64,000 nucleotides of DNA, taken from positions 1,872,001 to 1,936,000 of the forward strand of contig NC_014836.1 of assembly GCF_000177635.2 (NCBI RefSeq), written 5' to 3'. Below are positions 1-64,000 of this stretch, piece after piece (the first letter of the stretch is position 1; every line of letters begins with the position of its first letter). The DNA comes from Desulfurispirillum indicum S5 (GTDB taxonomy: Bacteria > Chrysiogenota > Chrysiogenetes > Chrysiogenales > Chrysiogenaceae). The translations under genes were made by a program, and so were the position numbers. Under the pieces are notes generated by a model. That model was not told the origin of the DNA. It worked only from the letters and a program-made list of their open reading frames with translations, and ran no database searches.

Positions 1-2430
1 GTCAGCCGAGACATCCTGACCATTCTTGAGTTTTTGCAGAATGGGGTTGTGCGCGGTCAGCTCCGCGATCATGGCCTCGACCATCTCGCGGTAGCGGCTG
101 ATGCTGACCGATTCGTGCTGGGGGCCGAACTCGACCATTTCCTTGCGGTGGATTTCATCTTTCAGGTCAAGGTGTGTTGGTCCGGGGCCGGTCTGTTGCT
201 CGCGGAATTTCATCAGCGGGCCAAGGCGACTGTTTAGCTCGTCGAGGGCGTCCTCCAAGGCAACCGCATCTGTTTTGGCCCAGTAGTGGTTGCTCTGGGC
301 GGCGCGGATCAACAACTCCTCGGCTTTGACGAAACTGACCGACAGCGGCAGTTCGCTGATCTGCTCGACGATACCTTCCTTGAGGGTTTCGGCCTTTTCC
401 TTCTCTTCGCGGAGTCGGGCGAGTGAGTACTCCAACAGGTCGCGCTCGAAGCGCATGGCCTTGAAGTCGGCCTCGGAGACGGTGCGGAACAGCGGCTTGA
501 TCTCGCCGCGCAAAAATTCCAACCGCTGGTGATTCAGGGTGATCCAGAAGTTTTCCTCATCGAGTCGGGAAAGCAGCGAGGCAGCCTCCTTGATGATGAC
601 GGAGCTATGCGGCAGCTGGCTGATCTGCCGACGCAGTTTGGCGATTTCGCGCTCGGCAACCTGCGCCTGCGCAAGGTCGATGGCCTTTTCGATTTTATCC
701 AGCCGCAAGCCGACCAGCCGCACCGGCAGGGGGAGCTGGGGTTTGAGTTCCTTGCCCTTGGGTTGCAGCTTGAAGTATTCGAAGTTGTCCCAGCAATCGA
801 GGATGAGGAACACATCCTTTTCGGTACACCAGGGCTTGGGCTTGGCGGCTTCAAGCAGCCGAGTGCCGCGCCCGATCATCTGCCAGAACTTGGTGTAGGA
901 ATAGACCGGTTTGGCAAAGACGAGATTGACGATCTCCCGCACGTCGATGCCGGTATCGAGCATATCGACGCTGATGGCGACGCGGGGCATGTCGTTGTTG
1001 GTGAACTGGTCGAGCAGGCCGCCCTTGCCATAGACACGCGGGTCATCCGAAACCAACACCTTGGCCAGCTCGCCTTTGTATTGGGGGAAGAGCTTGTCGA
1101 AGATCTCTTCAATGCGCCGGGCATGGGCCTTGGAGGAGCAGAAGAAGATGGTCTTGCCGGGCAGCACGCCATTCGGGTCCTTGATGCACTCCTCCATGAA
1201 CTCCTTGACGATGAGGGCGTTGGTCCCCTTGTTGATCACCTGCTTTTCGAGCTGTGAACCCTCGAAGTTGATCTCTTCGATCTCCTTGCCTTCCAGCAGC
1301 AGCTTTTTCTGGTCTTCCAGCGAGATGGTGCGTTTGCTGATCCCCTCCATCTGAAAGCGGGTCTGGATTTTCATTACCTGGAAGCTGCACAGGTAGGGCG
1401 GCACGTTGTTGACCGCCTCTTCGAAGGTGTAGGCAAAGGTGGGAAGGCCGTCTTCGCAGTGAAAGAGCTGAAAGGTGTTGTGGTCGATAATGTCGGTCGG
1501 CGTGGCTGTGAGGCCGAGAGTTATGGTCTTGAAGTAGTTGAGGACCTCGCCATAGGTGTTGTAGATGGAGCGGTGGCTCTCATCGACCACGATGAAATCG
1601 AAAAAGTGCGGTGACAGCTGCTGCGACTCGTCCCGGATGATGTTGAGCATGGTGGGATAGGTCGAGACGTAGATGCGGCGGTCCTTGGCGATGAGCTTCT
1701 CGCCGACGTTGGGCCAGCGCGGCTCGTGGGGCAGATGCTCCTTGAAGGCGGCCAGTGCCTGTTCGCGCAAGGCGATGCGGTCGACCAGAAACAGGACCTT
1801 TTCGGCGTGTCCGGCACGCATCAGGGCATCGACCTTGGCGATACAGGTGCGGGTCTTGCCGGTGCCGGTGGCCATGACCAAAAGAAAGTCACGCTTTTTC
1901 TGTTCGATGCCTTCCAACACGGCGCGAATGGCCCGGATCTGATAGTCGCGGCCCGCAATGGATGTGTTGATCAGCTCCTGGGTCAGGGGCTTGCGGTTGC
2001 GGCGAATGTATTGAAACCGCTCAAGGTCATCTCGGGTCGGGAAGCCGACGATCTTGCGCGGCGGGTAGTTGTCCAGATCCCAGAAATAGATCTCGTGCCC
2101 GTTGGTGTAGAAGCAGAACGGCAGCTCGCCCCCCAGTTGTTTCTGGATGTTGTAGCAGTATTGCTTGGCCTGCTCTCGCCCCAGCGCGGCGTCTTTGCTC
2201 GTTTTCTTCGCTTCGACCACGGCCAGGGGCTTGCGATCCTTGCCAAGCAATACATAGTCGCTGAATTGATGACCTTCGTATGGGGTGCGCGGTTCGGCAA
2301 CACCCAGGGGGAGTGGAGTCAGGATGTCGAACTCCTCGATGACCAGGGTGGGATCTTTAACATTCCAGCCCGACTGGGCGAGCTGGCTGTCAATCAGTTC
2401 AGCACGGGTTTGGGCCTCAGTCCTAGTCAT
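1..2430 (-). CDS. hsdR: Type I restriction enzyme R subunit (HsdR), C-terminus cut by window edge
   Basis: The frame is open for 810 codons from an ATG at 2428-2430 and runs off the window, so the C-terminus is missing. It is the ATP-driven translocating and cleaving subunit of a type I restriction system. The N-terminal nuclease core shows VVEAKK (PD-(D/E)xK family). The helicase core follows, with Walker A ATGTGKT, a DESH Walker B box, GLTATP (motif III) and QMIGRGTR (motif VI). The start overlaps the stop of the upstream HTH gene by 8 bp (ATGACTAG), so the two are probably translationally coupled. No hsdM or hsdS is visible here; they would lie beyond the left edge or elsewhere. Confidence 0.93.
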   Translation of the reverse strand, partial: MTRTEAQTRAELIDSQLAQSGWNVKDPTLVIEEFDILTPLPLGVAEPRTPYEGHQFSDYVLLGKDRKPLAVVEAKKTSKDAALGREQAKQYCYNIQKQLGGELPFCFYTNGHEIYFWDLDNYPPRKIVGFPTRDDLERFQYIRRNRKPLTQELINTSIAGRDYQIRAIRAVLEGIEQKKRDFLLVMATGTGKTRTCIAKVDALMRAGHAEKVLFLVDRIALREQALAAFKEHLPHEPRWPNVGEKLIAKDRRIYVSTYPTMLNIIRDESQQLSPHFFDFIVVDESHRSIYNTYGEVLNYFKTITLGLTATPTDIIDHNTFQLFHCEDGLPTFAYTFEEAVNNVPPYLCSFQVMKIQTRFQMEGISKRTISLEDQKKLLLEGKEIEEINFEGSQLEKQVINKGTNALIVKEFMEECIKDPNGVLPGKTIFFCSSKAHARRIEEIFDKLFPQYKGELAKVLVSDDPRVYGKGGLLDQFTNNDMPRVAISVDMLDTGIDVREIVNLVFAKPVYSYTKFWQMIGRGTRLLEAAKPKPWCTEKDVFLILDCWDNFEYFKLQPKGKELKPQLPLPVRLVGLRLDKIEKAIDLAQAQVAEREIAKLRRQISQLPHSSVIIKEAASLLSRLDEENFWITLNHQRLEFLRGEIKPLFRTVSEADFKAMRFERDLLEYSLARLREEKEKAETLKEGIVEQISELPLSVSFVKAEELLIRAAQSNHYWAKTDAVALEDALDELNSRLGPLMKFREQQTGPGPTHLDLKDEIHRKEMVEFGPQHESVSISRYREMVEAMIAELTAHNPILQKLKNGQDVSAD

Positions 2431-2638
2431 GCTTCAACTTCCCCTGTTCTTTCATCCGCACACAAAAGGCTTCGAATTGCCTTCTCGCCAGCTTGAAGGG
2501 AACCGTCTTGCTGTTTTCCCAGCGGTTGATCGTGGAAAAGCTCACGCCCAGCTCGTGGGCCAGCTCTTCCTGGCTCAGCCCCAGCTGCTGGCGGACTTCT
2601 TTGACCGTCTCCGCAAAATTTTCCGGTGCCTTTGCCAT
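2423..2638 (-). CDS. Small XRE-family HTH regulator upstream of hsdR
   Basis: This 71-residue protein is almost entirely a helix-turn-helix of the Cro/C1 (XRE) type, with the recognisable core LSQEELAHELGVSFSTINRW followed by a basic C-terminus. The frame could start further upstream, but the ATG at 2636-2638 is preceded by GAGG at good spacing and begins exactly at the domain, so I chose it. It overlaps hsdR by 8 bp and is probably cotranscribed. By position it could control the restriction genes, as small C proteins do in other restriction systems; that role is inference. Confidence 0.8.
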   Translation of the reverse strand: MAKAPENFAETVKEVRQQLGLSQEELAHELGVSFSTINRWENSKTVPFKLARRQFEAFCVRMKEQGKLKHD

Positions 2639-2781
2639 ATCGATTTGCCTCAATTCCTGGTGCGCCACCAATTCACCGGCAGCGAGCGAACGCAATGTGC
2701 CCAACGTACAATTACGACCCTTAATATAGCAGGTGACAACGCATGTGGAAAGATGAAAGTTGGCGGTTATTTCAGAATTTT

Positions 2782-2882
2782 CCGACACATCCCGCCGCCG
2801 CCCGGTAAGTAACCCCTCAGAAGGCCAACACGAAAAAAAATCAGCCACCGCCCGACACTTTCTCCACCTCTCCGGTAAGTAA
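2782..2882. repeat. Paired 31-bp boxes, exactly 70 bp apart
   Basis: Two copies of CCGACAC-N14-CGGTAAGTAA lie at 2782-2812 and 2852-2882. The outer 17 bases are identical in both and the 14-base middle differs in sequence but not length, and is pyrimidine-rich in both. They sit between the divergent HTH-hsdR operon and a small plus-strand gene. Seventy bp is close to seven helical turns, so the copies would face the same side of the DNA, as expected for paired protein-binding sites. No function is known to me. Confidence 0.6.
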
Positions 2883-2913
2883 GGGCATTAACCACAACGA
2901 GGAGCGACCGACC

Positions 2914-3102
2914 ATGGACATCAACGACCTGTTTGACGGAATCATGAAGAGTATCAACCAGTTTGCCGACGAAATCGCCGAGAAGCGGTTGCAGGAAAAA
3001 ATGCAGGACACCGGACGAGGTCCGGAGAATGGGGGTAAGAATGCGGAGAATTTGGAGCCGAAAGAGAAGCGGGGTATGACGGATTTCCCGAAAAGGGAGT
3101 GA
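2914..3102 (+). CDS. Small hypothetical protein, 62 aa
   Basis: An ATG is preceded by GAGGAG about ten bases upstream, a good ribosome-binding site. The product is short and strongly charged: an amphipathic N-terminal helix (residues 1-35, with DLFDGIMKS and ADEIAEKRLQEK) followed by a polar, Gly/Lys/Glu-rich tail. There is no signal peptide or membrane segment. I do not recognise a family. It stands alone between the paired 31-bp boxes and the ssrA terminator. Confidence 0.5.
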   Translation: MDINDLFDGIMKSINQFADEIAEKRLQEKMQDTGRGPENGGKNAENLEPKEKRGMTDFPKRE

Positions 3103-3157
3103 TTTGGGCGGTAGCGCCGACACCCTGAAGGCGACGTAAGTCGCTGACAATACACAG

Positions 3158-3205
3158 AAAAATAAAACCCGTCACCCCGGAGAATGACCCCAGAGAGACG
3201 GGTTT
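3158..3205 (-). terminator. Rho-independent terminator of ssrA
   Basis: A 9-bp perfect stem (3165-3173 with 3197-3205; AAACCCGTC/GACGGGTTT) is followed on the minus strand by an A/T run that gives a U-rich tail. It lies 13 bp past the mature 3' end of tmRNA. The plus-strand side also ends in T-rich sequence, so it may work in both directions. Confidence 0.75.
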
Positions 3206-3217
3206 GTCTTTTCTAAA

Positions 3218-3568
3218 TGGTGGAGGCGAGGGGAGTCGAACCCCTGTCCGAGACCATTTCCACAACCAACCCTACATGCTTGTCCGCTTGTTTGCTTTAG
3301 CCTTCCGGAGCCCGAGGCGGCACGGTATCCGAAAGCCGAGTTCTCCTGTTATCCTCGTCTTTGACCGGAGAGCACTGTCAAAGCAACAGCCTGCGATTTT
3401 CCACCATGGGGCCCTGCAGGCCGGGTCCCGTGGGGGTTAGTGCTGCTTACGCAGCAGCCAGAACGTTTTCGTCGTTGGCGTTTGTTGTTTTGCTGGTTTT
3501 TACAGGGCCACCAGCCCCCTGGCATGCGTCAATTGCTTCTGTGTTCCCGTCGAAACCAGTGCGCCCCC
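3218..3568 (-). ncRNA. ssrA: tmRNA (transfer-messenger RNA), tag ANDENVLAAA
   Basis: The 351-nt RNA rescues stalled ribosomes together with SmpB. The mature 5' end (GGGGGCG, from 3568) pairs over 7 bp with the 3' strand CGCCUCC before A-CCA, and the 3' end holds a T arm with TTCGA. CCA is encoded (3218-3220). Inside, the reading frame GCC AAC GAC GAA AAC GTT CTG GCT GCT GCG TAA gives the tag ANDENVLAAA, ending in the expected Ala-rich degron. smpB lies just upstream on the same strand, with a dispersed repeat between them. The exact resume codon is inferred by likeness to the E. coli tag. Confidence 0.95.
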
Positions 3569-3581
3569 AGATTGATGTGTT

Positions 3582-3713
3582 GGCAGGCAGCTGAAAAACC
3601 CTCATCTGCGGTGTTGCTCGCGGTCGCTCGTCACTGCAGCGTACGGGGAGTACGCTTCAATCCTTGCTTAGCGAGCGCCTTGCACCTGAGTATTTTTCAA
3701 CTGCCTGCGTGTT
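3582..3713 (+). repeat. Dispersed intergenic repeat, copy 1 (between smpB and ssrA)
   Basis: About 130 bp closely match the reverse complement of 49365-49496. Shared blocks include CATCTGCGG, a hairpin GCGTAC-GGGGA-GTACGC with its flanks, and GCGAGCGCCTTGCACCTGAG. The ends carry imperfect inverted repeats of the type GCTG..GAAAA and TTTTCAA..GCCTGC. There is no coding capacity. It looks like a non-autonomous mobile repeat (MITE-like). It lies 14 bp upstream of the mature tmRNA 5' end, so any local ssrA promoter would have to sit within or beside it. Confidence 0.75.
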
Positions 3714-3731
3714 AAGAGTTATTGGGAGTAA

Positions 3732-4184
3732 CTAACTGTGGCTTTTCAATGCCTGCTGCGCTTCGCGCTGGGCATCCTTCTGTTTCAGAGATTCACGTTT
3801 ATCGTGGAGTTTCTTGCCCTTGCCAAGAGCCACTTCCACTTTTACCTTACCGTTCTTAAAGTACATCTTTGTGGGGACAATGGCAAGCCCCCCCTGCTGG
3901 GCCTTGGCGGCCAGCTTGTCGATTTCCATCTTATGGGCCAGCAGTTTACGCACCCTGGTGGGATCGGGCGCCATGGGCCCCGCCTCTTCATAGGGGGAGA
4001 TATGGCACTGAAAGAGAAAGAGCTCTCCTCGGTCGACGCGGCAGTAGGCGTCCTTGAGGTTGACTTTTCCCTGGCGGATGCTCTTGACCTCCGAGCCCTT
4101 CAGGACAACTCCGGTTTCCAGTGTCTCCAGGATTTCAAAGTGGTGACGGGCGGATCGGTTATCGGAGATAATCTTGATGCCCAT
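3732..4184 (-). CDS. smpB: SsrA-binding protein SmpB
   Basis: The 150-residue protein binds tmRNA and brings it to stalled ribosomes. The family pattern is complete: N-terminal NRSARHHFEI, ETLETGVVLKGSEVKS, the block NLKDAYCRVDRGELFLF, PTKMYFKNGKVKVEVALGKG and the basic tail KLHDKRESLKQKDAQRE. Length is normal for the family. The ATG at 4182-4184 has a strong AAGGAGGAG site; an upstream in-frame ATG at 4220 lacks one. It lies upstream of ssrA on the same strand, so the two partners may be cotranscribed. Confidence 0.97.
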   Translation of the reverse strand: MGIKIISDNRSARHHFEILETLETGVVLKGSEVKSIRQGKVNLKDAYCRVDRGELFLFQCHISPYEEAGPMAPDPTRVRKLLAHKMEIDKLAAKAQQGGLAIVPTKMYFKNGKVKVEVALGKGKKLHDKRESLKQKDAQREAQQALKSHS

Positions 4185-4300
4185 ATGCTCCTCCTTCCCG
4201 GAAAAACAAAAACCTGCCACTGATTCAGTAACAGGTTAACCGTTTGCTATTGCACCTTGATGAAGTTGAACCCTCAGTTTTGGCGCTGGCCAATAAAAAA

Positions 4301-4376
4301 TGGTGACCCGTGAAGGATTCGAACCTTCGACCCTCTGATTAAAAGTCAGATGCTCTACCAACTGAGCTAACGGGTC
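4301..4376 (-). tRNA. tRNA-Lys (TTT)
   Basis: This 76-nt cloverleaf has acceptor GACCCGT/ACGGGTC, a D arm with GCTC..GAGC, anticodon loop CTTTTAA (anticodon TTT), T loop TTCGAAT, and an encoded CCA. It is the last of four tRNAs in a minus-strand cluster. Confidence 0.97.
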
Positions 4377-4413
4377 ACGCTCAGGCCTTTTTTCTGAAAA
4401 AAGACAAAAAAAA

Positions 4414-4490
<77 letters not shown>

Positions 4491-4501
4491 GCACTGAAAA
4501 A

Positions 4502-4577
4502 TGGTGGGTGGTACAGGGATCGAACCTGTGACCCTCGGCTTGTAAGGCCGATGCTCTCCCAGCTGAGCTAACCACCC
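4502..4577 (-). tRNA. tRNA-Val (TAC)
   Basis: This 76-nt cloverleaf has acceptor GGGTGGT/ACCACCC, anticodon TAC in the loop CTTACAA, T loop TTCGATC and an encoded CCA. It lies 11 bp upstream of tRNA-Asp and 2 bp downstream of tRNA-Glu. Confidence 0.97.
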
Positions 4578-4579
4578 AT

Positions 4580-4657
4580 TGGCATCCCGTAGGGGATTCG
4601 AACCCCTGTCGCCGCCGTGAAAGGGCGGTGTCCTAGACCGGGCTAGACGAACGGGAC
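4580..4657 (-). tRNA. tRNA-Glu (TTC)
   Basis: This 78-nt cloverleaf has acceptor GTCCCGT/ACGGGAT, anticodon TTC in the loop CTTTCAC, T loop TTCGAAT, discriminator G and an encoded CCA. It is the first gene after the cluster promoter. Confidence 0.97.
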
Positions 4658-4721
4658 GCAATGTGATGAGGGAGATTCATATTGGCTTGTTACAAGACCT
4701 TGAATCGCTCAACGAGGCGGG

Positions 4722-4750
4722 ATACTAACAAGCCGAGGGGCTGGTGTCAA
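4722..4750 (-). promoter_or_regulatory. Sigma-70 promoter of the tRNA cluster
   Basis: TTGACA (4745-4750) and TAGTAT (4722-4727) are separated by exactly 17 bp. The -10 box lies about 65 bp upstream of tRNA-Glu. It probably drives Glu-Val-Asp-Lys; smpB may be served by it too, as no terminator is seen between tRNA-Lys and smpB. Confidence 0.85.
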
Positions 4751-4860
4751 CTTTTTTTTACCGTCCCCGACGATTTAATTTCCCTCCTGAATTGGAAAGG
4801 GCTTAGCGGGTGGCGGGAAACTTGCAGGTAGAGTGGTCATCTTGCAGTCCAGGAGCGCCC

Positions 4861-5523
4861 ATGCTGATCAGTAATCAGAGTCATATCTCTTCGGCGTTAA
4901 GCACTTACCGTTCCGCGGCAACGGCGGCAGACGTCGTGAAAGCTGCCGGCACCAAGGAAAAAATTTCTCAACAGGATAATGTCACCATATCCAAAGAGGC
5001 CAAGAGTCTGGCGATATTTGCCGATGGCCAGAGCGGCAGCCGCGAGCTGGCACCTTTGCCACAATCTCTCTCCATCAGCGATATCAGGCAGGAGGCTGCC
5101 GAACTTTCCGATACCCTGACCACGAAGATGCGTGGACTTTTCCTGCGTGGCGGCATAGATATGTCGCAGCCCTTTGAGCTCACCACAGATCCGTCGGGCA
5201 ATGTCCGGGTCTCGGGCGAGCATCCAGACAAGGATGCCATTGAGAAGCTGCTTCGGGAGAACCCAGATCTGTCCAATTCCTTCCGCAAGCTCTCTTCGCT
5301 GCAGACTCTGATCGCCAAAGCCAAACAGGCCCAGGAGTTCCAGGACGCCTATCGCAAGAACCCCACGGAAGCCCTGAACCGTTTCGCCTGGCTTTTTGAA
5401 GAGGGAGAGGCTCACTATTCCATGGAATTCGATGGCTTTGATGTCACCCAGCGGGTGAACTGGCAGGGGCAGAGCGGCTCCAGCAAGCTGCTGATGGCAC
5501 AGGTCAGCTCAGCCCTCACCTGA
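4861..5523 (+). CDS. Hypothetical protein, 220 aa
   Basis: The ATG at 4861 follows AGGAG at good spacing; a longer in-frame start at 4810 lacks such a site. The protein is soluble, with no signal peptide. Its first 60 residues are Ser/Ala/Thr-rich and low in structure (SNQSHISSALSTYRSAATAA, then ISKEAKSLA), a style seen in flagellar-associated and FlgM-like proteins. The rest is helical and charged (residues 70-190) and ends in a short Ser-rich tail. I cannot name a family. A weak promoter and a TIM-barrel gene follow 62 bp downstream. Confidence 0.7.
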   Translation: MLISNQSHISSALSTYRSAATAADVVKAAGTKEKISQQDNVTISKEAKSLAIFADGQSGSRELAPLPQSLSISDIRQEAAELSDTLTTKMRGLFLRGGIDMSQPFELTTDPSGNVRVSGEHPDKDAIEKLLRENPDLSNSFRKLSSLQTLIAKAKQAQEFQDAYRKNPTEALNRFAWLFEEGEAHYSMEFDGFDVTQRVNWQGQSGSSKLLMAQVSSALT

Positions 5524-5528
5524 TGCTG

Positions 5529-5556
5529 TTGCCATGTCAAATGGGTGTGGTATCCT
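5529..5556 (+). promoter_or_regulatory. Possible promoter before the TIM-barrel gene
   Basis: TTGCCA (5529-5534) and TATCCT (5551-5556) are 16 bp apart, 30 bp upstream of the GTG start. The match is fair, not strong. Confidence 0.35.
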
Positions 5557-5585
5557 GAAGTCGAAATCATTGTATCGGAGGAATC

Positions 5586-6383
5586 GTGCTGGATATACAC
5601 TCGTGTTTTCTGACGTGCCGTGGTCTGCTCTCCGCCGTCATGGAGGGGAATGAGTACACCGCCGCCCATGGCTATGAAATCCTGATGGATGCCAATACCA
5701 TGGACGCCTATTCAGCTTCCTTTATGGCTCAGCGTCTGAAGGCGCTGAAGCGACGGTGCGGATTTCTGACGTTTCATGCTCCATTCTTTGACCTCAGCCC
5801 CGGTGGTCTGGATATGCGCATCCGGCAGGTCAGCCACGAGCGTCTGTTGCAGATGGCTGATGTGGCCAATCTGGTGGTGCCTGCCAATATAGTGTTACAT
5901 ACGGGCTATACCCGCGAGATGTATGGCCACGGCAAGATGTACCACCACTGGAAACACCATGTATGCGACATTCTGCACCGCCTGCTGGAACAACTGAACC
6001 CCTCGGTGACCATCAGCGTGGAAAACGTCTTTGAAGCGGACCCCGCCCCTCTGGTGGATGTGGTCAGCGCGGTGAATAACCCGCGCCTGGGATACTGCCT
6101 TGATGTGGGCCACAGTCGCCTTTTCGGACAGACCAGCCATGGACAGTGGATTGAGGCCTTTGCCGAAAAGCTCTTCGAGGTGCATCTCCATGACAACCAC
6201 GGCGTCGGGGATGACCATCTGCCCTGCGGCCAGGGAAACATTGATTTCTCCGCGATTCTGGAGGCACTTGATCAACATGACCTGCAGCCGATTCTCACCT
6301 TTGAGGTGTTGACTGAGGCAGCGTTCCAGGAGGCGGTACTATATCTGGAGCAGTTGAACAAAGGAGCTGCCAGCAGGGGCTGA
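5586..6383 (+). CDS. Sugar phosphate isomerase/epimerase-like TIM-barrel protein (AP endonuclease 2 family fold)
   Basis: A GTG start with GGAGG four bases upstream gives 265 residues. Metal-site motifs of the xylose isomerase-like/Nfo superfamily are visible in order: TFHAPF near residue 60, VLHTGY near 101, ISVENVFE near 142, YCLDVGHSRLFG near 173, EVHLHDNHGVGDDHLPCGQGNID near 200 and LTFEV near 239. The His, Glu and Asp residues that bind metal are in place. The substrate is unknown; it could be an isomerase, an epimerase or an endonuclease IV relative. Its last codons overlap the region that encodes the leader of the next gene. Confidence 0.8.
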   Translation: MLDIHSCFLTCRGLLSAVMEGNEYTAAHGYEILMDANTMDAYSASFMAQRLKALKRRCGFLTFHAPFFDLSPGGLDMRIRQVSHERLLQMADVANLVVPANIVLHTGYTREMYGHGKMYHHWKHHVCDILHRLLEQLNPSVTISVENVFEADPAPLVDVVSAVNNPRLGYCLDVGHSRLFGQTSHGQWIEAFAEKLFEVHLHDNHGVGDDHLPCGQGNIDFSAILEALDQHDLQPILTFEVLTEAAFQEAVLYLEQLNKGAASRG

Positions 6384-6412
6384 CCCTCATTGAGGTACTG
6401 CTGACCCTGCTG
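6354..6412 (+). other. Prepilin leader region lacking an in-frame canonical start
   Basis: In the frame of the following gene, codons 6377-6412 encode G-LTLIEVLLTLLV, the class III (prepilin) cleavage motif with the conserved Glu at +5. Upstream in that frame there is no ATG, GTG or TTG before the stop at 6314-6316. In the frame of the upstream gene, a TTG at 6354 encodes MNKGAASRG and then TGA. One extra G in the GGGG run at 6376-6379 would join the two as MNKGAASRG-LTLIEV, a model prepilin leader. So either one base is lost here, a -1 slip occurs at GGGG, or a rare start is used. Confidence 0.55.
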
Positions 6413-7165
6413 GTGCTTTCAGTTGTGGGTGCCATCACCATGGGGTTTTCCGCCTGGGTGGCGCAGTCCCACCAGGTGGGCAGCCAGACACGGCAGGCAC
6501 TGGAAGAGATTCGCGTCTCCCTGGACTTTGTGACACGTCAGCTTGAGCGCGCTGTACCGGGCAGTCTTGTCATCAGCCCGGACGGCAGTGAGGTGGAATT
6601 CCTTCACAGCGCCTATCAGGGTATACTTGACCGAGTTGACGGATCGCAACTCTCTGATGGCACAGTCACCAGCGAAGGGAAAGCGCGATTTCGCATCTTC
6701 CACCTGGACAGCCCTGCCACTCTCGTCGCCCACGACTACGCTTTCACCGGAACGCCGGAATACAGCGCCAGCCTGACGAACCCCGGCCTGCAGTTTGTGG
6801 CCCCTGAATTCTGCAATGCTGTCATCAGTAGTGTATGTGCTGCGACGGTGACCGCCATGGAAGCGCTGCACTTCTCCATTGAAGACTCCTCTTTCACCCC
6901 TTACGGAGGCATGATCTACTTCCTGGCTGATTATCGGGCACGACTGCAGGTACGCGAGTACGGAGAAGGCCATGGGCTTTTCCTGGATCTCTGCAGAAGT
7001 TCGCACATGTTCAGCAACTGCTGGCAAAATGCCAGGGCATTTCTGGTGGTGGCGAACGTGCAGAACCTGCGCTTTCGGGATCACGGCGCAGGACGTGTGG
7101 AAGTGCGGCTGACGAGCAGCGCGCTGCCTGCCGCGCCCCAGGCACGACTGGTGGTCTCTCCATGA
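6413..7165 (+). CDS. Type II secretion/type IV pilus pseudopilin-like protein, start unresolved
   Basis: The coordinate given is the first canonical start (GTG), but coding clearly begins upstream because the hydrophobic N-terminal helix and the cleavage motif G-LTLIEV lie at 6377-6412. The rest shows the pilin plan: helix to about residue 35 (SQTRQALEEIRVSLDFVTRQLERA), then a beta-rich globular domain with four or five Cys. It resembles minor pseudopilins of the GspJ/PilW type. The stop overlaps the next gene by ATGA, indicating coupling. No other secretion genes are visible nearby. Confidence 0.7.
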   Translation: MLSVVGAITMGFSAWVAQSHQVGSQTRQALEEIRVSLDFVTRQLERAVPGSLVISPDGSEVEFLHSAYQGILDRVDGSQLSDGTVTSEGKARFRIFHLDSPATLVAHDYAFTGTPEYSASLTNPGLQFVAPEFCNAVISSVCAATVTAMEALHFSIEDSSFTPYGGMIYFLADYRARLQVREYGEGHGLFLDLCRSSHMFSNCWQNARAFLVVANVQNLRFRDHGAGRVEVRLTSSALPAAPQARLVVSP

Positions 7166-7680
7166 CCGGCAGGCAGACGCACAGGGGATTCATGGTGGTT
7201 GTGGCGCTGTGGGTCATGCTGCTGCTGAGCATGGTCGCAGTTGTCGCCTACCAGGGATTACAGGCACACCAGTGGCGTTCGACCCACCATCACCATGGGG
7301 AGCAGGCCCGGCTGTCAGCGATTTCCGCATCACTGTCCATGGCAAAGATTGCCCGTGAGCGGATTTTCCCCCTGCACCCTTCGGAGCGCTCAGCGGCCCT
7401 GGCCGCCCTCGGCGACAACGATCTTGACGGAATCAGCCGAATTCTCACCATGGATGCTGAACGCAATATCCATGTCCTGGTGCACCTGACGCCCCTGAAT
7501 ACCGACACCAGCCTGATTCGCATTGTGGCCATTGCAGCCATGAGTGATCAGTTGCCCGACACTCCATCCCGCCACGAACTCCTTACACTCTTTCGACAGG
7601 AAAACCCGTTTTTCTCCGATCCGCACTATGTCCGCGCTGCCCATGAGGTTCTGGTACGCGACCCTGCCTATTTCCCCTGA
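7162..7680 (+). CDS. Minor pseudopilin-like protein (GspK/PilX type N-terminus)
   Basis: The 172-residue product starts within ATGA shared with the gene before. Its N-terminus has a short basic leader, RG, then FMVVVALWVMLLLSMVAVVAYQ. This is a prepilin-like cleavage site followed by a hydrophobic helix without Glu at +5, as is typical of GspK-type minor pseudopilins. The remainder is a small soluble domain with no clear family. It probably acts with the preceding pseudopilin. Confidence 0.6.
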   Translation: MTGRQTHRGFMVVVALWVMLLLSMVAVVAYQGLQAHQWRSTHHHHGEQARLSAISASLSMAKIARERIFPLHPSERSAALAALGDNDLDGISRILTMDAERNIHVLVHLTPLNTDTSLIRIVAIAAMSDQLPDTPSRHELLTLFRQENPFFSDPHYVRAAHEVLVRDPAYFP

Positions 7681-7871
7681 CGGCGCGCCTCCATCATCTC
7701 GCTTCACTCGTTTCACTACGCGCAAACGTTCGTTATATGTTACTGGTTGATTTCCCTTGATATTCAGGATGAATATGGGCATATTCCACATTGCTCATAT
7801 GTGAAGCCTATCACATTGCACTCCATGCATCGAAACCGGGAACACTACATACACTTGCCAGGAGGCCTGAC

Positions 7872-9551
7872 ATGAGTCGAACAGGAAGCAGCACCATGAA
7901 ATTGCGGACGAGGATTATTCTGCTGACAGCACTTCTCATGGCGGGCATAATTATCGTGGGCATAAGCGGATACCGAGGTATCGACAACCTCTCCATGCGC
8001 ACCCAGAATATTGGGGAAGTGCGCATACCCGGCATGATCGCCCTGGCCAACCTGAACACTGAGCGCATGGTTATACGCGCGCAAACCCTTGACGTGATGC
8101 AGCATGAGCGCAATTTCCAGGCCCAGGGACAATTCCAGGACATCTTCCGGCAAAGGCAGGCATCCTGGAAGAATATTGATGCCAACTGGCAGACGGTCGC
8201 CAACCTGCCCCGCCAGTCCGAAGCGGGCCGCCGGGCCTGGACTGAGCTTCAGCAGCAGTATCAGGCCTGGCGAGCGGTGTATGTCGAGCTGGATGCCATT
8301 ATTGAAAAGCTGATTGCCCAGCGCACTCCAGCGGTGCAGCAGGAGCTCTTTGAGCAGTATCGTGTCACCGTGCAGCGCATGGTACCCCTCTCCGACGCCA
8401 TGGGCGCCACGATGCAGGCCATGGTGGACAATAACATTGTGGTAACCAACAACGCTGCTCGCGATGCCGTTGAACATGGGCTTTTCCTGGAGCGATTCAT
8501 TCTGCTGGTCGTCCTGACGGTCATCCTGGTGGCTTTGATCCTGGCGGGCTACATTATTCAGTCATCAAATCGCATAATCGTCAACGCCATTCGCGCCATA
8601 TCCGATGCCAACAACCAGGTTGTCAGCGCTTCTGATCAGATCGCCTCGGCGTCCAGCTCCCTGGCCGAAGGGGCCTCTGAGCAGGCGAACAGTGTGGAGG
8701 AAGTGACTGCGACCACCGAAGAGGCTACATCCATCAACAATCAGAACGCCGAAAACATCCGCGAGGCTGACCAGCTGGCAAACCAGGCTACCGGTGCCGC
8801 AAATCTCGGTTATGAAAAGATTCAGATGCTCATGGCATCCATGGAAGAGGTCAGTGCTTCATCGGAGCGCATATCTCACATCATCAAGACCATCGACGAA
8901 ATCGCCTTCCAGACAAATCTGCTGGCCCTGAATGCTGCTGTCGAAGCTGCCCGTGCAGGCGAGCACGGTCTGGGATTCGCCGTGGTGGCCGAAGAAGTAA
9001 AGAGCCTTGCCCAGCGCAGCGCCAATGCCGCCCGTGAAACTGCTGAGATCATCCAGCGCACCATCAGCCAGATACGCCAGGGCAATCACATGGCGGAGGA
9101 AACCAACACCGCTTTTGACGAAATACGCCAGCAGATCAAAAAAACCTCTGAGCTCATCAGCGAAATAACCGTATCGGTCAAAGAGCAGTCCGAGGGCATG
9201 AACCAGATTGCCACGGCAATGAGCCAGATCGACAAGGTCACCCAACAGAACGCTGCCAGTTCCGAGGAAGCCGCCGCCGGTGCCGAGCAACTGAATGCTC
9301 AGGCCGTAGCCATGCTGCAGAGCGTCGCGGAAGTTGCGGCGTTCGTCGGCTACTCCATGGGGAGTGCCTCAGCTCACCGCGCCCAGAGCAGTGGCACCCG
9401 GAAAAACCCTGTCCGCCAGCTTGCTCCGGCTTTTGCGCCCTCCGCCGCAAAGCCTGCCGAGCAAAAGGGAAAGGCCATATCCCAGCGCCAGCGCAATAAC
9501 AGCCGCGATGAAATATATCCGCTGGACGACGAAGACCTCAGGGAGTTCTAA
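7872..9551 (+). CDS. Methyl-accepting chemotaxis protein, transmembrane
   Basis: The 559-residue chemoreceptor has a first membrane helix at about residues 15-35 ([20 protein letters not shown]), a helical periplasmic four-helix-bundle type sensor to about 200, and a second helix near 210-235 ([19 protein letters not shown]). There is no clear HAMP domain. The cytoplasmic coiled coil ends in the conserved hairpin tip [20 protein letters not shown]. The ATG at 7872 follows AGGAGG; an ATG at 7896 is an alternative. The 190 bp upstream hold no clear promoter. Copy 3 of the dispersed repeat begins at its stop codon. Confidence 0.93.
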
Positions 9552-9572
9552 CAGGCTGCTGAAAAACCCCCA
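9549..9572 (+). repeat. Dispersed repeat, truncated copy 3
   Basis: The 24 bases beginning TAACAGGCTGCTGAAAAACC match the 5' end of the element seen complete at 3582-3713 and 49365-49496. The rest of the element is missing. It lies directly after the stop of the chemoreceptor gene. Confidence 0.5.
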
Positions 9573-9633
9573 CCACTTTTTTTATCAGCGCAGTGGCTGA
9601 AGCCGCTGGCAGCTCCTTTCATTCCGAGGGAAT

Positions 9634-10919
9634 ATGGAATTTACGGCCTTTCTCCATGGCACAATATTTCTGATTTTCGCCGCCATCGCCCTCTGCCTGC
9701 ATTTTTCGCGGGCAGGGCAGTTCTGGGCGTGGATCAGCGTTTTTGCCGCGCTCCATGGCACCGCCATATGGTTGCGGCTCATGGCCGAAGGGTTCGCCTT
9801 CACGGCACTTGAGCCCATACCCGTCCTGCTGCACGTCACAGCACTTTTCGCCCTCTTTGAGGCGGCGGTGAAGTGCCGAAACCAATTTCGGCGCTGGTGG
9901 CGCGTGGCCATGATCGCGGCGGCGGCTCTTGTGACCCTTGTACTGATGGTAGCCACTTCAGCAACCGCGATGAACTCGCCCATGCTTCTGGCTATGTGAA
10001 CCAGTTCCTCGATCGCGTCCACGACATTGTGGTCGGCGTGCGCATGTCAGCCCATGGGGTGGCATCCGCCAGCGAGCAGCTCAGCAGCTCCTCCAGCCAG
10101 ATGAGCGCCGCCATAAATTCCCAGGCGGAAGGCATCTCCCAGATCGCCACCGCGACACTGGAAATGACCCAGACCGTCAATGAGGTTACGCGAAATATCT
10201 CTTCCATTCAGGAAAGCTCCCATCAGGCCCTTGATCAGGCCCGCCAGGGAGGGAAGCTTGTCCAGCTCTCCACCCGTGAAATGGAAGCCATCGCCCGCGA
10301 GGCAGCCGAGGCCACGCGTTCCGCCCAATCCCTTGAGGAGAAAGCCGCACGGGTTGAGGAGGTCATTCAGGTCATTAACGACATCGCCGACCAGACCAAC
10401 CTGCTGGCCCTCAATGCCGCCATAGAGGCCGCCCGCGCCGGTGACGCCGGCAGAGGCTTTGCGGTGGTGGCCGATGAAGTTCGCAAACTGGCCGAGCGCA
10501 GCACGGAATCCACCCAGGAGATCATCAGCATTGTGCAGAGTATTCAGGGGGGCGTTGACCAGGTCACAGGTGCCATGTCTTCGGTAAACGAGAAGACCCA
10601 GAAGGGCAATGAGCTTTCCCAGCAGGCCAACAGTGCCTTCGTGGAAATCCTCGGAGGAATGGAAAGCCTGCAGGAGCTGATTGAGCAGAACGTGGCTGCC
10701 ATGGAGGAGATGTCAACCACGGCCGACCATATCAGCAGTGATATTCAGACGATTTCAGCTGCCGCCGAAGAATCCGCCCAGGCTTCAGAGGAAGTCGGGC
10801 ACGCCTCTTCTGATCTGGCACGGCTGGCTGCTGATGTACAGGATCGCCTGAGTGCCTTCCATACGGAAGACGCGGAACTGTCGGCCCAGCTGCCCGGCTT
10901 GCCGCCGGCGCGGCGATGA
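9634..10919 (+). pseudogene. Methyl-accepting chemotaxis protein, frameshifted
   Basis: Frame one (9634-9999) encodes a membrane domain of about four hydrophobic helices with no periplasmic sensor, ending shortly after [18 protein letters not shown] different frame, starting about 9950, then continues with [21 protein letters not shown], which looks like the end of a HAMP domain, followed by a full signalling domain with the tip [19 protein letters not shown] and a normal end at 10919. The break is near 9945-9960 and the first half of a HAMP domain seems absent, suggesting a small deletion. The second part alone has an internal ATG at 9873 but no evident ribosome-binding site. Confidence 0.7.
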
Positions 10920-10947
10920 AAGGACGGGAGTGAAGTTGACACGCGAA

Positions 10948-11634
10948 TCAGGGTACCATATAGCCCAGGTCTTTGATGCTGACCACGGCGTCATTGCCGA
11001 TTTTTCCGCGCAGGCGGTAGACGAGGGTGCGCAGGCTTCCGGGGGCCATGCCCCCTTCATCCTCAAGGTGAATGCAGATATCGGGGGCGTTGATGACCTG
11101 GGCGCGACGACGCAGCAGGTAGTCGAGCAGCAGTTTCTCATTGCGGGTCAGGATGCTGGTTCTGCCTTCGAAAAGTGCCTCACCGGTCACACTGTTATAA
11201 CTGGCACCGCTTTTCAGGGTGGTAACCAGCCGGCCACGTTGATTCATCTCCTCGACACAGCGGCGCAGGGTCTCCTTGAGCTGCGACATGTTGACTGGCT
11301 TGACCAGGTACTCCATGAGCCGCAGTCGCACAGCTGCCGAGACATTCTCAAAATCGCTGTAGGCGGTCAGGATGATGATGGGGAGATCGGGATCATCGCG
11401 ACGGATCTCGGCGGCAACCTCCAGTCCGCTGAACTGAGGCATCATGAGATCCAGGATGGCGACATCAACACAGTGGCGGGCGTACAGATCCAGGGCCTCA
11501 CGGCCATCAGTGGCAGTGATGGCCTCGCCAAAGAAAAGCTGCAGCGTTTTCTGCAAAGACGCGCGGGCCATGGCATCGTCCTCGGCAATCAGTACCGTCA
11601 TTTCTTTGAGTGGCGCCAGACTCGCCTGAAACAT
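10948..11634 (-). CDS. Response regulator with C-terminal winged-helix-like domain
   Basis: The 228-residue product has a receiver domain (LIAEDDAMARASL acidic pocket, phosphoacceptor Asp in VAILDLMMP, ILTAYS, and Lys in LVKPVN). The C-terminal 100 residues end like an OmpR-type winged helix (ILTRNEKLLLDYLLRRRAQV and LRTLVYRLRGKIGNDAVVSI). The ATG at 11632-11634 has AAGGAG seven bases upstream; the longer frame to 11700 has none. It is divergent from a second response regulator. Its kinase is probably one of the PAS kinases nearby. Confidence 0.85.
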   Translation of the reverse strand: MFQASLAPLKEMTVLIAEDDAMARASLQKTLQLFFGEAITATDGREALDLYARHCVDVAILDLMMPQFSGLEVAAEIRRDDPDLPIIILTAYSDFENVSAAVRLRLMEYLVKPVNMSQLKETLRRCVEEMNQRGRLVTTLKSGASYNSVTGEALFEGRTSILTRNEKLLLDYLLRRRAQVINAPDICIHLEDEGGMAPGSLRTLVYRLRGKIGNDAVVSIKDLGYMVP

Positions 11635-11790
11635 GCCAAGCTCCTTCGGAAACTGGTGATGGATAATCGTGAGAATACCATTCCCTGCCATGATTTCCAA
11701 GTGTCATAATGTGACAATCCCGTGACATGGGCAGGGTATGATCACGGCTGAAGAAAAATCATCATGAAAACGAATTTCACAAGGATGCCT

Positions 11791-12162
11791 ATGTCAGTTC
11801 TGGACGACTCTTTCAAAGACAAAACGGTTCTCATAGTTGAAGATGATTCCATGGCACGGCTTGGCCTGCAGCGTTTGCTGCGATTCCGCTTTCAGGATAT
11901 TCACCTGGCAGTCCATGGCCGCGATGGCCTGGAAAAAGTCGCACAGTTTCATCCCGATGTGGTGCTGACCGATCTGGAGATGCCAGTGATGAGCGGAAGT
12001 GATATGCTCAGGCAGCTCAAAAGCAACTCTCCTGAGCTCCCTGTCATCGTCATCACGGCATTTGCCGACGACGCCAGCCACGTACCTGAAGCCGATGCCG
12101 TGCTGACCAAGCCGATTCTCAAGGCAGAGCTGCTGCAGGCGCTGCGCAAGTGCCTGCGCTGA
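11791..12162 (+). CDS. Stand-alone receiver-domain response regulator
   Basis: About 123 residues form a single receiver domain: TVLIVEDDSMARLGL, phosphoacceptor Asp in PDVVLTDLEMP, ITAFADD and the Lys in VLTKPI. There is no output domain, so it likely acts in a phosphorelay or by binding a partner. The ATG at 11791 follows AAGGA; upstream ATGs at 11764 and 11785 are possible. The large PAS kinase follows 58 bp downstream and is the obvious partner. Confidence 0.85.
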   Translation: MSVLDDSFKDKTVLIVEDDSMARLGLQRLLRFRFQDIHLAVHGRDGLEKVAQFHPDVVLTDLEMPVMSGSDMLRQLKSNSPELPVIVITAFADDASHVPEADAVLTKPILKAELLQALRKCLR

Positions 12163-12220
12163 GAGCACACATGGGAGTGTACGGTACACGGACTTTTGAT
12201 TCTCTGTGGGGTGACTGAAT

Positions 12221-15217
12221 ATGTTCTTTCTGCGCGCTTTTCTTCTGCCGTCAGCCCGCCGGGCGCTGAGCCTCATCGCGTTGCTGATGTGCACCGCCAC
12301 CTCGGCGCTCGGCCAGTCATACACCCTGGGAGTACTGTCCTACCGCCCGGTGGAAATTACCCGGGAACGCTTTCAACCCCTGGTTGACTATCTGAATCAG
12401 CATATTCCCCATTTCTCCATTGAGCTGCGCGTCCTGAGCTACGCAGACCTGGAGCGCGCGCTCACCAACGGAGAGATCGATTTTGTGCTGACAAATCCGG
12501 CGCACTATATTCTGCTGGCCCGCCAGAACAGTCTGTCCTCCCCGTTGGCGACAATCATCCCCATGGAACATGGCATACCGGTGCGGGGATTTGCCGGTGT
12601 CATCCTGGTTCCTGCCGAGCGCGATGAACTGCAGACAATAGCCGATCTGAAGGGAAAAACCGTTGCCGTGGTTACCACAAAATCCCTTGGCGGCTACCAG
12701 ATGCAGGCGTTCGAGCTACTTGGTCACGGCGTGCAGCCACACCGGGATATCCGCATCAAGGAAACGGGAATGCCCCATGATTCTGCCATCCTGACCATGC
12801 TCCATGGCCAGACTGACGCCGCTTTTGTGCGCAGCGGTATCATGGAGTCCATGATACGGGAAGGCAGGCTGCAGGCCTCTGCAATACGGGTGCTCAACCC
12901 TGTCGAGGCGCGGGGAATCCCCTATGCTGCCTCCACTGCCGTCTACCCGGAGTGGCCTCTGGCCGCTCTTGCCCATACCAATGAACAGGTTGCGCTTCTG
13001 CTGGCATCGGCTCTCTACGCGCTGCCCCACGGCAGCAAGCTGGCGCGCCAGGTCGGAATTTACGGGTTTTCCGTTCCCGCTGACTACCACAGTGTTGAAA
13101 GACTGATGCGCGAACTGCGCCTGCCACCCTTTGACCTGGCTCCCGAATTCACCCTCAAGGACGCCTGGGAACGCTGGGAACTGCCCATCGCGCTTTTGCT
13201 GCTGGTTGTCATTCTGATTCTCCTGCTCAGCGCAGCACTCTTCCTGGCTCGCCGCCAGGCGCTCCGGGAGCAGCAGCATGGCCAGATTCTCCTGCACCGG
13301 CTGGAGGAAGCCCAGCGCATAGCCCGCCTGGGCCACTGGGAAGCCAATCTGGTGAGCGGGCAGCTGTGGTGGTCAGATACCATCTACGCCATTTTCGGCT
13401 TTGATCAACAGACCTTCTCGCCAAGCATTCAGGCCTTCCATGACCGTGTTCATCCCGAAGACCTGCCCCTGGTACTGGCCAGCGAGGAGCGCGCCCGCCG
13501 CGATGGCATCCACGATGTGCAGCATCGCATCATTCGACCCGATGGTGAAGTACGCTGGGTTCACGAACTGGCACGGCTGGAACGTGATGAACAGGGAAAC
13601 CTGGTTCGCCTCATCGGTACCGTTCAGGACATCAGCGCACAGAAGCGCGTGGAACAGGCGCTGACAGAGAGCGAACTGCGACTGCGCCAGTTTGCCGAAA
13701 ACAGTGACACCATATTCTGGGTGCGCACCGCTGATATCATGCACTACATCAGCCCCGGCTACGAAAAGGCCTGAGGACGATCCTGCCAAAGCCTCTACGA
13801 TGACCCGGCGTCTTTTCTCGCGTCTGTGTGGCACGAAGACAGGCGGCGAGTGCAGAAGTATTTTGACCTGGAGATTGCAGAGCACCTGCCCTTTGACCTG
13901 GTGTACCGTATCCAGCGGCCCGATGGCTCGCTGCGCTGGATACACGCACGCAGTTTTCCGGTGTACGACCATGATGGCGCATTCTCCTGCTGGACCGGCG
14001 TTGCCGAGGATGTCACGACCCAGAAAGAGTATGAAGACACGCTGGAGCGATTCAATGACGAGCTGATCAAGCGGGTGGAGGAAGAAGTCTCGCGACGCAT
14101 GGCCACTGAGCAAAGCTACCGGACCCTTTTTGAACACTCACCGGAGGGCATTCTCCTGCTGGACCGTACCGGTCGTTTCTGCGAATGCAATCCTGCTGCA
14201 GCCAGGATGCTGGGACGTGAACCGGGTCAGATCATCGGCAAGCGGCCGCAAGACCTTTCCAGTCTCTCTGGGAATTTCTCGTCCCAAAACACCTCGGCGC
14301 ACGTTGACGCCGTGATCAACCGCTCTTTCGCCGGTGATGTCCAGGTATTCGAGTGGAAAGCCACTACCGCCGATGGTGGCGAAATTCTGCTGGAAGTACT
14401 GCTCTCACCCCTTGGAGCGCATCGTCCCGATCACCTGCTGGTGATGTGGCGCGACATCGGCGAGATCAGGAAACTGCAGCGGGAGAAACAATTACAGGAG
14501 ATTGCCCTGATTCAACAGTCAAAAATGGCAGAACTGGGCAGTATGATGGGGGCCATCGCCCACCAGTGGAAGCAGCCCCTCAACAATATTGCCCTCTACA
14601 CGCAATTTCTGCCCGAACAGCTCAAGTCCGGCGAGCTTGATGCCGCCACCCTCAATGAGGCGGCCTTCAATATCATGAAACTGGTGAACTTCATGGCGCG
14701 CACCATTGACGACTTCCGTGACTTCTTCAAGCCGTCAGAAGTCGAGACGACATTCAACCTGCTTGAAAGCATTCAGGGCGTCCTTGAGCTGATTGGCGGC
14801 CAACTGCTCCGGGACAGTGTCGACCTGCGCCTGTGCACCACATGCCGCAGCTACCATGTCCGGGGAGTGAAGAACGCATTCCAGCAGGTGATTCTCAATA
14901 TAGTCAACAACGCCCGTGAAGCCCTTGTGGAACGCAGAACACCGGAACCTTTCATCAGAATCAGCTGCCAGAAGGTCGCAGGGCACATCCATGTCACCAT
15001 AAGCGACAATGGCGGAGGAATTGCCGAACACCTGCTGCCTGACAAAATCTTTGAGGCCTTTGTCACCAGCAAGGGTGATGGAGGAACCGGCATCGGCCTG
15101 TCCCTGAGCCGAAGCATCCTGCACAAAATGAACGGCTCCATTGGAGCTGCCAACACCGCTGAAGGTGCCTGCTTCACCATCCATCTCCCCGACGCGGGAG
15201 GTGACGTTTTTCATTGA
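12221..15217 (+). pseudogene. PhnD-domain/PAS sensor histidine kinase interrupted by an in-frame TGA
   Basis: One frame of 998 codons is broken only by TGA at 13772-13774 (codon 518); both sides are in register. Order: signal peptide (1-30), a phosphonate-binding-like periplasmic domain (about 32-300), a membrane helix (about 320-345), PAS 1 (360-475), PAS 2 (480-610, carrying the TGA), PAS 3 (630-750), then a kinase core with AHQWKQPLNN (His about 781), NIVNNAREAL, DNGGG and GTGIGLSLS. The stop falls where related PAS domains have Trp (YEK-x-GRSCQSLY), so a single TGG to TGA change explains it. The 3' part from 13826 could be made as a soluble kinase, but it has no clear ribosome-binding site. 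Confidence 0.8.
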
Positions 15218-15526
15218 GAAAATGTCGGGGAATTCCCATTATTCAGATATTACCTGTTCACTTTCGGAAATCACGGAGCACTATGATGCGACATCTCAAG
15301 GCCAGGATCTTCCCCTCCATGATTCTGCAGCAAACGACGCCTGCGCGTATCACCGGATACGCGCAGGGAAGTGCTGTAGCGCCTTGGGGTCGGATCGTCC
15401 TGGGCAGGCGCAGAGTTGCCGCGTTTCACACAGAGTATTTCACCTGAACAACAGCTATTGCAGACGGTTTCCGAAAAACATCTCCGGAAATACTGTAACG
15501 AAACGTAATAAGCATGCCAATTGATG
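15218..15526 (+). other. Intergenic region with a perfect 12-bp hairpin and a doubtful small ORF
   Basis: The gap between the interrupted kinase and the next promoter holds a perfect inverted repeat at 15340-15351/15356-15367 (CCTGCGCGTATC with a 4-base loop). No T run follows, so it is not a typical terminator. An ORF from an ATG at 15283 or 15286 to 15447 (about 54 aa, very basic) has GGAG upstream but no recognisable domain, and the hairpin lies inside it. I see nothing else. Confidence 0.35.
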
Positions 15527-15556
15527 TTGAATGTTCTTTTTGAAAAGGTGTATACT
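15527..15556 (+). promoter_or_regulatory. Likely sigma-70 promoter of the PhnD-like/kinase/HD-GYP genes
   Basis: TTGAAT (15527-15532) and TATACT (15551-15556) are 18 bp apart, about 100 bp upstream of the binding-protein gene. The sequence around it is AT-rich compared with its surroundings. Confidence 0.55.
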
Positions 15557-15654
15557 TTAGGAGTTTTTCTTATCTCCTTTCCGGGAGCGGCATACATGCC
15601 TGCTGCCCACACCTGTTGCCATCAACATGATGGAGACACGGGCACACAGGATGT

Positions 15655-16536
15655 GTGCCGAATCCACAACTGAAGGAGCTTCCCATTCGCTACCTTTTCA
15701 TTACTGCTCTCATAGCCGGCTGTTTTCTGCAGGGTGTCGGGGCGCGTGAGTTGACCTACGCGCCCCTGCCCCTTGAAAATCCCCGTCAGGTCATGACCCA
15801 GAGCCAGCCCCTGGTCAAATACCTGGAAATGGGGATGGGCCAGGAGGTGACGGTACGCCTGCTGGCCCATCACGGACAGGTGGTCAGCGAGTTTGCCGAG
15901 GGCAACATTGACCTCGCCCTCCTGGGACCCCTGCCCGTAATGGCGCTGTGGCATATGGAGGTGGATGCCGTGCCACTGGTTTTCTTTCACGAAAGCGATG
16001 GAACCCCGGCCTACACCTGCGCCATTGCGGTCCCCTTTGACGGCCATGCCACTCTTGCTGAACTCACCGGTGAAACCGAGGGACCTTTCGCTCTGACACA
16101 CCCCCTCTCCACCTGTGGGTACTTCGCCACGTACTGGCAACTGCAAAGGGCTGGTGCAGAAATATCCGCTCTTCCCCACGCCTTCCTTGGGAACCACGAA
16201 GATGTTGCCCTGGCCCTGGCCCGTGGTCACTATGCTGCCGGCGGGTTGAAAGCCACAGTTGCCAGACGCTATGCCCATATCGGAGTGCGCATTCTGGCGG
16301 AGTCTCCGCCGTTGCCCGGATTCTCACTGGTAGCCAATGCCCGCACCATGAACGCTGAGCAGATGGAGGCCATACGCCACTTACTGCTCGACATCCCCCC
16401 GGACACTCTTCACTCTTTTCTGCTCGGCCGCTTTGGCTTCAGCCCCAGTACAAGGGAGGATTTCCTGACCATGGAGCAGATGCTGCGGGAACTTGGGATG
16501 CCCATGGAGTACTACCTGGAGGTATCCCATGAGTAA
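15655..16536 (+). CDS. PhnD-like periplasmic binding protein (phosphate/phosphonate-type)
   Basis: The product has a signal sequence (RYLFITALIAGCFLQGVGA) and then a periplasmic binding fold: LTYAPLPLENPRQVMTQSQPL, YLEMGMGQEVTVRL, EGNIDLALLGPLPV, and GYFATYWQLQRAGAE. It resembles the PhnD family but stands beside a kinase instead of an ABC transporter, so it probably serves as a soluble sensor. The GTG at 15655 is the canonical start, but AAGGAG at 15673-15678 is ideally spaced for ATT at 15685, a rare start that would give a standard signal peptide. The stop overlaps the kinase start by 8 bp. Confidence 0.8.
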   Translation: MPNPQLKELPIRYLFITALIAGCFLQGVGARELTYAPLPLENPRQVMTQSQPLVKYLEMGMGQEVTVRLLAHHGQVVSEFAEGNIDLALLGPLPVMALWHMEVDAVPLVFFHESDGTPAYTCAIAVPFDGHATLAELTGETEGPFALTHPLSTCGYFATYWQLQRAGAEISALPHAFLGNHEDVALALARGHYAAGGLKATVARRYAHIGVRILAESPPLPGFSLVANARTMNAEQMEAIRHLLLDIPPDTLHSFLLGRFGFSPSTREDFLTMEQMLRELGMPMEYYLEVSHE

Positions 16537-19500
16537 ACTCTCCCTGAAGCGCAGCCTGCGATTCAGTATCGTGATTTTCCTGGGAAGTCTGCTGGTGGTA
16601 ACACTGTACCTGGACTATCGCCGCGACGAGGGTATTCGACACTATCTGGATATGACCACGGCAGCCCAGGACATAGCCTGGCAGGCGGCCATCAACCTTC
16701 ACCGCAACAGTGTTGAAACCTATTTCACTGAATATGTCATGCGTGGGGATATTCTCGAAATTCTGCGCGCAGCCCAGGAGAGCGCCACCCGCGACCGGGC
16801 GCGCATGGAGCTGTACCGCAGCCTGTTTGCCATCAACGAACACCTGCAGAGCAAAGGCCTGCGTCAGCTGCACTTTCATCTGCCCGATGGCGAGAGCTTC
16901 CTGCGCTTTCACAAACTCGATCTCTACGGCGACAAGCTCTGGGATGTGCGCGAAGCAATCCGCATTGCCAATACCGAGCTGCGGCCTGTCTTTGGCTTTG
17001 AAACCGGTCGCATTGTTTCGGGTTTTCGCAATGTCTTTCCCATAATCACCCCTGAAGGCCAGCACCTTGGCAGCGTTGAACTCAGCATGCCCTTTGAAGC
17101 CGTGCGCCATGAGGTGGCCAGGCTCCTGCCCGAACGGGAATTCGAAATGCTCCTGTGGAGAGAGTATGTCGACTCCATCATCTTTGATGAACAGCAGCTT
17201 CTCTATGAGCCCTGGGTGGGACACCCCGAACTCATGGTGGAAGATCCTTACCGCCAGCTGCCCGACGCGCCACCCCCACTTTCAGAGGATGCTCAGCGCG
17301 TCGCGGCACTTCTCCCGGACAGCGTCGCTGCCATGAAAGTTCTGGCCAGGGGCCAGAGCAGCGCAGCGGCCATCAAGCTTGACGGACGCTACCATACGGT
17401 GACATTTACGGCCATTTACGATACCCGTCAGCGCCAGGTGGGTTATCTGGCCTCCTATGCCCCGGCCCCCCGCCTGTGCTCCTTAACCTATAATTTTTTC
17501 ATCAGCCTTGGTTTTTCCACCCTGGTGCTGCTGATACTGAGCGGCGCGCTGTACTCTCTCATGAGGAGCAGGGCGATGCTGGCCCATGAAAGACGCCATC
17601 TGCAGGTCATCAACGACACCCTGGGCGAAGGACTCTATGTAATGGACTCCAGCGGCGTGATCACCAATGTCAATCAACGGGCCACGGAACTCCTGGGATA
17701 TACCCGTGATGAACTGCAAGGTGCCATAGCCCATGATCTCTTCCACTGCCATAACGAGAACGGGCGCATCCCCCTTGAGAAATGCCCCATTTTCAATACG
17801 GTTCATCAGGGGGAAGAGTACGACAACAGAGAAGCCTTTCGACACTCCAGCGGGACTATTTTCACGGCGCGCGTCATCAGCCGCCCGGTAATGCATGAAG
17901 GACAGGTGGTCGGGTCGGTGACGTCCTTTGCCGATATTACGGAAAAGCTGCGCACGGAGCAGGAGCTGCGCGACAACGAGGAGCGGTTGCGGCTCACCAT
18001 GGAAGCCGTTTCCATCGGCCTGTGGGATTGGAATCTGCTGGACGATCGGGTGCAGTGGGACGATGTGTGCTATGAGATGCTTGGATATGCTCCCGGCGCT
18101 TTCCCATTGCGATATGAAGACTGGCGCAGGCTGATCCATCCCGATGACGTGGACGCGGCAACCGACCAGGTACTGGAGCAACTGGAGTGCGGACGCTCCT
18201 TCGTCATCGAATTCCGCTATCGCAAAGCAGACGGAGAGTGGCTCTGGGTTCAGGGTCGGGGCAATGTGGTGCAGTGGGACGCCAATGGAGGCATTGTTCG
18301 CGTCCTGGGCACTCACACGAATATCCAGCAGCGCAAAGAAGCGGAACTGGCCCTGGCCCATTCGGAAATGCGTCAGAAAACCCTCATGCAGTCAAGCCCC
18401 GCTGTTCTGTACGCCATGCCACCTGGAAATTTCACCCAATTTACCTATATCAGCGAAAATGTGCATTCGGTGCTTGGCTATCGCCCTGCCGATATCGTTT
18501 CTGAACCTGGCTGGATGGCTGAGGTGGTCCATCCCGACGACATTGAAGGACTTCTGCAGAAAAACAGCCAGTGGCTGCGGGATGGCGCTGTCGGGCACTG
18601 CTCCCATGAATTTCGCGTAAAGACGATCGAGCACCACTCACTGTGGGATGGGCAGTGGATATGGATTGAGGACATCATGTCAGCGGTGCGCGATGAGCGA
18701 GGGCGAATTATTGAGCTGGTGGGGGCTTTCCTGGACATCAGCGACCGCGTGCAGTTTGAACAGCGCCTGAGCAAAATTGCCGGCCATGTTCCGGGAATGA
18801 TCTTCCAGTATTGCCAGCTGCCCGACGGCACGTCCTATTTTCCGTACTCCAGCAACGGGATATGGGATATTTACGGCGCCGGACCGGAGGTTGTTTCCAG
18901 AAGCGCCGAGCCGGTCTTTGCCACCCTGCATCCCGACGACAGAGAGTATGTTGCCCACACCATCAGAGAGTCGGCACAGCACCTGAGCTCCTGGCAATGC
19001 GAGTACCGGGTACAGCACCCCAGCGGCAGGACACTCTGGGTTCGCGGTGAGTCGACGCCCCAGCGCGGCGCCGATGGCAGCACAATCTGGCATGGCTATA
19101 TCAGTGACATTACCCGTCGCAAGGAAGCGGAACGACTCCTGGCTGATCGCGAAGAGCGCTATCGGTCCATTCTGGCGGCGCTGGCGGAAGGTATTGTGAT
19201 GCAGAGCGCCAGTGGCGAGATCATCTCCTGCAATGAAGCAGCGCAGCTGCTGCTTGGCCTCTCCACAGAGCAAATGGAGGGACGCCGATCCACAGATCCC
19301 CACTGGAAGGCCATACGTGAAGATGGCACCCCCTTTCCCGGAGAAGAACACCCGGCCATGCATACGCTGCGCACAGGAGAGCCACAGCGCAATGTCATCA
19401 TGGGCGTGCATCGCCCCGATGGCTCGCTGGTGTGGATTCTCATCAACTCGGAACCGCTGTATGCTGGCGGGCAGGAGGCGCCCTACGCCGTGGTGACGTC

Positions 19501-20716
19501 TTTTGTGGACATCACCGAACGCAAAAAATACGAGGCTATGCTGGAAGGCTTTAACGACGCGCTCTCCCAGCAGGTGGCAAAGGAGCTCAATCGCGCGTTG
19601 GAGCAGGAAACCCGTTTCCATCACCTGTTTAACGCCATTCCCGATGCGGTGGTGGCCCATGGATATGAGCCGGACGGCCTCCCCGGGCGTTTCAGTGAAG
19701 TGAACGACAATGCCTGTACGCTCTTTGGCTACACCCGTGAGCAGTTCCTGACACTGACCCCGATGAACCTGCACTGCCCCGAAGATCGGGATGGCGTACT
19801 GGCCAACGCGACCGCTCTCCATGAGCAGGGCCGCATTGAATTCGAATGCGACCTGCTCACGGCTGATGGGAGCGTCTTTGCGGCTGAAGTCACGGTACAC
19901 CGCCAGGAACTTTCCGGCCGCATCATGGCGCTGACCGTTATCCGCGATATCACCGAGAAAAAATACCTTGAGCGCGAACGCCAACTGGAACAGCAGACCA
20001 TGATTCAGCAGGCCAAGATGGCCGAACTCGGCAGCATGATGGGTGCCATCGCCCACCAGTGGAAGCAGCCCCTGAACAACATCGCGCTGTTGCTGCAGTT
20101 TCTTCCCGAAATGTACGAAGCCGGTGAGCTCAACCAGGAGAACATAGACGAAACCGTGCGCGATATCATGAACCTGCTCGGATTCATGTCCAATACCATT
20201 GACGATTTCCGCCAGTTCTTCAAGCCCTCCACCGAGATCACGGCCTTTGACCTGTGTCGCTGTGTCGGAGATGTTCTGGAGCTCATCAAAGGCCAGCTGA
20301 GCAAGGATTCCATAACCGTTCAGCAGGAATCCTGCTCTCCCGTCATGGTATGCGGCTACCACAGCGAATTTAAACAGGTGGTGCTCAATGTCATCAACAA
20401 CGCGCGGGAAGTCATGCTGGAGAAACATGTTCAGCCGGCAATCATAGAGATTTCCTTTGAAGTGACTGCCCGCAACGCCATACTGCGTATCGCCGATCAT
20501 GGGGGCGGAATTCCACAGCATCTCCTGCCCGAAAAGCTCTTTGAACCATTTGTGTCAACCAAAGGAGAGCAGGGAACAGGCATTGGCCTCTCCCTGGCGC
20601 GCAGAATCATGCTCAGGATGCATGGCTCCATTGAAGCCGGCAATACTGAAAGAGGAGCGGTATTCACCCTGATGCTGCCCTTGTGCGACCAATCTTCCAA
20701 CCATCAAGGATACTGA
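16529..20716 (+). CDS. Multi-PAS transmembrane sensor histidine kinase, 1395 aa
   Basis: The ATG at 16529 overlaps the binding-protein gene and follows GGAGG. Order: membrane helix 1 (about 9-29), a periplasmic Cache-like sensor (30-318), helix 2 (319-345), six PAS domains (about 360-470, 487-600, 611-735, 749-860, 874-1000, 1027-1145), and a kinase core with AHQWKQPLNN (His about 1176), NVINNAREVM, DHGGGIPQ and GTGIGLSLA. PAS signatures include VQWDDVCYEMLGY and several HPDD motifs. There is no receiver domain, so the partner is a separate regulator. The coupled start suggests that the PhnD-like protein feeds this kinase. An HD-GYP gene follows directly. Confidence 0.92.
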   Translation: MSKLSLKRSLRFSIVIFLGSLLVVTLYLDYRRDEGIRHYLDMTTAAQDIAWQAAINLHRNSVETYFTEYVMRGDILEILRAAQESATRDRARMELYRSLFAINEHLQSKGLRQLHFHLPDGESFLRFHKLDLYGDKLWDVREAIRIANTELRPVFGFETGRIVSGFRNVFPIITPEGQHLGSVELSMPFEAVRHEVARLLPEREFEMLLWREYVDSIIFDEQQLLYEPWVGHPELMVEDPYRQLPDAPPPLSEDAQRVAALLPDSVAAMKVLARGQSSAAAIKLDGRYHTVTFTAIYDTRQRQVGYLASYAPAPRLCSLTYNFFISLGFSTLVLLILSGALYSLMRSRAMLAHERRHLQVINDTLGEGLYVMDSSGVITNVNQRATELLGYTRDELQGAIAHDLFHCHNENGRIPLEKCPIFNTVHQGEEYDNREAFRHSSGTIFTARVISRPVMHEGQVVGSVTSFADITEKLRTEQELRDNEERLRLTMEAVSIGLWDWNLLDDRVQWDDVCYEMLGYAPGAFPLRYEDWRRLIHPDDVDAATDQVLEQLECGRSFVIEFRYRKADGEWLWVQGRGNVVQWDANGGIVRVLGTHTNIQQRKEAELALAHSEMRQKTLMQSSPAVLYAMPPGNFTQFTYISENVHSVLGYRPADIVSEPGWMAEVVHPDDIEGLLQKNSQWLRDGAVGHCSHEFRVKTIEHHSLWDGQWIWIEDIMSAVRDERGRIIELVGAFLDISDRVQFEQRLSKIAGHVPGMIFQYCQLPDGTSYFPYSSNGIWDIYGAGPEVVSRSAEPVFATLHPDDREYVAHTIRESAQHLSSWQCEYRVQHPSGRTLWVRGESTPQRGADGSTIWHGYISDITRRKEAERLLADREERYRSILAALAEGIVMQSASGEIISCNEAAQLLLGLSTEQMEGRRSTDPHWKAIREDGTPFPGEEHPAMHTLRTGEPQRNVIMGVHRPDGSLVWILINSEPLYAGGQEAPYAVVTSFVDITERKKYEAMLEGFNDALSQQVAKELNRALEQETRFHHLFNAIPDAVVAHGYEPDGLPGRFSEVNDNACTLFGYTREQFLTLTPMNLHCPEDRDGVLANATALHEQGRIEFECDLLTADGSVFAAEVTVHRQELSGRIMALTVIRDITEKKYLERERQLEQQTMIQQAKMAELGSMMGAIAHQWKQPLNNIALLLQFLPEMYEAGELNQENIDETVRDIMNLLGFMSNTIDDFRQFFKPSTEITAFDLCRCVGDVLELIKGQLSKDSITVQQESCSPVMVCGYHSEFKQVVLNVINNAREVMLEKHVQPAIIEISFEVTARNAILRIADHGGGIPQHLLPEKLFEPFVSTKGEQGTGIGLSLARRIMLRMHGSIEAGNTERGAVFTLMLPLCDQSSNHQGY

Positions 20717-20718
20717 AC

Positions 20719-21942
20719 ATGAGTGCCCACATTGTCAAAATTACCATTGCCCAACTTGAGCCGGGGATGTATGTGCATGATCTGAGCAGTGAGTGGACCG
20801 ACGTCCCCTTTGGAAAACGCTTTCTGGTGACCGACCAGGGCATGGTGGAACGGATACGCGACTTTGGTATCCGTGAACTCTATGTGGATACTCTCAAGGG
20901 AAATTATCCCCAGGGAGTCTCTCACCCGCTGCCCCAGGTGGAGCAGAGACTTGATCACGAGCTGCAGCAGGTGGTCAGCGAACCGGAACCGGAACCACAG
21001 GTCAGCTACATGGAAGAAATTTCCATCGCCCGGCGGGTCCACGAGGAAGCTGCCGTCAAAGTCACCAGCATTCTCCACGATGCCCGCATGGGAAAGCGCA
21101 TTGAGGCGGAACACCTTGAACCCGTGGTGGCCAACATGGCTCAGTCCATTTTCCGCAACCCCAGCGCCATGATGAGCCTTGGGCGCATCCGACATGTGGA
21201 TCAGTACACCTTCGAGCACTCCGTCAGCGTAGGGACTTTTCTGATTGCTTTCGCGAAACACCTGAATTTTGACGAAAACATCATCCACCATATCGGCATG
21301 GGAGCCCTGCTGCACGACATCGGCAAGACCAGGGTTCCCGATACCATTCTCAACAAACCCGGCAAACTCAGTGATGAAGAGTTTGTGGTCATGAAACGCC
21401 ACGCCCAGTACAGTGGCGAGATTCTCTCCCAGTCAAAATCCCTCTCTTCAATCGCCGTTGAAGTTGCGGTGCAGCATCACGAACGATTTGATGGCACCGG
21501 CTACCCCAAGGGCCTCAAAGGAGCACAGATCAGTCCCTATGGGCAGATGGCGGCCGTAGTGGACGTCTATGACGCCATTACTTCAGATCGCTGCTACCAC
21601 AAAGGGGAGGCTCCTACGGCGGTGCTGCGCAAACTGCTGGAGTGGAGCAAGTTTCACTTCAACCCCACGGTGGTGCAGCAGTTCATCAAGTGCGTGGGGA
21701 TCTACCCGTCGGGAACTCTGGTGAAGCTCAAGAACAAGCAGCTGGCCATTGTCCTGGACTCGGGGCCATCCAAAACACTGCAGCCGACCATCCGGGTTAT
21801 CTTTGATACGGCTCAGCTCAAGTATGTCCGGCCCTTTACCGTGGATCTGCAATCTGATGAAGGCAAGTTCTACGGCGTGACGGGCTTTGAAGATCCTGCT
21901 GCCTGGAAAATTCGAGTGGAAGATTTTATTCCGCGCCAGTAG
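20719..21942 (+). CDS. HD-GYP cyclic-di-GMP phosphodiesterase with DUF3391-type N-terminus
   Basis: The 407-residue protein starts at an ATG with AAGGA upstream, 2 bp after the kinase stop. The N-terminal 65 residues (LEPGMYVHDLSSEW) match the DUF3391 type. The HD-GYP domain shows LLHDIGKTRVPD, HHERFDGTGYPKGL and DVYDAITSDRCYHK, so the metal and substrate residues are present. It likely degrades cyclic di-GMP, making it a plausible output of the kinase next door. There is no receiver domain, so coupling would need an intermediate. Confidence 0.92.
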   Translation: MSAHIVKITIAQLEPGMYVHDLSSEWTDVPFGKRFLVTDQGMVERIRDFGIRELYVDTLKGNYPQGVSHPLPQVEQRLDHELQQVVSEPEPEPQVSYMEEISIARRVHEEAAVKVTSILHDARMGKRIEAEHLEPVVANMAQSIFRNPSAMMSLGRIRHVDQYTFEHSVSVGTFLIAFAKHLNFDENIIHHIGMGALLHDIGKTRVPDTILNKPGKLSDEEFVVMKRHAQYSGEILSQSKSLSSIAVEVAVQHHERFDGTGYPKGLKGAQISPYGQMAAVVDVYDAITSDRCYHKGEAPTAVLRKLLEWSKFHFNPTVVQQFIKCVGIYPSGTLVKLKNKQLAIVLDSGPSKTLQPTIRVIFDTAQLKYVRPFTVDLQSDEGKFYGVTGFEDPAAWKIRVEDFIPRQ

Positions 21943-22029
21943 CGGTCATATTGCCACGGAGACGAAAAACGCTTGCCTGACAGCCCCCTCCATGATACTT
22001 CCATGGACAATACTGTTCGCGGGGGAATT

Positions 22030-23523
22030 ATGGTTACACTTCTGCCCAGCTGCGCGCTGCATGGAATCGAAGCCCAGGCGGTTGAGATTCAGGTCTCATC
22101 ATCCCAGGGCATGCTCCCTTCCATCGTCATCACCGGCCTGCCCGACACCAGTGTCAAGGAGAGCAAGGATCGCATTGATGCGGCCATCCGCAGTATCGGT
22201 GAACGTATTCCGCCCCGTCGAATCACCATCAACCTCTCTCCCGCCGACAGGAAAAAAAGCGGAACCCACTTTGACTTTGCCATCGCCGTTGCACTGCTTA
22301 TGCAGACGGGCAAGATTCCCAAACAGCAGGATAACGTGAAAACCACGTTTCTCGGCGAACTGGGCCTTGATGGCAGCCTGCTGCTTGGCAGACAGGTAAA
22401 CGGGCTGCTCATAGCCTGTCAGGAACTGGGAATTGAGCGGGTCTTTCTCCCCCGCAGCGCCAGCGAACACATCCACTTTGTACCGCAGATAGAGGTGCTG
22501 CTCGTGGACACGCTCTTTCACGCCCTTGAAGTACTCCGCGGCCAGGTTGCGCCTGAAGCCCTGGCCAGAGAGGAGTGTCAGGACTCCCTGCATGCTCCGG
22601 CAGATACCCGACTCGATTTCTGCCATATCCAGGGTCAGCATCTTGCCGTGCAGAGCGCGCTGATTGCGGCTGCCGGTCATCATAACCTGCTGCTGTGCGG
22701 TCCTCCCGGCATTGGCAAGAGCATGATTGCCGAAGCCCTTCCGGGTATCCTGCCGCCACTGACCTATGGGGAGTACCTTGAAGTACTCAAGGTTTATTCT
22801 GTAAGCGGCGAACACTACGCCAGCAGTCGTCCGCCCTACCGCAGCCCCCATGCGTCAACCAGTGAAGTGGCACTCATTGGCGGTGGAACCCACGCCACGC
22901 CCGGTGAAATATCCCTTGCCCACCGCGGCGTGCTGCTGCTGGATGAAATGCCGGAGTTTCGCCGCAAGAGCCTTGAGGCTCTGCGTCAGCCACTGGAAAG
23001 CGGAACCGTCCAGATTTCCCGCGCTGCCCAGAAACAGTCGTATCCAGCGGGATTTCTGCTGATAGGAACCATGAACCTGTGCCCCTGTGGCAAAAGCGGT
23101 CACGATGATGACAGCTGCACCTGTTCAGAGTATGACAAGGAGCGCTACCTGGCCAAACTCAGCGCTCCGGTGCTTGATCGCATTGACCTGCACGTTACGA
23201 TGCAGCGCGAGCATGGAGCCAGGGCACACGCATCCACTGCCATCATGGCTGAACATGTGTTACTATGCCGGCAAAGACAGATGCACAGGCAACAGTGCCT
23301 GAATGGCAGACTTCAGGGAGAAGCCCTCTCGGAACACTGCCAGCTGCGCGGAGAACTCGCGCAGACGCTGCAGACCGCGGCACGCACCTATGACCTTTCC
23401 CTGCGAGGACAGGATCGGGTGCTGAGAGTGGCGCGAACCATAGCTGACCTGAGCGGCGCTCCCCATATCGACCGCTCTGCACTGTTGCAGGCTCTGCATT
23501 ATCGACCCAAGGTGAAAATATGA
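22030..23523 (+). CDS. comM: YifB/ComM-type Mg chelatase-like AAA+ ATPase
   Basis: The 497-residue ATPase, a hexameric helicase that promotes branch migration during uptake of DNA in transformation, has an N-terminal Lon-protease-like domain (GLPDTSVKESKDRIDAAIRS, NLSPADRKKSGTHFDFAIA). The AAA+ core follows, with Walker A GPPGIGKS, Walker B LLLDEMPEF, and NLCPCGKSG, a Cys-containing motif typical of the family. The ATG at 22030 follows GGGGGA. The stop overlaps the nudix gene by ATGA. Confidence 0.95.
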   Translation: MVTLLPSCALHGIEAQAVEIQVSSSQGMLPSIVITGLPDTSVKESKDRIDAAIRSIGERIPPRRITINLSPADRKKSGTHFDFAIAVALLMQTGKIPKQQDNVKTTFLGELGLDGSLLLGRQVNGLLIACQELGIERVFLPRSASEHIHFVPQIEVLLVDTLFHALEVLRGQVAPEALAREECQDSLHAPADTRLDFCHIQGQHLAVQSALIAAAGHHNLLLCGPPGIGKSMIAEALPGILPPLTYGEYLEVLKVYSVSGEHYASSRPPYRSPHASTSEVALIGGGTHATPGEISLAHRGVLLLDEMPEFRRKSLEALRQPLESGTVQISRAAQKQSYPAGFLLIGTMNLCPCGKSGHDDDSCTCSEYDKERYLAKLSAPVLDRIDLHVTMQREHGARAHASTAIMAEHVLLCRQRQMHRQQCLNGRLQGEALSEHCQLRGELAQTLQTAARTYDLSLRGQDRVLRVARTIADLSGAPHIDRSALLQALHYRPKVKI

Positions 23524-23954
23524 ACTCTGCTTATCCGATTCCCGGCGTCGCCGCAGTAATTTTCAACGAACGCAATGAAGTCTGCCTGGTGCAGCGCAAT
23601 CAGCCTCCTTCAGCTGGGACCTGGACATTTCCCGGTGGAAAACTGGAGCTGGGTGAAGGCATTATTGAGGGACTGCAACGGGAAATACGCGAGGAGTGCA
23701 ACCTGGAAATTCAGGTGCTCTCGCCTCACCAGCCCCTGTGTGTCGTTGAACGCATGGATCTGGAATGTCCGGAATTCCCCCACCATTACATTATCCTGGA
23801 CTATCTGTGCGTCTATGCCGGTGGCAAACTGAAGGCTTCCAGTGACGTGTGTGATGCGCGTTGGGTTCCCTATGAGCAGATCCGCTCTTTCACATCCAAC
23901 ACCAAAACCCTGGACGTGGCCCAGATGGCCTGGAGGAAACTGCAGCGCCTCTAA
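23520..23954 (+). CDS. NUDIX hydrolase
   Basis: This 144-residue single-domain protein has a complete Nudix box: GGKLELGEGIIEGLQREIREEC, reading Gx5Ex7REUxEExGU with an Asn in place of the last Gly. It hydrolyses nucleoside diphosphates linked to another group; the substrate cannot be told. An N-terminal VAAVIFNERNEVCLVQRN strand pattern is typical of ADP-ribose or MutT-like members. It shares ATGA with comM, so the two are translated together. A terminator lies between it and the convergent gltA. Confidence 0.9.
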   Translation: MNSAYPIPGVAAVIFNERNEVCLVQRNQPPSAGTWTFPGGKLELGEGIIEGLQREIREECNLEIQVLSPHQPLCVVERMDLECPEFPHHYIILDYLCVYAGGKLKASSDVCDARWVPYEQIRSFTSNTKTLDVAQMAWRKLQRL

Positions 23955-23990
23955 CAGCTTTGCCATAAACGGGAACAGCGAACACAAAAA

Positions 23991-24015
23991 AAGGCACCCT
24001 CAGTGAGGGTGCCTT
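23991..24015 (-). terminator. Terminator of gltA
   Basis: The stem AAGGCACCCTC/GAGGGTGCCTT around a 3-base loop is followed on the minus strand by a run of T. It lies 24 bp past the gltA stop. On the plus strand there is no T run, so it mainly serves gltA. Confidence 0.85.
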
Positions 24016-24038
24016 GAAGTATTGCAGGAAATGAGCTC

Positions 24039-25355
24039 TTATTTTTGAGCGTCGGCGGCCCACTTCTCCAGCATGGCAGTGGTAACAGACTTGGGGCGCT
24101 CGATGGGGTAACCGAGGGCGCGGTCCCAGGTGATGTTGGCAAGCACGCCGATGGCGCGGCCGATACCGAAGAGCACGGTGTAGAAGTCATACTCGGTAAC
24201 ACCGTAGTACCACTGAATAACACCGGACTGGGCGTCAACGTTGGGCCAGGGGTTCTTGGCTTTGCCCTGCTTGGTGAGTACGCCAGGCGCTACTTTGTAG
24301 ATCATGCTGACCAGCTTGAACAGGGGGTAGTCCTTCAGGCCTTCGGTGTTCAGACAGAACTCGCGCTGAGAAGTGTAGCGGGGATCCGTTTTGCGCAGTA
24401 CGGCGTGTCCATATCCGGGGATAACCTGACCGCTGTTGAGGGTGTCCCACAGAGCTTTTTCGATGAGCTCTTCGGTGGGCTCGGCTCCACCCAGCTTCTC
24501 CATGAAGCCCTGGGTCCAGCGCAGTACTTCCTCGTTGGCCAGGCCGTGGAGGGGGCCAGCCAGGCCGTTGATACCGGCAGACAGTGAGTAGTAGGCGTCG
24601 GAGAGAGCGGAGGCAACCAGGTGGGTGGTGTGGGCGGATACGTTTCCTGACTCGTGGTCGGAGTGGAGGATGAAGTACATGCGGGCAACATCATCATAGG
24701 GAGCATCAACGCCCATCATGTGGGCAAAGTTTCCACCAAAGTCCAGGTCGGGATTTGATGGAATGTGCTGGTCACCCTTGTACTTCATGCGATAGATGTA
24801 AGCGCCGATAGCGGGCAGCTTGGCCAGCAGGTCCGTAGACTCTTCATACATGGGTTCCCATGCGTTCATCTTGTTGAATTTGCCGCTCTTGTAGTAGGCG
24901 GAGAATTTGGATTCACGCTGCATGGCAACAATGGCAGCCGAGAACATGGCCATGGGGTGAGAGTCGCGGGGCAGGGCGCGCAGTACATCGATAACGTACT
25001 GGGGAACCTGGGAGCGGGCCTTGAAGTCAGCAATAACCTCTTCAGCCTGCTGCGCTGTGGGAGCTTCACCGGTGAGGAGGAAATACCAGAAGGCTTCCAC
25101 GGAAGGGTAACCTTTGCCAGGTACCTTGGGCAGGCAGGCGAAGGTTTCGTCGATGGTCTTTCCGCGGAAACGGATGCCTTCTTCGGGGTCAAGGTAGGAG
25201 ATATCAGTTACCAGACACTTGACGGAGCGAGCACCACCAATAGCTTGTTCGATGGTAACTTCACCGATCTTTACGTCGCCGTGTTCTTTCATCAGTTTTG
25301 CGGTACGTGGACGATGCTCTTCAATTTTCTGCTTGAGCGTTTCTTTCAAACCCAT
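24039..25355 (-). CDS. gltA: Citrate synthase
   Basis: The 438-residue enzyme condenses acetyl-CoA and oxaloacetate to citrate. It resembles the long, eukaryote-like si-citrate synthases known from Geobacter and relatives rather than the E. coli hexamer. Catalytic motifs are visible: LHSDHESGNVSAHTTHLVASALSD (first catalytic His region), GPLHGLANEEV, PGYGHAVLRKTDPR (second His) and the Asp near KNPWPNVDAQSG. A strong AAGGAGG site precedes the ATG. It is monocistronic with its own terminator and is divergent from hsp20. Confidence 0.97.
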   Translation of the reverse strand: MGLKETLKQKIEEHRPRTAKLMKEHGDVKIGEVTIEQAIGGARSVKCLVTDISYLDPEEGIRFRGKTIDETFACLPKVPGKGYPSVEAFWYFLLTGEAPTAQQAEEVIADFKARSQVPQYVIDVLRALPRDSHPMAMFSAAIVAMQRESKFSAYYKSGKFNKMNAWEPMYEESTDLLAKLPAIGAYIYRMKYKGDQHIPSNPDLDFGGNFAHMMGVDAPYDDVARMYFILHSDHESGNVSAHTTHLVASALSDAYYSLSAGINGLAGPLHGLANEEVLRWTQGFMEKLGGAEPTEELIEKALWDTLNSGQVIPGYGHAVLRKTDPRYTSQREFCLNTEGLKDYPLFKLVSMIYKVAPGVLTKQGKAKNPWPNVDAQSGVIQWYYGVTEYDFYTVLFGIGRAIGVLANITWDRALGYPIERPKSVTTAMLEKWAADAQK

Positions 25356-25462
25356 AAAGGCCTCCTTGAAGTAGAATGAAATAAAATGCGGTTTTCACCT
25401 TTATAACAGCAGGGCCGCAGCCGACACTGCTTAACGAGCAACTTTACAGTCCTTGTGCTTGT

Positions 25463-25484
25463 GTATACAATAACGATAGTATAC
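25463..25484. promoter_or_regulatory. GTATAC direct/inverted repeat in the gltA-hsp20 divergent promoter region
   Basis: Two GTATAC palindromes (25463-25468, 25479-25484) lie with 16-bp spacing in an AT-rich patch between the divergent genes. It could be an operator or overlapping -10 elements (TATACT, TATACA). No -35 box of good quality is seen on either strand. Confidence 0.35.
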
Positions 25485-25619
25485 TCATATTCAGATGGGT
25501 TGCAAGAGATATTCGAGATTACGTTTTATTTTTTTCACAACCACCGGAAACCGCCGTCAAATAAGCTATCATGGGCATTTCAGAAGTTGCCCGGCCAACT
25601 TTACGCAAAGGAAGAACCG

Positions 25620-26057
25620 ATGAGTATTACCAAATGGAATCCTTTACATAACCTGGTTTTTCTTTACGACAGAATGAATCTCTTCTATGAGGAGGTCAAG
25701 GAGAAATCCGGCCAGGAGCAGTGGCATTTCGAGGAACAGTGGCAACCAGTGGCGGACGTTGCCTGCACCGACAAAGAGTACGTGGTGGATATCGCCCTGC
25801 CAGGTGTGCCCTCCCAGGATATCCACCTGGAAATTGTCGACAATTCCCTCTGTGTTTCGGGAACCCGCCTGTCCCGCAGTCAACGCGACTCGGCCAGTTG
25901 TCTGCGCCTGGAGCGTGAGCACGGCGCCTTCTCCCGTGCAATCAAACTTGAGCGGGCAATATGTGAAGAGAGTGTAAGCGCTGATTACCGCGATGGCATA
26001 CTGCGGGTAACCCTGCCATTTGCCGTACGCAAGAAGGTGAATATTGAAACCGGATAA
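25620..26057 (+). CDS. Hsp20/alpha-crystallin family small heat shock protein
   Basis: The 145-residue chaperone has an alpha-crystallin domain from about residue 40: ADVACTDKEYVVDIALPGVPSQDIHLEIVDNSLCVSG, then SADYRDGILRVTLPF near the C-terminus, including the conserved A-x-x-x-n-G-V-L-type motif (DYRDGILRVTLP). It holds unfolding proteins in oligomers. The ATG at 25620 follows AAAGGAAG; the frame upstream of this lacks coding character. The stop lies inside the start region of mqnB, so the two are probably coupled. Confidence 0.92.
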   Translation: MSITKWNPLHNLVFLYDRMNLFYEEVKEKSGQEQWHFEEQWQPVADVACTDKEYVVDIALPGVPSQDIHLEIVDNSLCVSGTRLSRSQRDSASCLRLEREHGAFSRAIKLERAICEESVSADYRDGILRVTLPFAVRKKVNIETG

Positions 26058-26712
26058 CGCGTTGGCGGATGGTGCATCAACGGCGATACTCATCTTAGTC
26101 GCCAGCGAGCTGGAGCTGCAGGGGTTGACCCTGACACTCCCCTCCCGGGTACAGATCGCCTGCACGGGGGTCGGCAAAATTGCCAGTGCCGTGGAAACGA
26201 CGCTGCAGATCCGGCAATGGCGACCAGAATTGGTTATCTGCGCCGGCATCGGCGGCTACTACGGCAGCGCCCTGGAACTCGGCGACCTGGCCCTGATCAC
26301 GCGAGAGCTGCTCATTGATGAAGGAGTCGCCACTGCTGGAGGCTTTCTTTCCATGGAGACCCTCGGCTTTCAGCGATGTACCATACACTCGCCGGCGGCA
26401 GTGCCACCGGTGTTTGACCAACTTCCCTTTGCGCAGCGCCATATCCCCGGCGCCACCGTCAGTACCGTCAGCGGCACCCAGAAAATGGCCGATGAGCGCT
26501 ATGGAGCTTTTCTGCCCGCAGGCATATGTGAAAACATGGAGGGAGCCGCCGTTGCCTGGGCCTGCCAGCGGGCCGAAGTGCCATGGATTGGTATCCGCGC
26601 TCTCAGCAATTTTGTTGAAGAGCGCGATCTGGAGCGCTGGAACATCCCCCTGGCCCTGGCCAGCCTGAGCGCCTACCTTGAACTGTTTCTGCAGGAGTAT
26701 TCACCCCAATGA
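26044..26712 (+). CDS. mqnB: Futalosine hydrolase
   Basis: The 222-residue enzyme cleaves futalosine to dehypoxanthine futalosine and hypoxanthine in the alternative menaquinone pathway. It has the nucleoside phosphorylase/hydrolase fold: LVASELEL, ACTGVGKIASAV, VICAGIGGYYGSALELGDLALITREL, and the active-site region NMEGAAVAWACQRAEVPWIGIRALSN. The start is a TTG at 26044 with AAGGTGA upstream, overlapping hsp20 by 14 bp. The following mqnD in the same pathway supports the call. Confidence 0.92.
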   Translation: MKPDNALADGASTAILILVASELELQGLTLTLPSRVQIACTGVGKIASAVETTLQIRQWRPELVICAGIGGYYGSALELGDLALITRELLIDEGVATAGGFLSMETLGFQRCTIHSPAAVPPVFDQLPFAQRHIPGATVSTVSGTQKMADERYGAFLPAGICENMEGAAVAWACQRAEVPWIGIRALSNFVEERDLERWNIPLALASLSAYLELFLQEYSPQ

Positions 26713-27518
26713 CCCCGCTGCGACTGGGCATCAGCCCCTGCCCCAATGACACCTATATCTTCTTCGCCCTCCTGCGGCACTTTCAGGATCAGTTGCCTGT
26801 GGAGGTGCATTTCCACGACATCGAGGAGCTCAACCAGCTGGCCCTTGAGGGCGCCTATGACGCGGTCAAGATCTCCTGCGCCCTGCTGGATTCCGTAAGC
26901 GCGGAATATGGCCTGCTGCGCAGCGGAGGCGCTCTGGGCCGAGGCTGCGGCCCCCTGCTGGTCAGCGCTGGCGCGAAGGCTCTTTTTCCGGGAGCCCGGG
27001 TGCTCTCGCCAGGGAGGCATACCACCGCCCAGCGACTTTTCCAGCGCTACTGCCCCCTCTCAGTCAACCTTGAATACCGGCTCTTCAGTGACATCATGGA
27101 AGCCCTTGCCGCCGGCAAAGCGGATTTCGGCATCCTGATTCACGAAAGCCGCTTCACCTATCAGGAGCATGGCCTGAGCCTGGTTCAGGATCTGGGTGTC
27201 TGGTGGGAGGAAACCACGGGAGCTCCCATCCCCCTGGGTGGCATTGTGCTGCGCCGCAGCTGTGACCCCGCGCTGGCCAGTCAGCTTGAGACGCTGATCC
27301 GCCAGAGCATCGCCTACGCCCGGAACCACCGCGCGGAGGTGCTGGATTTCTGTCGTCAGTACGCCCAGGAGATTGATGACGCGGTCATGGGCAGCCATAT
27401 CGAACTCTATGTCAACCAGTACTCCCATGACATCGGCCCCGATGGCATCCGGGCCATTGCCTACCTGCTCTTTGGCGACCACACCGCCGAACCGAATTTC
27501 CTCTGGAGTCAAACATGA
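26709..27518 (+). CDS. mqnD: 1,4-dihydroxy-6-naphthoate synthase
   Basis: The 269-residue enzyme converts cyclic dehypoxanthine futalosine to 1,4-dihydroxy-6-naphthoate. It has a two-lobed periplasmic-binding-like fold with the family opening LGISPCPNDTYIFFAL, DIEELNQLALEGAYDAVKIS, and GFGILIHE-like AGKADFGILIHESRFTY, then GAPIPLGGIVLRR. It shares ATGA with mqnB upstream and with rlmB downstream. Confidence 0.94.
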   Translation: MTPLRLGISPCPNDTYIFFALLRHFQDQLPVEVHFHDIEELNQLALEGAYDAVKISCALLDSVSAEYGLLRSGGALGRGCGPLLVSAGAKALFPGARVLSPGRHTTAQRLFQRYCPLSVNLEYRLFSDIMEALAAGKADFGILIHESRFTYQEHGLSLVQDLGVWWEETTGAPIPLGGIVLRRSCDPALASQLETLIRQSIAYARNHRAEVLDFCRQYAQEIDDAVMGSHIELYVNQYSHDIGPDGIRAIAYLLFGDHTAEPNFLWSQT

Positions 27519-28201
27519 ACATCAAGGGCGTGAACAGCGTACGCGAAGCCCTGCGCTGCGGCAGCAACATTGAAAAGATATTTCTCAGCCGTTCCCTGCC
27601 CGACATAGAAACGGCAGCCCGTGAGCACGATATCCCGATCAAAATCCTCAACCGCGACAAGATGGACAGCCAGTTCGGTCAGCATAACCAGGGTGTCGGC
27701 GCCATCGTCGGCGCTATCGCGACTCAGGACCCCCTGACGTTTCTGGTTGATGCCAGCTGCATTGTCCTGGCGGATCGCGTGCAGGACCCCGGAAACCTGG
27801 GGGCCATTATCCGCAGTGCCGCCGCCTTTGGTGCCGATGTGGTAATCACGGAACACCAGAGTGCCCCCATCAGCGATACCGTTATCAAAGCCAGCGCCGG
27901 CAATATCTACCATACCCGCGTCGGACGCGTGGTCAACGCCGCCCGCTATGTGGAAAAGGCGAAGGAAAACGGCTTCTGGACTGTCGCCCTGGATGGAGAA
28001 GGCGAATCGCTCTTCCGCCTGAAGCTTGATGGCAAAATTCTGCTGATGGTCGGCAACGAAGGCAGTGGCCTCAAGGATATTCTCCTGCGCCACGCCGACT
28101 GGCGCGCCAGCATACCCATGCGTCCCGGTGTGGAAAGCCTGAACGCTTCCGCAGCCACCGCTATCGCCCTCTACGAAATTGCCCGCCAGAACCATGGGTA
28201 A
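27515..28201 (+). CDS. rlmB: 23S rRNA (guanosine 2251-2'-O)-methyltransferase family (SpoU/TrmH)
   Basis: The 228-residue SPOUT methyltransferase has an N-terminal substrate-binding part with GVNSVREAL and the SpoU core motifs LADRVQDPGNLGAIIRSAAAFG (motif 1), LMVGNEGSGL (motif 2) and IPMRPGVESLNASAATAIALYE (motif 3, SAM-binding knot). RlmB is the best fit; a TrmH relative is possible. It is coupled to mqnD by ATGA, although the functions seem unrelated. Confidence 0.9.
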   Translation: MNIKGVNSVREALRCGSNIEKIFLSRSLPDIETAAREHDIPIKILNRDKMDSQFGQHNQGVGAIVGAIATQDPLTFLVDASCIVLADRVQDPGNLGAIIRSAAAFGADVVITEHQSAPISDTVIKASAGNIYHTRVGRVVNAARYVEKAKENGFWTVALDGEGESLFRLKLDGKILLMVGNEGSGLKDILLRHADWRASIPMRPGVESLNASAATAIALYEIARQNHG

Positions 28202-28883
28202 TCAGTATTTGACCGATTCGCTGCTCTTTCCCTTTGTGGAGCGTTTTATGGAAGACCTGGAGCCCTCTGCTGCCAGCACAGCCATGTTCCGTACCGTGGC
28301 CAGCAACCATGGTATACCGGCTGTACGCAGCAGTGTGGCACGCCTGCTGAGCTCCCTGACAGCGCTGTCACGGCCCCGTTCCATTCTGGAAATTGGCACA
28401 GGCGCCGGATTTTCCACCCATGCCCTCATGGAGGGCGCTGACAGGAAAACCCTTGAGCGCTTTGTCACTCTGGAATTTAATCACAAGCGCCTTGAAGTTG
28501 CCCGGCAGATGGCTGAGCGACTCGGTTGGGCCAACCGGGTGCAGATGCTTCACACCAATGCCCTGGAATTCATGGCGTGTAACAGAGATGATTTTGATTT
28601 TATCTTTGTAGATGCTATAAAAAGGCACTACCCGATCTATATGGAATATATCCGCCGCCTCAAGTGGAAGGTGGCGGTGTTCGATAATGTGCTGTACCGA
28701 GGCCTCGTGTCCATGCCCAGAGCTGAGGTTTCTCCGGCCCTGCGCAGTTCGCTGCAGGGCATGGAGAATTTCCTTCGCCAGATGCTGGAGGATCCCACTG
28801 TCCAGGCAACGCTGATCCCGGCCGGCGACGGAATACTGCTGATGCAAAACCGCCACGGGCAGTTGCGGCCGGAGAACACCTAA
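28194..28883 (+). CDS. O-methyltransferase family protein
   Basis: The 229-residue class I SAM-dependent methyltransferase has motif I ILEIGTGAGFSTHAL, motif II acid FVTLEFNHKRLEVARQ, and FDFIFVDAIKRHYPIYMEYI, which matches the family-3 O-methyltransferase (caffeoyl-CoA type) layout. The ATG at 28194 overlaps the rlmB stop by 8 bp; no good ribosome-binding site is present, which fits coupled translation. The substrate is unknown. Confidence 0.85.
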   Translation: MGNQYLTDSLLFPFVERFMEDLEPSAASTAMFRTVASNHGIPAVRSSVARLLSSLTALSRPRSILEIGTGAGFSTHALMEGADRKTLERFVTLEFNHKRLEVARQMAERLGWANRVQMLHTNALEFMACNRDDFDFIFVDAIKRHYPIYMEYIRRLKWKVAVFDNVLYRGLVSMPRAEVSPALRSSLQGMENFLRQMLEDPTVQATLIPAGDGILLMQNRHGQLRPENT

Positions 28884-28925
28884 CACGCTACCAGGGGTGC
28901 TTTCACTCAACCGGGGAAACAGACT

Positions 28926-29843
28926 ATGACTCAGAACCGACAGGAAGAATTCAGCGAAGATCTCTCCATGCGCGAAGATGTGCTGAAACAGACGGCTACC
29001 GAAAACTACATTCCCTCCGGCGACAGTCTGAGGGATTACCTGCGACGCATCAGCCGCATCACCCTGCTGACTGCGGAAGAGGAAAAGGAGCTGGCCCGCA
29101 GGATAAGCGCCGGCGACGAACAGGCGTTCCGGGTTCTGGTGGAGTCCAACCTGCGCTTTGTGGTCAAGATTGCCATGAAGTACCGCGATATCGGCATCAA
29201 CCTGCTGGATCTGATCAACGAAGGCAATATCGGCCTGCTGGAAGCCGCCCGCCGCTTTGATCCCGAACGAGGCAACCGGTTTATCACCTACGCGGTCTGG
29301 TGGATCAAGCAGTCCATCATCCAGGCGATTATCTCTTCCAGCAACACCGTGCGACTGCCTGGCAAGCAGGCCCGGTTTGCCAGCAAACTCAACAGCGCGC
29401 GGCGCGAATTCGCCCGCGATCACGATGGCCGCGAACCCACCGAACAGGAACTGCGCGACGAGTATGGCCTGGATATCAGCAATATCGAGGATATCCTGCG
29501 GGCGACCCGTTCCTACATCAGTCTTGATACGCCCATCGGCGAAGATGACGAGCGCACCCTCAAGGATGTGCTGGAAAGCCCCGAGGAAAGCTCCACCGAA
29601 GAGCAGTATGTCCGGCAGAAAATATCGACGGAAATCCGCTCCATCATCGCCGAACTGGAAAGCCGCGACGCCCTGGTGGTGGATCTGCGCTTTGGCATCA
29701 GCGAAGGCATTCCCCAGACCCTTGACGAGGTGGGAACGCGCCTGGGACTCTCCAAGGAACGGGTGCGCCAGATCGAGGAACGAGCCCTGAAGCGCCTGCA
29801 ACGCAAGGCCATGAATCGTAAACTCTCGGAATACCTGCACTGA
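28926..29843 (+). CDS. RNA polymerase sigma factor, sigma-70 family group 2 (RpoS/RpoH-like)
   Basis: The 305-residue factor lacks region 1.1 and begins near region 1.2 (SLRDYLRRISRITLLTAEEE). Region 2 holds NLRFVVKIAMKYRDIGINLLDLINEGNIGLLEA and RFITYAVWWIKQSI (2.3-2.4). Region 3 runs ARREFARDHDGREPTEQEL, and region 4.2 has TLDEVGTRLGLSKERVRQIEERALKRLQ. The layout best fits RpoS-like or general stress alternative sigmas rather than the housekeeping RpoD. GGGGA precedes the ATG. Confidence 0.92.
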   Translation: MTQNRQEEFSEDLSMREDVLKQTATENYIPSGDSLRDYLRRISRITLLTAEEEKELARRISAGDEQAFRVLVESNLRFVVKIAMKYRDIGINLLDLINEGNIGLLEAARRFDPERGNRFITYAVWWIKQSIIQAIISSSNTVRLPGKQARFASKLNSARREFARDHDGREPTEQELRDEYGLDISNIEDILRATRSYISLDTPIGEDDERTLKDVLESPEESSTEEQYVRQKISTEIRSIIAELESRDALVVDLRFGISEGIPQTLDEVGTRLGLSKERVRQIEERALKRLQRKAMNRKLSEYLH

Positions 29844-29890
29844 AGGGTTCTCCGCAAACCGCACCATCAGGGTGCACGTGAACCAGATCC

Positions 29891-30571
29891 ATGCACTTTC
29901 TCCTGCTGATCATCATCCTGCTCATCGCCCTCGCCCTGCCCCAGTGGTGGGCCACCAGGGTCATCGGCCGTCACAGCACAACGCGAGACGACATCCCCGG
30001 CACAGGCGGTGAACTGGCCCGTCACCTGCTCGATATCCACCGTCTCGAAGGCGTCGCGGTGGAGTCCACGGAGCGCGGCGACCACTACGACCCCGAAGCC
30101 AAAGTGGTGCGCCTGCGTGGCGAAGTCATCCATGGGCGCTCCCTCAGCGCCGTGGCCATTGCCGCCCACGAAGTCAGCCACGCCCTCCAGGACGCGTCGG
30201 GGCACCACCTGCTGCGCTGGCGCACCACTTTGGTGAAATTCACGGCCAACGCAGGGAAATTTGCCATGGGGGGCCTGCTCCTTTCGCCGGGAGTACTGGT
30301 CATGAGCCCCTCCCTTGGACGCCTGCTGATCGTGGCAGCTGTCCTCAGCATGCTTCTGCCAACGCTGGTTCACCTGATTACCCTGCCCCTGGAACTGCAC
30401 GCCAGCTTTTCCGTTGCCCTGCCCACGCTGGATCGCGGCGGGTACCTGGGCAGCGCCCGCGATTTCGCGGATGTGCGCTCCATCCTGCTGGCCTGCTCAC
30501 TGACCTATGTGGCGGCCTCGGCGGCCAGCCTGCTGAACGTGTGGCGCTGGTTTGCCCTGCTGCGCCGCTGA
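29891..30571 (+). CDS. Membrane zinc metallopeptidase (YugP/PF04298 type)
   Basis: The 226-residue membrane protein has an N-terminal helix (residues 3-17), the zinc motif AAHEVSHALQD near residue 95, two more hydrophobic segments (about 125-165) and a C-terminal helix (about 195-215). The third zinc ligand is probably Glu in PLELHASFSVA, as in the family. Its substrate is unknown. It lies 47 bp after the sigma factor gene. Confidence 0.88.
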   Translation: MHFLLLIIILLIALALPQWWATRVIGRHSTTRDDIPGTGGELARHLLDIHRLEGVAVESTERGDHYDPEAKVVRLRGEVIHGRSLSAVAIAAHEVSHALQDASGHHLLRWRTTLVKFTANAGKFAMGGLLLSPGVLVMSPSLGRLLIVAAVLSMLLPTLVHLITLPLELHASFSVALPTLDRGGYLGSARDFADVRSILLACSLTYVAASAASLLNVWRWFALLRR

Positions 30572-30685
30572 CCCTTGACTTCACCGGGGTGAGTCCGTAA
30601 TATTTTGTCAGTTCGGAAGCTGCTGAAGAATTCCCGTCTGTCGTTTTCAGATTTTCCCATATGTACGAAAAACCGGAGGCTCACC

Positions 30686-31192
30686 ATGATCAGCAAGAAG
30701 ATGCAAAATGCCCTGAACGAGCAGATTAAACACGAAATCTACTCTGCTCACCTCTATCTGGCCATGTCGGCCCACTGTGAATCAAACGGCCTCAAGGGCT
30801 TCGCCCACTGGCTGCAGCTGCAGTACGATGAAGAGATGATGCACGCCATGAAGTTCTATCGCTACGTGCTTGATCAGGGAGCCACGATCGCCCTGCAGGA
30901 GATTCCCGCTCCGCCTTCGAAGTTTGAGTCGGTGCTGGAGATGTTTGAAGAAGTACTCAAGCACGAGCAGTTTGTCACGGCATCCATTCATAAACTGGTG
31001 GATCTGGCCCTGGCCGAGAAGGATCACGCCACCACTATCTTCCTGCAGTGGTTTGTGACTGAGCAGGTTGAGGAGGAGGCCTCCGCCCAGGATATTATCG
31101 ATCAGCTGAAGCTGGTGGGTAAAGAAAAGAGCGGTCTGTTCATGATCAACCGCGAAATGGGCACCCGCACGGCAGCGACAGCTGACGCCTGA
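30686..31192 (+). CDS. ftnA: Ferritin
   Basis: The 168-residue non-heme ferritin stores iron as a 24-mer. Ferroxidase ligands are in place: KHEIYSAHLYLAMSAHCE, LQYDEEMMHAMKFYRYV and WFVTEQVEEEASAQDII. The length is normal. The ATG at 30686 has CGGAGG upstream. It is a single gene with a terminator 21 bp after its stop; with feoAB elsewhere in the window it forms part of iron handling. Confidence 0.96.
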   Translation: MISKKMQNALNEQIKHEIYSAHLYLAMSAHCESNGLKGFAHWLQLQYDEEMMHAMKFYRYVLDQGATIALQEIPAPPSKFESVLEMFEEVLKHEQFVTASIHKLVDLALAEKDHATTIFLQWFVTEQVEEEASAQDIIDQLKLVGKEKSGLFMINREMGTRTAATADA

Positions 31193-31213
31193 TTCCTTCC
31201 ACAGTCGAGGTTG

Positions 31214-31248
31214 CAGGCTGTCCTTCTCTGGGGCAGCCTGAATTTTTT
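31214..31248 (+). terminator. Terminator of ferritin gene
   Basis: A 7-bp stem CAGGCTG/CAGCCTG (31214-31220, 31234-31240) is followed by AATTTTTT. It lies just upstream of gph. Confidence 0.75.
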
Positions 31249-31260
31249 CGGAGTACTTCC

Positions 31261-31902
31261 ATGGCCTACACCCACTATGTATTTGATTTCGACGGCACCC
31301 TTGTCAACTCCCTGCCCGACCTGACCGCGGCCATCAACCACGTGGCAGCCTCAGCTCAGATCGACCATCAGTACAGTCGCGAGCAGGTTGGAACCATGGT
31401 TGGCGATGGCGTGACCGTGCTGCTGCAGCGGGCCTTTCCCGATGAAGCCCACCGCATGAAGCAGCTGCGCTCCATCTTCGATGAGTACTACGCCCGCAAC
31501 TGTTCCCAAGGCACGCAGATATACGAAGGGGTCGTGGAAACCCTGAGCACGCTGCATGCCCAGGGCAAGACACTGATCCTGATGACCAACAAGCCCCAGC
31601 GCTTTACTCTCCCCATGCTGCAGGATCTCGGGCTGAGAGAGTTTTTCCCGGTGGTCTACTGCGGCGATACCCTGGACTGCAAAAAGCCCGATCCAGCCGT
31701 GATGCACCACCTGCTGGCCTCACTGCAGCTCAACCCTTCCGCCGTGCTGATGGTGGGCGACAGTGCCAATGATATCCTGTGTGCCGCTGGCGCGACGGTG
31801 GACAGCGCCCTGGTAACCTATGGGTACGGCAACCTCTCGCACCTTGAAGAGCTCAGTCCCACCTATACGCTTACCCGTATCCGCGAACTTCTGTTCCTCT
31901 GA
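31261..31902 (+). CDS. gph: Phosphoglycolate phosphatase (HAD family)
   Basis: The 213-residue HAD hydrolase has motif I FDFDGTLVNSLPD, motif II LMTNKPQR, motif III Lys in CKKPDP, and motif IV MVGDSANDI. The helical cap between motifs I and II is the C1 type of Gph/PGP. It may remove 2-phosphoglycolate; related phosphatases look alike. Its TGA overlaps the priA ATG by one base. Confidence 0.85.
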   Translation: MAYTHYVFDFDGTLVNSLPDLTAAINHVAASAQIDHQYSREQVGTMVGDGVTVLLQRAFPDEAHRMKQLRSIFDEYYARNCSQGTQIYEGVVETLSTLHAQGKTLILMTNKPQRFTLPMLQDLGLREFFPVVYCGDTLDCKKPDPAVMHHLLASLQLNPSAVLMVGDSANDILCAAGATVDSALVTYGYGNLSHLEELSPTYTLTRIRELLFL

Positions 31903-33986
31903 TGTACGCTTCCGTCGCCATTGCCGGTTTCCGGGAGACCTACACCTACGAAATACCCCAGGACATCTCCCCGGGAACCTTCGTCAGCGTTCCCTTCGGG
32001 CGTTCAAAACGCAAGGGCGTCATTATCGGCACTTCGACCCAGTGCTCCTTCCAGGGTAGCGTCAAGGCCGTTGCCGAGATCTACCATCACCTGAAGGCCT
32101 CGGACCTGCAGATGAAACTGGCCGCCTGGCTCAGCCAGTACTATCTCTATGATGTGGGAAGCTATATCAACCTGATGGTGCCGTTCTTTGAGGATGACTT
32201 CAGCCTCTCCCCGCAGCTGCGCCTGCGGGAGGAGGTTCTGCTGCCATCCAATGCCCATCGCATGCGCGAGGTTGTGGCGCGTCTGCAGGCCGGAGAGCAG
32301 CTCTTCGCCCACCAGGTACCCGCCGATCTGCTGCGGCGCATGGTGCAGCGCTCAATTATCCGTCTCGATACTCAGTGCGCCCAGACGCCTTATGTTGCGA
32401 CAGGCTACTCCAGTCGCCTGAGCCCGGAACAGCAGGCTCTCTATGAACATTGCCTGGAGTCCAAAAAGCAGATCCTGCTGCAGGGGGTGACCGGCAGTGG
32501 CAAGACGGAGATCTACCTCTCCCTGATGGACCATGTACTGGCCCAGGGGCGGGGGGTCATCTATCTGGTGCCGGAGATCAACCTGACCCCCACTCTGGAA
32601 AAGCGATTGAAAGAGCTGTTTGGGCAACGGGTGGCGCTGATTCACTCCCAGGTCAGCTCCCGCGTCAAACTGGAGCAGTACAAGAAGATGCAGCGGGGCG
32701 ATATCACCATTGTGGTTGGTGCCCGCAGCGCCATCTTCGCCCCGGTGCCCAACCTGGGGCTGATTATCGTGGATGAGGAGCACGATGGCTCCTACTACCA
32801 GACCGAGACCCCCGTTTACCACGGCCGTGATGTGGCCATGGTGCGTGGACAACTTGAAGGGGCACGGGTTATTCTCGGCAGCGCCACGCCCTCTTTCGAA
32901 AGCTATCACAATGCCCTGAACGGCAAGTATGAGCTGCTGAGGCTGGATGTGCGTTACCAGGGAGTTCTGCCTGAAGTGCACCTGACCCCCAATCCTCCGT
33001 CGCCCCACGATCCCCTGTCACAGAAGCTGCACGATGAACTGCAGGCGCATCTGGCGGCGGGCCATCAGGCCATTGTGCTGCTGAACCGCCGTGGCTTTGC
33101 TCCCTATGCCGTCTGCACTGGCTGCCAGCAAACCCTGCGCTGCCCCCATTGCGATATCCCCCTGACTTACCATAAAGCCTATGGCAAACTGGTCTGTCAC
33201 TCCTGCCAGTATGCCTGCGCTTTTCCATTGTCCAGGCCACACTGCACCAATGCCGAGATTCAGCTGAAGGGATTTGGCACCGAGAAACTGGAAGAGGGCC
33301 TGGAGCAGGGTTTTGCCAGCTATGGCGTGCTGCGTATGGATCGCGACAGTGCCGGCCGGCGCTCCAGGGCGGAGGCCCTGCTGAACAAATTCAGCGCCGG
33401 CAGCCACCGATTACTGGTGGGAACCCAGATGGTGGCTAAAGGACACCACTTTCCCGACGTGGAGCTGGTGGGCATTGTGGGTATTGACAATATGATCAAC
33501 CTGCCCGACTTTCGCTGCGGTGAGCGGGTTTTCCAGCTGCTGATGCAGGTGGCCGGGCGGGCGGGCCGCAATGAGCGCCAGCGCGGCCACGTGTATATCC
33601 AGACTGACTGCCCGGAGTTCCCTGCGATTCAGCATGTGCTGAATCGCGATCAGGATACCTTTTACCGCCAGGAGCTGGAGGAACGCAGCCAGATGGGCTA
33701 TCCACCCTATACTCGAATGGCGCTGATGGCCATTTCCGGCAGCCAGCGCGAAGTGGTGCAGCAGTCCATCGAGAGCCTGGCCGCCGCTGTCGCTACCCGT
33801 GGCGTTCAGACCATGGGGCCGGCGCCCTTTCTGGTGGAAATGACCCGGAAACGCTATCAATGGAAACTGATTCTGAAGAGCCCTTCGTCAAAAACCCTTC
33901 ACATTGCCCTTTGCAAGGCGCTGGAGCACTCATTACCCTCATCGGTTCATCTCAAACTGTACGTTGATCCGGTGGGAGTGTTATGA
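31902..33986 (+). CDS. priA: Primosomal protein N' (PriA helicase)
   Basis: The 694-residue replication-restart helicase has the N-terminal 3'-DNA-binding domain (AIAGFRETYTYEIP, VPFGRSKRKGVI), Walker A LLQGVTGSGKTEIYL, DEEH, SATPSFES, then the zinc-binding insert and LRMDRD, GTQMVAKGHHFPDVELVGI, QLLMQVAGRAGR. The zinc region has CTGC, CPHC and CHSC, but the fourth pair reads SRPHC, so one expected Cys is Arg. A nearby Cys (YACAF) could substitute. The gene overlaps gph by one base. Confidence 0.95.
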   Translation: MYASVAIAGFRETYTYEIPQDISPGTFVSVPFGRSKRKGVIIGTSTQCSFQGSVKAVAEIYHHLKASDLQMKLAAWLSQYYLYDVGSYINLMVPFFEDDFSLSPQLRLREEVLLPSNAHRMREVVARLQAGEQLFAHQVPADLLRRMVQRSIIRLDTQCAQTPYVATGYSSRLSPEQQALYEHCLESKKQILLQGVTGSGKTEIYLSLMDHVLAQGRGVIYLVPEINLTPTLEKRLKELFGQRVALIHSQVSSRVKLEQYKKMQRGDITIVVGARSAIFAPVPNLGLIIVDEEHDGSYYQTETPVYHGRDVAMVRGQLEGARVILGSATPSFESYHNALNGKYELLRLDVRYQGVLPEVHLTPNPPSPHDPLSQKLHDELQAHLAAGHQAIVLLNRRGFAPYAVCTGCQQTLRCPHCDIPLTYHKAYGKLVCHSCQYACAFPLSRPHCTNAEIQLKGFGTEKLEEGLEQGFASYGVLRMDRDSAGRRSRAEALLNKFSAGSHRLLVGTQMVAKGHHFPDVELVGIVGIDNMINLPDFRCGERVFQLLMQVAGRAGRNERQRGHVYIQTDCPEFPAIQHVLNRDQDTFYRQELEERSQMGYPPYTRMALMAISGSQREVVQQSIESLAAAVATRGVQTMGPAPFLVEMTRKRYQWKLILKSPSSKTLHIALCKALEHSLPSSVHLKLYVDPVGVL

Positions 33987-34021
33987 TGCGCTGCCATAAT
34001 GAATCAGAAAAGGAGTCCGCT

Positions 34022-34537
34022 ATGTTCATGGAAACTCTGCGCAGTCGCCGCAGCATACGCAAATTCACCCCTGCAGCCGTGGAAAAGGACAAAATCGACC
34101 TGATTATGGAAGCCGCCCTGCGCGCTCCCTCTTCCCGCGGAAAACAGCCATGGCAATTCTACTGTGTACAGAACAAAGCCATTATCGACAAACTCTCCCG
34201 TTCCAAAGAGCACGGGGCTGCCTTTCTCGCCGGTGCCCCTCTGGCGGTGGTGATCTGCGCTGACCCATCCATCAGCGATGTCTGGATTGAGGATACCTCC
34301 ATCGCCGCTATCTGCATTCAGCTGGCGGCACAGTCGATCGGACTCGGCAGCACCTGGGTGCAGATCCGCGAACGCTTCGGCGCCGACAAGGTTCCTTCCG
34401 AAGAGCTCGCGCGCGCGGCGGCGGGTATTCCGGAAAACCTGAAGGTCACCTGCATCATCGGCATCGGGTACCCCGCTGAAACTCCCGCACCCTGGCCCTT
34501 CAGCGCCTTGCCAGCCTCCAAGGTTCAGTACCTCTGA
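34022..34537 (+). CDS. Nitroreductase family protein
   Basis: The 171-residue FMN-dependent oxidoreductase has RRSIRKFTPAAVEKDKID, APSSRGKQPWQFYCV (flavin loop), a central DTSIAAICIQLAAQSIGLGSTWVQ and IIGIGYPAE near the end. The ATG at 34022 is preceded by AAGGAG; the longer frame from 33983 overlaps priA and lacks a site. The physiological substrate is unknown. Confidence 0.9.
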   Translation: MFMETLRSRRSIRKFTPAAVEKDKIDLIMEAALRAPSSRGKQPWQFYCVQNKAIIDKLSRSKEHGAAFLAGAPLAVVICADPSISDVWIEDTSIAAICIQLAAQSIGLGSTWVQIRERFGADKVPSEELARAAAGIPENLKVTCIIGIGYPAETPAPWPFSALPASKVQYL

Positions 34538-34539
34538 GC

Positions 34540-34557
34540 GCCTGCACACGTGCAGGC
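34540..34557 (+). terminator. Perfect hairpin after the nitroreductase gene
   Basis: GCCTGCAC-AC-GTGCAGGC lies 3 bp after the stop. No T run follows (TCCGGAAAAA), so it may be a weak terminator or an RNA-stabilising hairpin. Confidence 0.4.
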
Positions 34558-34783
34558 TCCGGAAAAAAACCAGGGAAAACTAAAACAATGTTTTAATCCT
34601 GCGTCAATACTGCTTGCCTGATGCCCCCATTCATACTATTCTGAAATCCGGGCGGCATTACTGGCAAGGGCGTCTCTTTTGCCGTGCCATGTTCGCCGCC
34701 TGGCTCATGGACGGTGACTCAAGGTGGCCGGTGAGTGCGATAGCCTCTGTATCTCAGAAAATCCTCAAGAGGGGGAATCACCC

Positions 34784-36823
34784 TTGTCTTTTCACCTTCT
34801 GGACAAAAGCGTAAACGTTATCAGCATTATCTTTGACGCCTATACGGGGCAAATCCTCAGCGCCAACCCGGCAGCCTGCCAGTTCTGTGGCTACAGCAGC
34901 CAGCAGATGCTGCAGTTGACCGTCGCCCAGACCCCCCTGCTGCCCCAGGACCAGATTCTGCCCCTTATCGAACGTACGCTCTATGGTGAGCCTTTCTACT
35001 GCCTGCTGAGTCTTGATGCCCTTGATGGCAAACAGGATGTGACCCTCTATTCCATCAAGACGCTGTGGAAGGGCCGGGCTGCTATCCGCGTCATCGCCAT
35101 AGACGTCAGCCTTTCCCTCAAACGTGAAAAACGGCTGCTGCTTTACGGCAGCGCCTTTGCCAACACCGGTGAGGCCATTGTCATCGCCGATCGCCATGGG
35201 CGTATTGAAGAAATTAACCCGGCGTTTACGCAAATCAGCGGATACCAGCAACACGAAGTCATCGGCTCCAACATGCGCATGTTGCAGTCAGGTCGCCATG
35301 ACGCAGCATTTTACCGTCAGATCTGGTCGTCGATAGAGGAATATGGCACCTGGCATGGTGAGGTGTGGAACCGCCGCAAAAGTGGTGAGATATACCCTGT
35401 ATGGCTTTCCATCGCCCGTATCAGCGATGCAGAGACGGGCGGCACTCACTATGTGGGAATCATGCATGATCTCAGCGAGCTGACAAAAACCCGCCAGCAG
35501 CTGGAGTATCAGGGGCTTTATGACGGTCTGACCGGCCTGCCCAACAAGGTTCTCTTCATGCAGCATATCAACCAGGCCATCCCCCGCGCCAATTTCGGCA
35601 GCGTGGGTTTCTCACTGCTGTGTATACATGTGGATAACTACAAGGATATCTGCAATCGCGGAGGAACAGAGATGGGAGATCTCTTCCTGCAGTCCTTCAG
35701 CCTGCGCCTGCAGAAGTATTTTTCCGCTCCGGCGATCATGGGACGCATTCGCACCAATACGCTGGCACTGCTGCTGCCGGTGATGGAGAACCACTGGGAT
35801 GTGATGGGGGCCATGCGCATTATCTTTACCTGTGCTTCCCAGCCCGTTGGACTGGGAGAGGGGCGCTTCAGCTCTACGGTCAGCGTTGGCGTCACCGACT
35901 ACCCTGGTGGAGGAGAAAACGGCTCAGCTCTTATGCGCAACGCGTTAATGGCCATGCACAAGGTGCAGGAAGAGTGCGCTGACAATGGCTACCTGCACTA
36001 TAGCCATCGCATGCGCCGTGAGATCCTTGAACAGGCTGCCCTGAAGTCTGCTCTGGCCAGTGCCGTGCAAAATCAGGAGCTTGAGATTTTCTACCAGCCC
36101 AAGGTCTGCCTGAATACGGGCACCATTTCCGGGGTGGAGGCATTACTGCGCTGGCGCAAAGCTGACGGCAGCTTTATTTCACCAGCTGAGTTTATTCCCG
36201 TAGCTGAGCGCAGCGATCTGATTCTGGAGATTGGTGCCTGGGTGCTGAAGTCCGCCTGTCGCCAGCTGAAAAAGTGGCATGACGAGGGTCACGGGCACCT
36301 GAGCGTAGCCATCAATCTTTCAGGCAAACAGTTTCACGACGAGCAGCTCCCTGCCATGATCGGGGATATTCTCCGCGAAACCGCTCTACCGCCACAATCC
36401 CTGAACCTGGAAATTACCGAGAACATCCTCATAGATAACGTGGAGAATGCCATCCGCATCATGGAGCAGATTTCCGCCATGGGGGTGCACCTGTCCATTG
36501 ACGACTTCGGTCGCGGCTACTCCTCGCTTACCTATCTCAAGCGCTTTCCCATCAACGTACTCAAGGTGGATCAGTCATTTGTGCGGGATCTGCCCCATGG
36601 ACACAAGGACGTTGCCATCGCCATGTCGATCATCTCCCTGGGCAGTCGCCTGAATCTGAAAGTGGTGGCGGAAGGGGTGGAGACACCGGAGCAGCTTGCC
36701 TTCATGCAGCAGCATAAGTGCACGGAAATGCAGGGATTTCTCTTCAGCAAAGCCATAGACGCCGAGGAGCTGGGGGCAATGCTGCGCAGTGGCAAACACC
36801 TCTCCTGCGCCTATCGCCCCTGA
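34784..36823 (+). CDS. PAS-PAS-degenerate GGDEF-EAL cyclic-di-GMP phosphodiesterase
   Basis: About 679 residues from a TTG at 34784 with GAGGGGG upstream (a GTG at 34724 is the alternative). Two PAS domains occupy roughly residues 10-110 and 120-245 (ITQISGYQQHEVIGSNMRML). The GGDEF domain (about 250-410) keeps the opening YDGLTGLPNKVLFM but the signature site reads RIRTNTLAL, so synthase activity is unlikely. The EAL domain is intact: YQPKVCLNTG, GVEALLRW, LEITENIL, SIDDFGRGYSSLTYL, KVDQSFVRDL, VVAEGVET and QGFLFSKA. It likely degrades cyclic di-GMP under PAS control. It is soluble, and its stop overlaps the convergent UDG gene by 13 bp. Confidence 0.92.
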   Translation: MSFHLLDKSVNVISIIFDAYTGQILSANPAACQFCGYSSQQMLQLTVAQTPLLPQDQILPLIERTLYGEPFYCLLSLDALDGKQDVTLYSIKTLWKGRAAIRVIAIDVSLSLKREKRLLLYGSAFANTGEAIVIADRHGRIEEINPAFTQISGYQQHEVIGSNMRMLQSGRHDAAFYRQIWSSIEEYGTWHGEVWNRRKSGEIYPVWLSIARISDAETGGTHYVGIMHDLSELTKTRQQLEYQGLYDGLTGLPNKVLFMQHINQAIPRANFGSVGFSLLCIHVDNYKDICNRGGTEMGDLFLQSFSLRLQKYFSAPAIMGRIRTNTLALLLPVMENHWDVMGAMRIIFTCASQPVGLGEGRFSSTVSVGVTDYPGGGENGSALMRNALMAMHKVQEECADNGYLHYSHRMRREILEQAALKSALASAVQNQELEIFYQPKVCLNTGTISGVEALLRWRKADGSFISPAEFIPVAERSDLILEIGAWVLKSACRQLKKWHDEGHGHLSVAINLSGKQFHDEQLPAMIGDILRETALPPQSLNLEITENILIDNVENAIRIMEQISAMGVHLSIDDFGRGYSSLTYLKRFPINVLKVDQSFVRDLPHGHKDVAIAMSIISLGSRLNLKVVAEGVETPEQLAFMQQHKCTEMQGFLFSKAIDAEELGAMLRSGKHLSCAYRP

Positions 36824-37401
36824 AGCACCACGCTGACCCGATCTCGCAGACGGGGCAGCAATTGCGCTTCAAACCAGGGATTCTGGCGGAGCCAGCGATG
36901 GTTGCGCGGGCTGGGGTGGGGCAGGGCAATCAGGTGCGGCCACCGCTCCTGCCAGTTTGCCACGGCTGCTGTCACGGAATCCGGCCGGGGCAACATGTGA
37001 TACTCCTGGGCATACTTGCCGATGACCAGGGTAAGTTGAATATGAGGCAGCAAAGACAGCAGAGCCGCGCGCCAGGTGGCAGCGCACTGTGGCCGCGGTG
37101 GCAGATCGCCGTGGGGACCGGTGCCGGGATAACAGAAGCCCATAGGCACAATGGCTATGCGACGTTCATCGTAAAAAACCTCACGCGCTACCCCCATCCA
37201 CTGACGTAAGCGATCCCCGCTGGCATCATCAAAGGGGATTCCGGAAGCATGGACCCGGCGACCCGGTGCCTGTCCCGCGATCAGAATGGACGCATCACGG
37301 TGGACCTGCACCACCGGACGGGCACCAAGGGGCAGATAGGGTTCGCAAAGGGTGCAGCGGCGAATATCCACCAGAAGTGCATCAAGATTCACGTTTTCCA
37401 C
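36811..37401 (-). CDS. Uracil-DNA glycosylase family protein
   Basis: The 196-residue protein belongs to the UDG superfamily: motif A GQAPGRRVHASGIPFDD, SGDRLRQWMGV, and C-terminal LPHPSPRNHRW, with the His-Pro-Ser motif that closes on DNA. Four Cys (CTLC near residue 16, GFCYPG near 89, PQC near 105) could hold an Fe-S cluster as in family-4 enzymes; this is inference. It probably removes uracil from DNA. It is convergent with the EAL gene. Confidence 0.82.
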   Translation of the reverse strand: MENVNLDALLVDIRRCTLCEPYLPLGARPVVQVHRDASILIAGQAPGRRVHASGIPFDDASGDRLRQWMGVAREVFYDERRIAIVPMGFCYPGTGPHGDLPPRPQCAATWRAALLSLLPHIQLTLVIGKYAQEYHMLPRPDSVTAAVANWQERWPHLIALPHPSPRNHRWLRQNPWFEAQLLPRLRDRVSVVLQGR

Positions 37402-37453
37402 AGAATCTCCCTACGCCTGAGCATTTTCCTCTCCCTGCCTGGTACAGTACATT

Positions 37454-38020
37454 TCAGCGCGCTCCACCAGCAAGGGGAATAGTGAACGACAGGAGCATAT
37501 AATCGCGATTCCCCCGAAGCACGATTCCACCCCCATAGGTGATGGAGTAGTAGGTGCCTTCAAGGCTGCCCCCCAGGCGATATCCGGCACCAATGCCCAC
37601 GGGCACACCAATGAGCCGGTCGAGGAAGACGCCCGTCTCCAGCAGAGCCGAATACTCCTCCTCGTTGAAAAAGCGGCAGCGCCGGTCATCCACCTCCCGC
37701 TCCCTTCGCCTGTCCCAGCAGATGCGCTCACCGTCCTCGTTGCGCTGACGTTCAAAATTTTCGGCATCACTGCTGTTGGAAAAGAAGGTCACGCGGGGTT
37801 CCACCGATGCGTAGAAGAGCGGATCAGGTAACTTTGACAGCATCAGCCAGACCCCGCCAAGCTCAAAACCCAAGGGATCCCGCCCCCCAAAGGGTTCGTG
37901 CTCGTAAATCATGTTCAGCTGCAGCCCGACAAGCAGTCCCGGTCCAGAGCTTTCACGGGTTTGCGCTGTGGAAGGCTGTGTCAGTGCGGAAAACATCAGT
38001 ACCACAAAGACCAGTCGCAT
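37454..38020 (-). CDS. Hypothetical exported, possibly outer-membrane protein
   Basis: The 188-residue product has a signal peptide (MRLVFVVLMFSALTQPSTAQ) and a mature part with alternating hydrophobic strands and Gly/aromatic residues (GLLVGLQLNMIYEHEP, FELGGVWLML, LFYASVEPRVTFF, GIGAGYRLGGSLEGTYYSI, DYMLLSFTIPLA). This suggests a small beta-barrel. A charged central segment holds two Cys. The ATG at 38018-38020 gives the best signal peptide; an ATG pair further upstream near 38062 would give a longer one. No family recognised. Confidence 0.6.
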   Translation of the reverse strand: MRLVFVVLMFSALTQPSTAQTRESSGPGLLVGLQLNMIYEHEPFGGRDPLGFELGGVWLMLSKLPDPLFYASVEPRVTFFSNSSDAENFERQRNEDGERICWDRRREREVDDRRCRFFNEEEYSALLETGVFLDRLIGVPVGIGAGYRLGGSLEGTYYSITYGGGIVLRGNRDYMLLSFTIPLAGGAR

Positions 38021-38363
38021 GACGCGCCTGATCACAATTGATTTTTGCCCAAACACCATCATCTCCAGAACCTGTTTGGTGGATTTACAAGAAAAGTTGC
38101 ACAGAAAGCCACCGTACGCCAATCATGCAACAACAGCCGTGCCACAGCGCGAACATTCCGTGGGCTGGCACCTCCATGCTTCTGCGCGGCACCGATTCTG
38201 GAAAAGAATAAAAGCCGAAACAATGAAAAGCAAAACTTAAATTTGACACTTTTCGTCAGACTGCGCGCTGATGGGGCTCAATGACACAATCAGGTGAGAA
38301 CCATAACTGACTACGCTGGTCCCGATCTTCCCGGCCACCCAGGAAACATTCAGGGCTAAGGAA
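38021..38363. other. Intergenic region, no gene found
   Basis: This 343-bp gap separates two minus-strand genes. Minus-strand TTGCTT and TTATTC with 16-bp spacing are a weak promoter for the exported protein. Nothing else is recognised. Confidence 0.3.
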
Positions 38364-38633
38364 TCAGGATTCTCTGCACAGGACGTTTGCCGGGGAGGAT
38401 TGGGGCTCCAGGCACCTGAGGATATCCTGGGGCGAGCGGTGACACGCACGGCACACATCCAGCACCTCCAGAAAGTCAAGATTCCGATCGCCATTTTCGT
38501 ATTTGGCCACAAAGCTCTGGGGCTTGCCCAGCCGCACAGCTAATTGTGCCTGGGTAAGCTCGGCATCCAGGCGCATCTGTTTCAGGGCCTGTCGAAGAAC
38601 ATGATACTGGGGGTTCCACGTATTTCTTTTCAT
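38364..38633 (-). CDS. XRE-family HTH transcriptional regulator, 89 aa
   Basis: The small regulator has one Cro/C1 HTH domain: LRQALKQMRLDAELTQAQLAVRLGKPQSFVAKYENGDRNLDFLEVLDVCRA, then a short tail. There is no Shine-Dalgarno sequence, but TATAAT ends six bases before the ATG, which predicts a leaderless transcript. A palindrome just upstream suggests self-regulation. Confidence 0.82.
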   Translation of the reverse strand: MKRNTWNPQYHVLRQALKQMRLDAELTQAQLAVRLGKPQSFVAKYENGDRNLDFLEVLDVCRACHRSPQDILRCLEPQSSPANVLCRES

Positions 38634-38639
38634 CAGAAA

Positions 38640-38678
38640 ATTATAGGGGGTATTGAGGCATATCCCATTTTAGGATAT
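38640..38678 (-). promoter_or_regulatory. Promoter and palindromic operator of the HTH gene
   Basis: On the minus strand TATAAT (38640-38645) lies six bases before the ATG, placing transcription start at or next to it. The inverted repeat ATATCC-N7-GGATAT (38660-38678) covers the -35 position, which itself has no good consensus. A repressor-type operator bound by the HTH protein itself is the simplest reading. Confidence 0.55.
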
Positions 38679-38839
38679 ATTGTATTTTACAAAACGAAAA
38701 TTTGGTGAAATACCATGCGCCATACCGCATCAGATCAGAGAGAAAAATAGACCACTCCAGAGTGTTACAGAATTTTAACCAGACAAAAGAAAGCATTTTC
38801 CTGCAGCATTCTGTCTGAAAATGAGAAAAGAATTGGCCC

Positions 38840-40060
38840 ATGATATCAGGGGAAACAAACAACAGTCGATTGCGCAAGTATCTGCCAGAGCATGCATGGC
38901 AAGCTCTGGGCCGTTTCTTCAGCAAAGGAAAGCAGCGTATCCGAGAGCGCAACCACGCCCTTGCGGGCCTCCTGGAAGCCCTCCCCGAGGCGTCCTTTGC
39001 CTACATTGCCCAAAACTGCCATAAGCCGGGAAATCTTGTGGCCATCAACGGTCCGGCCTGTGAACTTTTCGCCAGTTCACAGGAGCAGCTTCTGTCCCTC
39101 AGTCCTCTTGACTTGTGCCATCCGCACTACTCGGCGCGTTTCCATGTAGATATCACTGAGTGCCCATGCGCCACACGCGATTTCGAAGCCGAATTGCGAC
39201 GTGCCGACGGCAACAGCTTCCGGGGAGCTGTTCGCATACGACGCATCCGCATGGATGGACAATCCATCGCGATTGCCATAGTGAAAACCCTCCATGACAG
39301 CGTTCCGTGGGAACAGCAGCAAGGAGTTCTCCAGCAAAGCAAAATGGCACAGATCGGCAGCATGATGGGCGCTGTTGCCCATCAGTGGAAACAGCCCCTG
39401 AATAATCTGGCGATTCTCGCGCAGTGCCTGCCCAGGGACGCAGAGCGCGTCAGCTGGGATGGCAGAAGCATTGAAAGCACTGTCGCCGATATCCTGAAAC
39501 ACGTAGAATTCATGAACAGAACCCTCGACGACTTTCGTGATTTTTTCAGGCCGCAGGCCCAAAGCGAATATTTTGAAGTCGGGGAAAGTATCACCGCAGT
39601 CATAGCACTTATGCGTGAGCAGCTGCGCTACGATGATGTAGATGTATTACTGGAGCCCAGCCAGCCGTTTCACGTTGCCGGAGTGCGCAACCACTTCCAG
39701 CAGGTTATTCTGAATATCCTCAACAATGCCCGCCAGGCATTCCTGGAAAGGGGAATTCCTGCCAGACGTCGGATCACCGTGAGTATCAACTCAGGTGAGC
39801 AGCATGCGCTGATCACCCTGCGCGATAACGCCGGTGGCATTCCCCGCCATCTCCTTCCCGATGCCCTCTTTCAGCCCTATGTGACCACCAAGGAACATGA
39901 CGGGACCGGCATCGGACTCTCCCTGAGCCGCACGATCATTGAGCAGATGGGCGGCACCATCAGTGCCTGCAACAGTGGACATGGCGCCTGCTTTCACCTG
40001 CGACTGCCACTTCGCCGGAAAGATGCTGCGGAGCTGTCAGCCTCAACCCTCTTCCGGTGA
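38840..40060 (+). CDS. Soluble PAS sensor histidine kinase, 406 aa
   Basis: There are no membrane segments. A single PAS-like domain (about 40-160; AINGPACELFASSQEQLLSL, FRGAVRIRRIRMDG) precedes a kinase core with AHQWKQPLNN (His about 181), NILNNARQAF, DNAGGIPRHLLP and GTGIGLSLS. The core is the same subtype as the two large kinases at 12.2 and 16.5 kb. The ATG at 38840 has only a weak site. No response regulator is adjacent, so the partner is unknown. It is convergent with the Sir2 gene at 10-bp spacing. Confidence 0.88.
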   Translation: MISGETNNSRLRKYLPEHAWQALGRFFSKGKQRIRERNHALAGLLEALPEASFAYIAQNCHKPGNLVAINGPACELFASSQEQLLSLSPLDLCHPHYSARFHVDITECPCATRDFEAELRRADGNSFRGAVRIRRIRMDGQSIAIAIVKTLHDSVPWEQQQGVLQQSKMAQIGSMMGAVAHQWKQPLNNLAILAQCLPRDAERVSWDGRSIESTVADILKHVEFMNRTLDDFRDFFRPQAQSEYFEVGESITAVIALMREQLRYDDVDVLLEPSQPFHVAGVRNHFQQVILNILNNARQAFLERGIPARRRITVSINSGEQHALITLRDNAGGIPRHLLPDALFQPYVTTKEHDGTGIGLSLSRTIIEQMGGTISACNSGHGACFHLRLPLRRKDAAELSASTLFR

Positions 40061-40070
40061 CACCAGCGCT

Positions 40071-40853
40071 TCACCCTCCAAGAGTCGGTTCCACCGCGCG
40101 CCAGATGCGCTCCATGGCCTCAGCCGCTCCCAGGGGCAGGAAGTGATCCACCACATCGGAAAGCACTGTCGGCTGGGGGTTAATTTCCACCGTGACGCCT
40201 CCGCGCCTTTTCACCTGCAAAACCGGTTCAGTGATATAGGGGAACTGGTTGCTGGTGCCGATGGTGATGACCATATCAAAGCCCAGGCGCAGCTGGTGCT
40301 GGATGGTGACAATGTCGCCCATGGGCAGGGTCTCGCCATAGAGTACCACACCGGGACGCAGAATGCCCTCGTGGCACTGAGGACAGCGGGGCGGGAAGTC
40401 GGTGAAGTGAGCGTAGTTTTCCACGCTCTGCTTGAAGTCACAGTCCATGCAGCGCAGATCAGTGTAGCGACCATGAATTTCCACCAGATTGTGGCTGCCC
40501 GCCTGGCGGTGGAAGCCATCAATATTCTGGGTCAGCACCCAGGTGTCCGGCTTGTGCTGCTCCAGCAGCGCGATGACCTCATGGGCCCGGTTGAAGGTGG
40601 CGTGGCGACAGCTCTCCTCAATGCGCATGAGATACTTCCAGCTCACTGACGGATCGATCTTCAGCATTTTGGCTGCCAGAGCCTGCTCCACGGGAATGCC
40701 ATCCTCGGTGAGGTTGTCATTATACATGCCCCCCAGGCCGCGATAGGTAGGCAGGCCCGAGTCGGCGGAAATGCCCGCGCCAGTGATAAAGAGTATGCGC
40801 CGGGACTCACTGATGTGGCGCGCGATGGTGTTGATGGAAGTGGTGTGTTCCAT
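40071..40853 (-). CDS. Sir2-family NAD-dependent protein deacetylase
   Basis: The 260-residue sirtuin has the NAD site ITGAGISADSGLPTYRG, TQNIDGFHRQAG with the catalytic His in LVEIHGRY, a four-Cys zinc site (CMDC, CPQC), RPGVVLYGE and IGTSNQF. It removes acyl groups from Lys. Tyr and Arg at the desuccinylase positions are not judged. The ATG at 40851-40853 follows AGGAGA; the longer frame to 40898 adds no domain. It is the last gene of the minus-strand run traB-fbp-tsaD-Sir2. Confidence 0.92.
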   Translation of the reverse strand: MEHTTSINTIARHISESRRILFITGAGISADSGLPTYRGLGGMYNDNLTEDGIPVEQALAAKMLKIDPSVSWKYLMRIEESCRHATFNRAHEVIALLEQHKPDTWVLTQNIDGFHRQAGSHNLVEIHGRYTDLRCMDCDFKQSVENYAHFTDFPPRCPQCHEGILRPGVVLYGETLPMGDIVTIQHQLRLGFDMVITIGTSNQFPYITEPVLQVKRRGGVTVEINPQPTVLSDVVDHFLPLGAAEAMERIWRAVEPTLGG

Positions 40854-40921
40854 AAGTTTCTCCTGCAGGCAGTTGGCAAAAGGACAGGCGGCTACCATCT
40901 GCGGCGTTTCTCAGCCGCCTG

Positions 40922-41911
40922 TCACAACACCGAATTCGCCAGGGGCTTCATCTCATCCAGCGGGGTAAAATCGCTCCTGGCATAGCGATACACGGCGGCT
41001 GCTCCGATCATGGCGGCATTGTCGGTGCAGTAGCGAGGAGAGGGGAAGAAAGTGTGGATATGGTGCTTTTCCCCTTGCTCACGGGCCAGTGCGCGGATGG
41101 TGGAATTGACGCTGACGCCGCCGGAGAAGGCGAGGCGATTGATGCCTTCGCGCTGGCACAGCTCCATAACCCGTTCGACGATATAGCGGGCAATGGTGTG
41201 CTGGAACGAGGCGGCCACGTTAGCGGGCTCATAGTCGGGATTCTGCTGGATATGATTCAGCACGGCGGTTTTCATGCCGCTGAAGGAGAAGTCCACGGGG
41301 TTATTTTTGATGCGGGGGATAGTGAACCTGATGGTGGGTTCGCCCTGCTGGGCCAGTTTGTCGATGACGGGGCCACCGGGGTAAGCGAAGCCCATCATCT
41401 TGGAGACTTTGTCAAAGGCTTCACCGGCGGCGTCGTCAATGGTGCGGGCCAGCAGGTGGTAGTCGCCGAAGCCGTCTGCGCGGTAGATGCTGGTGTGGCC
41501 GCCGCTCATGACGCAGCACACAAAGGGGAACTCCAGGGGATGCTCCAGCAGGGGGGCCAGCAGGTGGCCTTCGATATGGTGGATATCGATGAGGGGTTTG
41601 CCGGACTGCCAGGCCAGCCCTTTGGCAAAGTTGACGCCCACCAGCAGGCTGCCCAGCAGGCCGGGGCAGCGGGTGCAGGCGATGGCGTCGATGCTGTCGA
41701 GGGCGATATGGGATTGCTCCAGCGCCCGCGCGACAATGGTGTCAATGGCTTCGTAGTGCAGGCGCGAGGCAATTTCCGGTACCACGCCGCCATAGATACT
41801 GTGGGTTTTCTCCTGGGAGCTGACCACGTTGGAGAGCACCTGGTAGCTGGTGTCCACCACGGCGGCGGAGGTGTCGTCGCAGGAGGTTTCAATGGCAAGT
41901 ATGAGGGCCAA
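40922..41911 (-). CDS. tsaD: tRNA N6-threonylcarbamoyladenosine transferase TsaD
   Basis: The 329-residue ASKHA-fold enzyme transfers threonylcarbamoyl to A37 of ANN-decoding tRNAs. Motifs: LAIETSCDDTSAAVV, the metal site HHIEGHLLAP, VMSGGHTSIY, DDAAGEAFDKV, YPGGPVID, and LAFSGGVSVNSTIR. It begins 2 bp before the fbp stop region, so it is cotranscribed with fbp. Full length. Confidence 0.97.
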   Translation of the reverse strand: MALILAIETSCDDTSAAVVDTSYQVLSNVVSSQEKTHSIYGGVVPEIASRLHYEAIDTIVARALEQSHIALDSIDAIACTRCPGLLGSLLVGVNFAKGLAWQSGKPLIDIHHIEGHLLAPLLEHPLEFPFVCCVMSGGHTSIYRADGFGDYHLLARTIDDAAGEAFDKVSKMMGFAYPGGPVIDKLAQQGEPTIRFTIPRIKNNPVDFSFSGMKTAVLNHIQQNPDYEPANVAASFQHTIARYIVERVMELCQREGINRLAFSGGVSVNSTIRALAREQGEKHHIHTFFPSPRYCTDNAAMIGAAAVYRYARSDFTPLDEMKPLANSVL

Positions 41912-41913
41912 GG

Positions 41914-42918
41914 CTATTTCCCGAACACGGCTTTCTGCAGGGCGTCGATGTCCCGTTTCGACCCCAGGTAGACGGGGATTTTCTGGTGCAGGGCGCGGGG
42001 GATGATGCCCAGAATGTCGCCTTCGCCGTAGATGGCCCGCCCGCCGGCCTGTTCGATGATCATGGCCATGGGATTGGCTTCGTACATGAGGCGCAGTTTG
42101 CCGCTGGTGTTGATGCGGTCGGAGGGGTAGGCGAAGAATCCACCACCCAGCAGGGTGCGGTGCACGTCGGCCACCATGGAGCCGATATAGCGACCCGACA
42201 GTACTTTGCCATAGATATTGTCCGTGGTTTTCAGGCTGTCCACATAGGCGGCCAGTTTCTCGTCCCAGTTTGCGGAGTTGCCTTCGTTAATGGAATAGTA
42301 TCTTGTGGTGTCGGGAATGCGGATATCGGGGTGGGTCAGGATAAATTCACCGATCTGGGGGTCCAGGGTGAACATGTTGACGCCCTGGCCGGTGGTAAAG
42401 GTCATCATGGTGCTGGAGCCGTAGAGCACGTATCCGGCGGCAACCTGTTTGTAGCCGGGCTGCAGCAGATCCTGCAGGGTTCCATCGCCACCTTCGGGGG
42501 TCACGCGACGGTAGACGGAGAAGATGGTGCCGATACTGACGTTGAAGTCGATATTGCTGGAGCCATCCAGGGGGTCAAAGAGGATGGCGTAGCGGCCTTT
42601 TTTGTATTGGGCGGGCAGCTTGACCGGTTGTTCATTCTCCTCGGAGCCCATGATGCAGAATTTTTCGATATGTTCCAGGGCATTGAAAAAGACGTTGTCA
42701 GCGATGACGTCGAGCTTCTTCTGGGCGTCACCGGAGGCGTTGACTTCTCCCTGATAGCCCAGGACATCTTCCATGATACCGGCGCGGTTGACTTCCAAAG
42801 ACACGATTTTGGCCGCCAGGGCAATCTGGTTGAGGATGGCGGAGAAATCACCGGTGGCGGTGGGAAAGGCCTTCTGGGTTTCGTAGATAAAGCGGGTAAG
42901 GTTCATGGGTCCTTGCAT
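41914..42918 (-). CDS. fbp: Class I fructose-1,6-bisphosphatase
   Basis: The 334-residue enzyme converts fructose 1,6-bisphosphate to fructose 6-phosphate in gluconeogenesis. It shows MGSEENEQP, the metal-binding FDPLDGSSNIDFNVSIGTIFSVYR, YVLYGSSTMM and GKLRLMYEANPMAMIIEQAGG. A GGAGAAG site precedes the ATG. Only tens of bases separate it from its neighbours. Confidence 0.97.
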   Translation of the reverse strand: MQGPMNLTRFIYETQKAFPTATGDFSAILNQIALAAKIVSLEVNRAGIMEDVLGYQGEVNASGDAQKKLDVIADNVFFNALEHIEKFCIMGSEENEQPVKLPAQYKKGRYAILFDPLDGSSNIDFNVSIGTIFSVYRRVTPEGGDGTLQDLLQPGYKQVAAGYVLYGSSTMMTFTTGQGVNMFTLDPQIGEFILTHPDIRIPDTTRYYSINEGNSANWDEKLAAYVDSLKTTDNIYGKVLSGRYIGSMVADVHRTLLGGGFFAYPSDRINTSGKLRLMYEANPMAMIIEQAGGRAIYGEGDILGIIPRALHQKIPVYLGSKRDIDALQKAVFGK

Positions 42919-42972
42919 ATTCTCTTCTCCTGAAAAAAATCATTTTTGTCTGCGCCAGGGCGCGGCTCCTGT

Positions 42973-44208
42973 TTACCGCAGCAGGCTGGCGATCAGCGGT
43001 ATGCCCACAAAGGTGCCGATGCTGCTGCCCACGTTGGCGAACACCACCACCAGCAGGATCTTGGTTATGCGATTCTTCCAGAACCCCTTCAGGGAGATGG
43101 CATCCTGGGAGAGGTTCATCAGGTCCGAGACCTTGGGCTTGCGCAGCCAGGCTTCCATGAGGCCCGCCACCCAGCCGGCGGCTATGGTGGGGTTGAGGCT
43201 GGTGAGGGGAGCAGCCACAAAAGCGGTCAGTATGGTTATGGGGTGGGGCAGGGCAAAGCTCACAAACAGAGCAGCCAGGACGCCATTCGCCAATACCCAC
43301 AACTGAATCATGGTCCAGGAGACTTCAGCCGATGAAGAAAAAAAACCATAGGCGATGATGCCGATGACAATGGCGGGAATCAGGTACTTGATGGACTTCC
43401 ACACCGGCGATGGTTTCGGAACGGTGTTCAGCTGACTTAATGAGAGTTCCTCCACCTGCTGGCTTTCGATGAGTCGACGCATGCCCTGGCGATGGCCGGC
43501 GCCCACAACCGCCAGTATGACACTCCCGGGAGCTTCAACCACTTTTTTGGCAAGATACTGGTCCCGTTCATCGATGAGGGTGGTTTTCAGGCGGGGGAAG
43601 TGGCGGGCAAACTCTTCCAGCATCTCGCTGAGCATATCCTGATTGCGCATCTTTTCCAGATCCCGCTCGGTCAGTTCCTCCTGGGCAAAGAGGCTGGCAA
43701 TGAGGGTGCTGATGAGCTTCATGCGACCCCAGATTCCCGCGCTGCCCCAAGCGCGCTTGAGGGTCAGCTGCACTTCGCGGTCAGCCAGAATATACCGGGC
43801 ATCGTTATCCTGGGCACTGCGAATGGCCTCAACCATCTCCTGGCCGGGTTTCACGCCCAGCTGGGCTCCCATGCGTTTCTGGAAGGACGAGAGAATGAGG
43901 TTTGCCAGCAGGACAGTGGCTTTGCCCTCCCGCAGCACCTGGAAGATATTCATATTCTGCCAGTGATCTTCTTCAAAGAGGGCGCGATAGCGGGAGGGGC
44001 AGAGCTCCACGGCCACGGTATCCGGCTTGATGGCGGCAATGACGGCGCGCACCGTATCAACACTCTGCTGCGAGACATGGGCGGTTCCCAGCAGAAAGAG
44101 CGTCTTCCCCTGGTATGTCAGGACTTCCAGATCTGAGTATTGTCGTAAGGCGTCTTGCTGGGCTTCGGAGAGCTGCTGATTCTCAGGGTTGTCGGACGTG
44201 TGTTCCAT
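42973..44208 (-). CDS. TraB/PrgY family membrane protein
   Basis: The 411-residue protein has an N-terminal TraB domain (LFLLGTAHVSQQSVDTVRAVI, VAVELCPSRYRAL, VGAGHRQGM) related to the GumN/Tiki hydrolase-like fold. Three or four membrane helices follow in the C-terminal 150 residues (about 270-405). Enterococcal TraB/PrgY shuts off pheromone; bacterial relatives like this have no known job. The Gly-Thr-Ala-His motif is intact. It is upstream of fbp in the same run. Confidence 0.85.
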   Translation of the reverse strand: MEHTSDNPENQQLSEAQQDALRQYSDLEVLTYQGKTLFLLGTAHVSQQSVDTVRAVIAAIKPDTVAVELCPSRYRALFEEDHWQNMNIFQVLREGKATVLLANLILSSFQKRMGAQLGVKPGQEMVEAIRSAQDNDARYILADREVQLTLKRAWGSAGIWGRMKLISTLIASLFAQEELTERDLEKMRNQDMLSEMLEEFARHFPRLKTTLIDERDQYLAKKVVEAPGSVILAVVGAGHRQGMRRLIESQQVEELSLSQLNTVPKPSPVWKSIKYLIPAIVIGIIAYGFFSSSAEVSWTMIQLWVLANGVLAALFVSFALPHPITILTAFVAAPLTSLNPTIAAGWVAGLMEAWLRKPKVSDLMNLSQDAISLKGFWKNRITKILLVVVFANVGSSIGTFVGIPLIASLLR

Positions 44209-44339
44209 GAAATTCGTTTTTCACCTTTATAGACTGTGTAGGCGACATGATACCCATTGAGGGCGCTTTTGCCGAGCTTTTTTTCAAAAAAACGCCGAAC
44301 GGAATATGGGGAATTCTTTGCGGAAAGTGCATCGGCGGG

Positions 44340-44368
44340 TTTAATTCTGTCTGCGCTTCATGTATAGT
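44340..44368 (+). promoter_or_regulatory. Likely promoter of tkt
   Basis: TATAGT (44363-44368) with TTTAAT 17 bp upstream (44340-44345), about 88 bp before the tkt ATG. The -35 is weak. It lies in the 247-bp divergent gap with traB. Confidence 0.5.
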
Positions 44369-44455
44369 GCCGCCATCATCCCCAGTGGCTTTTCTGCACA
44401 GACTTTAGAAGTCTGCTGGGTAATTCCCCGTTATTCCCACTATACAGGAGATTCC

Positions 44456-46444
44456 ATGAGCGCGGCAGATTTTTCTTCCCTGAGCGAACCCCAGAAAGAG
44501 CAACAACTCACCAATTACATCAAGGGCCTGATAATGGATGGCGTGCGCAATGCCAATTCGGGCCATACGGGTGGTGCTTTTTCCTCGGTGGACTTTGCTT
44601 ACACCCTCTTTCAGAAACACCTGAATTATGATCCCGACGACTGCCGCTGGTATAATCGCGACCGCTTCGTTCTCTCTGCCGGCCATGAGTCCATGCTGCT
44701 GTACAGCCTGCTGCACCTGCAGGGTTACCTGGACATGGACGAGCTCAAGCGCTTCCGCCAGCTGGGCAGCAAGACTCCCGGCCACCCCGAATCCCACCTG
44801 ACCCCCGGCGTCGAAGCCACCACCGGCCCCCTGGGACAGGGAATTTCCATGGCGGTGGGCATGGCTCTGGCCTCCAATATCGCTGCCGCTTATCTGGGGG
44901 AAAAGGTCGTCAATAACTACACCTACGTCATCTGTGGTGACGGCGACATCCAGGAACCAGTGGCCCTGGGCTCCTGCCAGCTGGCCGGCCACTACGGTCT
45001 TGATCGGCTGATCGTCTTCTACGACTTCAACAAGATCCAGATCTCCGGCGAAGTGTCCCGCAATGACAGCACCGATATCGCCCAGATGTTCCGCGCCTTC
45101 CAGTGGAATGTCCTGGAGATTGACGGCAACGACCAGGTGGCTGTCGACCAGGCTATCCGCCAGGCCAAGTCAAACAGCGGTCGCCCCACCATTATCATCG
45201 GCCATACCATCATGGCCCGTGGCTGCGCCACCATGGAGGGCTCCGAAGAGACCCACGGTTCGCCCCTGCCCCATGAGGAAATTGCCGCCACCAAGGAGAA
45301 GCTGAGCATTCCGGCCGATCAGGCCTTCTTCCTGCCCACCGAAGCGCTGGAGTTTTTCCGTCGCCGCTTCGACGCACTGCGCCAGGGCCGTAAGTCCTGG
45401 GAACAGGAAGTGCAGCAGGCGTCCGGCAACGCGCAGTTCGCCAGCCTCTTCGATCAGTTCGCCCGTGGCGTGGTACCCGCCATCAACTTCCCCGACCTCA
45501 ATCAGAAAATGGCCACCCGCAAGGCCTTCGGCAAGCTGCTGGAAGCCGCTGCCGACAGCTTTGTCGCCTTCGCCGGCGGCTCCGCCGACCTTGAGCCCAG
45601 CAACAACACCACCGGCTTTCTGGACAAGGTGGGCGACTATACCCGGGAGAACCACCGTGGCCGCAGCATCCCCTTTGGTGTGCGTGAATTCCCCATGGGA
45701 GCCATCACTAATGGCATGCAGCTCTTCGGCATCAAGTCCTTTGGGGCTACCTTCCTGAGCTTTGCCGACTACCAGCGGGCCGCCATCCGCCTCGCCGCCC
45801 TGCAGCAGATCGGTACCATGTTTATCTACACCCACGACTCCATCTATCTGGGTGAAGATGGCCCAACCCACCAGCCCGTGGAGCATATCCCCTCGCTGCG
45901 CCTGATCCCCAACCTGCTGGTACTGCGCCCCGCCGATGGCGGTGAGACCGCCCGGGCCTTCCAGTTTGCCCTGCAGTCCCAGCGGCCCACGGCCCTGTGC
46001 CTGACCCGCCAGGATCTGGAACCTGTAACGACCACCTACTACGGCAGCGGGGGCGATTTCGCCCGTGGCGGGTATATCCTGCGCCGCGAGAACGGCACTC
46101 TGGGAATTATTCTGATCGCCACTGGCTCGGAAGTGAAGCTGGCCCTCGATGTGGCCACTGAACTGGAGAACAGCAAAGGCTGTGGGGTGCGCGTGGTCAA
46201 TATGCCTTGCTGTGAACTGTTCGATGAACAGCCCGCCTCCTATCGTGACGAAGTACTGCCCCCCTCTGTGGCGCGCCGCGCTTCAATCGAGGCCGCTTCC
46301 ACCTCCGGCTGGTACAAGTATATCGGCCTGCAGGGTGTGGCCATCGGCGTTGACACCTTTGGTGAAAGCGCGCCAGCCAAGGATCTGGAAAAACATTTCG
46401 GATTGACTACTGAAATGGTTGCCAAATCGCTCGCGTCATTGTAA
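44456..46444 (+). CDS. tkt: Transketolase
   Basis: The 662-residue thiamine diphosphate enzyme moves two-carbon units between sugar phosphates. It shows [34 protein letters not shown], the ThDP motif [48 protein letters not shown] and [20 protein letters not shown]. The ATG at 44456 follows CAGGAG. The frame is open further upstream to 44360, without an initiation site. tpx follows 43 bp later. Confidence 0.96.
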
Positions 46445-46487
46445 GCTCCCGCTTATTTTGCGAATAACTCTCAATGGAGGTTCTGTT

Positions 46488-46988
46488 ATGGCCCAGATCG
46501 CACTTAAAGGTAACGCCGTTGAAACCAAAGGGAATCTGCCCGCTGCAGGCAGCATAGCCCCTGACTTCTGCCTGACGCAAAAGGACCTCAGTGACGCCAG
46601 CCTGAAGAGCTTTGCTGGCAAGCGCCTGGTTCTGAATATCTTCCCCAGTGTCGACACCGGGGTGTGTGCCGCATCGGTACGCCGCTTCAACCAGGAAGCC
46701 TCCTCCCTGGAAAACACCCTGGTCCTGTGCATCTCCCGTGACCTCCCCTTCGCCCTGAACCGCTTCTGCGGCGCGGAAGGACTGGAAAACGTGGTGACCC
46801 TCTCCGAAATGCGTGATTTTTCTTTTGGTGAAGCCTATGGAGTGCGCATGACCAGTGGTCCACTGGCCGGACTGCTCTCCCGCGCAGTCGTCGTGGTTGG
46901 CGCTGACGGCAAGGTTCTCTACACCGAGCAGGTTCCTGAGATCACCCAGGAACCCGACTACGACAAGGCGCTGGCGACCCTGAAGTAA
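46488..46988 (+). CDS. tpx: Thiol peroxidase (Tpx)
   Basis: The 166-residue atypical 2-Cys peroxiredoxin reduces peroxides. The peroxidatic Cys is in [17 protein letters not shown] and the resolving Cys in [19 protein letters not shown] site lies upstream of the ATG at 46488. It is likely cotranscribed with tkt and ends at a clear terminator. Confidence 0.96.
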
Positions 46989-47005
46989 CCCGATTGATAT
47001 GAAAA

Positions 47006-47039
47006 GGGGCTGCGGAATTTTCCGCAGCCTCTTTTTTTG
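47006..47039 (+). terminator. Terminator of tkt-tpx
   Basis: A stem GAGGCTGCGGA-like GGGCTGCGGA/TCCGCAGCCT closes a 4-base loop and is followed by CTTTTTTT. Confidence 0.9.
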
Positions 47040-47065
47040 TTGGCACTTTAGCGAGACCAAATAAC

Positions 47066-47358
47066 GGCAGGTTGTCGGCACCAACCCTTATGCCATGCTG
47101 GAATGACGGGAAAGACAAAAGCAGACCGTTCCCCCTGAGCCCGTCCGGTGAGTGCGACGCCTGGCTGGCAAGACCCGAACGGGACACTCACAGGAAGTGA
47201 GTGGTCCGGCAGCACTGCAGGGAGGCAGGGGTCAGGCAACGCAAAGATGGGGCTCTTTGAGCAGCCTGCTGCCGGATCTCCAGAACAGGCGAGAGTTCTG
47301 GGTACTTCCCGTTGACCAACGCAAAAAGGCCGCGGCAGAAACCGCGGCCTTTTTGCGT
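47066..47358 (+). ncRNA. Candidate structured RNA (multi-hairpin, unassigned)
   Basis: About 290 bp without coding capacity, bounded by the tpx terminator and a strong terminator hairpin. Perfect complementary segments: GGTTG/CAACC near 47070-47086; GTGAGTG (47148-47154) or GTGAGTG (47197-47203) each able to pair with CACTCAC (47185-47191); CCGGCAGCA (47206-47214) with TGCTGCCGG (47267-47275); CCAGAAC (47280-47286) with GTTCTGG (47295-47301); then the terminator. The CACTCAC/GTGAGTG loop reads AGGAA, a CsrA-like GGA loop, and several more GGA motifs occur. No match to 6S, RNase P or SRP RNA was recognised. Strand and promoter are unproven; a good sigma-70 box is not seen. Confidence 0.4.
47319..47358 (-). 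terminator. Bidirectional terminator downstream of rpmB
   Basis: ACGCAAAAAGGCCGCGG-CAGAAA-CCGCGGCC-TTTTTGCGT is nearly a complete palindrome with A and T runs on either side, so it can end transcripts from either strand. It lies 17 bp past the rpmB stop. Confidence 0.85.
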
Positions 47359-47374
47359 CCATGAGATGCGTGCG

Positions 47375-47560
47375 TCAGCTGACCTTATTCAGGGTGCGAA
47401 TGCAGGAGGTGCAGATCTTCACCCTTTTGGTCAAGCCGTTCACTGTCAGTTCCTGTGACTTCAGGTTGGGCAGTGAGCGCTTTTTGGTTTTGTTGTTGGC
47501 GTGGCTGACATTGTTGTTTACTTGAGGCTGCTTGCCGCAGATCTCACACCTTCTGGCCAT
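47375..47560 (-). CDS. rpmB: 50S ribosomal protein L28
   Basis: The 61-residue ribosomal protein shows [28 protein letters not shown] and [13 protein letters not shown]. Two CxxC pairs indicate the zinc-binding form of L28. The ATG at 47558-47560 follows GGAGG; the frame runs on upstream to 47680 without initiation signals. It is a single gene with its own promoter and terminator. Confidence 0.97.
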
Positions 47561-47621
47561 GATGTATATCCTCCGCAATAAGATAACTGTTATGATTCCC
47601 TGAGTTTTTACAAAACGCAGA

Positions 47622-47650
47622 ATACTACCACGCTCCTCCTGAAAATCCAA
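47622..47650 (-). promoter_or_regulatory. Likely sigma-70 promoter of rpmB
   Basis: TTGGAT (47645-47650) and TAGTAT (47622-47627) are 17 bp apart on the minus strand, 62 bp before the rpmB ATG. Confidence 0.6.
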
Positions 47651-47765
47651 TGGGAAATTGCAGACAGCATACTTTTTCATGGCAACGACACCTCGAAGCT
47701 GGCGTCTTTCGCGTTTATCGTATAAGTTAGTCTTAAATATTCTTCACAAGAATGGAGGACTGGCC

Positions 47766-48416
47766 GTGAAAGATCTGGAGAGCGTTGACAGGCCACGTGA
47801 AAAGCTTCTGGCGCGGGGAGCCCGCTCCCTTGACACCCATGAACTGGTGGCCATTCTCCTGGGCAGCGGCACGCGGGAAATGGATGTCATGAAACTTTCC
47901 CGCCTTGTTGCCAGGGCCATGGAGAAAAACGGCATGACCGTCAGCCAGGATGACTTTCTGGCAATTAACGGCATCGGTCAGGCCAAAGCCTGCCAGCTGC
48001 TGGCAGCCATTGAGATGGGCAGACGCCTCTACAGCGCCACCGGCGCCACGGTTCGCAGTTATCGCGACGTCATCCACCTGCTGGAGGAGTTTCGCCATAA
48101 AAAGCAGGAGTACTTCCTTTCTATCACCCTTGATGGTGCCGGCTGCGTTCTGCAGCGCCGCATTGTCACCATCGGCACCCTCAACGCCAGTCTCGTTCAT
48201 CCCCGTGAAGTGTTCAGTGATGCCTTGACGGATCGGGCTGCCTCCATTATCGTCGCCCATAATCACCCCTCGGGAAGTGTCGAGCCAAGCCAGGAGGATC
48301 ACAACATCACCCGACGCCTGCGCCAGTCCGGTGAACTGTTGGGCATTCCCCTGCTGGATCACATCATCATCTCGCCCAAGGGTGAAGTCAGCTTTAAGGA
48401 GTGTAATTACCTCTGA
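47766..48416 (+). CDS. radC: RadC family protein (JAB/MPN domain)
   Basis: The 216-residue protein has an N-terminal helix-hairpin-helix part (RPREKLLARGARSLDTHELVAILLGSGT, NGIGQAKACQLLAAIEMGRR) and a C-terminal JAMM metal site with HNHPSG and then D (VAHNHPSGSVEPSQED). The family was once linked to DNA repair, but its function is unsettled. The GTG at 47766 has GGAGG seven bases upstream. It is followed without a gap by the radical SAM gene (stop and start share one base). Confidence 0.93.
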   Translation: MKDLESVDRPREKLLARGARSLDTHELVAILLGSGTREMDVMKLSRLVARAMEKNGMTVSQDDFLAINGIGQAKACQLLAAIEMGRRLYSATGATVRSYRDVIHLLEEFRHKKQEYFLSITLDGAGCVLQRRIVTIGTLNASLVHPREVFSDALTDRAASIIVAHNHPSGSVEPSQEDHNITRRLRQSGELLGIPLLDHIIISPKGEVSFKECNYL

Positions 48417-49291
48417 TGCTCACCTACTCGCAACCCCTCTATCGCCCCCCCAGTGAAGCCCGCTCCCTGATTTTCCAGATCACCCATGGCTGCTCCCATA
48501 ACGCCTGCACCTTCTGCGGCATGTATACGGACAAGCGATTTCGCATGAAGCCCCTGGAGACGGTGCTGGAGGAAATCCAAAACATTCCCGCAGCTTACGC
48601 CGCTACGGTTCGCCGCGTTTTCCTGGCTGATGGCGATGCGACCATATACCCCACTGAAAAACTGACCCCGATCCTGGATGCCCTCAACGCCCATTTCCCC
48701 GCACTTCAGCGGATCAGCGCCTATGTGGGGCGCAAGGCCCTGCGCGCCAAGACACCTGAGCAGTGGCGCGAGCTGCGTCAGCGTAAACTTTCACTTCTGT
48801 ATTTCGGCCTGGAGAGCGGCAATGAGGAAGTGCTGGAGCTCATGAACAAAGGCGGCAGCGCTGCCGAGGCCGCCAGCCTCTGTCAGGTGGTTCAACAACA
48901 GGGAATCGCCCTGAGCGTCATGGTGGTGCTGGGCGGCGGCGGCCGACGCCTTGCGCGCGAACACGCCCTGGATACGGCCCGCTGGGTCAATCAGGTCAAT
49001 CCTCGCTATCTCAGCCTGCTGACCCTTTTCCTGCGACGCAACACCAGCCTGTTTGAGCAGCTGGAACAGCCCACCTGGGGTTCCCTGGCCGAAGAGACCA
49101 TCACGCTGATTCAGCATATCAAGGGGAAGAACATCATCTTCCGCGCCAATCACATTTCCAATCTGGTTGACCTTTCCGGCACCCTCCCCCGTGATCGCGA
49201 ACGGCTTTTGAGCGGACTTGAAGCGCACCGGCAGAAACTGCTGAAGAGCAGAGCCTACGACACGGTGCCCGAGTTCTACGAGGAACTCTGA
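48416..49291 (+). CDS. Radical SAM protein
   Basis: The 291-residue protein carries the Fe-S motif CSHNACTFC (CxxxxCxxC spacing as written, preceded by THG), close to the Elp3-like/YgiQ-like radical SAM fold. Further motifs are VFLADGDATIYP, ISAYVGRKAL, LYFGLESGNEEVLELMNKGG and VMVVLGGGG. A partner or substrate is not evident. Note that the spacing is Cx4Cx2C, not the usual Cx3Cx2C. It is coupled to radC. Confidence 0.88.
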   Translation: MLTYSQPLYRPPSEARSLIFQITHGCSHNACTFCGMYTDKRFRMKPLETVLEEIQNIPAAYAATVRRVFLADGDATIYPTEKLTPILDALNAHFPALQRISAYVGRKALRAKTPEQWRELRQRKLSLLYFGLESGNEEVLELMNKGGSAAEAASLCQVVQQQGIALSVMVVLGGGGRRLAREHALDTARWVNQVNPRYLSLLTLFLRRNTSLFEQLEQPTWGSLAEETITLIQHIKGKNIIFRANHISNLVDLSGTLPRDRERLLSGLEAHRQKLLKSRAYDTVPEFYEEL

Positions 49292-49364
49292 CACCATTTC
49301 ATGCACCTTTACTCCTGTTCTCTCCGCAGCATTGCCCTGTTAACAGCTTGCTGAAGTACTTCAG

Positions 49365-49496
49365 AACACGCAGGCAATTGAAAATGCTCAGGTGCAAGGC
49401 GCTCGCGGAGCGTGGAATGAAGCGTACTCCCCGTACGTTGCAATGACACGCGACAGCGGGCAACGCCGCAGATGGGGGTTTTCCAGCAGCCTGTTA
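49365..49496 (-). repeat. Dispersed intergenic repeat, copy 2
   Basis: The reverse complement of this segment aligns along its whole length with 3582-3713, including CATCTGCGG, the GTACGGGGAGTACGC hairpin and GCGAGCGCCTTGCACCTGAG. It lies between the radical SAM gene and feoA, 18 bp upstream of the feo promoter. The ends are an imperfect inverted repeat (AACACGCAGGCAATTGAAAA and CCAGCAGCCTGTTA). Confidence 0.8.
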
Positions 49497-49513
49497 GCTG
49501 CCATGAATATGCA

Positions 49514-49542
49514 TTGACCTGATTATTGCGCTCAGCTATAAC
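49514..49542 (+). promoter_or_regulatory. Sigma-70 promoter of feoAB
   Basis: TTGACC (49514-49519) and TATAAC (49537-49542) are exactly 17 bp apart, 94 bp before feoA. I see no clear Fur box over it. Confidence 0.75.
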
Positions 49543-49636
49543 TCACATCTCAGCACTCGCCTTACGGGCTTTCCTTTCTCCACCAAGCCTTTGAGAGCAT
49601 GAGTCAGGCTGCACTTCTTTCACATGCGGGTGTTTC

Positions 49637-49891
49637 ATGTCACAGCAAGTAATGAATCTTCGTCAGATGCAGGTCAGACAGAGGGGGAAAATCGTGCGGG
49701 TCACCGCCAGTGGAGAACTTGGCCGCAGAATCCGCGACATGGGCCTGGTCAGCGGAACTGAGTTTGAAGTGGTAGGGCGGGCTCCCTTGAAGGATCCCGT
49801 CGCGCTGCGTCTGCGCGACTTCACCCTGACCCTGCGCAACCGCGAGGCGGATTTTATCCAGGTGGAGCTCTGCGACGGGGGTGATCTGTGA
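49637..49891 (+). CDS. feoA: Ferrous iron transport protein A
   Basis: The 84-residue SH3-like protein has the family pattern VRVTASGELGRRIRDMGLVSGTEFEVVGRAPLKDPVALRLRDFTLTLR. It supports FeoB. The ATG at 49637 has only a weak site; an ATG at 49652 is an alternative. It shares GTGA with feoB. Confidence 0.93.
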   Translation: MSQQVMNLRQMQVRQRGKIVRVTASGELGRRIRDMGLVSGTEFEVVGRAPLKDPVALRLRDFTLTLRNREADFIQVELCDGGDL

Positions 49892-52044
49892 AGCGATCAC
49901 CGGTTTTTGCCCTGGCCGGCAATCCCAATGCCGGAAAATCCACTCTGTTCAATACAATAACCGGCGCCAGGCAGCATGTGGCCAACTATCCCGGCGTAAC
50001 GGTTGATACCCTCGAGGGTGTCATTGACTTTCAAAAGAACACATTGCGCATCGTTGATCTTCCCGGAACCTACTCCCTGAGCGCCTATTCCCAGGAGGAG
50101 CTGGTGGCACGTCGTTTCCTGGTGCGCCAGAAACCCGATGCTGTCCTCAATGTTCTTGATGCCGGCAGCCTGGAGCGCCATCTCTACCTGACGGTGCAGT
50201 TTCTCGAACTGGGTGTGCCCGTTGTACTGGCACTGAACATGATGGATGAAGTGCGCAAACGCGGCATCTCCATTGATATTGAGCGTCTCTCTTCGCTGCT
50301 GGGCATGCCGGTGGTTGCCACGGTAGCACGCACCGGAGAAGGCAAGGATCAGTTGCTCCAGGAGGCACTGGCCCTTCAGAATCGCGCATGGGAGCCGCTG
50401 GTATTTTCCTATGGCCCCGACATAGATCCCGTGCTGGAAGTCATGATCAGCATTATCGAGGAAAATGCCTTTCTCACCTCCCATTATCCCGCGCGATGGG
50501 TAGCCCTGAAATACCTGGAATCTGACAGCGCACTGATGGATGAAGGCCTGCGGATCAACTCTGCCATTGATACCCAACTGAAATCTCTGGTTGCCCAGCT
50601 GGCGCATCACTGCCAAAAGACCCTGCTGGCTTCACCGGAAGAACTCATCGCTGACTACCGTTACGGATACATCACCGGCCTGCTCAAAGGTGGTGTCATT
50701 AACCGCGACGCATCGCGGCGTGAGCGTATGGACATCTCCCAGCGCATTGATACCGTTCTGACCCACGCTCTTCTCGGCCCGATAATCATGCTGGGTGTTC
50801 TCTACGGCTTATACAAGGCGACTTTTGCGCTGGGAGAAATTCCCATGGGCTGGATTGAAGACATTTTTGGCTGGCTGGGAGAAACCGTGGGCGCCAGTGT
50901 ACCCGATGGACTGCTGCAGTCCCTGCTGGTTTCCGGAATCATCGACGGCGTGGGCGGCGTGCTGGTCTTCGTTCCTCTTATCCTGATTATTTTTTTGCTG
51001 CTCTCCTTCCTGGAGGACTCGGGCTATGTGGCGCGCATGGCCTATATGCTTGATCGCGTATTCCAGTATTTTGGCCTTCACGGATGCTCCGTGCTCCCTC
51101 TGATCATATCCGGCGGCATCGCCGGAGGGTGCGCTGTTCCCGGCATCATGGCCACCCGTGCCCTGCGCAGCCCCAAAGAGAAACTGGCAACCCTTGCCGT
51201 TGCACCGTTTATGACTTGCGGCGCTAAGATTCCCGTCATGTTGATGGTGGTGGCAGCCTTTTTCCCTCAGCATGGAGCCGCCGTCATGTTTGGCGTTACC
51301 CTTTTTGCCTGGGTAATGGCGCTGCTGGTGGCCCGTCTGCTGCGCTCAACTATCATTGCCGGTGATCCTACGCCATTCGTCATGGAGCTGCCCCCCTATC
51401 GCATGCCAACACTGCAAGGCGTTCTCATTCACACCCTGGATCGCGTCTGGGCCTATGTGAAAAAAGCTGGAACCGTGATCCTGGCTGTGGCTATTCTCCT
51501 GTGGGCTGCCATGACCTTTCCGCTGCTGCCCAAGGAGGTTACAGCAGATTTTGAGATGCAGCGCTCCAGTGTGGAACAGACATTTGCCAACCACTCATCC
51601 CTCAGTGATCTGCTGCTGGAAATTGACAATGTCGAGGCGGAGGCAGCTTTGCGCAACTCCCTGGCAGGGCGCATGGGCACCGCACTTGAGCCGCTGACCT
51701 CCCTGGCTGGTTTTGAATGGCGCAGCAATATTGCCCTTATCGGCGGCTTTGCTGCCAAGGAAGTCATTGTCTCCACCATGGGCACCGCTTACTCCCTGGG
51801 TGATGTGGATCCTGATTCCGCTGCGTCACTTTCGGGGCGTCTGGCCAGCGATCCCCACTGGGGGACGGCCAACGCCATCAGCCTGATGATATTTGTCCTG
51901 CTCTATGCCCCCTGCATGGTTACCGTCATCGTCATGGCCCGTGAATCCTCGTGGCGCTGGGCGCTCTTTGTCCTGGCCTTCAATACGATTCTGGCCTTCA
52001 GCCTGGCCATAGCCTTTTACCAGGTAGCCTCACGGCTCTTCTGA
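49888..52044 (+). CDS. feoB: Ferrous iron transporter FeoB
   Basis: The 718-residue membrane GTPase imports Fe(II). The G domain has G1 GNPNAGKST, G3 DLPGTYSLSAYSQEE and G4 NMMDE. The membrane part has the Gate motifs, with GGIAGGCAVPGIMATR and FMTCGAKIPVMLM holding the conserved Cys. The start is a GTG overlapping the feoA stop. No feoC follows; rpsB with its own promoter is next. Confidence 0.97.
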   Translation: MKRSPVFALAGNPNAGKSTLFNTITGARQHVANYPGVTVDTLEGVIDFQKNTLRIVDLPGTYSLSAYSQEELVARRFLVRQKPDAVLNVLDAGSLERHLYLTVQFLELGVPVVLALNMMDEVRKRGISIDIERLSSLLGMPVVATVARTGEGKDQLLQEALALQNRAWEPLVFSYGPDIDPVLEVMISIIEENAFLTSHYPARWVALKYLESDSALMDEGLRINSAIDTQLKSLVAQLAHHCQKTLLASPEELIADYRYGYITGLLKGGVINRDASRRERMDISQRIDTVLTHALLGPIIMLGVLYGLYKATFALGEIPMGWIEDIFGWLGETVGASVPDGLLQSLLVSGIIDGVGGVLVFVPLILIIFLLLSFLEDSGYVARMAYMLDRVFQYFGLHGCSVLPLIISGGIAGGCAVPGIMATRALRSPKEKLATLAVAPFMTCGAKIPVMLMVVAAFFPQHGAAVMFGVTLFAWVMALLVARLLRSTIIAGDPTPFVMELPPYRMPTLQGVLIHTLDRVWAYVKKAGTVILAVAILLWAAMTFPLLPKEVTADFEMQRSSVEQTFANHSSLSDLLLEIDNVEAEAALRNSLAGRMGTALEPLTSLAGFEWRSNIALIGGFAAKEVIVSTMGTAYSLGDVDPDSAASLSGRLASDPHWGTANAISLMIFVLLYAPCMVTVIVMARESSWRWALFVLAFNTILAFSLAIAFYQVASRLF

Positions 52045-52118
52045 TCTCACGCGGGAGCGCTGAAAACGGTGCTCCTGCGTGTCCTCTTTCTTCACCTGCA
52101 AGAATTCCCCTTCATCCC

Positions 52119-52147
52119 TTGCATTTGCGGCGAAACCTGTGTATAAA
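52119..52147 (+). promoter_or_regulatory. Sigma-70 promoter of the rpsB-tsf cluster
   Basis: TTGCAT (52119-52124) and TATAAA (52142-52147) are 17 bp apart, about 87 bp before rpsB. The leader contains GTGCCC-TTAT-GGGTAC, a small hairpin; its role is unknown. Confidence 0.75.
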
Positions 52148-52233
52148 TTGTTGGTTTGCCAAAAACGCACGCACTTCAGATATCGCCGTGCCCTTATGGG
52201 TACAGGAGTGCGGAGGAAAAAACGGAGGATTTT

Positions 52234-53004
52234 ATGCCGACTATTACCATGAAAGAACTGCTTGAAGCCGGTGTCCACTTTGGTCACCAGACCCGCCGCT
52301 GGAACCCGAAGATGAAACGCTACATCTTCAGCTCACGTAACGGCATCCACATCATCGACCTGCAGAAGACCCTGAAGCTTTTCAAGCGCGCCTATGACGA
52401 AGCTCGCCTGGACGCCCGTGGCGGAGCGAAGTTTCTCTTTGTCGGCACCAAGAAGCAGGCCCAGGATTCCATAAAGGAAGAGGCTCTGCGCTGTGGCATG
52501 TACTTCATCAACCACCGCTGGCTCGGCGGACTGCTCACCAACTTCGGCACCATTCGGAAACGCGTTGAGCGTCTGAAGAACCTGAGTGCCCTGGCTGAAG
52601 AAGGCTATCCTGGCTACTCCAAGCTGGAAGCCAGCCGTATGGAGAAAGAGCGCGAGAAGCTTGAGCGCAACCTGGGCGGTATCCGTGACATGGAAAAGAT
52701 TCCCGATGTCATGGTGATCATTGACCCCAAAAATGAGCATAATGCGGTTCTGGAGGCTCGCAACCTGGGCATCAAGACCATTGCCATCGTCGACTCCAAC
52801 TGCGACCCCGACTACATCGATTTCCCCATCCCCGGTAACGATGACGCTATCCGCGCTATCCGCCTGATCTGCACCAAGATTGCCGACGCTATCCTGGAAG
52901 GCAACTCCCAGCTGGATCAGCAGGATGTTTCTGATTCCGGTGATGCCGCCTACGAGCAGGAAGCAGAAGAGACCACTGAGGAAACGGAAACAGAAAACGC
53001 CTGA
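52234..53004 (+). CDS. rpsB: 30S ribosomal protein S2
   Basis: The 256-residue ribosomal protein shows [59 protein letters not shown], and [35 protein letters not shown]. It has the usual acidic C-terminal tail. The ATG at 52234 follows CGGAGG; the open frame upstream is leader sequence. Start of the cluster rpsB-tsf-pyrH-frr. Confidence 0.98.
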
Positions 53005-53075
53005 GGTGTTTCCCCGGAAATATCTCACGCTGTTCCCAATACTACCATTGATTACGTCTTACACAGGAGAAGAAT

Positions 53076-53954
53076 ATGACCGCGATCACAGCGAGCATGG
53101 TGAAAGAGCTTCGTGAAAAGACCGGAGCCGGAATGATGGACTGCAAAAAGGCACTGGGGGAGACCAACGGTGACCTGGAGGCTGCCGTAGACTACCTGCG
53201 CACCAAAGGACTGGCTGCTGCCGCCAAAAAGGCTGGCCGCGTTGCCGCTGAAGGGATGGTGGCGGATTATGTTGGCAACGGTGTGGGAGTTATCGCCGAA
53301 ATCAATTCGGAAACCGACTTTGTTGCCAAAAACGAAGAGTTCCAGCAGTTCACCACTGACATCGCCCGTATCATCGCCAGTGAAAATCCTGCCGACGTGG
53401 ATGACCTGCTGCAGAAGCCATTCGGCGATGGCAATACCGTAGCCGAAACGCTGACCCAGAAGATCGCCAAGATTGGCGAAAACATGAGCATCCGCCGCTT
53501 TAACCGCATGCAGGGACAAAATGTTGCCACCTACATCCACATGGGTGGAAAAATCGGTGTCATCGTCAATCTCAATGGTGGAGACGGCGAGCTGGCCAAG
53601 GATCTCTGCCTGCATATCGCGGCCTCGAATCCCCAGTTCCTGGATCAGTCTTCGGTAGACCCGGAGTTTATCGCCCGTGAAGAAGCGGTCTTTACCGCCA
53701 AAGCCCAGGAAGAGGGCAAGCCGGAGAAGATTATCGCCAATATCGTCAAAGGCCAGGTGTCCAAGCGCCTCAAGGACGTCTGCCTCCTGAATCAGCCCTT
53801 TGTCAAGAACCCCGACCTGTCCATTGAGCAGCTGCTCAAGGAAAAAGGCGCATCCATCGTGGCTTTCAGTCGCTTCCAGTTGGGCGAAGGGATAGAGAAG
53901 AAGGAATGCAACTTTGCTGAAGAAGTTCAGCAACAGGTTCAGGGCTTGCGCTGA
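53076..53954 (+). CDS. tsf: Elongation factor Ts
   Basis: The 292-residue factor recycles EF-Tu. It has MVKELREKTGAGMMDCKKALGETNGDLEAAVDYLR, the Tdf-x-NEEF signature SETDFVAKNEEFQ and ASNPQFLDQSSVDPEFI. It lies 71 bp after rpsB and ends in a terminator. Confidence 0.98.
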   Translation: MTAITASMVKELREKTGAGMMDCKKALGETNGDLEAAVDYLRTKGLAAAAKKAGRVAAEGMVADYVGNGVGVIAEINSETDFVAKNEEFQQFTTDIARIIASENPADVDDLLQKPFGDGNTVAETLTQKIAKIGENMSIRRFNRMQGQNVATYIHMGGKIGVIVNLNGGDGELAKDLCLHIAASNPQFLDQSSVDPEFIAREEAVFTAKAQEEGKPEKIIANIVKGQVSKRLKDVCLLNQPFVKNPDLSIEQLLKEKGASIVAFSRFQLGEGIEKKECNFAEEVQQQVQGLR

Positions 53955-53967
53955 ACACATCATAACC

Positions 53968-53998
53968 GCTCAGAGCCTCCGGCTCTGAGCTTTTTTTT
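53968..53998 (+). terminator. Terminator after tsf
   Basis: GCTCAGAGCC-TCC-GGCTCTGAGC followed by eight T. Some read-through into pyrH is likely, as no separate promoter is obvious before pyrH. Confidence 0.9.
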
Positions 53999-54027
53999 GG
54001 TTCATATCAATCCAGGGGAGAAACCAA

Positions 54028-54738
54028 ATGGCAAAATACAAGCGAGTACTACTGAAAGTCAGTGGCGAAGCACTGATGGGCAACCTTGGCTATGGCATCG
54101 ATCCGGCTGTAGCCAATGAGATAGCGGAAGAGATCCGTGACGCAGTGCGGGCCGGTATTGAGGTGGCCATCGTGGTTGGTGGTGGCAATATTTTCCGTGG
54201 AGTAGCTGCCAGTGCCAAGGGTATGGATCGCTCAACGGCAGACCACATGGGCATGCTGGCGACCATGATTAACTCTCTGGCCCTGCAGGATGCCCTGGAG
54301 CAGATAGGCGTGTTCACCCGCGTCCTTTCAGCCATCGATATGAAAGCCATCTCGGAGCCCTACATTCGCCGTCGCGCCGTACGGCACCTGGAAAAGGGGC
54401 GAGTGGTCATCTTTGGGGCGGGCACCGGGAATCCGTACTTTTCCACCGATACCGCCGCGGCCCTGCGCGCCAATGAAATCAATGCCGAAATCATACTCAA
54501 AGCCACTTCCGTGGATGGCGTCTATGATGCCGATCCCCGCACAAATCCCAACGCTGTGAAATTCGAAAGCCTCACTCACATGGAGATGCTCACCAGGGAA
54601 CTGAAGGTCATGGACAGTACGGCTGCCAGCTTATGTATGGACAACAATATTCCCATTGTGGTATTCAGTCTGAAAACCAAGGGCAACATCTTTAAAGCCA
54701 TCTGTGGTGAGAAAATTGGAACAATCATTGAGGAATAA
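54028..54738 (+). CDS. pyrH: Uridylate kinase
   Basis: The 236-residue UMP kinase has [61 protein letters not shown] and [12 protein letters not shown]. It is full length. It precedes frr by 2 bp. Confidence 0.98.
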
Positions 54739-54740
54739 AC

Positions 54741-55298
54741 ATGGTGAATGACGTCTACAGTGAAGTAAAAGAAAAAATGCAGAAAGCCGTGGAAGCCACA
54801 CGCAAAGACTTTTCCACGCTACGCACCGGACGGGCGTCAACAGCGCTCCTGGATAATGTCAAAGTGGACTATTACGGCACGCCCACTCCCCTCAAGCAGG
54901 CAGGCAGCGTTACGATTCCCGATGCCACGACTATTTCCATTCAACCCTGGGAACCCCATATGCTGCCGGCCATCGAGAAGGCCATTGTAGCCGCAAACCT
55001 TGGCGTCACGCCATCCAATGACGGTCAGATGATCCGCATCTCCATCCCGCCGCTCACAGAGGATCGCCGCAAGGAGCTGACCCGCCAGGTCAAGAAATTC
55101 GCCGAGGATGGCCGCATTGCCGTACGCAATATTCGCCGCTTTGGTAATGACTCTGTCAAGGCACTGGAAAAGGATAAGCTGATCACTGAAGACGAGGCCA
55201 AACGCGCCCAGGAAGAAGTTCAGAAAATCACTGACGGTTTCGTCAAAACCATTGATGAGATGGCAGAAGCAAAAGAGAAAGAATTGATGACCGTCTGA
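54741..55298 (+). CDS. frr: Ribosome recycling factor
   Basis: The 185-residue factor splits post-termination ribosomes with EF-G. Motifs: MQKAVEATRKDFSTLRTGRAS, YYGTPTPLKQAGSV, NLGVTPSNDGQMIRISIPPLTEDRRKEL and RRFGNDSVKALEKD. It is followed by a terminator-like hairpin and, unusually, by cdsA rather than uppS. Confidence 0.98.
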   Translation: MVNDVYSEVKEKMQKAVEATRKDFSTLRTGRASTALLDNVKVDYYGTPTPLKQAGSVTIPDATTISIQPWEPHMLPAIEKAIVAANLGVTPSNDGQMIRISIPPLTEDRRKELTRQVKKFAEDGRIAVRNIRRFGNDSVKALEKDKLITEDEAKRAQEEVQKITDGFVKTIDEMAEAKEKELMTV

Positions 55299-55328
55299 TA
55301 CCAACATTGCGGAACCTATGCTATGATC

Positions 55329-55358
55329 GGCCACAGAGTCACGATTCTGTGGCCTTTT
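55329..55358 (+). terminator. Terminator or attenuator between frr and cdsA
   Basis: GGCCACAGA/TCTGTGGCC (55329-55337, 55346-55354) is followed by TTTTCC, a short T tract. It lies only 30 bp upstream of the cdsA start, so it may tune read-through. Confidence 0.7.
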
Positions 55359-55389
55359 CCTTAGCCCCCGACTGGTGAGTACTTCTATT

Positions 55390-56172
55390 ATGAAAAAACG
55401 CATTCTGACCGCTGCCATCGCCATTCCCATCGTATTGTGGCTTGTGATTGGCTCCCCATTTTATGTTTTTGGCTTTGCCTGTGCCCTGGCGGCTGCCATA
55501 ACCGCATATGAGTATTTCGGATTTACCGGCCACCGTGGCCTGCTGGTACTGTTGTGCCTCTTTCTCGCCGTCTTCACCATGAGTTTCGGCATTCATTTCG
55601 GGATGGCAGTATGGGTTGCTTCTGCCTTTATCTGCGTGGCACTGGGCATGATGCGCGCCGATGGCATTGAGGGATACCTGGCGGCAACGGCTCGCTACAG
55701 CTTTGCCTTTCTCTACATCGGCATTGGCTACAGTGCCATTATCGTCCTGCGCGAGCACGGTTATGAATTTCTGCTGGCAATGATGCTGAGTGTGTGGGCT
55801 GCCGACACCTTTGCCTACTTTGGTGGCAAGCTGCTGGGCAGACACCCCATGTCGCCGAAAATCAGCCCCAACAAAACCCTCGAAGGGCTGGCATTCGGCA
55901 TAGCCGGAGCAACCATTACCTACTCCGTGGTGATGGCGTTTTTCCCCGTCGCGTTCCTCATTCATCCAGCCTTTATCGGTCTCGCCGTCGGTGCGATCTC
56001 CGTGGTGGGCGACCTGGTGGAATCTGCGCTGAAGCGCTCCGCAGACGTCAAGGACTCCGGCAGTATCCTGGCGGGACATGGTGGCATGTTTGATCGCATG
56101 GACAGTATGATTTTCACCGCGCCGCTCTACCTTATTCTGATCATTCTCCTGATGGCCAACGTCTCTCAGTAA
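55390..56172 (+). CDS. cdsA: Phosphatidate cytidylyltransferase (CdsA)
   Basis: The 260-residue membrane enzyme makes CDP-diacylglycerol. It has about seven hydrophobic helices and the CDS signature SALKRSADVKDSGSILAGHGGMFDRMDS near the C-terminus. The typical LPGHGG reads LAGHGG here. The ATG at 55390 is chosen; a GTG at 55375 is in frame. Neither has a strong ribosome-binding site. Confidence 0.93.
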   Translation: MKKRILTAAIAIPIVLWLVIGSPFYVFGFACALAAAITAYEYFGFTGHRGLLVLLCLFLAVFTMSFGIHFGMAVWVASAFICVALGMMRADGIEGYLAATARYSFAFLYIGIGYSAIIVLREHGYEFLLAMMLSVWAADTFAYFGGKLLGRHPMSPKISPNKTLEGLAFGIAGATITYSVVMAFFPVAFLIHPAFIGLAVGAISVVGDLVESALKRSADVKDSGSILAGHGGMFDRMDSMIFTAPLYLILIILLMANVSQ

Positions 56173-56183
56173 GGTTTCCCCGC

Positions 56184-57338
56184 ATGCACAGTACACGCCA
56201 GTCCCTTTCCATTCTCGGCTCAACGGGCTCCATCGGCTGCAGTGCCCTGGAAGTGGCACGTCAGCACCGCGACAAAATCCGCATCGTCTCACTGGCCGCC
56301 GGCAATAATCGCGAAGCCCTGTTAGGTCAGATCCAGGAGTTCCGCCCTGCGCTGGCCAGTATCGCCAGCCGCGAAGATGCCCTCTGGCTGAGTCAGCAGG
56401 TTGATATTCCCGTTTTCTGGGGCCCGCAAGGCCTGCGGGAGTGCGTCCACCACCCCGATGTTTCCATGGTTCTGGCAGCCATGGTGGGCAGCGCTGGTCT
56501 CGCGCCGGTGATTGAGGCTATTCAGGCTGGCCGTGACATTGCTCTGGCCAACAAGGAGATCCTGGTGGCTGGCGGTGAACTGGTCATGAAACTGGTCAAA
56601 CAACACGGCGTTCGACTTTTGCCCGTGGACAGTGAGCACAGCGCCATTATGCAGTGCCTTGAGGGTCATCGCCACGCGGAGATATCCAGCATCATCCTCA
56701 CCGCCAGTGGCGGTGCCTTCCGCGACTGGAGCCTGGAGAAAATGCAGAGTGCCACGGTCAACGACGCCCTGCGTCATCCCAACTGGAACATGGGACGCAA
56801 AATCACCATTGACTCTGCCACCATGATGAACAAAGGACTTGAACTTATCGAAGCACGCTGGCTTTTCGATGTCCCACCTGCCAGACTTGATGTGGTGATC
56901 CACCCGGAAAGTATCGTGCATTCCATGGTGGAGTATGTGGATGGCTCCATGATAGCCCAGCTTGGTACCCCTGACATGCAGGCTCCCATCGCCTACGCGC
57001 TGTTCTATCCCCATCGCTATGCCCTGGATATCCCCCCTTTGAAGTTACATGAAATCGGAGCTCTGCACTTCCAGCAGCCCGATCTGCTGAAATATCCCTG
57101 CCTGCGCATGGCTCAGTGGGCCATGGAACAGCAGAGCAGTGCCTCGGTTGTGCTCAATGGATCCAATGAGGTGGCGGTACAGCTCTTTCTCAACGGAAAA
57201 ATCCCTTTTGCCGGCATCAGCTCCATGGTGGAGCGTACGCTGGAACAACACACCCCGTGCACTCTGAACTGCGTGGAGGATGTACTGGAAATCGATAAAT
57301 GGAGCCGCCGGAAGGCGCAGGAAGGTATAGTCGCATGA
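56184..57338 (+). CDS. dxr: 1-deoxy-D-xylulose 5-phosphate reductoisomerase
   Basis: The 384-residue enzyme catalyses the second step of the MEP isoprenoid pathway. It has the NADPH motif LGSTGSIGCSALEV, ALANKEILVAGGELVM, LLPVDSEHSAIMQCL with the metal residues, NMGRKITIDSATMMNKGLELIEA and SNEVAVQLFLNGKI. It shares ATGA with rseP. Confidence 0.98.
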   Translation: MHSTRQSLSILGSTGSIGCSALEVARQHRDKIRIVSLAAGNNREALLGQIQEFRPALASIASREDALWLSQQVDIPVFWGPQGLRECVHHPDVSMVLAAMVGSAGLAPVIEAIQAGRDIALANKEILVAGGELVMKLVKQHGVRLLPVDSEHSAIMQCLEGHRHAEISSIILTASGGAFRDWSLEKMQSATVNDALRHPNWNMGRKITIDSATMMNKGLELIEARWLFDVPPARLDVVIHPESIVHSMVEYVDGSMIAQLGTPDMQAPIAYALFYPHRYALDIPPLKLHEIGALHFQQPDLLKYPCLRMAQWAMEQQSSASVVLNGSNEVAVQLFLNGKIPFAGISSMVERTLEQHTPCTLNCVEDVLEIDKWSRRKAQEGIVA

Positions 57339-58402
57339 GTTTTGCTGTCGCCATTCTTCTCTTAGGTCTGCTGATTTTCTTCCACGAACTGGGGCACTTC
57401 CTGGTTGCCAAGGCATGCAAGGTCGGCGTGGAAGTTTTTTCCATAGGATTTGGTCGCAAGCTGCTCAGCTTTCGCCATGGGGAAACCGAATACCGCCTCT
57501 CCATGATTCCCCTGGGAGGCTACGTGAAAATGATGGGCGAAAGCCTGGAGGGTGCCGATGAGCAGGCTGCGGTACCCCATGAAAAATCCTTTGCCCATAA
57601 GAGCGTCTGGCAACGCATGGCCATTGTGGCCGCTGGTCCCCTCTTCAACTTTCTGCTGGCCATCGTCCTGCTGAGCCTTGTACACATCAACGGAGTTCCC
57701 AGGCTTGAGCCAATCATCGGCACTGTCCAGCCCGATTCGGCCGCCTATGCTGCCGGCCTGCAGCCAGGCGATCGTATCATCACCATCAATGACATGGAGA
57801 TACACTTCTGGGATGACATCACCCGCCAGATCCACCTGCTGCCTGGCGTAGAAGTCAGAGTGGTCGTCGAGCGCAACGACCAACTCGCCAGCTTTCAGAT
57901 AACACCGCGCCAGCGCACGGTTCAGAATATCTTCGGCGAGGACAGGGAAGTCGGCTTTATCGGCATCACAGCATCGGAGCAAACCGTGAACGTCCGGTAT
58001 GGCCCTCTGCAGTCCCTCGGCATGGGCGTGGTGCGCACCTGGGAACTGACCAGCCTCACCTTTCAGTCCATTGTCAAGCTGATCCAGCGAATCATTCCAG
58101 CGGACAATATCGGCGGACCCATCATGATCGTCCAGGTCGCCTCAGAGCAAGTCTCCCACGGATTCAACTCCGTGCTCTTCTTCGCGGCACTGATCTCCGT
58201 CAACCTGGCAATTCTCAATTTGCTGCCCATACCCATTTTGGATGGTGGGCACCTGATGTTCTACATATATGAGGCAATCCGCGGCAAAGCGCCAAGCCTC
58301 AAAGCCAGGGAGATTGCCGCGCGCATCGGCATGGCGCTGTTGCTGTGTCTGATGTTCTTCGCCTTTTACAACGATATCAGGCGAATTATCGTCGGTGGCT
58401 AG
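57335..58402 (+). CDS. rseP: Site-2 protease RseP (RIP metalloprotease)
   Basis: The 355-residue membrane protease has the zinc motif FFHELGHFLVA in helix 1, one PDZ domain (about 120-200, GLQPGDRIITINDMEI), and NLLPIPILDGGHLMF in a later helix. It cleaves anti-sigma factors and remnant signal peptides within the membrane. The start overlaps the dxr stop. DegP at the right edge of the window belongs to the same envelope stress theme. Confidence 0.96.
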   Translation: MSFAVAILLLGLLIFFHELGHFLVAKACKVGVEVFSIGFGRKLLSFRHGETEYRLSMIPLGGYVKMMGESLEGADEQAAVPHEKSFAHKSVWQRMAIVAAGPLFNFLLAIVLLSLVHINGVPRLEPIIGTVQPDSAAYAAGLQPGDRIITINDMEIHFWDDITRQIHLLPGVEVRVVVERNDQLASFQITPRQRTVQNIFGEDREVGFIGITASEQTVNVRYGPLQSLGMGVVRTWELTSLTFQSIVKLIQRIIPADNIGGPIMIVQVASEQVSHGFNSVLFFAALISVNLAILNLLPIPILDGGHLMFYIYEAIRGKAPSLKAREIAARIGMALLLCLMFFAFYNDIRRIIVGG

Positions 58403-58509
58403 CACGTGCCGCCAGCCGGTCATGGAGAGCGGTTGTACACCGCCCTCCATTCAGCCCCTGTGTTTTTCCCGCTTCTACCCCCTTCGCTCTTCTATTCCGT
58501 GACATGTTC

Positions 58510-59843
58510 CTACCCCAGTATCAGCATTCCAAGCGTGTATCCCACCAGGCATGCGCTGATGACGCCGATCAGCCCAGGTGCCATGAAGCTGTGATTGAAG
58601 TACCACTTGCCGATTTTCGTGGTTCCGGAAGTGTCAAAATTCACGGTTGCAATATCGGAAGGATAGTTGGGAATAAAAAAGTAACCGTAACTGGCTGGCA
58701 TGATCCCCACCAGCAGCGCTGGGGGAAGTCCCAGGCCAAGGCCGACAGGCAGCATCATGCGGCAGGTGGCAGCCTGACTGTTGACGACCACGGACACGAT
58801 GAACATCGCCAGGGCAAAGGTCCAGGGGTAGGCGGTCACCATTTCCGTAATACCTCCCTGAAAGCTGGGCAATGCGTACTTAAAATACGTGTCGCTCATC
58901 CAGGCGATACCGAAAATCGCAATGGCTGCCACCATTCCTGATTTAAAGACCACCCCTTCGGGTACCAGCGATGGACGGGTTTTGGTCACCAGCAAAATCA
59001 GGCCACCGAAGGCCAGCATCATCATCTGGATAACCAGTGACATGCTGACGGGACGATCTCCCTCGCTCAGGGTGCGCAGCTCAGGGTACATGGCAATGAT
59101 GACGATGACCACCAGCGCCAGAAAAAAGAGCAGCACCGCGTTGCGCGAGGAAGTGGGGAGCTTTTCGCCAAGGGTGGTTGCCGTGGTCTCTTCGATGCGC
59201 TTTCTCCACAATGGATCCTGCAGACGACGCTGATACTCTTTATCATCCTTGAGCTCAACTCCGCGCCTGATACTGTAGAGCGACATCAGAACCGTGCCGA
59301 TGAAAGTCGCCGGAACGGTGACGGCCAGAATGGACAGCAGGGTGATGTTCGGGGCTATTCCACTGAGCTGCGACAGATAGTAGACAACCGCTGCTGAAAT
59401 CGGACTGGCGGTAATGCCGAGCTGGGACGCCACAGAGGCAGCTGCCATGGGACGCTCAGGGCGAATGTTGTTTTTCAGGGCCACGTCTCCGATGATCGGC
59501 ATGATGGAATATACCGCGTGACCGGTTCCCAGCAGAAACGTCATGGTATAGGTGACCATGGGTGCCAGAAGGGTGACATTTCTGGGCCGCGAACGCAGCA
59601 GGCGTTCAGCGACCTGCAGCATGTACTTCAAGCCGCCGGCTGCCTCAAGGATGGCGGCGCAGCGCAGGTCACCACCGCGATGATGATCAGCATCACATCA
59701 ATGGGAGGACTGGTTGGCGGCATCTTGAAGAGGAACACTTCAATAACGAGGCCGATACCGGAGACAACACCCAGCCCGATACCGCCGTAACGACTCCCCA
59801 GGTAAAGCATGAGCAGGAGAAAGAGAAATTGAATGTACAACAT
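58510..59843 (-). pseudogene. Anaerobic C4-dicarboxylate transporter (Dcu family), frameshifted
   Basis: The N-terminal part starts at an ATG at 59843 with AAGGAG upstream (MLYIQFLFLLLMLYLGSRYGGIGLGV...IIIAVVTCA) but then reads PPSLRQPAA and stops near 59628. The rest is in another frame from about 59660 down to 58510 (ILEAAGGLKYMLQVAERLL, then LLAPMVTYTMTFLLGTGHAVYS, and more than eight membrane helices). The break is at GCTGCGCCGCC near 59655; two extra bases there relative to the expected DcuA/B spacing explain it. Without it, the protein would be full length (about 440 aa). Regulators DcuS/DcuR-like are intact beside it. Confidence 0.8.
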
Positions 59844-59875
59844 GATGGACTCCTTTCGCATCTCAGGATCACAAT

Positions 59876-59893
59876 ATGTGAATCATTGCACAT
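59876..59893. promoter_or_regulatory. Crp/Fnr-family operator before the Dcu transporter gene
   Basis: ATGTGAATCATTGCACAT is an 18-bp near-perfect palindrome matching TGTGA-N6-TCACA with one mismatch. It is 33 bp upstream of the transporter start, between it and the regulator gene. The known anaerobic control of Dcu systems by Crp and Fnr makes this plausible. Confidence 0.5.
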
Positions 59894-60007
59894 TCCATGG
59901 TGCGTCACGGATAACATAAAGTAAATAAAGGGGAAATTAAGGATATTAATTCTCTTTCGGCGATTGTGCTGATTATGTTCACGGGCGACGGGCTGGAAAA
60001 AATCCTT

Positions 60008-60694
60008 TCAGCGGCGCAGATAGCGGCGTTCCGGCCTCCCCACAGCGCCATAGATGAGATCAGCTTTGAGAAATCCCTCGGCAACCAGAAACTCCAGGTA
60101 ACGACGGGCAGTAGAACGACTGGTACCGATGGCACGACCCATTTCCTCGGCATTGATATCCGTCAGGGCAGAGTCGTCGAATACTTTCCGAACTTTGCTC
60201 AAGGTCAGAGGGTCGATGCCTTTGGGCATGGTGCCACTTGAAGGGTCCGGCGTATGCTGGATGTGCAGAAATCGATCCACATCCTGCTGATCCAGGAGGT
60301 TGCCGGATTGCAGGTGCTGAAAATAGGTGTGGTAATTCAGCAGCGACTCCTGGAAGCGCGGAAAGGAGACTGGCTTGATGATGTAGTCGAAAACTCCTCC
60401 ACGCAAGGCTTCCTGGAGAGAGGCGATCTCTCGGGCAGCGGTAATGAGGATGATGTCACATGGTTGCTTCCTGGATCTGATATGAAAAAGCAGCTCCATG
60501 CCATTGCCCTCGGGAAAAAAGAGATCCAGCAGCACCACATCGGGCTGCAGGATTTCGACCATTTCCATCGCATCCACGATGCGGTTGGCGATGCCGACAG
60601 TTTCAAAGTGCTCAAGTTTTTCAACAAATCGCTGGTGCAAGTTGGCAATGCGAAGGTCATCATCTACGATGAGAATGCGGATTTCTGGGATCAT
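60008..60694 (-). CDS. Response regulator, CitB/DcuR family
   Basis: The 228-residue regulator has a receiver domain (RILIVDDDLRIANLH, Asp in VVLLDLFFPEGNGMELL, ILITAAR, Lys in YIIKPVSFPRFQESL) and a C-terminal HTH of the CitB/DcuR type (INAEEMGRAIGTSRSTARRYLEFLVAEGFLKADLIYG). The kinase gene overlaps its start by 35 bp. It likely activates the adjacent dicarboxylate transporter gene. Confidence 0.92.
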   Translation of the reverse strand: MIPEIRILIVDDDLRIANLHQRFVEKLEHFETVGIANRIVDAMEMVEILQPDVVLLDLFFPEGNGMELLFHIRSRKQPCDIILITAAREIASLQEALRGGVFDYIIKPVSFPRFQESLLNYHTYFQHLQSGNLLDQQDVDRFLHIQHTPDPSSGTMPKGIDPLTLSKVRKVFDDSALTDINAEEMGRAIGTSRSTARRYLEFLVAEGFLKADLIYGAVGRPERRYLRR

Positions 60695-62249
60695 TGGCCT
60701 TCTCCTGTTGGTGTACTTTTGGAATTATGACGGTGAAGAGAGCTCCCCCCAGCTCTCCCGCGCCAAAGATGATCTCTCCTCCCAACTGTTCAACAGCCTG
60801 CTTCACCAGAACCAGGCCAACGCCGCGACCACGTCCGCTCTTTGTGGTCACACCCCGCTGAAAAAGAGTGCGGGCAATGGATTCAGCAACACCGCTCCCC
60901 GAGTCCTCCACCTCAATAACCAGATCCGGCCCCAGATCGGTGAGATAGAGGCTGACCCGTGCGGGATGGCCCTGTTGGTCACGGGCGGCGTCAAAGGCGT
61001 TGTCCAGGAGGTTGCCAATGATGGTCACCAGGGATTCCCGGTTCACCTGGGACGGGACATCGGAAAATGAATTCTGCGGGTCAAAGGCCAGGGAAACCTT
61101 GAGCTCACATGCGCGGTTGTATTTCCCCAGAATGAGACCGGCAATGACCGGATCCGGTACAGCGCAAACCAGGGAGCGCACCAGATTTTCGTATCCGCTG
61201 GCCTCATTGATGACCAGGTCGAGGGCTTCCTGGTACGCTTCCAGCTGTATAAGCCCTGCGATGGTGTGCATCTTGTTGGAATATTCATGGGTCTGTGAAC
61301 GCAGCAGCTCTGAATAGGCATGCATATGGGTGAGTTCCTGCGCCAGCCGGTCCAGCTCATCCTTTGGACGGAAGCTGATCACCATTCCGGTGCGTGGGTC
61401 CTCAAGGGGAAGAATATTCACCACCATGACCCGATTTGCCAGGATCATTTCACGGTCAAGCTGCTGCTCGCGATTTTTGACGATTTGCCGGAGCTCGGAG
61501 CAGGAGTGCACATCATCCAGGGGCAGACCATGAAAGGATGTCTGCTGATCCATACCCAGGTAGGCATAAGCAGCCCGGTTGGCATAGGTAATGGTTCCCG
61601 CGCCATTGATGGCAATGATCCCTTCGCGGATCGCGCTGATGATCGCGTTGCGCTCATGGAACAGCGCGGCGATTTCGTAGACCTCAAGGCCCATGATGGC
61701 GGCCTTGAGACCACTGGAAATTACCGCTGCTCCCATAAGGCCGAAGAGCAGGACCACAAGGATATAGCCCAGTATCTCCATCTGCTGGCGACGGACCATA
61801 AGATCCATGTCACTGGTCAGGTAACCCACCGCCACAAATCCGATGATCTGTTCCTGCGCATCGCGAACGGGGACAATACCCCGCAGCGAAGGACCAAGGC
61901 TTCCTATGGCGCTGGACACGTACGCCAGCCCTTCATTCAGGGCAGGACCAAGGTCACCACCAAGAAAACGCTGACCGATTCTCTGCGGATTCGGATGTGA
62001 CAGACGAATTTCGTTGCGATCGCCAACGACGATATACTCGGCACCAACGGTCATTCGCAGAGATTCGGCAAAATCCTGCACAGAACGGGAATCTCCCTGC
62101 TCAATTCCCTGGCGAATCAGAGGATTCTTGGCCACCGAGTGGGCAAGGTCCAGCGCTTTACTCGACATCTGGTCATGGAGCAGGTTCTTGGTGAAATCAG
62201 AAAACAAGGCACCTATCAGGCCGACCAGGATGATAAGCAACACGGTCAC
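60660..62249 (-). CDS. Sensor histidine kinase, CitA/DcuS family
   Basis: At least 529 residues: membrane helix 1, a periplasmic PDC/PAS-like sensor with HPNPQRIGQRF, VSSAIGSLGPSLRGIVPVRD, helix 2 near 165-190, a cytoplasmic PAS (IISAIREGIIAINGAGTITYANRAA), a DHp of the CitA type with SQTHEYSNKMHTIAGLIQL and an HATPase domain (NLLDNAFDAA, DSGSGV, GRGVGLVLV). The GTG at 62249 is the first canonical start, but it falls inside helix 1; the frame continues upstream to a CTG at 62318 with GGGGGTG nearby, which gives a normal cytoplasmic N-terminus. The sensed ligand is probably a C4-dicarboxylate or citrate. Confidence 0.9.
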   Translation of the reverse strand: MTVLLIILVGLIGALFSDFTKNLLHDQMSSKALDLAHSVAKNPLIRQGIEQGDSRSVQDFAESLRMTVGAEYIVVGDRNEIRLSHPNPQRIGQRFLGGDLGPALNEGLAYVSSAIGSLGPSLRGIVPVRDAQEQIIGFVAVGYLTSDMDLMVRRQQMEILGYILVVLLFGLMGAAVISSGLKAAIMGLEVYEIAALFHERNAIISAIREGIIAINGAGTITYANRAAYAYLGMDQQTSFHGLPLDDVHSCSELRQIVKNREQQLDREMILANRVMVVNILPLEDPRTGMVISFRPKDELDRLAQELTHMHAYSELLRSQTHEYSNKMHTIAGLIQLEAYQEALDLVINEASGYENLVRSLVCAVPDPVIAGLILGKYNRACELKVSLAFDPQNSFSDVPSQVNRESLVTIIGNLLDNAFDAARDQQGHPARVSLYLTDLGPDLVIEVEDSGSGVAESIARTLFQRGVTTKSGRGRGVGLVLVKQAVEQLGGEIIFGAGELGGALFTVIIPKVHQQEKANDPRNPHSHRR

Positions 62250-62318
62250 CAGCAGGCTGAGTTTCGCTTGTAAACGGCGTGGCAGAAAGCGGTCAATGCG
62301 CAGGAAGAGGTTGTTCAG

Positions 62319-62543
62319 ACAGCACCCCCATTTCGATAAATACCGGCAGCAGATGGAGATGTTTCAATTTCCGGAAACCACATTACAGGGAAAAAGTACC
62401 AGACCACGACACAGAACATGACCCATAAAGATACGAGCACCGTGGTTGCGGCCCTGAACCGGCACACAGGATCCTGGATGGTCTGATCATTCCCAGCACG
62501 GGCCCCGGTTTTCCTGGCGCGGACAGGTGGTGTTCAACACGTA
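62319..62543. other. Gap upstream of the DcuS-like gene, nothing recognised
   Basis: This stretch lies between the kinase N-terminus and the ihfB terminator. No gene, repeat or clear promoter is seen; a promoter for the kinase-regulator-transporter operon should be here. Confidence 0.3.
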
Positions 62544-62577
62544 CAACAAAAAAAGCCCGACCAGTAAAGGCCGGGCT
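62544..62577 (-). terminator. Terminator of the IHF/HU gene
   Basis: AGCCCG/CGGGCT with additional pairs around an internal mismatch, followed on the minus strand by seven T. It lies 20 bp past the gene's stop. Confidence 0.8.
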
Positions 62578-62596
62578 CTGCAACTGCAGGTGTATC

Positions 62597-62878
62597 TTAT
62601 GCGTTATCAACGCGCTCGCGCAGTTCTTTTCCAGGTTTAAAGTAGGGAACTCTTTTGGAGGGAACGCTGACTTTGTCACCAGTCTTGGGGTTTCTTCCTT
62701 CACGTGGTCCGCGCTCACGGGTCTTGAAACTTCCAAAACCGCGCAGTTCAACCTTATCGCCCTCCTCAAGGGCGTCAATAATACACTCGAAAAGACCGTT
62801 GACGACCGCCTCTGCCTGCTTCTTATTGACCGAGTCAGTTTTTTCACAAATACGTTCTACAAGATCAGCCTTAGTCAT
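62597..62878 (-). CDS. IHF/HU family DNA-binding protein (IhfB-like)
   Basis: The 93-residue DNA-bending protein shows TKADLVERICEKTDSVNKKQAEAVV, FECIIDALEEGDKVELRGFGSF, then GRNPKTGDKVSVPSKRVPYFKPGKELRERV. The GRNPKTG beta arm and the VPYFKPGKELRE end resemble IHF-beta more than HU. AAGGAGGA precedes a double ATG; the second (62876-62878) has better spacing. IHF is the usual bending factor at sigma-54 promoters, such as the one 300 bp away. Minus-strand TTGACA at 62986-62991 may be part of its promoter, but its -10 is poor. Confidence 0.93.
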   Translation of the reverse strand: MTKADLVERICEKTDSVNKKQAEAVVNGLFECIIDALEEGDKVELRGFGSFKTRERGPREGRNPKTGDKVSVPSKRVPYFKPGKELRERVDNA

Positions 62879-63050
62879 CATTCCTCCTTAAATATATACT
62901 CGACAGGCTAAATACTGAAATGGCAACGCATTAACTTATTCATCGCTTGCCAGAACACAGGATAGTTACCATACTCCCCATACCATGTCAAGGCTTACAA
63001 ATTCTTTTCCTAAAAGGAATTGCTGCACAAACGGTTCTAGAAAACCATAC

Positions 63051-63107
63051 GTCAAAGTGACGCACCTTAACGCCGCCTCCAAACAAGCATGTCATTATGA
63101 CGCACCT
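63051..63107 (+). promoter_or_regulatory. Paired upstream activator sites (GTCA-N3-TGAC)
   Basis: GTCAAAGTGACGCACCT (63051-63067) and GTCATTATGACGCACCT (63091-63107) share an 11-bp palindrome GTCA-N3-TGAC plus GCACCT, exactly 40 bp apart (about four helical turns). They lie 107-163 bp upstream of the sigma-54 promoter. GT-N7-AC with this core is the known NorR enhancer form; another enhancer-binding protein is possible. A related GCACCT occurs at the predicted start site (63241-63246). Confidence 0.6.
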
Positions 63108-63213
63108 CTCGTTTTGTTATATTTTCGCAGCAGCACGCCAATTTGACACTTATGGCCCGCATAATTTCCTCCTGAAGTTCAGCAAACGCTGCACAGACGG
63201 CAAAACAGGAAAC

Positions 63214-63229
63214 TGGCACATAATATGCA
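63214..63229 (+). promoter_or_regulatory. Sigma-54 promoter
   Basis: TGGCACATAATATGCA matches TGGCAC-N5-TTGCA with one mismatch, and GG and GC are exactly 10 bp apart, as RpoN requires. The predicted start is about 63240. No gene starts before the terminator at 63314. Confidence 0.75.
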
Positions 63230-63239
63230 AACAGAATTA

Positions 63240-63340
63240 CGCACCTGGAGAGTTTCCTCTCCTCCTTTCCTCTCCGGGTATGGGATGTTCGTGGAAAAAT
63301 ATTTACGGAAGAAGAGCCTGCACCATGCAGGCTCTTTTTT
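63240..63340 (+). ncRNA. Candidate sigma-54-dependent small RNA, about 100 nt
   Basis: The predicted transcript runs from the RpoN start site to a strong terminator. The 5' part folds as GGAGAG-TTTC-CTCTCC (63247-63262), followed by an unpaired C/U-rich stretch TCCTTTCCTCTCC (63263-63275) that is complementary to Shine-Dalgarno sequences. An AU-rich stretch AAAAATATTTAC could bind Hfq. There is no convincing ORF with a ribosome-binding site. It may act as a small RNA that blocks translation of targets; a leader for degP is the alternative. Confidence 0.5.
63314..63340 (+). terminator. Terminator of the candidate small RNA
   Basis: GAGCCTGC-ACCAT-GCAGGCTC (8-bp stem) followed by six T. It lies upstream of the degP promoter, so it separates the two transcription units. 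Confidence 0.9.
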
Positions 63341-63353
63341 CGTTTCAGGGTGC

Positions 63354-63381
63354 TTTACACCTCGTCCATGATAGTTATAAT
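63354..63381 (+). promoter_or_regulatory. Sigma-70 promoter of degP
   Basis: TTTACA (63354-63359) and TATAAT (63376-63381) are 16 bp apart, 39 bp before the degP ATG. Confidence 0.8.
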
Positions 63382-63420
63382 GCAGGGAAAAAGACTTTTT
63401 TTCTTCTGGAGGTACCTGAA

Positions 63421-64000
63421 ATGAACATATACCGTCTGCTTACTGGTATTCTGCTCAGCACGCTGGCGATCCTGCTCCTCTTTGCCCCCGTGGGCGCCCA
63501 GCAGTTTCCTGACCTCACCCAACTGGTAAAAAAGGTTGAACCCTCTGTGGTGAACGTCTCCACCAGCAAGCAAGTGGAAGTTGGCCAACGCGAGCTGCCA
63601 TTGCCTGAGGAATTCTTCAACCGTTTCTTTGGCGATGAGTTTCGCCGCTTCTTCGGCGACCCGGGGCACCCGAATGGCCAGCAGCGTCGTTCCAGCAGTC
63701 TGGGCTCTGGCTTTATCGTGTCCAGTGATGGTTACATTGTAACCAACAACCATGTGGTGGAAGGTGCCGACGAAATCACGATTATCCTCAGCGATGAGCG
63801 GGAGTTCAAAGCGGAGGTGGTGGGAACCGACGCCACCTACGACTTGGCCCTGCTCAAGATCAACGCCAGTAATCTTCCCGCCCTGCCCCTGGGGAATTCC
63901 GACACCATCGAAGTGGGACAGTGGGTCTTTGCGGTGGGGAATCCCTTCGGCCTCAGCGGAACGGTCACTGTCGGTGTCATCAGCGCCAAGGATCGCTACA
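63421..64000 (+). CDS. degP: DegP/HtrA periplasmic serine protease, 3' end beyond window
   Basis: The first 193 residues are present. A signal peptide (MNIYRLLTGILLSTLAILLLFAPVGA) is followed by the LA loop region (PEEFFNRFFGDEFRRFFG) and the trypsin-like domain with GSGFIVSSDGYIVTNNHVVEGAD (catalytic His) and DATYDLALLKI (catalytic Asp). The catalytic Ser and PDZ domains lie beyond the edge. GGAGG precedes the ATG. The frame is open upstream to an ATG at 63280, but that crosses a terminator and has no ribosome-binding site. Confidence 0.95.
   Translation, partial: MNIYRLLTGILLSTLAILLLFAPVGAQQFPDLTQLVKKVEPSVVNVSTSKQVEVGQRELPLPEEFFNRFFGDEFRRFFGDPGHPNGQQRRSSSLGSGFIVSSDGYIVTNNHVVEGADEITIILSDEREFKAEVVGTDATYDLALLKINASNLPALPLGNSDTIEVGQWVFAVGNPFGLSGTVTVGVISAKDRY

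Follow-up and report, generated by a model that had tools for sequence, protein, structure and literature searches.

Desulfurispirillum indicum S5 is a selenate- and arsenate-breathing bacterium with a genome of 2,928,377 bp. In a stretch of 64,000 nucleotides of this genome, referred to here as the window, two units with a PhnD-like periplasmic domain lie side by side, and the question is what they sense and where their signals go. Periplasmic binding proteins are small capture proteins located outside the inner membrane. The original prediction read both units as sensors of an oxyanion or phosphonate-like ligand that feed PAS histidine kinases and control cyclic di-GMP. Two Phosphonate-bd domains (PF12974) were indeed found by Pfam, one in the ORF at 12221 (E=1.9e-45) and one in the protein encoded at 15655-16536 (E=1.2e-39). 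An Rfam scan of the region matched no RNA element. All features lie on the plus strand except where the minus strand is named.

A binding protein encoded together with a dCache kinase

The gene at 15655-16536 encodes a separate periplasmic binding protein of PhnD fold. Its AlphaFold model (pLDDT 86.6) gave PtxB as the top Foldseek match, and PtxB is its best match by both sequence and fold. It belongs to a PtxB-like subfamily with a cysteine pair, Cys122 in a Tyr-x-Cys motif (codon at 16018-16020) and Cys154 in an STCG motif (16114-16116). Both are invariant in the family alignment (92/92 sequences), as is His181 (16195-16197). This subfamily appears to be undescribed so far. A lipobox-like LIAGC is confined to the D. 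indicum protein and absent from its relatives, and assignment as a lipoprotein was rejected on that ground.

The ATG of the kinase gene (16529-20716) overlaps the binding-protein gene by exactly the 8 bp that had been predicted. The product is a membrane histidine kinase, in which a transmembrane helix, a dCache_3 domain and another transmembrane helix are followed by six PAS domains (six stretches with TIGR00229), HisKA with the motif AHQWKQPLNN, and HATPase_c. The periplasmic dCache domain (approximately 16661-17465; PF14827, 3.7e-9) had been overlooked and is where the binding protein presumably docks. The model of the sensor region (pLDDT 90.8) has dCache folds among its Foldseek matches, and GGDEF-EAL proteins linked to PhnD have a homologous sensor. 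A PhnD-family protein is therefore encoded directly with a cache-domain membrane receptor at 15655-20716. Within the phylum, the pair is kept at five loci (L039, L040, L041, L042 and L044). A PAS-GGDEF-EAL protein carries the same PhnD-dCache sensor in L041, L042 and L135.

It is highly improbable that the PhnD-like protein serves as an orphan in transport or as a scavenger, and precedes the kinase only incidentally. The transport proteins PtxB and PhnD are among its best structural and sequence relatives; however, an ABC ATPase and permease were sought among the adjacent genes scanned and none was found, as the original prediction had stated. Moreover, a gene for a dCache membrane protein directly follows the Cys-pair PhnD gene in 73 of 82 loci (Campylobacterota, Thermodesulfobacteriota, Pseudomonadota and Deferribacterota), and usually only a few bases separate the two genes or are shared by them.

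An HD-GYP gene (20719-21942) begins 2 bp behind the kinase stop, at the expected ATG 20719. It encodes a candidate cyclic di-GMP phosphodiesterase (HD_5 1.6e-27, DUF3391 8.5e-26) with intact HDIGK and HHERFDGTGYP (HHExxDGxGYP) motifs. The domain scan of this protein detected no receiver domain; both this and the DUF3391 domain had been overlooked.

Two receiver proteins upstream had also escaped attention. One is a stand-alone receiver of 132 aa (11764-12162; Response_reg 4.5e-22), in which the phospho-acceptor Asp and Lys motifs are present. The other is a response regulator with a receiver and a winged-helix output, encoded on the minus strand and thus divergently to the cluster (10948-11700; Response_reg 6e-25, Trans_reg_C 5e-6 in Pfam). 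The plus-strand ORF at 10852-11709 is probably no gene, as it overlaps this regulator on the opposite strand. In the relative G002, the orthologue of the regulator (52% identical) and the PhnD-kinase pair are about 4.5 kb apart, and a receiver directly behind the kinases (L039:15971-16342) is 53% identical to the 11764-12162 receiver. Regulator, receiver and pair cluster together in this genome, and about 17 kb separate them from the closest HD-GYP orthologue. Since the HD-GYP protein lacks a receiver, and both receiver proteins lie nearby and have been kept alongside the unit in a relative, they are likelier direct phospho-partners of the kinase than the HD-GYP protein.

Taken as a whole, the locus probably encodes a bipartite PhnD/dCache-kinase receptor that signals by phosphotransfer to receivers, has the HD-GYP protein as an output arm, and belongs to a family with exchangeable outputs, next to a separate, broken fused sensor. 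The bipartite periplasmic receptor would consist of the products of 15655-16536 and 16529-20716. The PhnD-fold protein would bind a small, probably anionic ligand, dock on the dCache domain and so set kinase activity. Phosphate would most likely pass to the 11764 receiver, the 10948-11700 response regulator, or both. As its operon position and the relatives suggest, the presumably co-transcribed HD-GYP protein may lower cyclic di-GMP as one output arm.

The fused sensor and its stop codon

The unit at 12.2 kb had been described as a fusion of a PhnD domain with a PAS kinase. The PhnD and PAS parts were confirmed, but an intact kinase was not. The ORF (12221-13774, 517 aa) encodes a TtrS-like PhnD domain, a transmembrane helix, a PAS domain and a portion of a second, in which it ends at an in-frame TGA (13772-13774). 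The kinase half runs on in the same frame (13775-15217) with the remainder of this PAS domain, another PAS domain, HisKA with HQWKQPLNN and HATPase_c; the start listed for it is GTG 13826. The nearest homologues (L092, L039 and L093), D. indicum's own paralogue included, have Trp at the TGA position, and GC content by codon position does not change past the stop. Selenocysteine was rejected because the conserved residue is Trp and the RNA around 13772-13774 shows no notable local fold (z 0.77).

TtrS is the closest named relative of the fused sensor across the sensor and transmembrane region. The NCBIfam TtrS model NF040750 matched residues 31-372 at 2.5e-44, although the score of 151.7 bits is far under the model cut-off of 750. 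Unlike in TtrS, the sensor region is followed by PAS domains and a kinase with HQWKQPLNN, and the TGA interrupts the gene. As judged from the sequence, the fused gene is a separate TtrS-like sensor, the kinase of which is interrupted by a nonsense codon in the S5 assembly. The earlier record is corrected accordingly, as the gene is broken in the sequenced strain.

A working sensor might still be produced by readthrough of the TGA or restart at GTG 13826, or the TGA may be an assembly error. This is a real but rather doubtful possibility. There is one stop only, the gene halves are otherwise complete, and about 480 codons beyond it keep frame and codon composition. However, the assembly was built at 198x 454 and 222x Illumina coverage with polished bases (PMC3368425). 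The genome is also listed with 48 pseudogenes, and the Trp (not Cys) at this position and the unremarkable RNA after the TGA likewise argue against a functional product.

The view that the fused and split units sense one ligand found no support. The fused domain is TtrS-like, whereas the split one is PtxB-like and carries a Cys pair, and the two differ at the positions of the pocket. In addition, the fused kinase is interrupted.

Exchange of outputs and the link to cyclic di-GMP

A contig search with the split protein alone found no close relatives. The family scan rested on a five-member alignment; an alignment of ten clade members had no sufficiently conserved stretch. Among the receptors that follow Cys-pair PhnD genes, the output is a kinase in 31, GGDEF in 20 and GGDEF-EAL in 14. 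The receptor in D. indicum is a kinase and not a diguanylate cyclase, while other family members have GGDEF or GGDEF-EAL. At least 14 changes of output were counted on a quick tree, of which at least three are forced by well-supported branches. Gene context and tree together showed that the receptor output has been exchanged repeatedly among kinase, GGDEF and GGDEF-EAL in a widespread family.

In most complete loci, a cyclic di-GMP enzyme is present either as the receptor itself or as the product of a gene behind it. Where the next gene after a kinase was readable (26 loci), it encodes a cyclic di-GMP enzyme in 12, eight of these being REC-HD-GYP proteins; the background frequency is 3.4% of genes (binomial p 1.7e-11, for loci that are not independent). 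The receptor outputs and the genes next to kinases thus strengthen the case for control of cyclic di-GMP by this class. The case is weaker in D. indicum itself, in which the HD-GYP protein lacks a receiver and its adjacency is not conserved in the phylum. As for the gene trio, the search for which had been proposed, eight loci from Desulfo-type bacteria have the order PhnD, kinase, REC-HD-GYP; elsewhere in the phylum of D. indicum, the HD-GYP gene stands apart from the pair.

Alternatively, the HD-GYP gene could be a chance neighbour, with the two receiver proteins as the kinase's sole route to transcription or motility and no part for cyclic di-GMP. This is unlikely. The HD-GYP protein has no receiver, and an HD-GYP gene next to the pair was sought at the five loci of the phylum and found at none. 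With 19 GGDEF matches and at least 12 HD-GYP matches in the genome, such a neighbour could arise by chance. Against this, the gene is spaced just 2 bp from the kinase, REC-HD-GYP occupies the same place in the eight Desulfo-type loci, and cyclic di-GMP enzymes make up most of the family's other receptors. Arcobacter-type loci with the same kinase type also have neighbouring cyclic di-GMP genes without a receiver; the cyclic di-GMP link may therefore be one of co-expression only.

Known systems and the question of the ligand

This kind of system is already known from XAC2383-XAC2382, NspS-MbaA and AioXSR, and the D. indicum unit is a variant. In XAC2383-XAC2382, a PhnD-family periplasmic protein is likewise encoded with a cache-domain membrane receptor, and the output is cyclic di-GMP. 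The study of that pair reportedly found co-transcription, interaction and swapped outputs in other phyla. XAC2383 is related to the split protein by fold match. The family profile did not find it: at E 0.01, XAC2383 (5ub3) was not among the matches, so that by this measure it is no close sequence relative. The printed part of its sequence has no Cys pair, unlike the split protein, and the D. indicum output differs from XAC2382 in being a kinase plus a separate HD-GYP protein. In NspS-MbaA of Vibrio cholerae, a periplasmic binding protein also acts on a membrane receptor that modulates cyclic di-GMP, but it is a polyamine-binding protein outside the PhnD family and no kinase is involved.

In the AioX, ArxX and ArrX systems, a PhnD-like periplasmic sensor protein feeds a histidine kinase (S) that acts with a regulator (R), and ArrX comes from a related organism, Chrysiogenes arsenatis (PMC5908839). 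The AioX pocket residues Tyr88, Cys106, Tyr131, Ser161, Ser163, His192 and Asp210 correspond to His, Gly, Tyr, Ser, Cys, His and Lys in the split protein. Hence the arsenite-binding Cys106 is replaced by Gly and Asp210 by Lys. Cys154 takes the place of Ser163, and His181 aligns with the ligand residue His192. On these residues, an AioX-type arsenic sensor was rejected for the split protein. Nor does the locus show the AioX-type arrangement, in which X, S and R stand in this order beside a gene for a molybdenum enzyme; the scan of adjacent genes in the window detected no such enzyme, and there is no sigma-54 regulator beside the pair. PtxB is a phosphite-binding transport protein, in contrast to the split signalling candidate, and P. 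stutzeri PtxB has Ser at both Cys-pair positions.

Only the fold points to an oxyanion or phosphonate-like ligand. The neighbourhood gave no clue: when 81 flanking genes were scanned with Pfam and NCBIfam, no metabolic partner recurred. Because the invariant Cys pair would make the cleft a dithiol site, it is tentatively suggested, as a somewhat unlikely proposal, that what this widespread family senses is not a plain oxyanion but a metalloid, the redox state of the periplasm, or a species that is thiol-reactive or carries sulfane sulfur, and that the signal reaches cyclic di-GMP through a dCache receptor whose output can be exchanged. A rhodanese-GGDEF-EAL gene stands beside the pair in two Arcobacter-type loci, which fits the dithiol reading and does not show it. 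Rhodanese was rejected as a general clue, as other loci gave one weak match, to another gene.

A sensory module of a Cys-pair PhnD protein and a dCache receptor is thereby defined, which occurs in several phyla and mostly ends in cyclic di-GMP, and for which nobody appears to have named a ligand. Given its conserved two-Cys cleft and the GGDEF versions that occur naturally as single genes, it is straightforward to screen for ligands and to use cyclic di-GMP as a readout. Many hosts of the module are sulfur- or nitrate-cycling bacteria; the sulfur cycling of many family hosts is consistent with a dithiol site, which it does not demonstrate.

The split sensor unit and its interrupted fused neighbour

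Pfam places the PhnD domain twice in the window. One copy is a PhnD-fold protein (15655-16536) whose gene overlaps by 8 bp with that of a kinase (16529-20716); this split version and its overlap agree with the original prediction. The kinase carries six PAS boxes and an HQWKQPLNN box, and an HD-GYP gene (20719-21942) follows 2 bp behind it, all of which had been read correctly. Several elements had been overlooked. The split kinase contains a periplasmic dCache_3 domain (Pfam), and its modelled sensor region (pLDDT 90.8) has Foldseek matches that include dCache structures. The HD-GYP protein possesses DUF3391 and lacks a receiver. A stand-alone receiver (11764-12162) lies upstream of the unit, as does a divergent receiver and winged-helix regulator gene (10948-11700).

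In a related genome (G002), orthologues of the stand-alone receiver (53% identity) and the regulator (52%) share one region with a PhnD-dCache-kinase pair, and the HD-GYP orthologue (66%) is on the same contig, about 17 kb from the pair. In the G002 kinase, a sensor half resembling that of the split kinase is combined with a catalytic half resembling that of the fused kinase; thus, the two kinases of the window have interchangeable parts in common.

The second copy does not form the intact PhnD-PAS kinase that had been predicted. Its ORF (12221-13774) stops at an in-frame TGA (13772-13774) within a PAS domain, and the kinase half continues in the same frame to 15217. The nearest homologues carry Trp at this position: comparison locus L092 reads VWGR, L039 reads VWGH, and the paralogue from the organism itself, in L093, reads VWGYSCQSLYDAPASF. 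Frame and codon-position GC are normal past the stop, which points to a recent mutation, an error in the assembly, or a stop that is tolerated. Open-frame fused homologues occur in the compared genomes G002 (two), G001, G009, G012, G041, and G084.

Two binding domains and a conserved cysteine pair

Across the sensor and TM region, the fused PhnD domain has a match to the TtrS model at 2.5e-44. At the positions aligned to the AioX pocket (Tyr88, Cys106, Tyr131, Ser161, Ser163, His192, and Asp210), it has Tyr, Asn, Phe, Ser, Gly, His, and Arg. The split protein is PtxB-like in both sequence and fold, and has His, Gly, Tyr, Ser, Cys, His, and Lys; two residues past the pocket Tyr there is another Cys. 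One common ligand for both domains is unlikely.

Stand-alone relatives of the fused PhnD domain adjoin HQWKQPL kinases in L086-L091, and the TtrS-like protein and kinase occur together in five genomes (L086-L090). In L086, L087, L089, and L090, a gene near the pair has a ITIDPITRIEGHLR motif, suggesting that it encodes the large subunit of a NiFe hydrogenase. In G001, probably Chrysiogenes arsenatis, a large signalling cluster (L081:4198-19001) contains a dCache hybrid kinase, a TtrS-like PhnD hybrid kinase overlapped by 4 bp by a PAS-GGDEF-EAL gene, more kinases, and an HQWKQPL kinase.

Cys122, Cys154, and His181 are invariant in all 92 sequences of the split family, and 70 of the 92 have only Cys122 and Cys154 as cysteines past the signal region. 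The conservation of Cys154 may be inflated because the STC motif was part of one of two scan patterns, which did not inflate that of Cys122. A profile search of 385 genomes separated the Cys-pair members, at 303-396 bits, from all others, at 161 bits at most; the motif was not found in the best-scoring non-members examined.

Distribution and outputs of the split family

PF12974 genes were located across the phylum, and the neighbourhoods of most strong matches were read. These comprise ABC-transporter genes, X-S-R triplets, often alongside TAT-signal enzymes, TtrS-like fused kinases, and the split clade. Members of this last group have, directly after the PhnD protein, a dCache kinase (L039 and L040), a dCache hybrid kinase (L041, L042, and L044), or a dCache-PAS-GGDEF-EAL protein (L041, L042, and L135). 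Single proteins in the phylum (L141:5443-8712, L143:2982-6230, and L144:3009-6212) combine PhnD/periplasmic-binding-like domains with PAS-GGDEF-EAL and may be fused counterparts of the pair; their PhnD match is weak, and another binding-protein family is possible.

The 80 loci returned by a genome-contig scan seeded with five split-clade members come from Campylobacterota, Thermodesulfobacteriota, alpha-, beta-, and gammaproteobacteria, Calditerrivibrio, and a small number of other groups. Genes were called in related loci by longest ORF and home-made profiles with Pfam-confirmed seeds, a few being checked directly with Pfam. A dCache protein lies directly behind the PhnD gene in 73 of 82 cases, with kinase (31), GGDEF (20), or GGDEF-EAL (14) outputs, the remainder mostly being cut by contig ends. 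The output changed at least 14 times on a quick tree, at least three of them on well-supported branches. Where the gene after the kinase is readable, it encodes a cyclic di-GMP enzyme in 12 of 26 loci (eight REC-HD-GYP) against a 3.4% background (binomial p 1.7e-11, which overstates independence because the loci are interrelated).

Arcobacter-type 979-aa proteins adjoin the PhnD-dCache kinase pair in L180 (11453-14392) and L186 (229-3168); in the former, Pfam identifies PAS, GGDEF, and EAL alongside two stretches of rhodanese domain, and the latter matches it. A contig binned as Candidatus Gracilibacteria and a Sulfurospirillaceae bin, both from one Sandtown series (L184 and L185), share an identical PhnD protein, probably through misbinning.

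Known relatives, proposed mechanism, and genomic surroundings

The split PhnD-dCache family is a variant of an arrangement already known from XAC2383-XAC2382, NspS-MbaA, and AioX-S-R. XAC2383-XAC2382 is reportedly of the same kind as the PhnD-dCache receptor pair, which also shares its kind of arrangement with NspS-MbaA; XAC2383 is related to the split family by fold but does not match its profile. The PhnD-dCache kinase unit also resembles AioX-S-R (PMC5908839) in its arrangement. According to a review, SBP_bac_3 was the one member of the periplasmic-binding-protein clan that had been studied in cyclic di-GMP networks (PMC8846402). A search of the open-licence literature, which may miss an earlier description, for work linking PhnD to diguanylate cyclases gave none on the split family.

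In the probable mechanism, the ligand-loaded PhnD protein would dock onto the dCache domain and set kinase activity; we infer both the ligand class and the direction of this effect. The stand-alone receiver, the regulator, or both would then accept the phosphate, and the HD-GYP protein, if regulated by the system, would form the cyclic di-GMP arm. The analysis itself demonstrates the domain content, the coupling of the genes, the conserved pairing, and the swapping of outputs.

D. indicum S5 belongs to Chrysiogenota and respires selenate, selenite, arsenate, nitrate, and nitrite (PMC3368425); the window covers bases 1,872,001-1,936,000 of its 2,928,377-bp single-contig genome. The seven AioX pocket residues, with the Cys106 equivalent among them, are all present in a further PhnD-like protein of this genome (L046:8627-9577; genome 402-404 kb). 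Its X-S-R genes (PhnD-like protein, HK, and REC) adjoin an 845-aa TAT-signal protein, and the set is likely to be this organism's ArrXSR-type arsenic sensor.

Two methyl-accepting chemotaxis proteins (7791-9551 and 9873-10919) are encoded directly upstream of the sensor cluster, and in G002 the HD-GYP orthologue has a homologue of the second about 1 kb away, hinting at a link to motility. At 3218-4657 on the minus strand, a tmRNA gene (tag ANDENVLAAA) adjoins tRNA genes for Lys, Asp, Val, and Glu.
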